A stretch of 45,507 bases of DNA from Spirochaetales bacterium (GTDB lineage: Bacteria; Spirochaetota; Spirochaetia; SZUA-6; RPPD01). Numbering within the stretch: the stretch's first letter is position 1; every line of letters begins with the position of its first letter. The notes beneath the pieces were generated by a model. It worked only from the letters and a program-made list of their open reading frames with translations. It had not been told where the DNA came from and did not search any database. The stretch is from contig JAFGJO010000004.1 of the NCBI GenBank assembly GCA_016929065.1, forward strand, positions 1 to 45,507, given 5' to 3'. Shown piece by piece: positions 1 to 45,507 of the stretch. A program made the translations under genes and the position numbers.

Positions 1-34
1 AAAGGAGGCAGCCAGTCCTGCTTCAGCCTAAAAA

Positions 35-76
35 GGGGACATTTCTAAAGAGTTAAAATGGGGGACATTTTAAAGG
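35..76. repeat. Direct repeat GGGGACATTT-N-AAAG, two copies 26 bp apart
   Basis: GGGGACATTT occurs at 35-44 and again at 61-70, each followed within two bases by AAAG(G)AG-like sequence. Repeats of this style are often seen at the ends of IS elements with multiple terminal repeats. No transposase is present inside the window, so this is at most the edge of an element lying to the left. The identification as an IS end is inference. Confidence 0.35.
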
Positions 77-103
77 AGTCTTGACATGAAATACTTTTCA
101 TCA

Positions 104-132
104 TTGACCAAAGCAACATGCCGGGGTACAAT
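104..132 (+). promoter_or_regulatory. Sigma70-type promoter for the ABC exporter operon
   Basis: TTGACC at 104-109, a 17-base spacer and TACAAT at 127-132 lie upstream of the permease gene. The expected start of transcription is near 139, giving a leader of about 60 bases that contains the GGAG ribosome site of the gene at 200. Confidence 0.5.
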
Positions 133-199
133 ACGCCTTCTGATTCAGGTGCTTCATCATTACTGCACCAGCAATTAAATTGGATGCGGAGAAATCAAT

Positions 200-1651
200 A
201 TGGAACGGACAATTCGGCCGCGCGGACTTACTGCGCTTGCCATCCTGAATTTTATTTTGGCTGGATTCAAGGGGTTTGCCATTCTTACCTCCCTGATAAC
301 CGTCATGTTTGTGGGCGCAATATCACAACAGGCCTCCTACACCCCGGGAAACGATTTTTCAAGTCTTCTATTAATTTTCACTATCGTTGATATATTCCTG
401 GTTATTCTGATGGTTCTTGCCGGCATCGGGTATATCCGGGTAAACCGTTTTATGGGGCTTTTAGTCGGAAATATTTTTGCGGTTGCTTCATTCATCAAGG
501 GCTGTATTTCAATCGTCAGCTGGTCCGAACTCTCGCTGCCTTTTAATGTGTTCAATATGACATCCTTTTTAATCATCAGCGATCTCGTGTTTCCAGTCCT
601 GACGATTGTATTTCTCAATTTTGTTTTTCTTGACACCTGGCGTACCCATCATCAGTTTTATGACAGAATCGGGGAATATGAAGAAAGAACACAGCACCCT
701 GAACAGGCGCAAATACAGCCGGAGAGCGGCGCAAGGAAACACACCCCGCATCCGATCCTGGTATTCATGCAGAGCCTGCGTCAGACCCTGCGCGGCTCCC
801 AGGGAATCCTCTTTTTTTACTTCAGCATTATTCTGTTTCTGTTAATCGGACAGGTGACTATCTGGATTTGCGGAGTACAGGGTGGCTTTGCAGCGAACGA
901 CAGCCAAAATATCGAAACAAGCCAGCTCATGATGAAATTCAATGCAAAAGAATTCGCCTTCAACCATTTTGTGTGGGTTCTTGACGACAAATCCTCTTCG
1001 GCGGATATGGAGGCCAAGATTCCTCCACAGTGGTCTACCATGCTCTCCCATGAACAGCCAGCATTACTGAGTCTCATTTTTTCGGTGGTATTTTCATTAT
1101 TTCCTGTCATCATCGCATTTATTACATTCAATCAGATAGCCGAGGATGCAAACAGAAAAGGATACAGATATCTTCTCCTCAGAACCAACAGGCAGTCGAT
1201 ATTCTTCGGAAAATTTCTTTCGGTCATCACCCTGGTGATCCCGCTTATTATTATTATTGTATTTTCCATTTCTTTATTTGTGCATTTTATATACCGTATC
1301 TATCCTATCGAGCAGATCCTTTTTTTCAGTGTCTGGGCGGCCTTCGCATTTATCTGTATCAGCCTCCCCTCGATCGCGTTCTGTATGATGTTTTCTGCGA
1401 TGATCAACAGCGGGATTCTTTCTTTGATTACGAGTATCGGGATATTATCCCTGGGGCCCCTGATTCTGCGCGCATTTCGGGACATATGGGACCCGCTGGT
1501 TGTCCTTCAGTTTTTACTGCCTGGAAAAGCAGGATATTTTTTATTTCATTATGAATGGTGGGCAATCCTGCTTGCATTTATTGCGATGGCCGTCTACACC
1601 GGCCTGTTCACCGCCGGCGGATATTTCTTGTTTAAAAGGAAAAGCCTATGA
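200..1651 (+). CDS. ABC-2 type exporter permease with extra N-terminal 4-TM domain
   Basis: This is the membrane subunit of an ABC exporter in the cytoplasmic membrane. The first ~150 residues hold four hydrophobic segments and no recognised motif. A hydrophilic linker follows (~150-185), then a second membrane block with six or so segments from ~205 to the end. The stretch around NQIAEDANRKGYRYLLLRTN (~315) resembles the cytosolic loop of ABC-2/NosY-like permeases, where the cognate ATPase docks. The stop codon overlaps the start of the ATPase gene at 1648 by 4 bases, so the two are translationally coupled. GGAG lies nine bases before this ATG. The substrate cannot be told from sequence. The N-terminal 4-TM extension is not part of a standard ABC-2 permease. 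Confidence 0.8.
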   Translation: MERTIRPRGLTALAILNFILAGFKGFAILTSLITVMFVGAISQQASYTPGNDFSSLLLIFTIVDIFLVILMVLAGIGYIRVNRFMGLLVGNIFAVASFIKGCISIVSWSELSLPFNVFNMTSFLIISDLVFPVLTIVFLNFVFLDTWRTHHQFYDRIGEYEERTQHPEQAQIQPESGARKHTPHPILVFMQSLRQTLRGSQGILFFYFSIILFLLIGQVTIWICGVQGGFAANDSQNIETSQLMMKFNAKEFAFNHFVWVLDDKSSSADMEAKIPPQWSTMLSHEQPALLSLIFSVVFSLFPVIIAFITFNQIAEDANRKGYRYLLLRTNRQSIFFGKFLSVITLVIPLIIIIVFSISLFVHFIYRIYPIEQILFFSVWAAFAFICISLPSIAFCMMFSAMINSGILSLITSIGILSLGPLILRAFRDIWDPLVVLQFLLPGKAGYFLFHYEWWAILLAFIAMAVYTGLFTAGGYFLFKRKSL

Positions 1652-2601
1652 GCACAGCAATCCATATCAATTCTATTTCAAAAAACTTCGGCTCATTTCC
1701 GGCTCTTGATAATGTAAGCTTTGAAGTGCCCGAAAAAACCATATTCGGTGTCCTGGGCCCCAACGGTGCAGGAAAAACCACATTGTTTTCGGTGATCGCA
1801 GGATTTCTTCCTCCGACCTCCGGTAATGTTGTGGTGCTCGGCGAAACCGAGATCGCCAAACTCCGCGGGCGCCTGAGTATTCTTCCGCAAGATGCCCTGT
1901 TTCAGGCAAATATCCCGATTTTTGACCAGCTTGTGTATTTTTCAAGATTGCTGGGACGTTCCCGCGATGATGCGGAATATGAGGTTTATCAGTCACTGAA
2001 ACGGGTCAATCTCGACAAGTTCATGTTCCGGGAATCTGCGACCCTGTCGCACGGTATGTACAAGCGCCTTGCCCTTGCCCAGGCGTTTCTGGGTGAACCG
2101 GAAGTGATCATCCTGGATGAACCGACAAGTGGTCTCGATGTCCAGGGGGCAATGCAAATTCGGTCCCTTATCAAGGAACTGCAGTCCCAGACGACCATTA
2201 TTGTCAGCTCCCACAACATGAATGAAATGCGGGATTTGTGTGAACATGTCGCGTTTTTAAACCAGGGAAAACTCGTCGCATCCGGCCCGGTGGACACTGT
2301 GACGGGAACCTCCCTTTCTGTGGAATGCAGACTGGGCAGGCCGCTCACCGAAGATGAGATTGAAAAATTGAAAAAATCAGATACAATCAGACAAATACAG
2401 CAGACAAACAAAGCATCGTATTCAATTGGATTTCTGCACACGCTGACCGATGAAGAGGCGGAAACAGAATCGCGAAAACTGCTGCGGCAAATTCTGGATA
2501 TGGATATCAGCATTCATGCCCTGAACGAAACAAACCGGCTTGAAGTCGAATATCTCCGCCTCACCGGTTCAAACAATCAGCAGCGGCCATCGGTCAACTG
2601 A
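1648..2601 (+). CDS. ABC exporter ATP-binding subunit (NosF/CcmA-like)
   Basis: ATPase that powers the adjacent permease. Visible motifs are Walker A GPNGAGKTT (~37-45), Q-loop LPQDALF, signature LSHGMYKRLALAQ (~133), Walker B VIILDEPTSGLD (~153) and the switch histidine in IIVSSHNM. The signature reads LSHGM rather than LSGGQ, a mild variation seen in export ATPases. About 90 residues after the nucleotide-binding core form a C-terminal regulatory-type extension common in ABC-2 systems. Length (317 aa) is usual for the family. An AAGGAAAAG ribosome site lies inside the end of the permease gene. It could export a lipid, a drug or a small peptide; context does not decide. Confidence 0.9.
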   Translation: MSTAIHINSISKNFGSFPALDNVSFEVPEKTIFGVLGPNGAGKTTLFSVIAGFLPPTSGNVVVLGETEIAKLRGRLSILPQDALFQANIPIFDQLVYFSRLLGRSRDDAEYEVYQSLKRVNLDKFMFRESATLSHGMYKRLALAQAFLGEPEVIILDEPTSGLDVQGAMQIRSLIKELQSQTTIIVSSHNMNEMRDLCEHVAFLNQGKLVASGPVDTVTGTSLSVECRLGRPLTEDEIEKLKKSDTIRQIQQTNKASYSIGFLHTLTDEEAETESRKLLRQILDMDISIHALNETNRLEVEYLRLTGSNNQQRPSVN

Positions 2602-2658
2602 GAAAGCCGCACTGCCTGCACTGCACCCTGCAGGTATTGTGCAGCAAGGAGCACCACC

Positions 2659-3153
2659 ATGAGCAGTCTGTTAAGCGCACGCGAAGTACTTGCCATCGCC
2701 CAAAGCATCGAGGAGAATGGTGCGGAGTTTTACCGTCACGCAGTCACCCTTCATCCAATCAAATCTGAATCAGCATTTCTCCTGCGGCTTGCCGGGATGG
2801 AAGAAGAACACAGGCAAACCTTTGCAATGATGCAGGCAGAGATGTACGAAGAACGGATGGAACAGGGCGATGAAAACTTTATCAACAATATGGATTTATA
2901 CCTGAAGGCAGTCACCGACAGCCAGAATCTTGAGGGGTCAATGTTTGCAAAATATCTTTTTTCCGGCGAGGAAACAATGCAGGAAATCGTATCTGTCGGG
3001 ATGGATCTGGAAAAAGAAACCATTTTGTATTATGTCGGGCTTCTGGACCTGATGAAAACAGAACATGAGAAAAAGACTATTGAACGAATTATCTCGGAAG
3101 AAAAAAGCCATATCATAACGCTCGCCGGAGAATTTAAAAAACTTTGTTCATAA
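2659..3153 (+). CDS. Rubrerythrin-like ferritin-family di-iron protein
   Basis: A 164-residue all-helical protein with the four-helix di-iron pattern: EENGAEFY in helix 1, MEEEH in helix 2, LEKETILYY in helix 3 and SEEKSH in helix 4. These give the Glu ligands and two ExxH pairs of the rubrerythrin/ferritin-like superfamily. There is no C-terminal rubredoxin domain (no CxxC pairs), so it is an erythrin-like short form. Family members reduce peroxide or store iron in anaerobes and microaerophiles. AAGGAG precedes the ATG. It follows the ABC operon by 57 bases and may be cotranscribed, but no functional link is evident. Confidence 0.8.
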   Translation: MSSLLSAREVLAIAQSIEENGAEFYRHAVTLHPIKSESAFLLRLAGMEEEHRQTFAMMQAEMYEERMEQGDENFINNMDLYLKAVTDSQNLEGSMFAKYLFSGEETMQEIVSVGMDLEKETILYYVGLLDLMKTEHEKKTIERIISEEKSHIITLAGEFKKLCS

Positions 3154-3170
3154 TGAATCAATGTAAAAAA

Positions 3171-3353
3171 ATCACCGCACAAACGGCAAACCCCATTACC
3201 GTAGGGCTCTCCCAGCTGGCCGGCGGTGAGGCGGTAAAATGAAATGAACCGATGGCAGGCGCAATTATCGCCGCTCTTCCGGTTATGATTATTTATATTA
3301 TACCTGGAAAATATTTTATCCAGGGCCTGCTCGCCGGTTCGGTCAAAGGGTAG
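3171..3353 (+). pseudogene. Decayed 3' end of a CUT1-type sugar ABC permease (MalG/LacG-like)
   Basis: One frame reads TANPITVGLSQLAG, then an in-frame TGA at 3240-3242, then [20 protein letters not shown], and ends [14 protein letters not shown] followed by TAG. This is the characteristic C-terminus of carbohydrate ABC transporter inner-membrane subunits of the MalG family, in which the residue at the TGA is normally Trp. Only about 60 codons survive and the EAA loop and the rest of the gene are missing. Other genes here stop at TGA, so recoding is unlikely. It is a gene relic left by a deletion between the di-iron gene and fumC. Confidence 0.75.
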
Positions 3354-3417
3354 CCTGTACCGAATCCGTCCTGTTATGGAAAGAAAAAGAAATAATGAAT
3401 AACTCGCGCTCTCATAC

Positions 3418-4812
3418 TCATTCCGGAGCAAGCATTCTTTGGGGGTCAAATACGGTCTCGGCTTCTTCTGATGTCACAAATCCTTCCTGAATTGCCACTT
3501 CCTTCACGGTCTTCTTTTCGGAAAATGCCTTAAAGGCCACCTTGCTCGCTTTGTCATAACCGATCTTTAAGGCAAGCGGCGTTACCATGGCAAGGCTCCA
3601 GTCAACAAGCTGGGCACAGCGTTCTTTGTCTGCAATAAGCCCTGCAATACATTTCTGTTCGAACAGGTGCACTGCATTGGCAAGAATTTCCAAAGCGGAT
3701 AAGGTCTCAAAGGCTAAAAGCGGCTGCATGATCTGCAGGTCAAGCGGCCCGGTCTGGCAGGCAACAGTAATTGAAGTGGTTTTTCCCATGATATGAGCAC
3801 AGACCTGAATCATCATTTCCGGAATCACCGGATTAATTTTTCCCGGCATGATTGAGCTTCCCGGCTGTAATGACGGAAGTTCAATTTCTGCGAACCCGGT
3901 TCGGGGTCCGGAGGCCAAAAGCCGAAGATCATTGGCTATTTTCATAAGACTGCATACAACTGTATTTAATGCACCGGCAAGCGCTGCCTGGCTGTCCCTG
4001 GCGGCAATAGCTTCAAATTTACAGGCAGCTTCCCGAAAAGGGATTCCAGTGTATTCACTGATTTTTTTTACCATCCCGGCAGCAAACTCTTTATGAGTAT
4101 TCACGCCCGTGCCCAGCGCAGTACCGCCGATTGCCAGATCTTCCAGTTCGGGAAGCACCTTTTTTATCCGTTCCGATGCCTTCAGCACCTGTGTGGCATA
4201 GCCGGAAAACTCCTGTCCCAGGGTAATGGGCACTGCGTCTTGAAGATGGGTTCTGCCCACCTTGATAATGTCCATGAACTCAACCGATCGAGCAGCAAGC
4301 GCATCTGAGAGAGAAACAAGAACGGTAATGAGTTTTTCCGCCTCCAGGCGATTGCTCATGGACAAAGCAGTAGGGATGACATCATTGGATGATTGCCCGC
4401 GGTTAACATGATCATTTGGATGAACCGGTGATTTATCGCCGCGTTTACCGCCCAAAAGTTCATTTGCCCGATTGGCGATCACCTCGTTCATATTCATGTT
4501 CCATGACGTGCCTGATCCGGTTTGAAAGACATCCACCGGAAAATGGTGATCAAGTTTTCCTGAAAGAATTTCACCGCATGCGGCAACAATCGCTTCGGCA
4601 ACCCCTGTATCAAGCAGTCCCAGCTGCTGGTTAACCTGCGCTGCGCATTGCTTGATTTGCGCGAGTGCATTACGCATCGAAAGCGGAATGGTGAATGCAG
4701 AAACAGTAAAGTTGTCAACTGCGCGCTGGGTCTGTGCTCCCCAGTAGGCTTCAGCTGTGATCTCTACTTCTCCAAGTGAATCGGTCTCTGTTCTTGTTTT
4801 TTCTGCCATCAT
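3418..4812 (-). CDS. fumC: Fumarate hydratase class II
   Basis: Catalyses reversible hydration of fumarate to L-malate in the cytosol (TCA cycle or its reductive branch). The 464-residue protein has the fumarase/aspartase superfamily signature GSSIMPGKINPV (~315), the TGSGTSWNMNMNEV active-site region (~95), and the GRTHLQDAVPITLGQE block (~185). In the aspartase family the second block is also similar, but TGSGTSWNMN is typical of FumC. The gene has GGGGAAG before an ATGATG pair; either ATG would do. A sigma70-type promoter lies just upstream. It is transcribed convergently with the ABC/di-iron genes. Confidence 0.93.
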   Translation of the reverse strand: MMAEKTRTETDSLGEVEITAEAYWGAQTQRAVDNFTVSAFTIPLSMRNALAQIKQCAAQVNQQLGLLDTGVAEAIVAACGEILSGKLDHHFPVDVFQTGSGTSWNMNMNEVIANRANELLGGKRGDKSPVHPNDHVNRGQSSNDVIPTALSMSNRLEAEKLITVLVSLSDALAARSVEFMDIIKVGRTHLQDAVPITLGQEFSGYATQVLKASERIKKVLPELEDLAIGGTALGTGVNTHKEFAAGMVKKISEYTGIPFREAACKFEAIAARDSQAALAGALNTVVCSLMKIANDLRLLASGPRTGFAEIELPSLQPGSSIMPGKINPVIPEMMIQVCAHIMGKTTSITVACQTGPLDLQIMQPLLAFETLSALEILANAVHLFEQKCIAGLIADKERCAQLVDWSLAMVTPLALKIGYDKASKVAFKAFSEKKTVKEVAIQEGFVTSEEAETVFDPQRMLAPE

Positions 4813-4837
4813 CTTCCCCTTTTTTTATGAGAGGCAT

Positions 4838-4867
4838 ATTATACGTGAAACTACTCTAAACGATCAA
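4838..4867 (-). promoter_or_regulatory. Sigma70-type promoter for fumC
   Basis: On the minus strand TTGATC (4867-4862), an 18-base spacer and a consensus TATAAT (4843-4838) precede fumC. The leader is about 20 bases and carries the GGGGAAG ribosome site. Confidence 0.6.
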
Positions 4868-4913
4868 GACAGCGTCGTGAAACCAGCGAAATCGGGAATT
4901 TTTTCCGTGGAAC

Positions 4914-5573
4914 TCATTGAATGATATAATCGCTGGATTTGTTGGGTGTTTTTGGATAGGTAAAATGCCACCATTCCAGTTTATAAAATCTGAATCCCTC
5001 TTTTTCCATTTCAGACTTCAAGAAGAGACGGTTTTCCAGGATGTCGCCTTTAGCATTCATTGTCCATGCTTCTTTCCCAAAATAATCAAACGTGGTCCCC
5101 ATATCCAGTTCTTTTCCTTCTTTATCAATAATTGTGAGATCAATGGCATTCCCGCATGAGTGGCTGATAATTTTATCTGGATTCACTGTCGGGAGGTAGC
5201 CTGCATCAAGCAGTTCTTTCTTGTTGTTTTTCGCTGCCCAGCGCAGCATATGCCTTTCTGCACGCATAGGCCGGTATGCATCAAAAACTTTCAGGGAATA
5301 GCCTTGCTTGACCAGTGAAGCCTGGACATGTTTCAGAGCCCCGGCTGCTTCTGCAAGCATGAAGGCCCGGGGAGCCTCATACCCGTCAAGCACTTCCCCG
5401 ACAAAATTGTTTGTCGTGGCGTAACGAATATCAAGGACAATATCGGGAATTAATTCTTTAATATCCACAAAACCTTTCGGTGGAGGAATCTTTGCTATTG
5501 GCTTTTCTTCCGCGCATATCGTAAAAAAGAAAACAGATAACAACATCATTGCAATAGGCACTCTTCGTTTCAT
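4914..5573 (-). CDS. D-alanyl-D-alanine dipeptidase, VanX/DdpX family (M15D)
   Basis: Zinc dipeptidase that cleaves D-Ala-D-Ala, or related D-amino-acid dipeptides from peptidoglycan. The zinc-site motif SHSCGNAID (S137, H138, D145) and the EWWHF motif (E200, H203) are intact, as is the conserved Arg in DAYRP (R101). The first ~21 residues form a signal sequence ending FFTIC, so it is exported and possibly lipidated. That points to periplasmic peptidoglycan recycling rather than cytosolic vancomycin resistance; no vanHA partners are present. GAGGAAG precedes the ATG. Length 219 aa is normal. Confidence 0.85.
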   Translation of the reverse strand: MKRRVPIAMMLLSVFFFTICAEEKPIAKIPPPKGFVDIKELIPDIVLDIRYATTNNFVGEVLDGYEAPRAFMLAEAAGALKHVQASLVKQGYSLKVFDAYRPMRAERHMLRWAAKNNKKELLDAGYLPTVNPDKIISHSCGNAIDLTIIDKEGKELDMGTTFDYFGKEAWTMNAKGDILENRLFLKSEMEKEGFRFYKLEWWHFTYPKTPNKSSDYIIQ

Positions 5574-5615
5574 CCCGGCTTCCTCTTCATAAATTTTCTT
5601 TTCTCTCTTTTTTTG

Positions 5616-6452
5616 TTATCCTATTATGATCTTTGCGTTTATACAATCAGTCATCGTCACATTATTTTGAATAATTCCCGATCTTGTAAGGGCAAAATCA
5701 TATTTTACCGGATCATCCGGCGAGAATTTCCTGAACGACTCTGTTACTTCAAAAACAGTCTGCTGATCTGCCTGTTTTCGCTGTGTAAATCCCAGTTCAC
5801 GGCAAACCCGGTGCATATGGGTATCCAGCGGAACCAGCAATACTGCAGGAGATACTGACTTCCATAACCCGGGATCGATATTATCTTTTCGGACCATCCA
5901 TCGTAAAAAAAGGTGATACCGCTTACAGGCGCTTTTTTTCCCGGGATCGGGGAGGAGATGATTATTCATCAATCCGGAAAATTTCACCAGTTTTTTATAA
6001 AATTCCACGAGAGCATTGTATATGGTTGAATCAGTGTTCAGAAATCCGGTTCCAAACGCGTTTTCCAGAGACCCGTAGTCTTTCATCATCTTTGCCAGGC
6101 CCCATAAAAAGGCTGCGATATCAGAACCGGAAGCAAACCGGTGCTTCCATGTGGATACTGCTGTAACTATCCTTTTTTTCGAAGCAGTCGCAAGGAATTG
6201 ATAAACAGGACCTGTTCTTCTCAACAGATCATCCAGGCTTGACAATATCTGTCCGACCCTGCCGTACGCGCACATTGCAGAAATAAACCCGACAATTTCC
6301 TGGTCTTTTGGGGAGGAGTAGCGGTAGATTGTCTGCAGCGGGTCAGAATAAACCCACTTTCTGTCATTATAGACTGAATACTGTTTTTCAAGTATTGTAG
6401 ACAATATTCTATTAAATCCAGAATCCTTACAAATTATTTTTCCTGTTTTCAT
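5616..6452 (-). CDS. TIGR02757/DUF2400 family protein, HhH-GPD-like
   Basis: Function of this family is not established. Recognisable family features are YNDRKWVYSDPLQ near the N-terminus, the helix FISAMCAYGR, and PLDTHMHRVCRELG near the C-terminus. The last resembles the VDTHIxRVxxRLG stretch of HhH-GPD DNA glycosylases such as endonuclease III, in which the Asp is catalytic; a DNA-repair-like fold is therefore suggested by inference. The frame stays open back to 6593, but the first 47 codons there lack family similarity and would run into the pelD promoter. I therefore place the start at the ATG at 6452; the ATG at 6467 is the alternative. No Shine-Dalgarno is visible and the start may be leaderless. 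Confidence 0.75.
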   Translation of the reverse strand: MKTGKIICKDSGFNRILSTILEKQYSVYNDRKWVYSDPLQTIYRYSSPKDQEIVGFISAMCAYGRVGQILSSLDDLLRRTGPVYQFLATASKKRIVTAVSTWKHRFASGSDIAAFLWGLAKMMKDYGSLENAFGTGFLNTDSTIYNALVEFYKKLVKFSGLMNNHLLPDPGKKSACKRYHLFLRWMVRKDNIDPGLWKSVSPAVLLVPLDTHMHRVCRELGFTQRKQADQQTVFEVTESFRKFSPDDPVKYDFALTRSGIIQNNVTMTDCINAKIIIG

Positions 6453-6462
6453 CTTTATAAAA

Positions 6463-6491
6463 AACATACGGGGAAAAACTGCCGGAATCAA
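6463..6491 (-). promoter_or_regulatory. Putative promoter giving a leaderless TIGR02757 transcript
   Basis: TTGATT (6491-6486), 17-base spacer and TATGTT (6468-6463) lie on the minus strand, with the -10 element ending 10 bases before the ATG at 6452. The match is modest, but it fits the arrangement seen at other genes here that lack a ribosome site. Confidence 0.35.
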
Positions 6492-6552
6492 GAAATTGTT
6501 CCTTAAAATGAGGAAAACAGGCAGGAAGAAAATATGCCGGAAAAACTGATAT

Positions 6553-6582
6553 TTGACAGGAGTTCTGCTAACACAGTATAAT
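6553..6582 (+). promoter_or_regulatory. Consensus sigma70 promoter of the Pel-like operon, leaderless start
   Basis: A perfect TTGACA (6553-6558) and a perfect TATAAT (6577-6582) are separated by 18 bases. The -10 element ends 10 bases before the pelD ATG at 6593, so the mRNA would begin about four or five bases before the start codon. No ribosome-binding site fits in that space and no suitable internal ATG exists before the first membrane segment. Confidence 0.75.
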
Positions 6583-6592
6583 ACGCAAAGCA

Positions 6593-7678
6593 ATGGAAAC
6601 CTTTAAGAAACTCTTTACAAAAGAAAAGAATTTATACCTCATTTCCGCAATCGGGACCTTTGTCATTACATGGGCGGTGAATCTTGCCTTCTTTCTCGAT
6701 AATCCCGGTTTTGTGGGCATCCAGCTTCATCCCTATCTGCTCATTGTGGTACTGACAGCCTCACTGTATGGATATACCAGGGCAATGGTCACCACTGCAG
6801 GGGTCTCACTCATCTACACAGGCTGTATTTTTCTCCGGATATTCACACAGGGCGAGGACCTCACCCGGATATTTCAGTTTTCCTATTTCAGTCCGTTTAT
6901 CAGTTTTCTTGTGCTGGGCACATTGGTCGGAATGCTCACAGACCGTCATAAAAAAAACCTGTTGTCCATGAATACAAAACTTGAGGAAAACGCGGTTCAC
7001 ATAGACAATCTCCATACGGAACTGAATATTCTACAAGAGCGCAACTCCGTTTTGAAACAAAAGGCAATGACAAACCGTGAAGTGCTTTCCATGCTGTATA
7101 ACATCGTCAACCGAATGAGCACACTTGATCTGAACGAACTGCACACAGCAATCCTTGAAACATGCGAAGAACTTCTTGGGGCCGGAAAATCTGCCGTGTA
7201 CATGCGTCAGGGGGACCGCCTGGTTCTGTGCACCTCACGCGGATATAAATCCGATGAAGTTCCCGCTCCGCATCAGCGGATCCTGAAGCACACAATCGAA
7301 GAAAAAAAAGTTTTTTCAGTACAGGATTTTCATGAAAACGGAAAGCGGATTCCAAATCCGGTCTTTATCTCTGCACCCCTTTTCATCGGAAAAGACGGGG
7401 ATTCGGCAGGAGTCATCTGGATCGAATCTATTCCATTCCTGCAATATTCTCCGGTAACACTCAGGATCGCGGGACTCATTGCGGACTGGGCTTCCTTATG
7501 CCTTGGAAACATTTTCGCATTCGAGGCATTGAAAAACCGAACGGAAGGAAAAAACCAGAAATTGTACTTTGACAAAGTCCATAATGCTCTTGCGAACAAC
7601 TTCGACGGTGTCTTCGCATACGGAACACCCTTTACCGATATTGAAAAAGAGATAAGAAAGAAGATCTCACTCCAGTAA
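6593..7678 (+). CDS. pelD: PelD-like membrane GAF protein lacking the c-di-GMP-binding GGDEF domain
   Basis: Inner-membrane regulatory subunit of a Pel-type polysaccharide apparatus. About four membrane helices lie within residues 14-115, followed by a coiled coil (~118-162) and a GAF domain (~168-320; core strands around SAVYMRQGDRLVL and PVFISAPLFIG). Known PelD proteins continue into a degenerate GGDEF domain that binds c-di-GMP; this one stops about 40 residues after GAF, at 361 aa. The identification rests on this architecture plus the directly following pelE, pelF and pelG homologues. It is first in the operon, 4 bases before pelE. Activation must use another signal, perhaps the kinase-like protein at the operon end. 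Confidence 0.75.
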   Translation: METFKKLFTKEKNLYLISAIGTFVITWAVNLAFFLDNPGFVGIQLHPYLLIVVLTASLYGYTRAMVTTAGVSLIYTGCIFLRIFTQGEDLTRIFQFSYFSPFISFLVLGTLVGMLTDRHKKNLLSMNTKLEENAVHIDNLHTELNILQERNSVLKQKAMTNREVLSMLYNIVNRMSTLDLNELHTAILETCEELLGAGKSAVYMRQGDRLVLCTSRGYKSDEVPAPHQRILKHTIEEKKVFSVQDFHENGKRIPNPVFISAPLFIGKDGDSAGVIWIESIPFLQYSPVTLRIAGLIADWASLCLGNIFAFEALKNRTEGKNQKLYFDKVHNALANNFDGVFAYGTPFTDIEKEIRKKISLQ

Positions 7679-7682
7679 TGCA

Positions 7683-8636
7683 ATGAAAAAGACGATTCTC
7701 GGAATAATAATTGAACTCGCCGCATTTGTAATTCTGATTTTTTCAGAAAGATGGGGGATCCCTTATACATTCGCGGTGTACGCACACATCTGGGGAGTAT
7801 ACCTGTTTACAAAAGGGCTTGACCTGAAACTTTCCGAGATCCATTTCACACGGGAACTGTGTTTTCTCTTTGCCTTCTTTTTTCCCATAGCCGGCATGAC
7901 AGGAATACTTTTTTATCTGTTTGTATTGAAACAGATTGACGACACAGTACTGGGTGCATTTTCGCACTCCGATGATGACTTTGCCGGACAGGAAAAGGGA
8001 GAAAATGCGAATACCATCATAGAGTATATTCAATTACCATCGCTCCCGGCCGCACCGCTGCGAAAAAACCAGATAGACACATTATTTGGCACACTTCTCT
8101 CACACGAACATGACATTGCCACCGGATTGCTCGACCGTGAAAAAATGAAAAACACCTATTACACCGTTGATGAATTTGAAAATGAACAGGCAAAATACAG
8201 GAAAAAAATCAATTCACTTGAAAGTCTCTGCGCCAATAATCCATCTGACATCGGGCAAATCAATGCACTGGCAAATATTCATTTCGAATATGCCACGACC
8301 CTGGTCGATGATCACCATATACGAAAACTGCATCTTCAAAAAGCGATGAAACTTTACGAATCAGTCATCGATTCTGTCGGGAACGAGCTGTACCTTTTGG
8401 AAAAACTTCTACATATACATTTCTTTCTCGACGACATAAACGGCACCCTGGGGTATTGTAAAGAAATATTAAAAAGAGATCCTGCATACAGCCCGGCCCA
8501 TCTGAGACTTATGGAATGTTTTTATCATAAAAAAGACTTCAAACGTCTCGCACAGGCTGCACAGAATGCACGGCAGATATTGAAAGCCAATGATTTTGTC
8601 AGGGATATCGCTGAAATGTGGCACACCTATGCATGA
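7683..8636 (+). CDS. pelE: PelE-like membrane protein with TPR-like repeats
   Basis: Two or three hydrophobic segments occur in residues 5-85, followed by a soluble helical region with tetratricopeptide-like pairs from ~155 to the end (for example the segment around PAYSPAHLRLMECFYHKKDF). In Pel systems PelE is a membrane-anchored scaffold that contacts the other inner-membrane subunits. At 317 aa it is shorter than the Pseudomonas protein (~450). Primary-sequence similarity is weak; the call depends on topology and on its place between pelD and pelF. It overlaps pelF by 8 bases. Confidence 0.65.
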   Translation: MKKTILGIIIELAAFVILIFSERWGIPYTFAVYAHIWGVYLFTKGLDLKLSEIHFTRELCFLFAFFFPIAGMTGILFYLFVLKQIDDTVLGAFSHSDDDFAGQEKGENANTIIEYIQLPSLPAAPLRKNQIDTLFGTLLSHEHDIATGLLDREKMKNTYYTVDEFENEQAKYRKKINSLESLCANNPSDIGQINALANIHFEYATTLVDDHHIRKLHLQKAMKLYESVIDSVGNELYLLEKLLHIHFFLDDINGTLGYCKEILKRDPAYSPAHLRLMECFYHKKDFKRLAQAAQNARQILKANDFVRDIAEMWHTYA

Positions 8637-10098
8637 TGTCTGCCTGATTATTGAGAATCATGGAAACGTTGAACAAACAGGCCTGCCTTCAGCGGTCATC
8701 CATCTGATACGATCACTTCCCGACATCAGGTTTGCGGTTTTTTCCATTACCCGAAAACATTTCGCACTCAATTCACTCCTGGGGGAAATCCCCGCCAACC
8801 TTCACGAGTATATCCAGTTTACCATAAACGAGGAAAGTCTGCTCAAAGGAAAAACCCCTCAGCGCAAAGCGGAAAAAGAATTCTGGCTGAAACTGAATGA
8901 ATTATATAATACACCGCTCGAAGAGAAAATTCGTTTTTTTGAATCGGTCATTCAGGATTTGGCGGTTGATACGCACCGTGTCATCAATTATTCAGATATC
9001 ATCCGCTCCCGCAAATTCTGGGACCTGAACACCAGTCAATATAAAAAATATGCCTCACATATCCCGTTTATAGATTACACATGGATATTCCGGACAACGC
9101 AGCTGCCATTTTTTCAGCTGATGCATGCAAATATTCCGCATGCCAAAATCTACCATATTTTTTCACCAAGATATGCTGCATGTGCAGGATTAATTGCGAA
9201 AATGCGATTCCGTTCTCATCTGATATTTGATATTCAGGAAAATACCCCACTCGTTGAAAATCTGAAACTGGAAACATTTTCCATAGACTCAACGGGAAAT
9301 AAACATGAATCATCATTCACCCCGTCCACGTTCGACATTTATAAAAAAACATACAATGCAAATACAAAAATGTTTCATTTTTTGGCAAGCTTTTATTCCG
9401 ACTTCATCATCGTTCATAACAGAAATCCGCAGCCTCTGTTTGATGATGAAGGAATCAAACACAAGTATGTGTTTGTCCCGCCCGGCATGGAAGCTCCCCG
9501 TACGGCAGACAGCGTACTCCAGTCAAAACAAAGGCCCTGTATCGGTATTGTCGGAGAAATAAATCCGCATGGAGACATTAAAACATCCATTAAAGCGGGA
9601 AAATTACTGCAGAATGATGTCCGCGATATCTGGTTTAAAATATTGAGTATTGGAAACACAAATGCATTTTACATGAAAGAGTGTATCGATTTGAAAAATT
9701 CACTGGGGCTGAATTTTTCCATGGAGATTGTTCACGAACAGCATCACCTGAAAACACTTTCATGCTGTGATGTGGTGATTTTTTCCCAGGGGAACGGGAG
9801 CGGCGAGAACCTTCTCCTGACTGCATTGCAGCTGGGAAAACCGATTATCGGAACAAATGAACCGGTATATCACCGGATTATACAGGGTCACTCCGAGGAA
9901 GACCGCAATCTGGGAGAATGCGGGCTGTTTATCAATACTGGAAGCCCTCACGAAATCGCACAAACCGTCCAGATAATATTGAATGATAAAAAACTGAACA
10001 AGGAAATGTCACGGATAGCACAGCGCCGTTTTGAATTATACTATTCAAAATCAACCGGATATAAAACGTATGAATCATTGTACAGGAATTATATCTGA
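8629..10098 (+). CDS. pelF: PelF-like GT4 protein with substituted catalytic residues
   Basis: PelF is the cytosolic GT4 glycosyltransferase that makes Pel polymer from UDP-sugar. This 489-aa protein keeps the family outline: N-terminal MHDVCLIIENHGN, the middle block around HNRNPQPLFDDEGI, then FVPPGME and DIKTSIKAG. The donor-site residues differ. The Arg and Lys of the usual GRVxPIKDIK block are Glu and Gly (GEINPHGDIK). The EX7E motif is replaced in SQGNGSGENLLLTALQLGKP, with Gly and Thr where the two Glu normally lie. The N-terminal GG(V/I)xxW motif is also reduced to GLPSAV. I chose the ATG at 8629 because it matches the PelF N-terminus; the frame is open further upstream. It may be inactive or have changed chemistry. 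Confidence 0.75.
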   Translation: MHDVCLIIENHGNVEQTGLPSAVIHLIRSLPDIRFAVFSITRKHFALNSLLGEIPANLHEYIQFTINEESLLKGKTPQRKAEKEFWLKLNELYNTPLEEKIRFFESVIQDLAVDTHRVINYSDIIRSRKFWDLNTSQYKKYASHIPFIDYTWIFRTTQLPFFQLMHANIPHAKIYHIFSPRYAACAGLIAKMRFRSHLIFDIQENTPLVENLKLETFSIDSTGNKHESSFTPSTFDIYKKTYNANTKMFHFLASFYSDFIIVHNRNPQPLFDDEGIKHKYVFVPPGMEAPRTADSVLQSKQRPCIGIVGEINPHGDIKTSIKAGKLLQNDVRDIWFKILSIGNTNAFYMKECIDLKNSLGLNFSMEIVHEQHHLKTLSCCDVVIFSQGNGSGENLLLTALQLGKPIIGTNEPVYHRIIQGHSEEDRNLGECGLFINTGSPHEIAQTVQIILNDKKLNKEMSRIAQRRFELYYSKSTGYKTYESLYRNYI

Positions 10099-10132
10099 TA
10101 CGGTGCACTATATTAAAGGATGAAAGAACAGA

Positions 10133-11563
10133 ATGAGGGAAATAACATTTCATTTATCAGCCATTGAGAAACATGTGACCGATCCGCAGCTTGAGAAAAA
10201 GTACCTGGAAACACCAATCTACATTACAAGTCCCTGGCTGCTTTTGTTTCTCTGCTTTGCACTTGCAGGATTCATTTCCTATATATTCAAAAGTGAAACC
10301 GAGGTTGATATCAATTACGGCACACTCATGTATGCTTTTACCGGTGCGCTTTTTATATCGGGCACACTCAGTATTCCTCTCATGCGGTATATCATGTTTC
10401 AAAAAGCTTCTATTCAGCCCCACCTTTTCCGTGCATCCCTGATCGGACAGCTCTCTCTGGTTGCCGTGTTTTCTTTTTTTATTGGTGCCGCCATTTTTCT
10501 TCCGTTCGGACTGCCATTAAGCTACAAGATATTCGCCATTATTTTCTTTATCCTTCTCACCTGCTCTTTGCTTCTTTTTATGGTACAGTCATCACTGAAA
10601 TATTTTCCCTTGCTGTCTGTTTTTTTCTTTACCCTGTCTGTTCTTGTGCCTGTTGCCGGGATGGCCGGGAAGGCATTATTCGGACCGCCAGGATTTATTT
10701 TGTCATTAACAATAGCCCAGATGATTGTTTTTTTTGTGCAATGGTTTCTCTCTTTTCACGATGCGACCCATCTGTACCGGGTAAATCTGACTTCATTCCG
10801 TTTTGCAGTGAAAGACCCCATTGCAATTGCGATCGGGTTTTTGTGCACTTTTGGTTTCCTGAGTGATAAAATCATGTACTGGATTACCGCTCCCGGTACT
10901 GCTTCGGCAATGTACCCGATCGCCCACGATTACAATATTGGTTTTTTTCTTGCATTCTGTATTACCCTGCCGGCGTTTGTGTATTTTTTCGTTTTCGGGG
11001 AAAAATCAATTTCGAAATATTACCGCCGGTTTTATAATCAAATTTGGCATCGGGCGCCATTCGAGCAGATCGAAGAGGAACAGAAGGCGTTTTATCATCA
11101 TCTGCTGACCGTCAGTTATATTACCATGCAGATACTGTTGTTTCTGGTATTCATTTCCAGTTATTTTGCAACCCAGATATTTTCTACGCTGGGGCTTTCC
11201 CTGGATGACATCGTCACCTTTCGCATTGCAGCATGGGGAAGTGCATTGTACATTATTTTTACCTGCATCAGCATTCTCCTGTACTATATGGATTTCCAGA
11301 AACCTGTATTGATTTTCTATATCATATTTTTTGCCTGTAATATCACAATATCTGCTGTCAGCACGTTTGTATTCAACAATCATTCGGCGTACAGTTTTTC
11401 CATTGCAAGTGCAATAGCCCTCACGTCCGCACTCGTATTCCTTGTTTATTGTTTGCGGAATATACTGTATATTCACTTTCAACGGGTACCTTTGAGCTAT
11501 CAACTCAGAAAATCAATATCTCATGATAAAGGGATATATTTATTAAAAAGGGATAATTTATGA
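10133..11563 (+). CDS. pelG: PelG-like polytopic exporter (Wzx/MOP-type)
   Basis: A 476-aa inner-membrane protein with about twelve hydrophobic helices (clear ones near 33-50, 62-80, 100-125, 130-150, 155-180 and then to ~455). PelG is the MOP-superfamily-like channel subunit of Pel synthase. The N-terminal motif LEKKYLETPIYITSPWLLL, the loop FSFHDATHLYRVNLTSFRF and the FYHHLLTVSYITMQ segment fit PelG-like proteins. Length equals the family norm (~456). It ends in ATGA, overlapping the next start by 4 bases, so the kinase-like protein is translationally coupled to it. Confidence 0.8.
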   Translation: MREITFHLSAIEKHVTDPQLEKKYLETPIYITSPWLLLFLCFALAGFISYIFKSETEVDINYGTLMYAFTGALFISGTLSIPLMRYIMFQKASIQPHLFRASLIGQLSLVAVFSFFIGAAIFLPFGLPLSYKIFAIIFFILLTCSLLLFMVQSSLKYFPLLSVFFFTLSVLVPVAGMAGKALFGPPGFILSLTIAQMIVFFVQWFLSFHDATHLYRVNLTSFRFAVKDPIAIAIGFLCTFGFLSDKIMYWITAPGTASAMYPIAHDYNIGFFLAFCITLPAFVYFFVFGEKSISKYYRRFYNQIWHRAPFEQIEEEQKAFYHHLLTVSYITMQILLFLVFISSYFATQIFSTLGLSLDDIVTFRIAAWGSALYIIFTCISILLYYMDFQKPVLIFYIIFFACNITISAVSTFVFNNHSAYSFSIASAIALTSALVFLVYCLRNILYIHFQRVPLSYQLRKSISHDKGIYLLKRDNL

Positions 11564-13497
11564 ACATCGAAAAAATACTGAAGGGCAATGCCCTGTTCGC
11601 CTATATTCCAAATGACATCATCAAGTCGATCACCACTTTTTTCAAGGAACAAAAAATAACCCGTTCCTTACCAGCCGTACAGATGAATAATCCCGATGAC
11701 TGCTTTTTTATCATTACCAGCGGAAAAGTCAAGGTTCATTATATTCAGAACATAGACCAGGAACTGGGCGTCGGCGATTATTTCAGCGAGATGGTGCTGT
11801 TCAATCAAAAATCACGGGTTCAGCATGCGTTCCCCATCGGTGATTCCGCGACAGTACTTTCAATCGAAAAAAAAGATTTTGTTCATTGCCTTGATGCATA
11901 CCCGCTCCTCGCCACCGTGATCACAAGCATTTTGTCTCAACGGCTGAGCTCACGCGGGATCGCCGGTTATGAACGGACAATAGCCAGCTATACAATCATT
12001 GATGAAATCATGTCCCAGGAAAAGGAAATTTCATTCATTGGGGAGCATTCAATTCTGAAAAGGCCGGTCATGATCCAGCTGATTCCCCATCTTTTTATTT
12101 TTGATCCCGAATACAAACAGCGGCTGCTCAATAAAATGAAAGTTGTTGCCAATCTGCCGCCCGACTATATCATCCGTCCAACGGATATGGTTCAGGCATA
12201 TAACACCTATTTTGTGGTCTACGATATCGAAGGAGGGATACCGCTCTCTGAAATCGCGGAAAAAACCCGATCAATCCCCCATCCGATTATTTCATACATC
12301 ATCCTTGAAACAGCACGGGTGCTTTCTTTTCTGCATTCAAAAGGCCTCATCCATACGGATATCCGTCCTGAAAATATCATGATCACGATGAATGGAGATA
12401 TCCGCATCGCCAATTTCGGCATCATGCATCCCGATCACTGTATTCCGGAATATATGCCGCCGGAACAGCTTGAAAAAAAAGTGATCGATCGTACTGTGGA
12501 TATTTATGCTCTGGGAGTGATTGCCTATCTCCTCGCTGCGAACAGACTCCCCTGCGAATCAAAAGAACTGCATACCCTTCTTAAGCTCAAGCTGAACCGC
12601 GAATACACACCGCTTCAGGAAATGAACCCCCTCCTCCCCAATTCCCTGCTCCAGTTTGTCTCACGTGCGCTTGAACCAAAATCCGAGAAGCGGCTGGAGA
12701 ATTGTGCGAATCTGCCGGAATTGTTTGCCTTATGGCTCAATCCGGAAAAACTGCACCAAAAATCCGAAGGAAAGTTAGAACCGACAGCTTCGTCCCGTGA
12801 ATCATTCATTCAATGGATGAACAAAAAGTTCTTTCAGCCGGACGACAAGAACAGCACCAGAAGCAACAGAAAAAAAATCAAGATACTGGGTACTGATCTC
12901 ATGAAAGAGAAAAAAAGCGGATATGAATCTTTATTTGAACAACAGGATGAATTTTATTCATTCAAGCTGCTGACCTTTGAAGAATTTGTCGAGCAGCAAA
13001 TTGCCTCTGGTGCAAAAAAGGCTTTTCTGGACAACAAGGGAGAACTCTCCTCATATTTCCAGTCTCTGGAACATGAACGCCAGGAACTGGTCATTCTTCA
13101 TTTGATCACCCTCTCCCTTCTTCAGGCAAAAACAAAAAAAGATATTTTCTCAACCATCATGCAAATGCTGGGATTGTTGGAAAAGTCCGGAAAATGGGTA
13201 CTGCTCTCCAAACGGGAAAAAAAGATAAAAAATCAGGCGGAACGGCTTGCTTCAGGAGCAAATTATTCACTCGACGCGTTCAGTGACCATTCAATTATTG
13301 CAAAAGCGGAAACAATCAAAAAGGTTGAAGTGTTCCGTGAAAAAAATTCATATGTATTGCTTTGTCCTGTTTACGCGGGAAGTAAATATATCGGATGCAT
13401 CTGTCTGGAAGACCGGCTGAAACCCGCCGTAGACAGCCGTCTGAATTTTTATTCAATGTTTTCCAAAATTACCCCGGCGGCAAGAATTACCATTTAA
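11560..13497 (+). CDS. cNMP-binding-domain / pseudokinase / GAF fusion protein
   Basis: Cytosolic signalling protein, 645 aa, in three parts. Residues ~1-125 resemble a cyclic-nucleotide-binding domain (FIITSGKVKVH, GVGDYFSEM, with E77 and R86 at the phosphate-cassette positions, but FGE reads FSE). Residues ~145-390 resemble a Hanks-type kinase. The catalytic loop is HTDIRPEN (D267, N272 kept), but the VAIK Lys is Gln173 (VMIQ), DFG is NFG (Asn285), APE is PPE and the glycine loop is absent. Residues ~500-645 resemble a GAF domain. It is coupled to pelG and lacks any membrane segment. Loss of the Lys and DFG Asp predicts little or no phosphotransfer; it may serve as an allosteric sensor for the Pel-like complex. 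Confidence 0.75.
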   Translation: MNIEKILKGNALFAYIPNDIIKSITTFFKEQKITRSLPAVQMNNPDDCFFIITSGKVKVHYIQNIDQELGVGDYFSEMVLFNQKSRVQHAFPIGDSATVLSIEKKDFVHCLDAYPLLATVITSILSQRLSSRGIAGYERTIASYTIIDEIMSQEKEISFIGEHSILKRPVMIQLIPHLFIFDPEYKQRLLNKMKVVANLPPDYIIRPTDMVQAYNTYFVVYDIEGGIPLSEIAEKTRSIPHPIISYIILETARVLSFLHSKGLIHTDIRPENIMITMNGDIRIANFGIMHPDHCIPEYMPPEQLEKKVIDRTVDIYALGVIAYLLAANRLPCESKELHTLLKLKLNREYTPLQEMNPLLPNSLLQFVSRALEPKSEKRLENCANLPELFALWLNPEKLHQKSEGKLEPTASSRESFIQWMNKKFFQPDDKNSTRSNRKKIKILGTDLMKEKKSGYESLFEQQDEFYSFKLLTFEEFVEQQIASGAKKAFLDNKGELSSYFQSLEHERQELVILHLITLSLLQAKTKKDIFSTIMQMLGLLEKSGKWVLLSKREKKIKNQAERLASGANYSLDAFSDHSIIAKAETIKKVEVFREKNSYVLLCPVYAGSKYIGCICLEDRLKPAVDSRLNFYSMFSKITPAARITI

Positions 13498-13521
13498 CAT
13501 ATCTGCGATAAAAGCAATCGT

Positions 13522-14781
13522 TTACGATTCCACCGCCCAGAGCATGGAAAACCAGACCAGCGCTTGACTTGCCCGCACCATTGCATCCAGTGCCGCCCAT
13601 TCCTTCCGTGAGTGGTAATTGAATCCGCCATCAAATAAATTCGGCGTGGGAATACCCATTTCCGAAAGACGGGCACCGTCAGTTCCGCCACGAATTATCT
13701 CTTCCCGATATTCAATCCCGGTTTTTTCAATCGCCTCACGAACCAGCAGGAATGCCCGTTTTTCTTTTTTGATATACTGATGCATATTTGCATACTGCTT
13801 GGCCGTTTCAACCTGCAGGGAAGCTCCTGGATACATCGTTTCAAACAGCCGGGCAATTCCTTCAACTGCCTTGACCCTGCGCAGGCATTCCCTGTCCTCA
13901 AAATCCCGTATCAATATCTCAATGACCGCTTCCTCGATCGTTCCCCTGACCTCTATCGGGGCATAGTACCCGTATCTGCCGTCGGTTGCCTCGGGACTCT
14001 CATTTTTAGGAAGCATATCGATAAACTCTCCGGCAAGTGCTACTGCATTAACAAGCCGGCCACGCGCTTCCCCAAGATGAATACTTTTCCCCTGGATACT
14101 GACGCTCATATGATAAGCTTCAAAACATTCCGCCTCCAGTATCCCATCTCCACCCCCGTCAACGGTCAGGCAAAATCCGGCATTTAACCGTTCCCGGGGA
14201 AACTTTAATGTTCCCCGGCCGGTCTCTTCATCCGGCGTGAACACCAGTTCAACCATTCCATGATGAGATTCCGGATGCAGCACAAAATATTCAAACGCCG
14301 TGATAATCTCCGCGACGCCAGCCTTGTCATCGGCACCGAGCAGGGTTGTTCCGTCGGATGTAATGATGGTTTTTCCCTTATAGCGCAGCAGGTCAGGTGA
14401 ATCATCCGGATGCAGGACAACACCATCGTGCAGTACAATCGGCTCCCCGTCATATTCATGATGGACCCTCGGTTTTACATTTTTCCCCGGCGCATCACTT
14501 GCCGTGTCGAGATGAGCAATAAATCCCACCGGAGGGACAGACCGTGATACTGTTAATGATGCAGGAAGTGATGCATACACATATCCATTATCATCCAGAA
14601 ATACATTTTTCACTCCGACCGAAAGCAGCTCTTCTTTCAGCAATTCCGCGAATTGCCGTTGCCCCTTCGTTGACGGGATTTCCTCCACATGCCGGTCGGA
14701 AGTAGTCTCGATCACCACATAACGTAAAAAACGCTGCAGTATTTTTTCCTGAAACCATTTTTTATCTTCTTTTAAGTCCAT
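13522..14781 (-). CDS. pepT: Peptidase T, M20B tripeptide aminopeptidase
   Basis: Cytosolic zinc aminopeptidase releasing the N-terminal residue of tripeptides. Motifs are GFIAHLDTASDAP (first zinc-site His/Asp), LLGADDKAGVAEI (bridging Asp), FTPDEETGRG (catalytic Glu pair) and RGGTDGARLSEMGIPTPN (later ligand region). Length from this start is 419 aa, close to the ~408 of E. coli PepT. The frame extends upstream to ATGs at 14805 and 14835, but only the ATG at 14781 has a plausible AGGA/GGGA site and matches the usual N-terminus. It converges on the kinase-like gene with 24 bases between stops. Confidence 0.9.
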   Translation of the reverse strand: MDLKEDKKWFQEKILQRFLRYVVIETTSDRHVEEIPSTKGQRQFAELLKEELLSVGVKNVFLDDNGYVYASLPASLTVSRSVPPVGFIAHLDTASDAPGKNVKPRVHHEYDGEPIVLHDGVVLHPDDSPDLLRYKGKTIITSDGTTLLGADDKAGVAEIITAFEYFVLHPESHHGMVELVFTPDEETGRGTLKFPRERLNAGFCLTVDGGGDGILEAECFEAYHMSVSIQGKSIHLGEARGRLVNAVALAGEFIDMLPKNESPEATDGRYGYYAPIEVRGTIEEAVIEILIRDFEDRECLRRVKAVEGIARLFETMYPGASLQVETAKQYANMHQYIKKEKRAFLLVREAIEKTGIEYREEIIRGGTDGARLSEMGIPTPNLFDGGFNYHSRKEWAALDAMVRASQALVWFSMLWAVES

Positions 14782-14867
14782 TTTCCCATCCTGTTCAATT
14801 GCCATAAAAAAGGCTGCTGTCACAGCCGCCGGCAAGGCCTTTATGTTTTTTTCCGCTTTATCAGGAA

Positions 14868-14896
14868 ATTATAAACAAGCTCCACGGCATTTACAA
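14868..14896 (-). promoter_or_regulatory. Sigma70-type promoter for pepT
   Basis: TTGTAA (14896-14891), 17-base spacer and TATAAT (14873-14868) lie on the minus strand. The leader to the ATG at 14781 would be about 80 bases and includes a small GGCTG/CAGCC hairpin near 14812-14830. Confidence 0.5.
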
Positions 14897-14935
14897 CATT
14901 ATTACACCATGAAAAATAAATTTAAAACAGAAATG

Positions 14936-14964
14936 TTGCCAAAAAACACTTCCTTCTCTACAAT
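14936..14964 (+). promoter_or_regulatory. Sigma70-type promoter for the crtI-crtB-cruF-crtE operon
   Basis: TTGCCA (14936-14941), a 17-base spacer and TACAAT (14959-14964) lie 39 bases before the crtI start. GGAG at 14993-14996 serves the GTG start at 15004. The promoter is divergent from that of pepT. Confidence 0.6.
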
Positions 14965-15003
14965 AATGAAGAATGTCAGAATAATTGAAAGCTGGAGTAA
15001 TGA

Positions 15004-16482
15004 GTGGCAAGAAAAATCATCATAATTGGAGCAGGACTGGCGGGACTTGCCGGAGCCGCCCTTTTGGCGAAAAAAGGATACAAGGTTGTGGTACTGGAAA
15101 AAAACAGCATACCCGGCGGCGTGGCAGGCAGATTTGAAAAAAGTGGTTTTCTCTTTGACACCGGTCCGACCTGGTATCTGATGCCAGAGGTGTATGACCG
15201 GTTTTTCGGATTGTTCGGAAAAAAACCGGGTGATTATTACACCCTTCACCATTGCAATCCATCCTACAAAATAATATTTGAAGGCCAGGGCGAGGCAGTT
15301 ATCTCCCGCGACCAGGAACATAACCGAAATGTTTTTGATTCCTTTGAGACTTCCGGTGGACACAAATTAAAACGGTTTCTGGAAAACTCCAAAGAAAAGT
15401 TTTCCATCGCAGTCGCCAAATTCCTGTACAGGGAATATACATCAATACTGGATTTTGCATCACCCCGGCTGCTCCTCGACGGATTGCGCCTCAATATTTT
15501 CGATACACTTCATTCATTCGTGAAAAAATATTTTTCCGACCATCGTCCCCAAAAAGTAGTGGAATTTAACACTGTTTTTCTGGGCTCAAGCCCTTTCTCC
15601 ACACCGGCCTTGTATTCTTTGATGGCGCATGCAGACATCACACAGGGGGTCTATCACCCTGCCGGAGGAATTTATAAACTGGTAGAAGCACTTGTTTCAT
15701 TGGGCAGCGAATATGGGGTCGAATACAGATATAATCAGGAGGTTACCGGTATTGAGTGTGCAGACAGAACAACAACCGGTGTACAAACAGCCAACTCATT
15801 TGAATCTGCTGATATTGTTGTTTCTGCTCTTGATTATCATCATACCGACACCGCACTGACTCCAAAAAAATACCGTAATTATTCAAAACGATACTGGAAC
15901 AGCCGCATTCTTGCCCCTTCGGCATTTTTGATATTTCTTGGACTCAATAAAAAGATTCCACAGCTTGAGCACCATAATTTTTATTTTGCCGAAAATTGGG
16001 ACAGGCATTTTACCGAAATATTCAACAAGCCTGCCTGGCCGGAAAATCCGTCCTACTACATTGGTGTCCCCTCCAGGACAGATCCAACTGCCGCACCAAT
16101 AAATTGTGAGAATATTTTTATCCTGGTGCCGACCGCTCCGGGACTGGATGATCCCGATACCATCAGGGAAACCTTTGCAGCCAAAATTATTTCCCATATT
16201 GAAACACAGCTCAATACTCAGATAAAAAAGCACATCATATATCAGCAAGTATTTTCACAAAGAGATTTCTTTCATCACTATTATCTTTTTAACGGAACAG
16301 CTCTGGGCCTCTCGCACACACTGTTTCAGACTGCCCTGTTCAGGCCTTCCAGGAAAAATAAAAAACTGAAAAACATGTATTATACCGGCCATTACACACA
16401 ACCGGGGATAGGGATGCCCATGGCAATAATCGGAGCAGAACTGCTTGCAGACAGAATAATAAAGGAACAGCCTCATGAATAA
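15004..16482 (+). CDS. crtI: Phytoene desaturase
   Basis: FAD-dependent desaturase converting phytoene to lycopene by successive dehydrogenations. The N-terminal dinucleotide fold reads IIIIGAGLAGLAGAALLAKK with the acidic end at VVVLEKNSIPGGVAGR, followed by the family's FDTGPTWYLMP. The C-terminal carotenoid-desaturase signature is present as YYTGHYTQPGIGMPMAIIGA, preceded by LGLSHTLFQTALFRPS. The length of 492 aa is typical. Translation starts at GTG behind GGAG. It overlaps crtB by 8 bases. The second CrtI-family protein in this cluster is more like CrtD, so this one is the probable lycopene-forming enzyme. The number of desaturation steps is not evident from sequence. Confidence 0.9.
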   Translation: MARKIIIIGAGLAGLAGAALLAKKGYKVVVLEKNSIPGGVAGRFEKSGFLFDTGPTWYLMPEVYDRFFGLFGKKPGDYYTLHHCNPSYKIIFEGQGEAVISRDQEHNRNVFDSFETSGGHKLKRFLENSKEKFSIAVAKFLYREYTSILDFASPRLLLDGLRLNIFDTLHSFVKKYFSDHRPQKVVEFNTVFLGSSPFSTPALYSLMAHADITQGVYHPAGGIYKLVEALVSLGSEYGVEYRYNQEVTGIECADRTTTGVQTANSFESADIVVSALDYHHTDTALTPKKYRNYSKRYWNSRILAPSAFLIFLGLNKKIPQLEHHNFYFAENWDRHFTEIFNKPAWPENPSYYIGVPSRTDPTAAPINCENIFILVPTAPGLDDPDTIRETFAAKIISHIETQLNTQIKKHIIYQQVFSQRDFFHHYYLFNGTALGLSHTLFQTALFRPSRKNKKLKNMYYTGHYTQPGIGMPMAIIGAELLADRIIKEQPHE

Positions 16483-17284
16483 CGTTTTCCAGAAAACGTT
16501 CAAACAGGGAAGCACCACCTATTATAACTCAAGTATTTTTTTTCCAAAAAAAGTCAAAAAGGATGTATTTATTTTATACAGTTTTGTCCGGATTGCAGAC
16601 AATTTTGTGGATTCCATTCCACAAAATGCTCAAGGGTTTAATGAATTCAAGACACACTACCAGCAGGCGGTTCAAGGCCAGCCGTCAAACAACACCATTA
16701 TTGATTCATTCGTGGATTTGTTGCACAGGAAATGTTTTTCTGTAAAATGGGTCAATGCATTTATTCATTCGATGGAATGTGACCTCTCAAAAACCGAATA
16801 TAATACCATGGAAGAAACATTAGAATATATGTACGGTTCAGCAGAAGTGATTGGATTGTTTATGTGCAGAATTTTAAATCTGCAGGAACAGGCTGAATAT
16901 GCAGCATCCATGCAGGGACGGGCAATGCAATATATCAATTTCATTCGTGATATCAAAGAGGATGCAGAGCTTGGACGGAGATACCTCCCGCTCACCGATA
17001 GCGGACTTTCTTCTTTGACTGAACCGGCTGCCAGGGCTGCACCCGGTCTTTTTACGAGTTTTATCCGAAGGGAAATCGAGCGGTATAAAACATGGCAGGA
17101 TGAAGCAAACGCCGGATTCCACCTTATTCCCAAACGGCTTCGTATTCCCATCCGCACCGCCGCAGACATGTATCTGTGGACTGCAGAAAAAATCTGGAAA
17201 AATCCATTTCTAATTTTTCAAACCAGGGTGAAACCGTCACGAACACGAATACTAATGCAGCTCGTGTTCAATATATTCAGGTGA
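16475..17284 (+). CDS. crtB: Phytoene synthase
   Basis: Condenses two GGPP to phytoene, the first committed step. The squalene/phytoene synthase family is shown by the Asp-rich DNFVDS motif (~37) and the second one, RDIKEDAELGRRYLP (~155), both binding Mg-diphosphate. YMYGSAEVIGLFMCRIL supplies the central helix signature. At 269 aa it is shorter than most CrtB (~300), mainly at the N-terminus. It is coupled by an 8-base overlap to crtI, and cruF begins 5 bases after its stop. A C30 (squalene/dehydrosqualene) substrate cannot be excluded, but the linked long-chain prenyl synthase argues for C40. Confidence 0.88.
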   Translation: MNNVFQKTFKQGSTTYYNSSIFFPKKVKKDVFILYSFVRIADNFVDSIPQNAQGFNEFKTHYQQAVQGQPSNNTIIDSFVDLLHRKCFSVKWVNAFIHSMECDLSKTEYNTMEETLEYMYGSAEVIGLFMCRILNLQEQAEYAASMQGRAMQYINFIRDIKEDAELGRRYLPLTDSGLSSLTEPAARAAPGLFTSFIRREIERYKTWQDEANAGFHLIPKRLRIPIRTAADMYLWTAEKIWKNPFLIFQTRVKPSRTRILMQLVFNIFR

Positions 17285-17289
17285 TCCCC

Positions 17290-17946
17290 ATGAAAATAAA
17301 AAAACACCTGATATTCTGGCATGACTTTCGCTCCATGATAAAAAATCTCGCAATCATTTATTTAATCGGAATTGCCGGCCATGTAATCCCCGCTACCCGC
17401 ACTATTTTTATTTTCATTACCCCTGTTTCATTATTATTAATAAATATACTGGTACTGCTTCATATTTTTCCGTTCTTTGAAAAAAGACTGTTTTTGTTTT
17501 GCGGAATTACGTTCCTGTTTACCTTCGTGATAGAAATCATTGGTGTTCATACACATGCAATCTTTGGTGCATACACCTATGGCAAAACGCTTGGACCAAC
17601 ACTGCTTGGTGTTCCTCCCCTTATTGGCCTGAACTGGCTCATCATTCTCATTGGTGCTGCTGCGTTTGTCGAACTATTATTTAAAAAAAAGTTTCTCATA
17701 CCTGTCATCGTTCCGCTTATGGCTGTTGCGGTTGATATCATCATGGAACCGGTTGCAGGAAAACTTGATTATTGGCAGTGGGAAAATACAATGGTTCCCC
17801 TCCAGAACTATCTGGCCTGGGCAGGAATTGCGTTCATCGTTTCATTACTGTATACATGTATCAGGATAAAAATAACAAGCGCTGTCCCGGCAATCCACCT
17901 GGGATATCAGGCTGTATTCTTTCTTGCACTTTTATTGTTTGTTTAA
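17290..17946 (+). CDS. cruF: CruF-like carotenoid 1,2-hydratase (PF04240)
   Basis: Membrane protein of 218 aa with about seven hydrophobic helices. Family-typical segments are EIIGVHTHAIFGAYTYGKTL (~95-115), LLGVPPLIGLNWLI, and DIIMEPVAGKLDYWQW (~160-175). CruF adds water across the terminal double bond of lycopene-type carotenoids to give 1-hydroxy derivatives. The frame is open from 17176, but the ATG at 17290 has AGGTGA just before it and gives the usual family N-terminus, whereas the upstream part overlaps crtB in another frame. An unrelated CrtC hydratase is not present here, so this gene should supply the hydroxyl used by the downstream glycosyltransferase. Confidence 0.82.
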   Translation: MKIKKHLIFWHDFRSMIKNLAIIYLIGIAGHVIPATRTIFIFITPVSLLLINILVLLHIFPFFEKRLFLFCGITFLFTFVIEIIGVHTHAIFGAYTYGKTLGPTLLGVPPLIGLNWLIILIGAAAFVELLFKKKFLIPVIVPLMAVAVDIIMEPVAGKLDYWQWENTMVPLQNYLAWAGIAFIVSLLYTCIRIKITSAVPAIHLGYQAVFFLALLLFV

Positions 17947-17961
17947 AATAAGGAAGGAACC

Positions 17962-19032
17962 ATGTTTCAGTATTTATCAGCGAAAAAAAAAGAAATATCT
18001 GACTTTCTGAATGAATTCATGCAGTCCGAGTCAGCCGCATATGCGGCGACCGGACGATTCGGAAAAGATACACTCAACAGACTGTACGAGTTTGCATGCA
18101 GAGGCAAGATGATACGCGGCGGACTGGTTGTCCTTGGCCATGAACTGTTTAACGGCGATTTTTACTCTGAAGCAGTAAAAACTGCTGCTGCCCTTGAATT
18201 GTTCCAGTCAGCATTACTCATCCATGACGACATCATGGACCGTGATACATCCCGCCGTGGAGAGCCAACTCTTTATTATCAGTATGCTGAAGAAAATAAA
18301 GCGGCCGGAATCAATGAGTTCCTTCATATCGGCGAGGCCATGGGAATTTGTGCCGGTGATGTTGCATTTTTCTGCGCGTATACGTTACTTGCCGGCCTTT
18401 CTCTGGATCCTGATAAAAAACAGACGGTTCTTGAGCACATCACGCGTGAAATGGGATATGTCGGCACTGCCCAGATGCTGGATGTTTTTTTCGGCGCATA
18501 CAATGCCAAAACTGCTGACATATCGCAACAAGAGATTTTAAACCTGTACAAATTCAAAACCGGCAGATACACCATCGCGCTTCCCCTCGCCACGGGAGCA
18601 CGGATTGCCGGGGCTTCCATACACAATATTTCCGCTCTGGAAAGCCTGGGTGAAAAACTCGGAATTATTTTCCAGATAAAAGATGATGAACTGGGCCTTT
18701 TTGGGGATACAGAAGATATCGGGAAACCGGTCGGTTCTGATATCCGTGAAGGCAAAAAAACCGTCTTTTACCAGATTCTGCAGCAGCAGGCTTCTGCAAC
18801 AGAGCAGGAAAAACTGTTACATATTTTTGGAAACCCCGATATTACACAGCCTGATATTGATTATGTCCGTAATGTGATTGAAAAAAACCGGGTTCGTGAA
18901 AAAGTATCTGCCATCGTTGACACACTGAAAAAAGAGATTGAAAGCCACATAGCGAATATCGAAATACAAAACACAGACACCCATAAAATCCTTGAAAGCC
19001 TGGTATCCTACAGCATCACCCGCACGATATGA
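17962..19032 (+). CDS. crtE: Geranylgeranyl-type polyprenyl diphosphate synthase
   Basis: Chain-elongating prenyltransferase, probably making GGPP for CrtB. The first Asp-rich motif is HDDIMDRDTSRRGEPT (~90), the second is KDDELGLFGDTEDIGKPVGS (~240), and both flank the usual KFKTGRYTIALPLATG (~195). The length is 356 aa, somewhat longer than bacterial IspA (~300) and in the range of archaeal-type/GGPP synthases. AAGGAAGGAA precedes the ATG, 15 bases after cruF. Chain length is inferred from context. Confidence 0.88.
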   Translation: MFQYLSAKKKEISDFLNEFMQSESAAYAATGRFGKDTLNRLYEFACRGKMIRGGLVVLGHELFNGDFYSEAVKTAAALELFQSALLIHDDIMDRDTSRRGEPTLYYQYAEENKAAGINEFLHIGEAMGICAGDVAFFCAYTLLAGLSLDPDKKQTVLEHITREMGYVGTAQMLDVFFGAYNAKTADISQQEILNLYKFKTGRYTIALPLATGARIAGASIHNISALESLGEKLGIIFQIKDDELGLFGDTEDIGKPVGSDIREGKKTVFYQILQQQASATEQEKLLHIFGNPDITQPDIDYVRNVIEKNRVREKVSAIVDTLKKEIESHIANIEIQNTDTHKILESLVSYSITRTI

Positions 19033-19063
19033 TACATACGTAATCTCATTGTCATTTGGTACG

Positions 19064-19723
19064 CTATAATTCCAGCCTGAAATCAAGGAGAAAATCGCGA
19101 TTATTGATGGCTGCATCACACAATAAAAGATTATCATGATATTTTTTTATAAACAGCTCCCTGTCAGCCACTATTTCCTTTGAGGAAATGACTTCTCCAA
19201 ACCGGACAATAATTTCCGGTTTTTTTTCATTATACGTAGTGATCACACTGGCAACAGGAAGAACTTGTGAGATAACAGGTGAATTGAGAAAATGAGTCAA
19301 ACCTGCCTGGATCGACTGCGGCCGCTTCCAGTACGGCTCCATCTTCCCCTGGGGATAGAACACAATGCAGTTTTTTGAATCTTTCAGCAGCGAATGGAAA
19401 TACAGTATTGTCTGGTGCACACTTTTCGGTTTTCCGGGATCTATTGAAAAAGCACCAAGCTTTGAAAAAAAAGGAAACTGCAGCAGCTGTTGTTCAAGCA
19501 TCATAATCCGGAACTTCCGCCGGGTACGCAGTTTTAAAAAGCAATAGATAATAAATCCGTCCCACCAACTCATATGATTGGGTGTCATAACCAGCGGAAT
19601 ATCATCATTTGTCTGAGGGACATCATTAACCAGCCAAAAATGGCTGAAATTCTTTTTCATTAACCGACGGAAATATGAACCAAAAAATATGGCATGAAAC
19701 TTTGAATCCCTCGCAACAATCAT
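19064..19723 (-). CDS. PlsC-type acyltransferase, candidate carotenoid glycoside acyltransferase
   Basis: Membrane-associated 1-acyl-glycerol-phosphate acyltransferase family member, 219 aa. The catalytic NHxxxxD box is NHMSWWD (~53), the second block is GAFSIDPGKPKS, and the EGTR-like block reads FYPQGKMEPYW (~120), with Pro/Gln instead of Glu-Gly at its start. Similar enzymes (CruD in green sulfur bacteria, CrtO in staphylococci) put a fatty acid on a carotenoid glycoside. The start overlaps the crtD stop by 4 bases with no ribosome site of its own, so it is coupled to crtD. The position in a carotenoid cluster with a glycosyltransferase makes this role more likely than phospholipid synthesis, but that is inference. 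Confidence 0.75.
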   Translation of the reverse strand: MIVARDSKFHAIFFGSYFRRLMKKNFSHFWLVNDVPQTNDDIPLVMTPNHMSWWDGFIIYCFLKLRTRRKFRIMMLEQQLLQFPFFSKLGAFSIDPGKPKSVHQTILYFHSLLKDSKNCIVFYPQGKMEPYWKRPQSIQAGLTHFLNSPVISQVLPVASVITTYNEKKPEIIVRFGEVISSKEIVADRELFIKKYHDNLLLCDAAINNRDFLLDFRLEL

Positions 19724-21195
19724 AAGCTGTATTTCCTGACAAGGCCGGCCGTGATTTTTCCGGAAAGAATTGAAAGGGGAATCCCGCCGCCGGGGTGCGC
19801 ACTGCCGCCGGCAAAATACAGATTTTTTATTGCCCGTGACCGGTTCCCCTGCCGCAGAAACGCCGCCATCATCCCGTTCGATGAAGGCCCGTACAAACTT
19901 CCCTGCCAGCTTCCGGTATCTCTCATGATATCGGGAGGTGCCATTATTTTTTCGGTTTTCAGGTATTTTTGAATATCAAATCCAAAGTGTTTTTGTATTT
20001 TGGCAATTATTCGCTGCCGTGTCCGCTGTATTTCGTTGTGCCAGTTTTGAGATTTACATCGCGGTGCATTCACCATAACATACCAGTTTTCACACCCTTT
20101 TGGAGCATCCTGTGCAGCAAACCGTCCGGAAATATAGATATACACGGTAGGATCATCAGGAATTCGAAACCTGCTGAACAAATCCCTGAATTCCTGTTTA
20201 TAATTATCTGAAAACAAAATTGAATGCGTTGCAAGCCGGGTTGTTATCCCCAGCCCCCAGTAAAATACCAGTGCAGAACTTGATGGTTCTGCAAATCTGT
20301 ATTTCACGGCACCGGGCAGCCAGCGTTTCCGTAACAGATGTTCATACGTCGTACGAACATCACAATTTGACACCACAACATCATACTCAATATTCCGGTT
20401 TTCGACGGCAATTCCATGCACCCGGTTTTTTCTTGCAAGTATCCGGTCAACCTTTTTCCCCGGAAATAAATTTATTTTTTGATTTTTACATAACTCTGTC
20501 AGAGCTTTCGGAATTGCTGCTATTCCTCCTTTGGGGACGACTGCCCCGAGCTGTTCAACATGATGGATAACATTCAGGGTAGCCGGTGTTTTGTACGGGT
20601 TTGAACCGTTAAATGTCGCATACCGGTCACAATACTGGACCATACGGGAATTGTCAAAAAATGATTTATTTGCCTGATGCATGCTGCGAAACGAATCAAT
20701 TCCGGAAATATATTTCCCCGCGTCTTCAAGCCGGATGGATTTAAAGGAATCAATTTCATGAAAACTGTTAAATAAAAAAAGGTCCTTTACCAGATCATAA
20801 ATATTTTTGGTATACAATAAATATCCTGATACTGACTTTTCTGTTATACCAAAAACTCTTGCGGCTTCTCCAATATATTTTTCCTGATCTGTAAATGCGG
20901 TAAACCGGGTTCCGTCCGGATAAAAATAATCACAATTAATTTCCAGAGGAACAAACGAGAGATAGTCTCTCCTGTCTTTATCCAAATACCCGAATAGCTC
21001 ATCGATGATAAAACTCATTGTCACAAGAGTCGGGCCAGTATCAAACCGGAATCCGTCTGCTGAGATTGTTCCCGCTTTCCCCCCAAAATCGAGGTTTTTT
21101 TCGTAACAATCAATATGACAGGAAGAATCTTTGGAGAGATACAATGCAGCCGACAAACCGGCAAGGCCGCCGCCAATGATTGCACAACGCTTCAT
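19720..21195 (-). CDS. crtD: Second carotenoid desaturase, CrtD-like (1-hydroxycarotenoid 3,4-desaturase)
   Basis: FAD-binding CrtI-superfamily protein, 491 aa. The N-terminal fold is AIIGGGLAGLSAALYLSK with YEKNLDFGGKAG and FRFDTGPTLVTM. The C-terminal block around SLYGPSSNGMMAAFLRQGN and FAGGSAHPGGGIPLSILSGK is typical of CrtD and flavobacterial 3,4-desaturases rather than of phytoene desaturase. CrtD acts on 1-hydroxy carotenoids, the product expected from CruF. It has its own promoter, an AAAGGA ribosome site, and a coupled acyltransferase downstream. A diapocarotenoid desaturase or oxygenase (CrtN/CrtP) is a less likely alternative. Confidence 0.75.
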   Translation of the reverse strand: MKRCAIIGGGLAGLSAALYLSKDSSCHIDCYEKNLDFGGKAGTISADGFRFDTGPTLVTMSFIIDELFGYLDKDRRDYLSFVPLEINCDYFYPDGTRFTAFTDQEKYIGEAARVFGITEKSVSGYLLYTKNIYDLVKDLFLFNSFHEIDSFKSIRLEDAGKYISGIDSFRSMHQANKSFFDNSRMVQYCDRYATFNGSNPYKTPATLNVIHHVEQLGAVVPKGGIAAIPKALTELCKNQKINLFPGKKVDRILARKNRVHGIAVENRNIEYDVVVSNCDVRTTYEHLLRKRWLPGAVKYRFAEPSSSALVFYWGLGITTRLATHSILFSDNYKQEFRDLFSRFRIPDDPTVYIYISGRFAAQDAPKGCENWYVMVNAPRCKSQNWHNEIQRTRQRIIAKIQKHFGFDIQKYLKTEKIMAPPDIMRDTGSWQGSLYGPSSNGMMAAFLRQGNRSRAIKNLYFAGGSAHPGGGIPLSILSGKITAGLVRKYSL

Positions 21196-21225
21196 ATATT
21201 CATATCCTTTGACCTGCTGATAAAA

Positions 21226-21255
21226 ATCCTACGACAAACAACATCATTATGTCAA
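21226..21255 (-). promoter_or_regulatory. Promoter for crtD and acyltransferase
   Basis: TTGACA (21255-21250), 18-base spacer and TAGGAT (21231-21226) lie on the minus strand, about 30 bases before the crtD start. The leader contains AAAGGA. Confidence 0.45.
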
Positions 21256-21298
21256 TGAACTTTTCCGCGTACCGGCACAAATGACCATAAATTATTGA

Positions 21299-21327
21299 TT
21301 GAGCTCTTTTAATGTTTTTAGTATCAT
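21299..21327 (+). promoter_or_regulatory. Putative promoter giving a leaderless glycosyltransferase transcript
   Basis: TTGAGC (21299-21304), 17-base spacer and TATCAT (21322-21327) end 8 bases before an ATG at 21336. An earlier in-frame ATG at 21312 would lie inside this promoter and has no ribosome site. A 14-base sequence TGACCATAAATTAT just upstream (21282-21295) recurs at 24562-24575. Confidence 0.4.
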
Positions 21328-21335
21328 ACACCAAG

Positions 21336-22460
21336 ATGTTTATAATAGACCTGCTATTCTATTGTGCAGCTGCCATTGCCCTTCTGTTTTGGTGGTGCGG
21401 CTGGCTCAGCTTATACCATATCCCCCGCCTGCCTTCTGTAAAAACCAGCATCTTGAACAAGACAACAATATCAATTATTGTTCCGGTCCGTAATGAACAA
21501 AACAGAATTATGCCGCTTCTCGCATCAATAAAAAAACTACAGCCAAAACCAAAAGAAGTATTGTTTGTTGATGATGCATCAGAAGACCACACAGTCGCAA
21601 TTATCAAAGCGGCTGGTTTTCGTGTTTTGTGCGCAAATAAAAAGCCGAAAAACTGGCAGGGGAAAAACTGGGCATGCTGGATTGGTGCTCAAAATGCAAC
21701 AGGAGAACAGCTCCTTTTCCTGGATGCCGATACAACTCCGAAACAGCATGTATTGGCATCGCTGCTTATTGCCGCGCAGAAGCACAAAGGAGTAATATCG
21801 GTCCAGCCATTTCACCGTATCAAATATCTTTTTGAGCAGCACTCGCTGTTTTTTAATCTTGTCGTAATGGCGGGGATTGATGCATTTGGTTTTTTTTCAA
21901 AAAAAGGAACTCCAACCGGCTGTTTTGGTCCCTGTATTTTTATCAACAAAGATATTTATTTTCAAACCGGCGGTCATAAGGCAATTAAAACAGAACTGGT
22001 CGATGATGTTTCCTTTGCACATCTCTGCCGGCTGCATAATATCAAGGTTTTTAATTTTGGCGGGAAGGGAATGATCGAATTCCGCATGTACCCGGAAGGC
22101 ATGCAGTCACTTGTGCAGGGGTGGTTAAAAAATCTTTCACGGGCATCAGATCAGTCAAGTTTCCCTGCAGTCACATTTCTGGCATTATGGATTACCGGAA
22201 TATTTTCATGCACCGCGCTTCCTGCTTTTTTATTTTTTTCCTTCTCGGCGGGCAATAGTGCGATTGCATTCATATTGTACTTTATGTATGTTTTGCAGAT
22301 TCTTCTTCAGATAAAAAGGATTGGCAATTTTTCTATTTTTGCCGCAGCAGGTTTTCCCTACTTTGTTGTCTTTTTTGTGATTATATTTTCCCGTTCGGTT
22401 TTTCTGACAAAAATAAAAAAGCAGGTGCATTGGAAAAACAGAACAATTCGTTTCGGGTAA
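21336..22460 (+). CDS. GT2 membrane glycosyltransferase, carotenoid type (CruC/CrtQ-like)
   Basis: Predicted to transfer a sugar to the hydroxyl of the carotenoid. One N-terminal membrane helix (~2-22) precedes a GT-A domain: SIIVPVRNEQ, FVDDASEDHT (~78), the DxD-like LFLDADTTP (~130) and ELVDDVSFA (~210). C-terminal helices lie at ~280-350. The KNWQGKNWAC and GWLKNLSR stretches match 4,4'-diaponeurosporenoate/hydroxy-carotenoid glycosyltransferases. I prefer the ATG at 21336 to the one at 21312 because a promoter-like element ends 8 bases before it. The stop at 22460 touches the dxs stop at 22461, with no bases between the two convergent genes. Confidence 0.8.
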   Translation: MFIIDLLFYCAAAIALLFWWCGWLSLYHIPRLPSVKTSILNKTTISIIVPVRNEQNRIMPLLASIKKLQPKPKEVLFVDDASEDHTVAIIKAAGFRVLCANKKPKNWQGKNWACWIGAQNATGEQLLFLDADTTPKQHVLASLLIAAQKHKGVISVQPFHRIKYLFEQHSLFFNLVVMAGIDAFGFFSKKGTPTGCFGPCIFINKDIYFQTGGHKAIKTELVDDVSFAHLCRLHNIKVFNFGGKGMIEFRMYPEGMQSLVQGWLKNLSRASDQSSFPAVTFLALWITGIFSCTALPAFLFFSFSAGNSAIAFILYFMYVLQILLQIKRIGNFSIFAAAGFPYFVVFFVIIFSRSVFLTKIKKQVHWKNRTIRFG

Positions 22461-24404
22461 TCACTGATTATTACGGGCTCGGAGAACTGCGGGCTTACGG
22501 CCGCACACCCCCGATATCCGCTCTGAAATCCTGTTCGGAGATAATCCGCAGAGTTCAAAAAGCTCACTCCTGCTGCCGTGCTCTACGAACGTATCCGGAA
22601 CCCCAAACAAAGTGTATGTCTTGTGTGGATATTTTTTTACCAGTTCCGATCCAAGATATTCACCGATCCCGCCGAGCAGAACACCGTCCTCAATGAAAAA
22701 TACCTGATCATATTTTGAAACGACACCAAGAAAGTATTCCAAGTCAATTGGTTTGATAAACCGTAAATTATAAATATCTGCTTCGATACCCTGCTCTCCA
22801 AGCAGTCGTTTTGTTGCCTGTACTTCAGGAATTGTTCCTCCCAGCGTCACAATCAGAATATCTGCACTGTTTTTTTCCAGGAATACCCCCCTGCCTTCTT
22901 CTATCGGCAGGGACAATTCAGGAGAATCAGTGATGCATACTGCCCGGGGATACCGGATAATCGATGGCAATTTACGTTCAAGACAATATTTGAGCATTAT
23001 TTCCATTTCTTCCCTGCTTGCCGGAGACAGAAATGCAATATTCGGAATGCCGCGAAACAGTGATATATCAAAGACACCATGATGTGTTTCCCCGTCATTC
23101 CCCACTATCCCTGCGCGGTCGAGTGCAAACACGACCGGAAGTTTCTGCAGGGCAACATCATGAATGAGCTGATCGACTGCACGCTGCATGAATGTTGAAT
23201 AAATGGCAACCACCGGGCGCAATCCGCTTGCTGCAAGACCTGCGGCAAAGGTGACTGCGTGCTGTTCACAGATTCCCACATCAAAAAACCTCTGCGGAAA
23301 CTTTTTTTGAAAATGGATCAGGCCGGTACCGCTCGCCATGGCAGCAGTTATCGCAATAATTTCTTTCTGCTGCTGTGCTTTATCAACAAGTGCCTGAGCA
23401 AATGCATCGGTAAACATGGCTGATGAGTTGTCTTCGGACTCGCCGTCGAGAATCGAAAAGGCTCCCACCCCATGAAACCGTGCAGGATTGATTTCTGCGT
23501 GGCTGTACCCCTTTCCTTTCTTTGTGGCTACATGAACCACCGTCGGACGATCCATGTTTTTCACAATATTGGTCATGACATGAATCAGTGAATGAATATT
23601 GTGTCCGTTTAAAGGCCCTACATATTCATACCCAAGATCTGCAAAGATATTTGCCCTGAAAAAAAACGCCTTGAGACTGCGCTTCACCCGGTAGATGAAT
23701 TGAAGCAGAAACGATCCAAAGAACGGGATTTTTTTCACCAGATTGTCCACATAACGCCGGAACATATTGTATGTCCGCGTGGTCGTTACTTTTGTCAAAT
23801 GCACGGATAATCCTCCGACATTCTGGCCGATCGACATCTTGTTGTCGTTCAGAATGATTATCAGCCTCTTTCCCAGGTGCCCGGCATGATTGAGCGCCTC
23901 AAGCGCCATCCCTCCGGTGAGAGAACCATCACCAATGACCGCAATAACATTACCCTTTTTTAACTGCAATTCCTGCCCGGTGAGTATCCCCAGAGCGGCG
24001 GAAATCGAGGTGGAGGAATGTCCTGTTTCAAAAATATCATGTTCGCTCTCAATTCGCTTGGGAAAACCGCTCACCCCTTTATATTGCCGAAGATTCTTGA
24101 ATCCCTCGCGTCTGCCGGTAAGAATTTTATGGGCATAGGACTGATGGCCGACATCCCAGATAATCTTGTCATCCGGAGAGTCAAAAACCCTGTGCAGGGC
24201 GATGGTGAGCTCTACGACGCCGAGATTCGAGGCAAGATGCCCTCCGGTACGGCTGACGACATCGATGATGTAATGACGAAGCTCATCCGCAAGAGGTTTG
24301 AGTTTGTATTCCGGAAGAGATTTCAAATCATGTACGGAATTTATTTGTGATAGAATTGTATAATCTGAACCCATAATATCCTGACAGGTATATATGATAC
24401 TCAT
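22461..24404 (-). CDS. dxs: 1-deoxy-D-xylulose-5-phosphate synthase
   Basis: Thiamine-diphosphate enzyme that joins pyruvate and glyceraldehyde 3-phosphate, the entry step of the MEP isoprenoid pathway. Motifs are TGGHLASNLGVVELTIALH (~52), WDVGHQSYAHKILTGR (~85), the ThDP site GDGSLTGGMALEALNHAG with ILNDN (~155-185), and the transketolase-type block AVDQLIHDVALQKLPVVFAL with DGETHHGVFD (~420-450). Length 647 aa is normal. The ATG at 24374 behind AGGA is an alternative start that would remove 10 residues. Placement in the carotenoid cluster suggests that it boosts precursor supply. Confidence 0.93.
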   Translation of the reverse strand: MSIIYTCQDIMGSDYTILSQINSVHDLKSLPEYKLKPLADELRHYIIDVVSRTGGHLASNLGVVELTIALHRVFDSPDDKIIWDVGHQSYAHKILTGRREGFKNLRQYKGVSGFPKRIESEHDIFETGHSSTSISAALGILTGQELQLKKGNVIAVIGDGSLTGGMALEALNHAGHLGKRLIIILNDNKMSIGQNVGGLSVHLTKVTTTRTYNMFRRYVDNLVKKIPFFGSFLLQFIYRVKRSLKAFFFRANIFADLGYEYVGPLNGHNIHSLIHVMTNIVKNMDRPTVVHVATKKGKGYSHAEINPARFHGVGAFSILDGESEDNSSAMFTDAFAQALVDKAQQQKEIIAITAAMASGTGLIHFQKKFPQRFFDVGICEQHAVTFAAGLAASGLRPVVAIYSTFMQRAVDQLIHDVALQKLPVVFALDRAGIVGNDGETHHGVFDISLFRGIPNIAFLSPASREEMEIMLKYCLERKLPSIIRYPRAVCITDSPELSLPIEEGRGVFLEKNSADILIVTLGGTIPEVQATKRLLGEQGIEADIYNLRFIKPIDLEYFLGVVSKYDQVFFIEDGVLLGGIGEYLGSELVKKYPHKTYTLFGVPDTFVEHGSRSELFELCGLSPNRISERISGVCGRKPAVLRARNNQ

Positions 24405-24415
24405 AACCTGCCTTC

Positions 24416-24445
24416 ATTGTAAAGAATTTTCTTTCCTCATTGCAA
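24416..24445 (-). promoter_or_regulatory. Putative promoter for dxs
   Basis: TTGCAA (24445-24440), 18-base spacer and TACAAT (24421-24416) lie on the minus strand and end 11 bases before the ATG at 24404. Confidence 0.4.
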
Positions 24446-24561
24446 GCCGTATTTTCGTGTTCTGATTTTATCAAACAGGAATCAAACATCCGCGATAAGC
24501 GTCAATTTTTCAACTATTTCAGCTATTAATCTTTCCCTTCTTTCCCACTCAAAAAGCAAAT

Positions 24562-24575
24562 TGACCATAAATTAT
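24562..24575. repeat. Second copy of the TGACCATAAATTAT motif
   Basis: The same 14 bases occur at 21282-21295. Here they lie 72 bases upstream of the SGNH hydrolase start in a very AT-rich stretch, and there 40 bases upstream of the glycosyltransferase start. TTGACC at 24561-24566 could be a -35 element, but no convincing -10 follows. The meaning is not known. Confidence 0.35.
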
Positions 24576-24647
24576 ATATTTATTAATAAAAGAGTTTGAT
24601 AATATTTTTAAATAAACATGCTTTGATAGTTTTTGGAGGAAAAAAAG

Positions 24648-25424
24648 ATGCTTACTGTCATAAAAAAATCCAAATGGGCTTTTTACATTATGGGCTTTGC
24701 ACTGATATTAATCCCGGGTTATGAAATTGCCGCCAAAGAACCGCTCAAACCCGTCCGCATTTATATTGCCGGCGACTCCACTGCATCACATTACGCTCGC
24801 AATCTTGCGCCCCGCACCGGATGGGGCCAGGTTCTGCAGGAATATTTTAATGATGCGGTTACAGTCAAAAATTACGCTGCATCCGGCCGAAGTTCCAAAA
24901 GTTATATCGCCGAGTTGCAGTTAAAACGGATTGAAATGGAAATCCAGCCGGGGGATTATCTTTTGGTGCAATTCGGCCATAACGATGAAAAAAAAGATGA
25001 TCCAGACCGCTATACCGAGCCGTTCACGACCTTCAAGGAAAACCTTAAAATATTCATCGAGAGCGGGAAAAAGCTCAAATTCCATGTAGTATTGGTAACT
25101 CCCATCAACCGCCGATCTTTTGACGCGGAAGGGAAAATACGTAACACCCACACCGACTACCCTGCTGCCATGATTGAATTGGGCAAGGAAATGAACATTC
25201 CGGTCATTGACATGACCGCTTTATCGAAGGACTTGTTTGAAAAAGCCGGCCCGGAAGAAGCAAAAAAATATTTTCTCTACGGAAAGAAAGATGAGTTGAA
25301 ATGGTACCCGAAAGGCGTGGCAGACGACACACACTTCAGCGAGTACGGCGCAAAAACGCTTGCCGGAATCATCGCGAAAGAACTGGGAACACATGTACCC
25401 ACGCTAAAAGAATATCTCAAATAA
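24648..25424 (+). CDS. Secreted SGNH hydrolase, rhamnogalacturonan acetylesterase-like (CE12)
   Basis: Predicted to remove acetyl groups from pectin-type polysaccharides outside the cytosol. After a signal peptide (~1-29, ending EIAAKEP) come the SGNH blocks: AGDSTASH with Ser44, the oxyanion Gly in AASGRSS, GHND, and DDTHFSEYG with D226 and H229. This block pattern is that of rhamnogalacturonan acetylesterases such as YesT. GGAGGA sits 7 bases before the ATG; a TTG five codons upstream overlaps this ribosome site and is rejected. Transcribed alone, convergent with the M64 gene. Confidence 0.83.
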   Translation: MLTVIKKSKWAFYIMGFALILIPGYEIAAKEPLKPVRIYIAGDSTASHYARNLAPRTGWGQVLQEYFNDAVTVKNYAASGRSSKSYIAELQLKRIEMEIQPGDYLLVQFGHNDEKKDDPDRYTEPFTTFKENLKIFIESGKKLKFHVVLVTPINRRSFDAEGKIRNTHTDYPAAMIELGKEMNIPVIDMTALSKDLFEKAGPEEAKKYFLYGKKDELKWYPKGVADDTHFSEYGAKTLAGIIAKELGTHVPTLKEYLK

Positions 25425-25491
25425 AGCGATTATGTAATTAATTGAAGAACCTGCACTTGAGTATCTGTTTATCCAATTCGAAACCATCCAT

Positions 25492-26652
25492 TTATCGCGA
25501 TACCTCAGGTATGATCGCCCCGTTGCTGTTCACCTGGGGAATCACTTCGGGTACCATGAATCCGAATTTCCGGTAAAATTTCAAGCGGTAGTCTTTTATC
25601 CAGATCGCAAAGGCGGTGGATGGATCTTTAAAAACATGAAGCCGTTCATACAGCCTGAAAACCGTGATCTCCCTGCACCAGTTGCACAGACGGTTGGTCA
25701 CCCGCAGATTACCGTTTCCGCCATAAACCTGTGCATTATCTTTGGTGCCATTCATCAGACATTTGGCCTCTGAGTGGTACCCATTGATTGCGTTGCCGTA
25801 TATACCAACCACCCCGCCGACATCCTTGTTTATTTCACCGCCGGCAAACAAATGACGCCAGGGGACGGTCCTGTAATCCGGGTCTTTAACGACATTGTAC
25901 AAAAATCGTGATGTCTCTGACTGCGCATTGGCAATGAGATCGTTACCGGGATTTTCGGCAAGGTACTCATCCCCCAGACGCGCGAAAGCGTGCAGAAATT
26001 CATGGGGACGATTATGGGAAATCGCAGTGGAAAGAAGTTGTTTGTTGTTCTGCGGGTTAGCCAGCCGGCGGCTGCACCCTGAATAACCCGACCGATCAAG
26101 TTGAGGATCATAAGTGAGGATGACGACAATCAGGTTCATATTGAGATACCCGGTAATACCTCCGGGAGGATAAAAATCATCCCTGAGTATATTCGTTTTT
26201 CGTCCAATTTCCCAGACTTTCCGGGCTGCTTCATCAAACTCAAGAACAAGCTCTCCGGATGCATCCACGGTAATGCCAAACGCCGTCTGTTTTTTCCCGC
26301 CCCCTTTCACGACATGTTCCTTCGAGGCAGTGTTATACTGCCAAACGACAAATGCGTTCTTGAAAGACAAAAACGGCTCCACGACGCTGGTTTCATTCAT
26401 CCAGGTTTCGACATCACGGTCAAATTTTTTATTGTCAAGATCTTCCTGTGTATAACCCTCCGGCAGGATGAGGATGTTCAGGAGCTTTTGTTCCGGGATT
26501 GTTATCTGGCCGCCGGTTTTAATATCATAAATCGATCCGTCACCTTTATAAACAGGGATCAGTTCCACAGGCGCGCTGTTGACCGGCAAAAGGCTACACT
26601 GAAAAAACTGAAAGAGTAACATCATTAGAAAATAGCGCACATACAGCTTCAT
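25492..26652 (-). CDS. M64 family metallopeptidase (IgA peptidase-like), secreted
   Basis: A 386-aa zinc peptidase with the motif HEFLHAFARLGDEY (HExxH plus the downstream D), and family segments NILILPEGYTQEDL near the N-terminus and CLMNGT...CNWCREI near the C-terminus. The N-terminus is a signal sequence with a Cys after FFQ, so it may be a lipoprotein. M64 enzymes include IgA peptidases, but most members are from environmental bacteria and their substrates are unknown, so no host role is implied. The upstream ATG at 26667 is the first part of the GGAGG ribosome site for the ATG at 26652, which decides the start. Confidence 0.85.
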   Translation of the reverse strand: MKLYVRYFLMMLLFQFFQCSLLPVNSAPVELIPVYKGDGSIYDIKTGGQITIPEQKLLNILILPEGYTQEDLDNKKFDRDVETWMNETSVVEPFLSFKNAFVVWQYNTASKEHVVKGGGKKQTAFGITVDASGELVLEFDEAARKVWEIGRKTNILRDDFYPPGGITGYLNMNLIVVILTYDPQLDRSGYSGCSRRLANPQNNKQLLSTAISHNRPHEFLHAFARLGDEYLAENPGNDLIANAQSETSRFLYNVVKDPDYRTVPWRHLFAGGEINKDVGGVVGIYGNAINGYHSEAKCLMNGTKDNAQVYGGNGNLRVTNRLCNWCREITVFRLYERLHVFKDPSTAFAIWIKDYRLKFYRKFGFMVPEVIPQVNSNGAIIPEVSR

Positions 26653-26935
26653 GCATTGGGCCTCCATACTGCATTTGTCGTCAATAAGAGTCTATTCTTT
26701 TTTTTCAGTATTTCAACAACAAATTTATTAAACGGAAAAACACACGGCATTCAGTCAGGAAATGCAGGACTTTTCACGGGATGGAGGCGCAGAACTGCTC
26801 TGGAGTTGCAGATGTCATAATCCTGGCATGGAAAAACCAAAATTGAGGAGAAGGCTGTCAAAAAATTACACTTGATTTCAGGCCATTCCGTATCTTCCGC
26901 AATAGCTGCGAAAAGCTTGATCGATTTTCCGGCAC

Positions 26936-27427
26936 CTACTGGTTTTCATACCGTTCAATTTTATCATTCTGAAAAATGAGTTCTATCCCCGCATCAGCGA
27001 ACATCTGCTCCGATTCTTCGCCAGAATGATATTTTTTTTCGCAGACAACTCTTGTTATCCCGCAGCTGATGATCAGCATCGCACATGTCCTGCAGGGAGT
27101 CATTTTGCAGTACAGCGTTGCCCCTTCGATGGAAACACCGGTTTTCGCGGCCTGGCAGATAGCATTCTGTTCTGCGTGGATGGTCCGCACGCAATGCTGG
27201 GAAATATTGCCGTCTCCGTGAATAATCTTTTTCAGCTGATGCCCGACCTCATCGCAATGGGGAAGCCCGGGAGGAGATCCTACATACCCGGTCACCAAAA
27301 TCTGTTTGTTCCGTGTAATAATACAACCGCTTTTTCCGCGGTCGCAGGTGGCCCGCTGTGCAACGGTCCTGGTAATCTCCATAAAATACTCGTCCCAAGA
27401 GGGTCTGGTATAGGAATTATCTGACAT
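26936..27427 (-). CDS. dCMP deaminase
   Basis: Zinc-dependent deaminase converting dCMP to dUMP for thymidylate synthesis. The cytidine/deoxycytidylate deaminase zinc motif is present as HAEQNAI (H84, catalytic E86) and TPCRTC (C112, C115). The N-terminal SWDEYFMEI-like stretch (PSWDEYFMEITR) and the insert SPPGLPHCDE (with extra His/Cys) are typical of ComEB/dCMP deaminases. Length 163 aa is usual. GGAG precedes the ATG. It lies 52 bases after the SDR gene and could be read from the same transcript. Confidence 0.9.
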   Translation of the reverse strand: MSDNSYTRPSWDEYFMEITRTVAQRATCDRGKSGCIITRNKQILVTGYVGSPPGLPHCDEVGHQLKKIIHGDGNISQHCVRTIHAEQNAICQAAKTGVSIEGATLYCKMTPCRTCAMLIISCGITRVVCEKKYHSGEESEQMFADAGIELIFQNDKIERYENQ

Positions 27428-27479
27428 AATTACTCCTGTTGTTTTTCAGTTCCTGATAAAGATATTCTACTTTTCTGTT

Positions 27480-28247
27480 TCAGGCAACATAAACCCCGCC
27501 GTTAATATCAAGGCTGATACCGGTAATAAAACCGTTATACTCGGATGCAAGGAATCCCACCGCCCGGGCAACGTCCCCGCAGGTTCCTGCCCTGCCGACC
27601 GGAATATTTTCTATAATGGCCTTCTGTTTTTCCTTTGGGGTATGGATCTCATGAAACCGTGATCCAAGGATCAATCCCGGACATACCGAATTTGCCCTGA
27701 TGCCGTAAACCGCTTCCTGTTTTGCCAGTGTACGGGTAAAACTGATAATCGCGCCTTTACTCGCCGCATAGGCAACAGCTCCGGCACCGCCGGATTCCCG
27801 TCCTGCGAGTGAAGAAAGATTAATCACACTCGCGCCGCTTGCTTTCCGCAGCAGCGGAAGCAGGTCGCGGGTAAGCAGCATCATGGATTCTAGATTCACT
27901 GCCATTGTTTTTTGAATAAATGCAAGCGGCATCGATTCGAATGGTGTCCGCTTGATCATATCACCAGCATTGTTTACCAGGATATCCAGTACAGACGGGG
28001 AACGTTTCGATGCGGTAAAATCCGCAAGCTTTTTTACCTCATCTTCCCTGGTGAGATCAGCACCGAAACAGGAAGCCCTGCCATTGTTTTTCTGTATTTC
28101 ATCAGCAAGTTCTTCTGCTTCTTTTTGGCTGGAATGATAATGCACAATGACATCCGCTCCAAGCGATGTAAGTTCAAGACTGATCGCCCGGCCTATGCCG
28201 GAAGCTCCGCCGGTTACCAAGGCAAGTTTGCCATTCAGATTGTTCAT
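27480..28247 (-). CDS. Short-chain dehydrogenase/reductase (FabG-like)
   Basis: NAD(P)-dependent oxidoreductase, 255 aa. The Rossmann glycine motif is TGGASGIG (~12), the central NNAG motif is present (LVNNAGD), catalytic Ser is in INLSSLAG and the YxxxK pair is YAASKGA. The C-terminus GFITGISLDINGGVYVA is typical of classical SDRs of the 3-oxoacyl-ACP reductase/glucose dehydrogenase type. The substrate is unknown. GAGG precedes the ATG. Only 18 bases separate it from the lipoprotein gene upstream, so the two form an operon. Confidence 0.88.
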   Translation of the reverse strand: MNNLNGKLALVTGGASGIGRAISLELTSLGADVIVHYHSSQKEAEELADEIQKNNGRASCFGADLTREDEVKKLADFTASKRSPSVLDILVNNAGDMIKRTPFESMPLAFIQKTMAVNLESMMLLTRDLLPLLRKASGASVINLSSLAGRESGGAGAVAYAASKGAIISFTRTLAKQEAVYGIRANSVCPGLILGSRFHEIHTPKEKQKAIIENIPVGRAGTCGDVARAVGFLASEYNGFITGISLDINGGVYVA

Positions 28248-28265
28248 ATAAATTTCCTCATTACT

Positions 28266-28892
28266 TTATTTGATCGGCTCTTCATCAAAAATGCCGCTGA
28301 AACTGAATGAAGGAGACTCATTTTCCCAATACATATCATAATCATCATTGTTATGAATCAAAAAAATGCTGTAATTTTTAGTGTTGCTCTCCGGGGTGTC
28401 AACATGCATGGTTCGTATGGCCATATATTCTTTATCATAGGCAGCCACCCTTGCCTCATCTTCTTTAGTCTCTGGAATAAATGAATGACCCCTCGCCGGT
28501 CTCAAATGGCTCACCCCATGTTTTTTCGGCAATGCATCAAGCTTTTCCCACATAATGAAATTACTTTCATCGGCTGTGCATAGCTGTTCTTTTGTCCAAC
28601 GGGGAACAAACACGATTCGTATGACGTAATGACCCTGCCAGCCGGTCTCTTTCACAAAAGCTTCGTACTCCGCCTTTGTCATTGCCGGCAGACTTGTTCC
28701 ATAATAAAACCAGCACATCTCTTTACTCGTCAGAATTATCTCATTTTTATTCTGTGCGATGGTATACCATTTTTCAACAGCCGCAGCCAGCCTTTCATAC
28801 TCTGCTTTGGAAATAAGTGATGGTGGAGCTGATGCACAGCCTGCAACAAAATATATAACAAGTACCAGACATAATATTCTTTGATACTTCAT
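28266..28892 (-). CDS. Lipoprotein of unknown function
   Basis: I do not recognise the family. The 208-aa protein begins MKYQRILCLVLVIYFVAGC with a clear lipobox (VAGC, Cys19), so it should be anchored to a membrane on the outer side. The mature part is mixed alpha/beta, with a Trp/Tyr-rich region around EMCWFYYGTSLPAMTKAEY and an acidic C-terminus. The frame is open back to 28979, but AAGGAG lies 6 bases before the ATG at 28892. The promoter region carries a palindrome at 28960-28974. It leads an operon with the SDR gene. Confidence 0.7.
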   Translation of the reverse strand: MKYQRILCLVLVIYFVAGCASAPPSLISKAEYERLAAAVEKWYTIAQNKNEIILTSKEMCWFYYGTSLPAMTKAEYEAFVKETGWQGHYVIRIVFVPRWTKEQLCTADESNFIMWEKLDALPKKHGVSHLRPARGHSFIPETKEDEARVAAYDKEYMAIRTMHVDTPESNTKNYSIFLIHNNDDYDMYWENESPSFSFSGIFDEEPIK

Positions 28893-28959
28893 CATCAGCT
28901 CCTTCAGACAAATATGAATAAAGCTTAGTTTTAAAAAGGAACTCCTGTCAAGTAATTTG

Positions 28960-28974
28960 AATGGTAATACCATT
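28960..28974. promoter_or_regulatory. 15-bp palindrome, FadR/GntR-type operator candidate
   Basis: AATGGTAATACCATT is a perfect palindrome with one central base. Its core TGGTAATACCA (28962-28972) has the TGGTNNNACCA form bound by FadR-subfamily GntR regulators. Just downstream on the minus strand is TTGACA (28951-28946), a likely -35 element of the lipoprotein-SDR operon, although a good -10 is not obvious. The AEC transporter promoter is 50 bases away on the other strand, so both could be controlled. No GntR gene lies in the window. Confidence 0.45.
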
Positions 28975-29024
28975 ATCATCTGTATTATTCAAATAAAATC
29001 CGGTTTACCGCCTGCATGCCGGTA

Positions 29025-29053
29025 TTGCCGATCCGGCGCATCTCCTCTATAAT
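29025..29053 (+). promoter_or_regulatory. Promoter of the AEC transporter, leaderless start
   Basis: TTGCCG (29025-29030), 17-base spacer and a perfect TATAAT (29048-29053) end 7 bases before the ATG at 29061, so transcription should begin at or next to the start codon. There is no ribosome site. Confidence 0.6.
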
Positions 29054-29060
29054 CCCCTGC

Positions 29061-30053
29061 ATGGAACATCTATTATATGCAGTCAATTCCGTCGTTCCCT
29101 CATTTTTGATCATTGCGCTTGGATTTGTGCTGAAACGAATCGGTGTTATTACCGAAGAGTTCATCAAACTCACTTCAAAGTTTGTTTTTCTTGTGTGTAT
29201 TCCAAGCCTTGTGTTTATCAATATATCAAAATCAAATTTCTATCAGATATTCTCGGGAATCGAAGCGGGAATTGTGGTCGGGTCAATAATTCTGGTTTTT
29301 ATTATTGCCTGGATACTGTCCTTTCTCTTTGTGAAAGACCGCAAGGGCCAGGGAGCATTTATTCAGGGCGCCTTTCGCTCCAATTTTGCCATCATCGGGC
29401 TCGCGGTGATGAATAGCGCATTTCCCCTCACCGGCAGTGCACATGGAGCCATCCTTCTGGCATTTGCGCTCCCTGCATATAATATTCTCTCGATTGTCGC
29501 ATTAAGTTATTTTGGACTGGAAGAGCAAAAAACAAATCCCAAAAAAGTTCTCTTTGAAATAATCAGAAATCCCCTGATTATTGCGGTAGTCTGCGCCTTG
29601 CCGTTTGCCTTGTTTCGTGAACCGCTCGCGGCGCTGAACGCCCAGCCGGGAATCAGCAATGTCACCAGCATCTTCGACAACGCAATCAGTCTTCTTGCAG
29701 GTATCGCACTCCCGCTTTCTCTGGTGGGAATCGGCGGAACACTCCGGTTTTCCCGCGAAGGAAAATCAATCGTTCCCGCAGTCCTGGCAACTACTTTAAA
29801 AGTACTGTTCGCCCCTGTCCTGGTTATTATTGCCGCTCTTTTTTTTGGGATCAAAGGCGAAGCACTTGGAATTCTGTTTATTCTCTCGGCCTGTCCCACC
29901 GCAGTTGCATCATTCAGTATGGCCGAAGCTATGGGAAGCGACCGGGAGCTGGCAGCAGAAATTATCGTTCTTACTACCGTTGTATCGGTTTTTACCCTGT
30001 CGGCCGGGCTAGCAGTCCTGGCCGGGATGGGACTGATTACCCCGGGGGTATAA
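29061..30053 (+). CDS. AEC family transporter (auxin efflux carrier-like permease)
   Basis: Cytoplasmic-membrane transporter of 330 aa with about ten hydrophobic helices in the two-fold five-helix pattern of the AEC family. Typical segments are SVVPSFLIIALGFVLKRIG at the N-terminus, FRSNFAIIGLAVMNS (~112) and LSACPTAVASFSMAEAMG (~285), which holds the second conserved crossover region. Family members move organic acids such as malate or malonate. The frame opens at 29016, but that ATG lies ahead of the promoter; the ATG at 29061 matches the family start. Confidence 0.87.
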   Translation: MEHLLYAVNSVVPSFLIIALGFVLKRIGVITEEFIKLTSKFVFLVCIPSLVFINISKSNFYQIFSGIEAGIVVGSIILVFIIAWILSFLFVKDRKGQGAFIQGAFRSNFAIIGLAVMNSAFPLTGSAHGAILLAFALPAYNILSIVALSYFGLEEQKTNPKKVLFEIIRNPLIIAVVCALPFALFREPLAALNAQPGISNVTSIFDNAISLLAGIALPLSLVGIGGTLRFSREGKSIVPAVLATTLKVLFAPVLVIIAALFFGIKGEALGILFILSACPTAVASFSMAEAMGSDRELAAEIIVLTTVVSVFTLSAGLAVLAGMGLITPGV

Positions 30054-30195
30054 TTTATTACTATTGATAATTGAAAAAAGTTTTCGATTACAACCTGCTG
30101 CATGGCCGTCCGGCTTCTATCAAGACTCCATCGGACATTTCCATTAAAATCAACATCAATGTACTTCCGCTCCCGTACGATGCATCTCCGACAAT

Positions 30196-30224
30196 TTGAC
30201 AGGTAATGATTAGTACAATATAAT
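30196..30224 (+). promoter_or_regulatory. Perfect-consensus sigma70 promoter, leaderless histidine kinase start
   Basis: TTGACA (30196-30201), a 17-base spacer and TATAAT (30219-30224) match the consensus at all twelve positions. The ATG follows the -10 element by 10 bases and no ribosome site is present. The rest of 30054-30195 holds nothing I recognise. Confidence 0.7.
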
Positions 30225-30234
30225 TACCCTCACC

Positions 30235-31569
30235 ATGAAAAACCGTACCAGCCTGATCAAAAGATTTTTCGTATCATTTCTGGAGATATCAGAACCGGAT
30301 CATGCCCGGGCCCGTAAAAAACTGGCAATGAAACTGATCTATATTATGGCTTCAAGTTTTTCCGTCATATTCGGGATCAATGCCTGGCGCACGGGCTCCC
30401 TGCCTGTATTCATTGCCATTCTTGGATTGGTAGCGTCAATGATCTTTGTCATCGTATATTATATGATCACCCGGAATATCAATAACAGTTCGCGAATCCT
30501 TATCCTGGGTGTTGCCCTCTATTTTTTATTTCTCTATTTTACCGGCGGCTCAGACAATTCCGGGTACCTCTGGCAATATGTCCTTCCCCTCTCTGCCCTC
30601 TTTTTGGAAGGGCTCGTGACGGGTACTATTATCGCTCTTGTCTATTTTTTAATCCTTGTCCTGGCGGTGTGCATTCCTGGTTTTCCGTTTTTCAGCGCAG
30701 CATATGACCCTGCCACCCTGGCCAGATTTTTCGGTTCCCTGGGCGCAGTGATCACCCTCGGTATTATCTTTGAACTGGTCTGGAATAAAACAAATTCCCT
30801 GCTCAAACAAAAAAATGCTGAATTGGAGCAAACAGTCGGGATATTGGAAAATACAAAAGGAGCACTGGAAAGAAGCAACAGGGAGTTGGAGGAATTCGCC
30901 TATATCGCCTCCCATGATCTGAATGAACCATTGCGCAAAGTCAAAGTATTCAGCGAAAAACTGCTTGCAGAATACAGTGATGCAATTGGGGAAAAGGGAA
31001 AAGATTATCTGGCACGCATGCAGAACGCCAACCAGCATATGTCGGAACTGCTGCACGGACTTTTAACCTATTCAAGAGTCTCCACCAGTTCAATATCCTT
31101 TGAAAGCACCGATATGAACATTGTGGTCAAGGAAGTGCTTGCTGATCTCGAGATCAAAATCCATGAACTTGCCGCCCAGGTAACAGTTACCCAGTTACCT
31201 GTAATAATGGCGGACCGGCTCCAGATGCGGCAATTAATGCAAAACCTGATCAGCAATGCATTGAAATATCACCAGGCGGGGATACCACCGACAATTTTTA
31301 TTTCCAGGAACCCAAATCCGGAAAAAAATTCAGGGCGTAATCCGAATTCGTGGCAGCACGAAATTATCGTCAGGGATAACGGCATCGGCTTTGATGAAAA
31401 ACACCGGGAAAAAATATTTGAGTTATTCACCCGGCTGGTTGGGAAAAGTGAATATGAAGGTTCCGGAATTGGTTTGACAATATGTAAAAAAATTGTCGAG
31501 AGGCACAACGGGTCGATTGCTGTTTCCAGTACACCCGGCCACGGTTCGACCTTTATGATCCGGTTATGA
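30235..31569 (+). CDS. Orphan membrane sensor histidine kinase
   Basis: About six membrane helices (residues ~34-182) form the input region, with only short loops outside, so the signal may be sensed in the membrane. A coiled coil (~186-220) leads to the HisKA motif FAYIASHDLNEPLRKV, with His227 as phosphoacceptor. The ATPase domain has the N box NLISNALKYH, G1 VRDNGIGFD and G2 GSGIGLTICKKI. The HxLNEPLR type is common in phytochrome-like and multi-sensor kinases. No response regulator is encoded next to it, so its partner lies elsewhere. Length 444 aa. Confidence 0.9.
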   Translation: MKNRTSLIKRFFVSFLEISEPDHARARKKLAMKLIYIMASSFSVIFGINAWRTGSLPVFIAILGLVASMIFVIVYYMITRNINNSSRILILGVALYFLFLYFTGGSDNSGYLWQYVLPLSALFLEGLVTGTIIALVYFLILVLAVCIPGFPFFSAAYDPATLARFFGSLGAVITLGIIFELVWNKTNSLLKQKNAELEQTVGILENTKGALERSNRELEEFAYIASHDLNEPLRKVKVFSEKLLAEYSDAIGEKGKDYLARMQNANQHMSELLHGLLTYSRVSTSSISFESTDMNIVVKEVLADLEIKIHELAAQVTVTQLPVIMADRLQMRQLMQNLISNALKYHQAGIPPTIFISRNPNPEKNSGRNPNSWQHEIIVRDNGIGFDEKHREKIFELFTRLVGKSEYEGSGIGLTICKKIVERHNGSIAVSSTPGHGSTFMIRL

Positions 31570-31705
31570 TTGAATCACACGTTCTCCTCTTTGCTGAATC
31601 TAAACGCTGCATTGAATATTTTTCTGAAACACAATATCTTAAAAAGCAAAAAATACACTATTGCCATTGGGGCTGCATTAATAAAAATTCAAAATGAAAA
31701 ATAGT

Positions 31706-33385
31706 TTAAGAATTCCAGGCAGCTGCCAACATGAACACCAGCACCGCATTCCAGTTAATGGCTACTTCATTTGACGCGAAACTCGCGGTAACATCCGTAT
31801 ATGCCCTTGCGGGTTCCTCACGAAGGTAATTGGCCTTCCCGTCCTGCATGTCTTTGTTCGGACCGCCGACAAGGAATCCCGGAACAGGTTCCTTTATGGT
31901 GTCTCCCGCACTCGGCCGGTGATGAATGAACATCGGGGATACTTTTCCGAATCCGGTGACAAAACAATACCCGGTCGGATTTTTTCCGAAAATATAATCA
32001 AGGAATAACGGCAGCGCGTCCCTGTATTGTTGTTCCTGATTAATCCGAGAGGCAACCGCAACAGTCATTCCGTAATTGAGCAGAACACTGTTTGAGCCCC
32101 AGATAAAATCACTTTGAAGCATCGGGATGGAAAAAACATTCGTTTCCATTCGATGTAAAATTATATCCGAGAATTCGATCAAGGCTCTTTGTGCATAATT
32201 AAAAATTGCACTATCGAATTTGTCCTCGTTATGCACCACTTCGAAAAAAGCAAAGTTTGCAATATCATCCCAGGCAGCAGGTTTTTCGATTGAAAATGAT
32301 TGTATATTCTCTTTCACATAATCACCGTATTTTTTATTTTCTGTCGAAAGATACAATTCAACCGCAGCGGTCAAAAACTCATCGGCATAGCTCCTGTCGC
32401 CGTACAACCCGGTGCCGCCGCCCTCATCAGGGGCCGGGATATCAGGATGCATTTCCGCCCATTGATAAGCGCTAACAGCACTTTTTCTACAGTCAGCTGA
32501 ATAATCAGGATACCATGGACGAAGAAAACTTCCCGCTTTGGCCATAACCGCCGCAAAGTTGAGAGCAGAAGTTGTCGATTTTCCAATGACATACCGCTTC
32601 AGATGATCTGCTTCCGGTCTTATCATCCCCGGAAACTGCTTCGGCCCTATTTTAAAAAACACTCCTCCATCCCCATCCTGCATCGTTTTCAGCCAATCAA
32701 GCTCGTATTTCATTTCAATAACGATATCAGGGACAGAGGAAAGTTCCGATTTCGGTATATTCAATGCAAGATCAAGGATATGCGGACATAATTCACAGGA
32801 CATCAGCATTGTAAGCAGAGTGATTCCGGCATTTACTGTGTACTTGCCGTAATCTCCTGCATCGTACCAGCCGCCTGGAGAATCAAGTGTCCCCATTCTA
32901 TTCATGCTTTCATGAAATTTGAGGTTCACATCGGGATGACCCGCTTCCCGCGCCCATTTGCCCGCATATGCTTCCGGCAGTTTTTCCGAACAGCGCTGAT
33001 AATAATATGACTTTATCCCAGCTTTCAGCGCATCGGTGAATATATCGTCTTTTATAACAAACACAGAAGATTCCGCCTGCCCGCATTTTATAGTATAGCT
33101 CCCGGGCCGGGTCACTTCAGAGAAAACACCTTTTGCGAACTTTTCACTGCCTGCCGGTTCCCATTTTTTTTCCGCCTCAAGTGTCCCGGTAAATACTATT
33201 TGCCCTGATTCAGCATCGAGTACGTCAAACTGACGGAATGAGGGGTTTTCCACAACAAATTCTTTTACAGAAGAGGGAATATACCCAAGCTGATTTACAC
33301 AAAGCCTCATTTCTTCCTCCGTCCCCGAGTTAACGCATGCATACAATTCAATCATTGCACAGAGTACAATAATCAGATACCTCAT
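31706..33385 (-). CDS. Glycoside hydrolase family 9 lipoprotein (endoglucanase-like)
   Basis: Predicted beta-1,4-glucanase displayed on the cell envelope, 559 aa. A signal sequence ends LYAC (Cys17), followed by the immunoglobulin-like CelD N-terminal domain (~25-110, starting RLCVNQLGY) and the (alpha/alpha)6 catalytic domain. The nucleophile-water Asp pair is in WYDAGDYGKYTVNAG (D175, D178), the proton donor in NEVAINWNAVLV (E540), and NPTGYCFVTGFG with HHRPS completes the family pattern. The frame extends to 33844, but that part is the mirror of the MFS gene. GGAGG is spaced correctly only for the ATG at 33385. Exo-acting or glucosaminidase GH9 members are possible alternatives. Confidence 0.88.
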   Translation of the reverse strand: MRYLIIVLCAMIELYACVNSGTEEEMRLCVNQLGYIPSSVKEFVVENPSFRQFDVLDAESGQIVFTGTLEAEKKWEPAGSEKFAKGVFSEVTRPGSYTIKCGQAESSVFVIKDDIFTDALKAGIKSYYYQRCSEKLPEAYAGKWAREAGHPDVNLKFHESMNRMGTLDSPGGWYDAGDYGKYTVNAGITLLTMLMSCELCPHILDLALNIPKSELSSVPDIVIEMKYELDWLKTMQDGDGGVFFKIGPKQFPGMIRPEADHLKRYVIGKSTTSALNFAAVMAKAGSFLRPWYPDYSADCRKSAVSAYQWAEMHPDIPAPDEGGGTGLYGDRSYADEFLTAAVELYLSTENKKYGDYVKENIQSFSIEKPAAWDDIANFAFFEVVHNEDKFDSAIFNYAQRALIEFSDIILHRMETNVFSIPMLQSDFIWGSNSVLLNYGMTVAVASRINQEQQYRDALPLFLDYIFGKNPTGYCFVTGFGKVSPMFIHHRPSAGDTIKEPVPGFLVGGPNKDMQDGKANYLREEPARAYTDVTASFASNEVAINWNAVLVFMLAAAWNS

Positions 33386-33430
33386 TTCCATCCTCCTGGT
33401 TGGTTTTCTATGGAAACTATCTAATTGGCT

Positions 33431-33458
33431 ATTATAGTGATTTTTTTTAAAACTGCAA
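33431..33458 (-). promoter_or_regulatory. Promoter of the GH9 gene
   Basis: TTGCAG (33458-33453), 16-base spacer and a perfect TATAAT (33436-33431) lie between the MFS stop and the GH9 start. The leader is about 40 bases and carries GGAGG. Confidence 0.55.
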
Positions 33459-33495
33459 AGCCATAGATAGTAATTTAGTTTTTTTATATATTCAT

Positions 33496-34728
33496 TCAGA
33501 TTTTCCGCTTTCCCAAAAAAATTACTGCCAACAGCAACAGCAATCCGACAACCGATACCCCCGATGCCACAATAAATGCATGGGAATAACTGCCCGCGGC
33601 TTTTGCGATCGCTCCTCCGACTACCGGCCCAATGGCCTGCCCGATCCCGAACAGAAACGTCATGGCGCCGAAACCAATCTGGACAGCTCCCGGCCCGAAC
33701 AAATCTCCGGCAGCAGCGGCCATAATTGCCGGGATGCTCCAGGCGGTAATGCCGTACAGCACTGCAGAAAAAACCAGCAATCCGGGTGAGCCGGAAAAAC
33801 CAAAAAGAAAAAACGCTCCTGCATGGATCGCATAGATAATACAAAGCGCCTGCTTCCGGCCTATCATGTCAGATACGAATCCCCATATAAAACCGCTTCC
33901 CACACTCACGATACCAACCAGGCTCCAAAGATTCCCGCTCTGTACCGGGGAGAATCCTGCATCTGCCTGAAGGTATACACCAAAGAAATGTGCAAAAATG
34001 ATATAGGCAAATCCAAAGAAAAAATAGAGTGTTCCGAACAGCCAGAGATTTGGATTTATAATCACATTAAGTATTCTTGCTTTTGGCTTTTGTTGTTGTT
34101 CATTATTATCAGGAGGAGACGCGGTGTCATTCAGGGAATTCTTTCTTAGAAAGACTGCGCCCAGAATAAAAATTACGAAAGTAATAATGCTAAAAAGCAC
34201 CCACGAGAGGCGAAAGCCTTCCGGGGTGAATGCGACTGCAAACCAGGGAACAACAATGCCCGATACTGCAAGCCCCAGACTTGAGCCGGTCACCGCAAAT
34301 CCCGATGCGATCCCCCGCCATTTTTTCGCAAACCATGTTGAAAGCAATGCCATGGCAACCACATTCGCACCGCCTGATCCAAGCCCCGTAAAAAACCTGC
34401 CAAGCAATAGCAGCCAGGAATTATTCACCAAACCGGTAACAAGCATGGAGAAGGCGACCAATAAAAGCGATACGGCAATGACAACACGCGGACTCGTCTT
34501 TGCCGCAATAATACCGCCCACAAGCGATGCGATCAGGTAGCCTGCAAGATTCGCGGTTCCAAGTGAACCGGCAAGGACCGGGTCAAAGTCAAAATGTTCC
34601 TGCATCAGCGGCAGGAGCATTGAAAACCCAAACCGCGCCAGTCCGATCGCGGCAAATACCGCCAGAATACAGACGATTAATATAACAAAGCGGTAAGGAT
34701 TTCTAAATGCAGAGTCATTTGGTTCCAT
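33496..34728 (-). CDS. Major facilitator superfamily transporter
   Basis: Twelve-helix cytoplasmic-membrane permease of 410 aa. The N-terminal helix carries IGLARFGFSMLLPLMQ, as in YbfB/YjiJ-type MFS proteins. The second half repeats the pattern with NLWSLVGIVSVGSGFIWGFVSDMIGRKQAL, whose GxxSDxxGRK is the MFS loop motif. A charged loop lies between helices 6 and 7 (residues ~190-205). The substrate cannot be told. There is no ribosome site; a promoter-like element ends 8 bases before the ATG. It lies upstream of the GH9 gene on the same strand, but GH9 has its own promoter. Confidence 0.87.
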   Translation of the reverse strand: MEPNDSAFRNPYRFVILIVCILAVFAAIGLARFGFSMLLPLMQEHFDFDPVLAGSLGTANLAGYLIASLVGGIIAAKTSPRVVIAVSLLLVAFSMLVTGLVNNSWLLLLGRFFTGLGSGGANVVAMALLSTWFAKKWRGIASGFAVTGSSLGLAVSGIVVPWFAVAFTPEGFRLSWVLFSIITFVIFILGAVFLRKNSLNDTASPPDNNEQQQKPKARILNVIINPNLWLFGTLYFFFGFAYIIFAHFFGVYLQADAGFSPVQSGNLWSLVGIVSVGSGFIWGFVSDMIGRKQALCIIYAIHAGAFFLFGFSGSPGLLVFSAVLYGITAWSIPAIMAAAAGDLFGPGAVQIGFGAMTFLFGIGQAIGPVVGGAIAKAAGSYSHAFIVASGVSVVGLLLLLAVIFLGKRKI

Positions 34729-34736
34729 GCTGCATC

Positions 34737-34765
34737 AGTATGAAATGATTTGATGGTTGTTGCAA
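34737..34765 (-). promoter_or_regulatory. Putative promoter giving a leaderless MFS transcript
   Basis: TTGCAA (34765-34760), 17-base spacer and CATACT (34742-34737) lie on the minus strand with an 8-base gap to the ATG at 34728. The hexamers are only moderate matches (4 of 6 each). Confidence 0.35.
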
Positions 34766-34822
34766 TACACTTTTTATTTCGTATAATTCAAAGGAGAAAG
34801 AGTGCGGAAAACCGGAGGGCCT

Positions 34823-35374
34823 ATGAAAAAGAAATTGTGGATAAGTATGCTGTTTCTTGCAGTATGTATTGCTGCATCCCCTGCACAGGAAAATACCAAA
34901 CCAAACCAGGAATTCCTTCCGCGAAACACATGGGTCGAGCTGACTTCTGATTCAATCAAGACCCGTTATCCGGGGTACAAGTTTGACGGGGAACGCTATT
35001 ACAAGATAATACCGGTACTGCTTCAAAAAGGAGGACGCTATACCCTTATTGCCGAGTGGGACGACGGGAAGGCAATGCTCATTATGGTGCGAGGCCACAG
35101 CCCTCAAGGAAAGGTGGCGAATCCACCCGACGGGACATTGTCCCAGGCGGTGATCAATATTTCGGGCGGAAAAGACCGGCGCATCAACTTTACGGTCGAT
35201 CCAAAAAGCGCCGGTACCACGGCATGGATCGTATTCCCGGCGCTGGCTCCCAACAGAAAGGTACGCATCATCTTGAAATCCCCTGCCGACCCGGATAAGG
35301 TGACTGAGGCGGTAGTAAAGGGCAGAATTATCGGATCAGTATACAAAACACCGCTATACCTTTTCGATTTTTAA
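34823..35374 (+). CDS. Exported protein of unknown function
   Basis: I do not recognise the family. The protein has 183 residues and starts MKKKLWISMLFLAVCIAASPAQ, a standard signal peptide with a likely cut after SPA. The rest is predicted beta-rich (for example YYKIIPVLLQKGGRYTLIAEW and TTAWIVFPAL), without Cys or membrane segments, in the style of small periplasmic carbohydrate-binding or PPC-like folds. GGAGG lies 6 bases before the ATG; the GTG at 34802 is too far from any ribosome site. It converges on the clostripain-like gene. Confidence 0.65.
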   Translation: MKKKLWISMLFLAVCIAASPAQENTKPNQEFLPRNTWVELTSDSIKTRYPGYKFDGERYYKIIPVLLQKGGRYTLIAEWDDGKAMLIMVRGHSPQGKVANPPDGTLSQAVINISGGKDRRINFTVDPKSAGTTAWIVFPALAPNRKVRIILKSPADPDKVTEAVVKGRIIGSVYKTPLYLFDF

Positions 35375-35402
35375 AATACGACCGCAGTATTCTGTAAGCC
35401 AA

Positions 35403-38162
35403 TTATTCCAGCACCGCATTCCTGAAACGGATAACGGTTGCAAGAGCGTCCGGGAAATCCCCGGACACCAAACCGATGTTCCCTGCAGAAATAGATGGCT
35501 CGGTCCATGTCCCGAGCAGACTTCCATTGACCTGGCAAGAAATGACATCCCCCTCAACAGTCACCTTTAGTGTATTCCACACATCCGCACCCGTTTCCAA
35601 ATACCCGGTGACAGTCGACGATTGCAACTGGTCAGGATATCCGTCAACATTCTTGATGAGCCCATAGCAACCTGTATCATCGATATAAAAGAAATAATAA
35701 TTTTCGGGATCCTGATGACCAAAAACAATACCCGTTGTTCTGGCACCTGAGCCAGCATTTGAAGAAAAATCAACCTGAAATGAAAAGTCTGCATACCATC
35801 CAACCATATATGAGGCCGCTACAGCACCGTCAGCAATTCCCCTCATGACATATTCATCGCCTTCAACCGACCACCTGCCTGCTGCATCATTCAGCCAGCC
35901 GTATCCGCACCATTCAGTAATATCATGCGTTTCAAAAGCAGCCGCACGGATCAAATAACGACCGGTATCCTTGTTTTTGCCGGTCACCCGGATATAATAA
36001 TTTTCATCTGCGGAAGCGACAAACTCAAGCTTCGACTGAATTGTTCCATCAGCATCATCATTTTCTGCAAGCTGTACACCGGATGAATTGAATAGCGTGA
36101 GAATCGTATCGGTATTGTCATCTAAAGAAGCGGTTTCGATCCTGTACGACACAAACCGGGACGCGGAAATAACGAGCCAGTCCTCGTCCGGAAAACTAAT
36201 ATCCGATGCTCCTTCCGGAATATAAGGAGCCAGTGTCCGGTATTGCATGTCGCCTGCAGCAATCGGTTTGGCTTTTGAAAGCGAATTATCCGACTCATAG
36301 ACGTCAGCTTCAAGTGATGAGAATGGCATAAAGGTTACATGAACCGAATGGTTCTCCTGCACATTACAGAAGGTGTATGCATCGTAAAAAACAGGTGTTC
36401 GAACTCCGTCAATGTATACATCATTTATTGTATATGGCCTGCCAGGCAGGAATCCAAAAGTCACATTACTTCCCTGTGTGGCAATAACATTTCCGGCGGG
36501 AGAAATACTGCCGTTCGGGCCGGCAGTTGCAGTAATGGTAAAGGTTTCAAGAGAGCTGGAAAGGGAAATTGTATAATTCATGACATCATTTAAAGAATGA
36601 TTTCGGGCCTGAATATAATAGGTACCTGTTGCAGGACATGTCCAGACAGCCTCGGAGAAATAAAAAAAACTACTATGCGTTTCAAGTTCGGTAACACCGT
36701 CAGTACCAAATATCGATAATTCTGGAGAGGATGAGTCCACGCCGTCAAGCGTTATTGTATAAACACCCCCTTCAAAAGCGTCAAGGCGAAAATAATCCGG
36801 TCCAGTTCCCCCTGTAAATGTATGATTTTGCGGAATGTCATTGCACAAAAGCTGCGCATGGTCAATATCATTATCCGGTTCATACATGTCTGATCCCACT
36901 GCTAACTCCAGAAACTCATCCCATTGCGACGCCGCTGAAAACTGTATTTTTGTTGTATAATGAAAAGAAATTCCATAGATAACGCTTTCGATCCAGTTGG
37001 GATAATATATTGAAACACCATGACACTGCATTCCGCTATAACACCAGTTGTACAATACAAATTTGTCAATTGCAGCTTGCAGTGCGTCCGAACCCGGCAG
37101 GCCGATACGAGATGCAAAATCATACAAATCAATATTTTCAGAAAAAATAAATCCTGCAGATTCTTTCGTCAGAAATGATTGCACAGCTTCCCTTGCAGGA
37201 ATTATTGATGAAGCAGGAGTTTCGACAAGCTCGTCACAAAAGTTATTCAGACTGTTCATTACAGCATCGATAGCTGCAAGATCAACAGCTGCCAGTGAAG
37301 TTTTATAAACGGAATTCGCAGCACCATATGTTGTTACAACAGCTTCAGCGAAATCAGCAGGATTCATGTCGGAATTATTAAAGCGTTCAAGCAATGCTTT
37401 GTAGTCCCAGCCATTACCCGGTTCTACATCTTCAGATCCGATCATAATATGTGCATTGTCCTTCAGCTCGTACGCAGTCTCGAGCATATTCATGTAACAA
37501 GCATCAAATCCAATTATAGAAAGTCCTTTTCCGGCAGTCGCTGTCCGGATATCGGAAAGGTTAAGAGATTCACGGCTCGTGTTGTCCGTACAGACTGCCC
37601 GTGATGCTCCTGACTCTTCATCTTTCGGATAGTATTTCCATCCATCCCCATGATTCCACAGAACCAGTGCCCGCCGGGATGCAGGGTATTGTGAAATACA
37701 AAAATCAATAAAAGCAGACAGTGTAGCAGGATCACCCATATTCAGTTCTTCATCGCCGTCTACAGTCAAACCCATACCCCCAAGACGGGTAGATACTATC
37801 GTATTATTCATTCCTGCTGGATCCTGTGCAACTTCGTATAATCGTGTATTGGTCCAGTCACCGTCTGAAGCATCCTCATTCGCAATCCTGTCAAGTAACA
37901 CAATTATTCTTACTGGAGTTTTACCCAGATTCGCAGCTTCCATTTCGTTAATATCCCGAAGCGCGTACTTCTCCAGATCATTATCCCCATCAATATATAC
38001 CATAACGAGCATTCCACCAGTGCCCGGTTCCGGTTCAGCCCAGGTAGTCGGATTGGGCCCATCCGAGCCAGGAGCCATCGGGCCTGAAATATCAGGTAGT
38101 TCACAATTTGCCAACAGACACAGCATTGTCAATATAGCAATGAAAATAATCCATGTTTTCAT
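35403..38162 (-). CDS. Clostripain-like (C11) cysteine peptidase lipoprotein with accessory beta domains
   Basis: A 919-aa surface protein. Signal sequence ends LLANC (Cys20, lipidation likely). The C11 peptidase domain covers ~50-420: MVYIDGDNDLEKYALRDINE at its start, the catalytic His in LWNHGDGW (H171) and Cys in IGFDACYMNMLE (C222). It is followed by a PPC-type domain (~440-540), a short bacterial repeat domain (ITATAGPNGSISPAG), a second PPC-type domain (~615-710) and a C-terminal concanavalin-like domain (~725-919). Clostripain family enzymes cut after Arg or Lys. AAGGT precedes the ATG. It is likely an extracellular protease attached to the envelope; the accessory domains suggest binding to polymers. 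Confidence 0.85.
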   Translation of the reverse strand: MKTWIIFIAILTMLCLLANCELPDISGPMAPGSDGPNPTTWAEPEPGTGGMLVMVYIDGDNDLEKYALRDINEMEAANLGKTPVRIIVLLDRIANEDASDGDWTNTRLYEVAQDPAGMNNTIVSTRLGGMGLTVDGDEELNMGDPATLSAFIDFCISQYPASRRALVLWNHGDGWKYYPKDEESGASRAVCTDNTSRESLNLSDIRTATAGKGLSIIGFDACYMNMLETAYELKDNAHIMIGSEDVEPGNGWDYKALLERFNNSDMNPADFAEAVVTTYGAANSVYKTSLAAVDLAAIDAVMNSLNNFCDELVETPASSIIPAREAVQSFLTKESAGFIFSENIDLYDFASRIGLPGSDALQAAIDKFVLYNWCYSGMQCHGVSIYYPNWIESVIYGISFHYTTKIQFSAASQWDEFLELAVGSDMYEPDNDIDHAQLLCNDIPQNHTFTGGTGPDYFRLDAFEGGVYTITLDGVDSSSPELSIFGTDGVTELETHSSFFYFSEAVWTCPATGTYYIQARNHSLNDVMNYTISLSSSLETFTITATAGPNGSISPAGNVIATQGSNVTFGFLPGRPYTINDVYIDGVRTPVFYDAYTFCNVQENHSVHVTFMPFSSLEADVYESDNSLSKAKPIAAGDMQYRTLAPYIPEGASDISFPDEDWLVISASRFVSYRIETASLDDNTDTILTLFNSSGVQLAENDDADGTIQSKLEFVASADENYYIRVTGKNKDTGRYLIRAAAFETHDITEWCGYGWLNDAAGRWSVEGDEYVMRGIADGAVAASYMVGWYADFSFQVDFSSNAGSGARTTGIVFGHQDPENYYFFYIDDTGCYGLIKNVDGYPDQLQSSTVTGYLETGADVWNTLKVTVEGDVISCQVNGSLLGTWTEPSISAGNIGLVSGDFPDALATVIRFRNAVLE

Positions 38163-38370
38163 TTTATTACCTTCTTTATAAAGTATGTAAAATTAGAGGG
38201 GTGCCCTGGACAAAGAATAACAGCATATAGTTCGAAAGAAAAAAGACAATTTGGCTGATGGATTTAATAAACCTTTATTTGCCCTCTGGATAGAAATATA
38301 GCACAAATATTTATTAATCCAATGGGAAACATGTAAATTTATTAACTGCCAACAGAATGCTGAGACAAGC

Positions 38371-38399
38371 TTGACGTTATCTCAACTTGCGGTAATGAT
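38371..38399 (+). promoter_or_regulatory. Putative promoter of rlmD, leaderless start
   Basis: TTGACG (38371-38376), 17-base spacer and AATGAT (38394-38399) end 9 bases before the ATG at 38409. No ribosome site precedes the gene. The upstream gap from 38163 is AT-rich and holds no gene. Confidence 0.4.
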
Positions 38400-38408
38400 A
38401 GCCAAAGA

Positions 38409-39761
38409 ATGAACACACAACCCGATGAAATCCAGCTCTCTATAACAGGCCTTGGCCACGACGGTGAAGGAGTGGGCAGGGCTGACAACATGGTTTTCTT
38501 TGTTGCCGGCGCCCTGCCGGGCGAAACAGTCAAAGCTAAAATCATTGAAAAAAAGAAATCCTTTTACAGGGCGGAACTTCTGGAAATTACAACCCCGTCT
38601 TTACAGCGCATCACACCACAGTGCCCCTACTTTAACGATTGCGGCGGCTGCCAGCTTCAGCACATGGATTATCAGTCCCAGCTTGCATTCAAGACACAGA
38701 GGGTCAGAGATGCTGTTTCGCGGATCGGGAAAACTGATCCGTCAATTGTGGGGCAGTGCATCGGGATGGATCATCCCTGGGAGTACCGGAACAATATTCA
38801 GTACACAACAAGTAAAATTGGAGACAATATTTATCCGGGTCTGTTAAAAAGACAGAGTCATGACGCCATTCCAATTGCACGCTGTCTGCTCGTTTCAGAG
38901 GATATTGATTTGCTGGCAGGAGCGGTATGCGCTGCCGCAGCTGAAGTACTCTCAGGTAAAGACAGCAATCCGGCAATATCCTTTGAGCGGATTCAGATCA
39001 GAAAATCATTTTCAGGCAACAACCTGATGACCATACTGTATTCCAAATTCAAACCAACAGCGTCAGGAGAACGATTCGCGAAAATCCTGGTGAATAAAAT
39101 AAAAGGCATCACCCCGGAAATTGTTGTCACTGGGATTATCAATTGCGTTACAGACACATCCGGCCGTATCACACAGGAAATCACCCTGCATGGATCAAAC
39201 AGTATTACAGAAACTGTTTCCTGCCTCGCCTTTACCATTCAGGCACAGTCCTTTTTTCAGGTCAACACCATTCAGGCGGAAAGACTTTTTGAAACCGCTG
39301 TCTCTCTTATACGGGAAAAACATACTACCGCGATCGACGCTTTCTGCGGTACCGGAAGCCTTGCACTGTTTTTCGCTCGGAAGGGAATGACGGTGGTCGG
39401 GATTGAATCAAATCCATCCGCGGTAAAAGATGCCATACAAAACAGCAAAGCAAACAATCTGCCGAAAGCCCGCTTCAAAACAGGCTCCTTTTCCCGGCTG
39501 TTCCCCGATATTGTAAAAAAATATCAACCATCCCTGCTGATCGCTGACCCGCCCAGAAGCGGTATCGGACAAAGGGATTTAACCGGTATGCGCAATACGT
39601 CAATACAGGAAATTGTCTACATCAGCTGCGATCCGGAAACACTTGCCAGGGATATCGGGTATCTGGGAAAAGAAGGATTTTCTCCTGAATCCATTATCCC
39701 TGTCGATATGTTTCCGCAGACAGCACATGTTGAGACAATATCAATATTCAAGCGTGTATAA
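38409..39761 (+). CDS. rlmD: RlmD-type 23S rRNA (uracil-5-)-methyltransferase
   Basis: SAM-dependent enzyme adding a methyl to C5 of a uridine in rRNA or tRNA. An N-terminal TRAM domain (~1-60, GLGHDGEGVGR) is followed by the iron-sulfur Cys cluster CPYFNDCGGC (C72, C78, C81) with a fourth Cys in PIARCLL. The methyltransferase domain has DAFCGTGSLALFFARKG, the active-site IADPPRSGIG and the catalytic Cys in VYISCDPETLARDI. Length 450 aa is in range. RlmD, RlmC and TrmA-like members are hard to separate by eye; the full FeS set favours RlmD/RlmCD. The target base is inferred from family only. Confidence 0.88.
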   Translation: MNTQPDEIQLSITGLGHDGEGVGRADNMVFFVAGALPGETVKAKIIEKKKSFYRAELLEITTPSLQRITPQCPYFNDCGGCQLQHMDYQSQLAFKTQRVRDAVSRIGKTDPSIVGQCIGMDHPWEYRNNIQYTTSKIGDNIYPGLLKRQSHDAIPIARCLLVSEDIDLLAGAVCAAAAEVLSGKDSNPAISFERIQIRKSFSGNNLMTILYSKFKPTASGERFAKILVNKIKGITPEIVVTGIINCVTDTSGRITQEITLHGSNSITETVSCLAFTIQAQSFFQVNTIQAERLFETAVSLIREKHTTAIDAFCGTGSLALFFARKGMTVVGIESNPSAVKDAIQNSKANNLPKARFKTGSFSRLFPDIVKKYQPSLLIADPPRSGIGQRDLTGMRNTSIQEIVYISCDPETLARDIGYLGKEGFSPESIIPVDMFPQTAHVETISIFKRV

Positions 39762-39841
39762 CACCAGGTGGCATCGTGTGAATCTCCAAAATACCGCAAT
39801 CTGTTTGATTATCTTTTGCAGCATCACACTTTCTTCTTTTT

Positions 39842-40507
39842 TCAATCCACTATAATACTGATTGCATCATATTTGTCTTCATACACACACTTGATATTCA
39901 TCACATACCGGGGAATATCCAGTTTTGCAAGCTCTCGGTACATGGCCTCTTTTCTGAAAAAAATCGAAAACACATACCCCTGAAAATTATTCTGAAGGGC
40001 CAGGGGATGCGTCAGGTACAATTCTGACGCATAGAGAAATGAGTCCAGCTTTTTTCTATACGGCGAGTCGTGCAAGAAATACTCATTTTCAATAAACACC
40101 ACATACACATACAGCGTCTCGTTTGATTTGTCAGACAAACCATACCGCTGTTTCAGAATCTTTGATATCTCCATCGAAATATCGGCAGATTTTGGCAGAT
40201 ATGCTTTTTCCGATGATGATTTGCTATCCATCTCTTCCACATAGTGGAATATCTCGATATATTTATCGGTTTCAGAAAGATGGAATCTAACCATTTCCTT
40301 CTGGATCGATAACCGGTCATAATTCGTATTCAGAAACTCCGAAAGATAAATCGTATCGTGCATGCTCCAGTCAAAGGGCTCCGGCATATCCGGCCAATAG
40401 ACGGATAGGGAAAAATCATTAATGGTAAACCGGATTCCGTCGCCGGAAGAGCCGAACGCGGACAATGCGCCAATTGAAAGCAGAAGAATCATCAGGATTC
40501 GTTTCAT
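39842..40507 (-). CDS. Exported protein of unknown function
   Basis: No family is recognised. The 221-aa product starts MKRILMILLLSIGALSAFGSS, a signal peptide. The rest is a mixed alpha/beta domain rich in Tyr and charged residues, with no Cys, repeats or membrane segments. GAGG lies 5 bases before the ATG at 40507. The frame is open back to 40594, but that extension would run across the terminator hairpin of the preceding gene. No nearby gene suggests a role. Confidence 0.65.
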   Translation of the reverse strand: MKRILMILLLSIGALSAFGSSGDGIRFTINDFSLSVYWPDMPEPFDWSMHDTIYLSEFLNTNYDRLSIQKEMVRFHLSETDKYIEIFHYVEEMDSKSSSEKAYLPKSADISMEISKILKQRYGLSDKSNETLYVYVVFIENEYFLHDSPYRKKLDSFLYASELYLTHPLALQNNFQGYVFSIFFRKEAMYRELAKLDIPRYVMNIKCVYEDKYDAISIIVD

Positions 40508-40564
40508 TATCACCTCGACACATAATATAAACCCAAAACAGAACATTATCATTATTCCTGAAAA

Positions 40565-40591
40565 CAAAAAAGCCCGGATTATCTCCGGGCT
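40565..40591 (-). terminator. Rho-independent terminator of the acidic-repeat lipoprotein gene
   Basis: On the minus strand AGCCCGGA, a 5-base loop and TCCGGGCT form a perfect 8-bp stem (40591-40571), followed by a run of six T (40570-40565). It lies 19 bases after the stop at 40610 and separates that gene from the next one. Confidence 0.85.
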
Positions 40592-40609
40592 CAATTTTAC
40601 AAAAATACG

Positions 40610-41851
40610 TTAAAAATACTCTCTGTTTTCCACAAAGAGAATCTCATCATCCGATGGATCGCTGGTCATCATCGCGTCATAACGGATAACACTCAGAAGG
40701 GTTGTCCCCTCATACGAGTAGGTTTCCCGGTATCTCATGTAATCGTCAGCAGTAAAGGCGATCCCGTCATCACCGCGTCTCATATTTATTTTTTCCATAC
40801 GCAGGCCGTCGACATAGGTATCATAGTAATAATCATATACCACATCGTCCGCGGTAAACCATATCCCGTCATCACCGGCATCATTAATCCAATGTCGTTC
40901 ACGCACACCTTCCGGAGTTTTCTCAAAATAATGGGTATAGGAGATAACAGCGTCATCCGAAGTAAACCAGATCCCGTCATCACCGGCTCCATGGTCGATT
41001 TCATATTCCCATGCGCCGTCAGTATAATAGGTAAACGACTTGTACCGTTTGATATCATCATCTGCAGTAAACCAGATACCGTCAGCGCCAGCACCATTGT
41101 ATTCAACTCTGCGGTATTGCCGGCCGTCAGTGTCTATGTAATACCGGTCATACGAACCAACAACATCGTCATCGGTAAACCAGATGCCGTCAGCCCCGAT
41201 AGTCACATAATCTGTCTCTATTTTCATCCCGTCAATATAATTGGTGACAAGACAATAATAGGTCATTTCATCATCATCGGTCTGCCAGATACCGTCAGCA
41301 CCTACCGAGGTGTCGCGGAGAGTAATGTGGTTGTACAGGGTATTCTCGACAATCGTGACGCCGAATACTGTATAGCCAAATGAAAGCGGATTGTCCTCTT
41401 CGGTAATGTCGAGTACTTCTGGAACAACATTTGTCGTCTCACCGCCTGCGATAGAGAAACCGATCGGAAGGGGATTATTTACAAGCAGACTCTTGGGAGA
41501 TCCCTGAATGGGTGTTGCGTACAAGGGCGTATCGCTGTCATCTACCAGCACAAACATGGTAAGATTGTAATTCCCGGCGTCAAGGGTAATTTCTTCAGAA
41601 GTAAAACTCCCGTCCGGCCACATAACAAGCGAAATACGCTGGTTGTTCATCACAACTGTTCCCCCTGTCGTGCGGATCGTTACGAATGCCCCGTCGACAT
41701 CTAAAGGCGAGGCTGCGCGTGCAGCTGCAGTTGCGGTTTCACCAAATACAACCGCGCCGGCTGTTTCCTGTGCCGGGCCGGTTGGTACTGCACAAGAAAT
41801 GAGTGCGAGAATAAATACCACACCCAAAACAATAATTTTTTGCTTTTTCAT
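40610..41851 (-). CDS. Lipoprotein with six acidic G[AD]DGIWFTxDD repeats
   Basis: A 413-aa exported protein. The signal MKKQKIIVLGVVFILALISC ends in a lipobox (Cys20). A beta-type N-terminal domain follows (~35-180), then six repeats of about 32-37 residues, each with a core GxDGIWFTxDD and a Tyr four or five residues later (variants GIWQTDDD and GIAFTADD at the ends). The Asp/Gly-rich core could bind calcium, but this is inference. AAGGAG lies 5 bases before the ATG at 41851; the frame opens at 41902. A six-fold 11-bp repeat lies upstream and a strong terminator downstream, so this is a single, separately regulated gene. Function unknown. Confidence 0.75.
   Translation of the reverse strand: MKKQKIIVLGVVFILALISCAVPTGPAQETAGAVVFGETATAAARAASPLDVDGAFVTIRTTGGTVVMNNQRISLVMWPDGSFTSEEITLDAGNYNLTMFVLVDDSDTPLYATPIQGSPKSLLVNNPLPIGFSIAGGETTNVVPEVLDITEEDNPLSFGYTVFGVTIVENTLYNHITLRDTSVGADGIWQTDDDEMTYYCLVTNYIDGMKIETDYVTIGADGIWFTDDDVVGSYDRYYIDTDGRQYRRVEYNGAGADGIWFTADDDIKRYKSFTYYTDGAWEYEIDHGAGDDGIWFTSDDAVISYTHYFEKTPEGVRERHWINDAGDDGIWFTADDVVYDYYYDTYVDGLRMEKINMRRGDDGIAFTADDYMRYRETYSYEGTTLLSVIRYDAMMTSDPSDDEILFVENREYF
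40748..41306 (-). repeat. Six coding repeats of ~95-111 bp
   Basis: The DNA encoding the GxDGIWFTxDD cores is visibly repeated. On the plus strand GTAAACCAGAT or a close variant followed by CCCGTCA or ACCGTCA recurs near 40755, 40851, 40958, 41065, 41171 and 41280. Central copies are the most alike, as expected if the array grows by internal duplication. Confidence 0.75.
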
Positions 41852-41916
41852 AGATACTCCTTCTGTAATGGTTTCAGTCTTTCGACTTTTGTATATAAAC
41901 AAACATACAAAAGAGA

Positions 41917-41977
41917 TGTAAAAAAGATGTTAACGGGATGTAAAATAGATGTAAAATAGATGTAAAATAGATGTAAA
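41917..41977 (-). promoter_or_regulatory. Six-copy 11-bp direct repeat TTTACA-N5, PhoP/PhoB-like operator
   Basis: On the minus strand the hexamer TTTACA (once TTAACA) occurs six times at exactly 11-bp intervals, with plus-strand copies starting at 41917, 41928, 41939, 41950, 41961 and 41972. TT[ACT]A[AC]A hexamers with 5-bp spacers at 11-bp period are the arrangement bound by PhoP/PhoB (OmpR-type) response regulators. The copy nearest the gene (41922-41917) could double as the -35 element, with TATATA 19 bases further on as -10. The operator is 65 bases from the lipoprotein start at 41851. No response regulator is encoded in the window. Confidence 0.6.
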
Positions 41978-41988
41978 AAGTTAAAAAA

Positions 41989-43245
41989 TTACTTCTTCAA
42001 ACTGTCAATCAAAGAAAAAAACTGCGGAAAGGTGATATCAACAGATTCTGCTGTATCGATAATTGTTTCTCCGGGAGAATTGAGACCGGCCACAGCCAAC
42101 GACATCACCACACGGTGATCTGCATGGCCATGAACCTTTGCACCATGCAAGGCACTCTTCTCGATCACCAGACCATCAGGCTTTTCGGTTATCTTTGCGC
42201 CCATTTTTGAAAGCTCTGCTGCCATTACTGCGATACGGTCTGTCTCTTTCAACCGTGCCTGCGGTACATTCCCAAGCTCTGTCGTACCTTCAGCAAAGCA
42301 GGCCGTGACTGCAAGTGCGGGAAGAGCATCCGGGGTTGCATTCAAATCAAGTGTTGTGCCTTTCAGTGTTCCGCCCTTTACCGTGATGGATGAACCCTCA
42401 ACTGAAATATCTGCCCCCAGTTTTTCAAGCATCCCGATGACTGCCTTGTCGCCCTGGGAGTCAGACATATCCAGGCCGTGCAATGTGACCCCGCCGCCCT
42501 TGATTGCGCCAAGACACAGGAAAAAAGTGGCCGATGAAAAATCAGCCGGAATCTCCCGGTCAAAGGCATTGTATTTTTGACGGCCCGGTATTTTAAACCA
42601 GTTTATATCAGGATCGCGTTCATATTTTATGCCCTGACTGTCGAGCCAGGAAAGCGTCATTTCAACATAGGGTTTTTCATTCAGTTCAAGTACCTTAATT
42701 TCTGTATCACCGTCAGCAAGCGGACAATTTAATAACAGGCTGGTAAGATACTGTGAGGTCGGACATGTGATCGCGGTCTTCCCGCCCTGGAGTTTTCCGC
42801 GGATCACGACCGGAGCGCAGCCGTTATGACGGGTGGAAAAGGCCTCTGCTCCCAGGTCTTTGAGCGCTGCAAGCAGGCTGTTTATCGGCCGGCGCCGGAT
42901 CTGCTCATCGCCGGTGAACACCGAATAGCCGGATACCAGCGCCGCGGTTGCAGCGGCAATATAAAGGGTGGTCCCTGAATTGCCCGTATCAAGAATATTT
43001 TCCGGAACAGACAAATTTCCTCCGGTACCGGTGACAATCCATTCATCGGGCTTTACTTCTATATCAGCACCCAGCTGTCTGCATATTTCCAGACACGAGC
43101 GGGTATCCGCCGATTCAAGCGGCTGGCGGATATGCGATGTACCATCCGCAAGCGTTGCAATGGTCAACGCGCGGATTGTATGGGATTTTGAAGCCGGGAT
43201 GCGTACTTCCCCGCTGATGTCCGCAAAAGTAACTGTCTTTTCCAT
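41989..43245 (-). CDS. aroA: 3-phosphoshikimate 1-carboxyvinyltransferase (EPSP synthase)
   Basis: Joins shikimate 3-phosphate and phosphoenolpyruvate in aromatic amino-acid synthesis. Motifs include PASKSHTIRALTIA (Lys for both substrates, ~18), LDTGNSGTTLYIA (~85), RRRPINSLLAALKDLGA (~120), and RLKETDRIAVMAAELSKMGA (~335). Length 418 aa is usual. The PASKSHT start resembles class II-type enzymes more than the E. coli type, but I cannot settle the class. No ribosome site is present; a TTGACA promoter ends 8 bases before the ATG. It stands alone without other aro genes. Confidence 0.93.
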   Translation of the reverse strand: MEKTVTFADISGEVRIPASKSHTIRALTIATLADGTSHIRQPLESADTRSCLEICRQLGADIEVKPDEWIVTGTGGNLSVPENILDTGNSGTTLYIAAATAALVSGYSVFTGDEQIRRRPINSLLAALKDLGAEAFSTRHNGCAPVVIRGKLQGGKTAITCPTSQYLTSLLLNCPLADGDTEIKVLELNEKPYVEMTLSWLDSQGIKYERDPDINWFKIPGRQKYNAFDREIPADFSSATFFLCLGAIKGGGVTLHGLDMSDSQGDKAVIGMLEKLGADISVEGSSITVKGGTLKGTTLDLNATPDALPALAVTACFAEGTTELGNVPQARLKETDRIAVMAAELSKMGAKITEKPDGLVIEKSALHGAKVHGHADHRVVMSLAVAGLNSPGETIIDTAESVDITFPQFFSLIDSLKK

Positions 43246-43253
43246 AGAAGGCC

Positions 43254-43282
43254 ACTGTAACGGGAGAAAACAGCGGTGTCAA
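43254..43282 (-). promoter_or_regulatory. Promoter of aroA, leaderless start
   Basis: TTGACA (43282-43277), 17-base spacer and TACAGT (43259-43254) lie on the minus strand with an 8-base gap to the ATG at 43245. The element starts 8 bases after the stop of the preceding gene. Confidence 0.5.
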
Positions 43283-43289
43283 TATTGTG

Positions 43290-45507
43290 CTACTTCACAA
43301 CCATGACTTTGCGCATTTCATCGATATCCGGACCGACGATCTTGATGAAGTAGAGTCCGCGCGCGACGATCCTGCCGCCGGAGTTTCTGCCGTCCCACGA
43401 TACCGAATATTCGCCCGCTGCCTGGTTGCCGGACTGGATTACCCGCACAACATCTCCGGCGAGGGTGAAAACCTGAATCGTCACGTTTCCGGCGCGCGGC
43501 AGCATGTAGTGGAGCATGGTAATTTCATTGTTGTTCGGATTTATAACGTTTTTGTGAATCGTGACCGTCCCGTGCTGTCCCTGCGGCCGGTGGATGCCGA
43601 ACGCGAATGGACGCACACTGCGGTACCAGTTGGAGGCGGTTGGCGCATCAAGCCGTGCGTATAAAAGCGTGCTCGGAAACCGCACATAAAATTCAAACAG
43701 GGTTTCATTGACAATTTCTGCATCAGCCCAATTGACCGGAAAGGCACTGCCTGATTTGGCAATCTCATCTGCGGTTGTTCTGTATGAAGAAACAAGTCCA
43801 TACACATCCGGTATAGTGAGTGCAGCTAATGAAGCTGTCGCCGGGTCCGGATACCAGAATGTATCGGGCAGTAAATTGCCGCTGGTTTTTAAATCCCACA
43901 CAATATGGGTTGCTGTACTGCCCGGAGCGTCTTCAGTCATATCCTGAACAACAGTATCATCCTGAACAAATCCTGATCCATCAAAAACTGTGATATACCC
44001 AATCCCCGCTGTCGGGAGATCTCTTGGGGTACTGTCAAACATTGTGAAGTTCACCGGTTCGCTTCCCGGAATGGCGAGAATGATATCAGACACACGCCGG
44101 TCATAGGGGCTCGCCGCAGCGTCAAGTGTTAATCCTACCTGGTCAACAATGTTGGTATAGGTGACGGGTGTCCCGGCTATTACATCGGCAACATCAATCA
44201 CAGCAGGAAAGGTAAGCAGATATTCCCGCGAGTTTATTTGTTGGATTGTCGGCGGATTTCCGCCAAATGAAAAATTGGCCGGAACTAATGCAGCCGGAGC
44301 CGCTCCATTATAGACCGGTTCCGAGAGATGGACAAACACCTGATACCCGCCGCCGGCTGCAAGCGAATACCCGATAATGGGGGCAGCGTTGTCGGTCGCG
44401 GTCTCTTCTGCGCCGGAAAGCATCACGTACTTGCTTGTTGTGCCGTCTGCAAGCAGGCTTGAGTTTGAATCGATCCTCCAGGTGGGGGTCGCGTCTGTAT
44501 CGAGTCCGCGCGTTCCGGTCGTGGTTCTGTCCTGACGGAGCCGGATGATAAACCAGTTGTCGTTCGGCGTGGTACCAGTATCGCATCCGTTTGTATACGT
44601 TGTATCCAGCAAATACCCGTCGATGGTTACATTAAACCCGGTAAAATCATCATTCAGCGTGGCAGCTGTCCGTACATAAATATCGATTTTTCCATTCGGC
44701 TCATCGTCTATTGTATATGTTTCCAAAACCGGATTCGTTGAACCCCAGTTGTAGCACCAGACAACGTTTACCAATGTTTCCTCGATAACAATAAAGTTCG
44801 TTGACCAGCTTAAATCGACATCCACATGCTGGATAAGCCGGGATGCGGCAATATTAATATTAATCGACCACTGTTGTGCAATAGCACCCAAGCCAAAATC
44901 CGGTGTAGGACCACCAGGATACGGAGCTCCTGGTGTAGCTGAACTTTGCATCGTAATTTCACTTCCTGCACCACTCACTGGATCAATCTCAAAACGACCT
45001 GCTGCCAATATTGTTGTTGTGGTCCCTGCAGTAAATGTAATTACCTTGTCGTCTGCGTTACAGATAAATTGGTAAAAGGAATTGCTTCCATTAATCACAG
45101 AGGTATCCGGAGCTCCGGCCGGTGTGTGATTGGTAATCTCGACCGTACCAGTATCCGGTGCAAATGTTCCACCGCCGGATGAATCAAAGTCTTCTGCAAC
45201 CTGTATCAGGCTTGTATTTGCGTTAAAGGTACCGCCATTAAGAATAAGGTCCCTCAATATAGTAATCTGAGCAGATCCAGCATTCACGATCCCGTTGTCC
45301 TGTATACAGTCAACATCAATATCCAGATTATTGTTTGCAGTTGCGAATGTTCCGCTGGTAACAGTTAATGTATTGTAAATATGCGATACTACATTCAGAC
45401 TGTGTGTCCGAGCCGTCCCCGCAATCGTCAGGTTGAAAAACTCATCCAGAAGAATCGTTCCATTCCCCGCTCCATCATAATAACGCACGGTTCCGGAATC
45501 CACATCC
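43290..45507 (-). CDS. Large secreted beta-rich protein with FlgD/T9SS-like C-terminal domain (5' end off window)
   Basis: The frame is open at the right edge, so only the last ~739 codons are seen and no signal peptide is visible. The first ~200 residues are parallel-beta-like repeats with motifs such as TVTSGTFATANNNLDID, LILNGGTFNANTS and DTGTVEITNHTPAG, as in adhesin-like or polymorphic outer proteins. A middle region of Ig-like strands follows. The C-terminus (LPRAGNVTIQVFTLAGDVV... then SWDGRNSGGRIVARGLYFIK... KVMVVK) is a FlgD/type-A-sorting-like Ig domain, used for surface display in several Gram-negative phyla. It is probably a surface or secreted structural protein; a precise role cannot be given. 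Confidence 0.75.
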   Translation of the reverse strand, partial: DVDSGTVRYYDGAGNGTILLDEFFNLTIAGTARTHSLNVVSHIYNTLTVTSGTFATANNNLDIDVDCIQDNGIVNAGSAQITILRDLILNGGTFNANTSLIQVAEDFDSSGGGTFAPDTGTVEITNHTPAGAPDTSVINGSNSFYQFICNADDKVITFTAGTTTTILAAGRFEIDPVSGAGSEITMQSSATPGAPYPGGPTPDFGLGAIAQQWSININIAASRLIQHVDVDLSWSTNFIVIEETLVNVVWCYNWGSTNPVLETYTIDDEPNGKIDIYVRTAATLNDDFTGFNVTIDGYLLDTTYTNGCDTGTTPNDNWFIIRLRQDRTTTGTRGLDTDATPTWRIDSNSSLLADGTTSKYVMLSGAEETATDNAAPIIGYSLAAGGGYQVFVHLSEPVYNGAAPAALVPANFSFGGNPPTIQQINSREYLLTFPAVIDVADVIAGTPVTYTNIVDQVGLTLDAAASPYDRRVSDIILAIPGSEPVNFTMFDSTPRDLPTAGIGYITVFDGSGFVQDDTVVQDMTEDAPGSTATHIVWDLKTSGNLLPDTFWYPDPATASLAALTIPDVYGLVSSYRTTADEIAKSGSAFPVNWADAEIVNETLFEFYVRFPSTLLYARLDAPTASNWYRSVRPFAFGIHRPQGQHGTVTIHKNVINPNNNEITMLHYMLPRAGNVTIQVFTLAGDVVRVIQSGNQAAGEYSVSWDGRNSGGRIVARGLYFIKIVGPDIDEMRKVMVVK

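Follow-up and report, generated by a model that had tools for sequence, protein, structure and literature searches.

An unusual Pel-derived operon in Spirochaetales, with a predicted pseudo-glycosyltransferase and a predicted pseudokinase

Profile matches to PelF and PelG are readily taken as the mark of a polymer maker, and an operon that passes the family models without carrying the known chemistry raises the question what such a set of genes may still encode. A case of this kind lies in a stretch of 45,507 nucleotides (the window), which is a contig (JAFGJO010000004.1) of a 3.49-Mb Spirochaetales genome with a completeness of 95.8% (G000), which we infer to be metagenome-assembled. An earlier note on this DNA had described, at 6593–13497, five closely spaced or overlapping genes that form a divergent operon of the PelDEFG type, to which a signalling-type protein has been added. 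All five open reading frames are there, tightly packed and on the plus strand, and the description is borne out by family models and by the same five-gene layout in other genomes. The operon is real and is an unusual variant of the Pel system, whose usual product is a GalNAc-rich biofilm polysaccharide; it is called Pel-derived here, and not a Pel polysaccharide operon, because neither a c-di-GMP-binding PelD nor a competent PelF was found in it.

Gene content and distribution of the operon

The first gene (6593..7678, plus strand) encodes a PelD-like protein of 361 aa with membrane helices at about residues 14–118, a coiled coil and a GAF domain at residues 180–303 (GAF_3, 30.4 bits, cut-off 27), and with no GGDEF match. 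A search of solved structures with the PelD profile gave nothing significant (best E 0.036), so that the identification as PelD is based on context and on homology to longer spirochaete PelD proteins. The absence of the sensor domain had been noticed correctly, but it is not new: in operons of this type it goes further back, being common to an intact sister operon, and it is known in streptococci. GGDEF is missing from PelD in all four operons of this type and in a second pel locus of one relative (G001), and is present in three scanned PelD proteins of other spirochaete loci. Since the window genome has 16 GGDEF matches elsewhere, c-di-GMP signalling as such has probably not been lost in this organism.

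The second gene (7683..8636, plus strand) specifies a PelE-like protein of 317 aa, which has the right operon position and membrane helices followed by a TPR-like C-terminal part with a weak TPR match, and which matched no PelE family model. The third (8629..10098, plus strand) encodes a PelF of 489 aa (NF038011, an NCBIfam equivalog model, 154.4 bits, cut-off 100; DUF3492, 81 bits, cut-off 23.3); its start was set at 8629 (MHDVCLI...), in agreement with the starts of relatives, the mechanical ORF start being 8590. The fourth (10133..11563, plus strand) encodes a Pel-type exporter, PelG, of 476 aa (PF16933, 144.8 bits, cut-off 29). These are the only PelF and the only PelG above cut-off in the genome. 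The last gene (11560..13497, plus strand; 645 aa) encodes a protein with a cNMP-binding domain and a kinase-like domain, and overlaps pelG by 4 nt (11560–11563), which fits the proposed translational coupling to the exporter; similar short overlaps occur in the relatives. As had been stated, no pelA, pelB or pelC product is present among the 20 window proteins scanned (ORFs up to 26.7 kb). A GH114-type secreted protein is encoded in the same genome, away from the pel genes.

Other parts of the window deserve mention in their own right. At 200–2601, a gene for a 483-aa protein without a Pfam match at 1e-5 shares 4 nt with the beginning of a gene for an ABC-transporter ATPase. A carotenoid-type gene group at 15004–22457 includes two amino-oxidase/CrtI-like oxidoreductases and members of the phytoene-synthase, Caroten_synth, polyprenyl synthetase, acyltransferase and GT2 glycosyltransferase families, followed by a DXP synthase gene on the opposite strand, and suggests that this spirochaete forms a carotenoid carrying sugar and acyl groups. 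A functional tie between this group and the pel operon was considered and dropped as unsupported, the flanks of the relatives having been searched by family in part.

PelD proteins of this type (E <1e-150) were detected in four of 26 genomes searched from the order, and these four have the same five genes in identical order, so that the check for the gene set in other genomes, proposed earlier, yielded three relatives besides the window genome. These are metagenome-assembled Spirochaetales (G001, JAFGSW010000018.1; G002, JAFGGG010000017.1; G013, JAFGWI010000031.1). G000, G001 and G002 represent three genera of one family, and G013 belongs to a sister family. A class-wide search of 395 genomes with the PelD alignment and a phylum-wide search of 393 genomes with the kinase-protein alignment revealed no additional example of the operon. 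Among the kinase matches with fetched flanks (about 1.5 kb per side), the window's own was the only one near PelF, PelG or PelD; a scan of genome contigs with the PelG protein gave no match, and one with the PelD alignment gave the three relatives already named and nothing else. G001, G002 and G013 each have a second pel locus, which lacks a kinase gene. The idea that the operon described here regulates such an intact second locus was rejected, there being none in G000.

Some features of other loci may be recorded here. In the spirochaete loci L031, L032 and L037, pelD lies on the strand opposite pelE-F-G, and the C terminus of PelG is greatly extended (open frames of 578–840 aa), and in L027 (1–1932) and L028 (6707–8713) a gene for a HEAT-repeat protein directly precedes pelF. 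The G001 operon has as neighbours (L021, 74–2492, minus strand) genes that encode an FHA-like protein containing a membrane helix, a serine protease of the trypsin type and a Ser/Thr kinase whose motifs look intact.

In trees of both PelF and PelG, the three operons of the window's family form one clade (100/100) on a long stem, with G000 and G001 as sisters. A branch with support of 88/82 sets the four operons apart in the PelG tree, and this grouping is not resolved in the PelF tree; given the long-branch warning, the evidence for a four-operon group is moderate.

Altered active sites in proteins that are maintained

The claim that the PelF active site has changed was confirmed. In PelF of G000 and G001 the donor-binding Arg and Lys (GRVVPIK), both glutamates of the EX7E motif and the EHG motif are all lost, as is the greater part of the N-terminal loop GGV..W. 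The window protein has DIQE at residues 201–204 (9229..9240), where site-intact relatives have TEHG; at residues 310–315 (9556..9573), which read RVVPIK in relatives, Arg and Lys are replaced by E310 and G315; and at residues 390–398 (9796..9822) EX7E has given way to G390 and T398, all on the plus strand. A competent GT4 enzyme would carry the Arg/Lys pair and EX7E, and all four positions differ here. For PelF of Pseudomonas aeruginosa, R325, K330 and E405 have been proposed as UDP-glucose-binding residues (PMC10185581). Judged by motif pattern, the P. aeruginosa protein being outside our alignment, these would correspond to E310, G315 and G390.

The extent of the change can be expressed by 86 near-invariant columns, defined from 14 PelF proteins of spirochaete loci. 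The G013 operon retains 84 of them, G002 41, G001 37 and G000 32; the G013 protein helped to define the columns, which favours its count, but the other three still differ from it by a wide margin, and its motifs are intact on direct reading. PelF of G002 is intermediate, retaining the Arg and the second EX7E Glu, so that active-site loss is graded, from least in G002 to most in G000 and G001. The earlier suggestion of a different cargo understates the matter, since the sole PelF of the window genome lacks, as far as its sequence can be read, every known catalytic residue. Loss of known catalytic residues is not proof of lost activity. The direction of change was probably from intact to disabled, because the G013 protein and every other PelF looked at are intact.

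An altered site could simply mark a dying gene, but none of the five genes contains a stop codon in any of the three genera of the window's family, even though protein identities across these genera are 24–50% (31–50% by gene between G000 and G001). In a neutral simulation to the same divergence, with frameshifts left out, one lineage acquired on average about 10 stops in PelF, and 12 in the gene of the kinase-like protein. When modelled with AF2 (mean pLDDT 73), the window PelF still had a GT-B fold and matched GT4 enzymes over its whole length (best Z 23.2, 351 residues aligned, 4.1 Å). Because of the open frames, set against the neutral expectation, and the GT-B model, PelF is best regarded as a predicted pseudo-glycosyltransferase of GT4/GT-B fold that probably still folds without the usual active site and is being kept.

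Change extends to PelG, of which 38 near-invariant sites are all retained in G013, 18 in G002, 17 in G000 and 14 in G001; in the window protein the N-terminal MAGIGF motif is altered and 21 of the 38 sites are lost. General fast evolution is therefore part of the picture. As for export partners, the G013 operon adjoins a divergently oriented gene for a 1295-aa TPR protein, which is PelB-like in size and make-up and may be a PelB. Full-length relatives of this protein occur in G012, G050 and G002, with a second one in G013; with the G013 query none was found in G000 or G001. As G001 nevertheless has an intact-looking PelF in its second pel locus, absence of a PelB-like protein is an imperfect marker.

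The last protein of the operon shows a comparable pattern. Its Pkinase match (95.6 bits) covers only profile positions 41–253 and so leaves out the glycine-loop region; the protein also matches cNMP_binding, with 31.9 bits. The VAIK motif reads VMIQ, with Q173 (12076..12078, plus strand) replacing the lysine, the catalytic loop reads HTDIRPEN, and NFG stands for DFG, with N285 (12412..12414, plus strand) replacing the aspartate. Of the Hanks-type motifs, only the HxD aspartate (D267) and the catalytic-loop N272 are kept, and the VAIK lysine, alphaC Glu, glycine loop and DFG aspartate are lost in both G000 and G001. The protein is thus a predicted pseudokinase, as had been claimed. The G002 protein is again intermediate, with VAIK lysine and DFG retained, and the G013 protein has the full motif set (GRGGNG, VAIK, HRDVKPGN, DFG), the alphaC Glu and an ordinary cNMP pocket. 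Thus, what had been called a new signalling protein is indeed an extra gene product, but an ordinary-looking kinase in the sister family that appears disabled in the window. In the cNMP-binding domain (residues 40–113; 11677..11898, plus strand) the phosphate-binding cassette is altered by changes of Gly to S76 and Thr to V87, with R86 kept; the counterpart of R86 is lost in G001 and G002. Loss of the cNMP pocket in the window's family is suggested less clearly than loss of the kinase site.

The proposed cNMP/pseudokinase/GAF architecture held for its first two parts; the C-terminal region had no Pfam GAF match and an hhalign probability below 1% against the PelD GAF domain, and the order of helices and strands in its model is merely GAF-like. 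With a pLDDT of 57, the AF2 model of this protein is of low overall quality, and it served solely to support the kinase fold. Residues from about 485 to 645 include, in the window's family, a strongly conserved basic stretch (LLSKxEKKIKNxAER-like) that is absent in G013.

Possible roles and competing explanations

On balance, we favour the explanation that the operon encodes an inner-membrane complex derived from PelDEFG and extended by a cNMP-kinase subunit; this complex would have given up catalysis but persisted in a role that centres on PelG and makes no polymer. The PelD GAF domain, the TPR part of PelE, pseudo-PelF and the pseudokinase would then serve PelG as a scaffold for binding or as a switch. 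In such an assembly pseudo-PelF may be a docking or gating part, and the pseudokinase and PelD GAF domain may be ligand-sensing or conformational parts. The assembly could move or gate something other than a PelF-made polymer, or act as an envelope sensor, and any action of c-di-GMP would no longer proceed via a PelD GGDEF domain. More tentatively, a whole exopolysaccharide synthase complex may have been repurposed, free of catalysis and yet maintained, with a pseudo-glycosyltransferase and a pseudokinase in the same lineage and with PelG as a non-Pel transporter or sensor. The proposal covers four genomes, all apparently metagenome-assembled, and its substrate, ligand and partner roles are deduced from sequence.

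As the chief alternative it is possible, but rather unlikely, that the operon still encodes a polysaccharide synthase and exporter, with a rearranged PelF active site or another donor, and produces a modified Pel-like polymer. There are GT-B enzymes that function with one of the two EX7E glutamates missing, and such a synthase would agree with the conservation of PelF and PelG together in one operon, with the predicted GT-B fold and with the Arg and second Glu kept in G002. It is harder to reconcile with the simultaneous loss of Arg, Lys, both glutamates, EHG and most of the GGV..W loop in G000 and G001, with the lack of a full-length PelB-like partner in G000, and with the altered MAGIGF motif and conserved sites of PelG. 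An ordinary Pel variant, streptococcus-like in its GAF-only PelD and extended with a regulatory kinase, is an adequate description of the G013 operon, with its intact PelF and kinase and adjacent PelB-like gene, but improbable for the window copy, from which the PelF and kinase motifs are lost.

Non-adaptive decay, by which the operon would be dying in the window's family with frames not yet broken, is quite improbable. Graded loss of the active site from G002 to G000 and G001 could be read in that way, but it would leave unexplained that five genes are free of stops in three genera at such low identities, against some 10 stops expected in PelF, and that PelD is still 50% identical between G000 and G001. 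The earlier note had named intact relatives combined with a decaying copy as its undoing; PelF and kinase are indeed intact in the sister family, though next to a PelD without GGDEF, whereas in the window's family the genes are open and in the same order in three genera. An assembly or contamination artefact, which might be suspected since the genomes seem to be metagenome bins, is highly improbable, as the same five genes occur on four independent contigs from four genera, with fumarase and rubrerythrin-like neighbours in both G000 and G002.

Comparison with known Pel systems

With pelABCDEFG of P. aeruginosa the operon shares the D-E-F-G order, PelF and PelG as recognised by family models, a PelD with membrane and GAF regions and a TPR-type, PelE-like protein, but it differs by the absence of a PelD GGDEF domain, of PelF catalytic residues and of pelABC alongside, and by the extra pseudokinase gene. 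In P. aeruginosa, PelF is brought to the membrane by PelD, PelE and PelG, and soluble PelF alone is inactive in vitro (PMC8461298). The Pel systems of Streptococcus thermophilus and Streptococcus intermedius, in the parts of the reports consulted, resemble the window in having a PelD with membrane and GAF regions and no GGDEF domain (PMC7112168; PMC12345266); the same parts indicate that a degenerate SDR domain is often added to streptococcal PelD, unlike in the window, that aggregation of S. intermedius needs pelF (PMC12345266), and they do not describe a pseudokinase gene in these loci (PMC7112168; PMC12345266). As it passes the PelF and PelG models and yet lacks the known chemistry, the operon of the window is a warning against annotation by family alone. 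Another close system is the sister operon of G013, whose five genes and their order are those of the window and whose PelD is likewise GAF-only, but in which PelF, PelG, the cNMP pocket and the kinase motifs are intact and a PelB-like TPR gene adjoins. Together, the two provide a natural experiment, in which PelD, PelE, PelF and PelG can be considered as a complex apart from catalysis by comparison with an intact sister of the same gene order.
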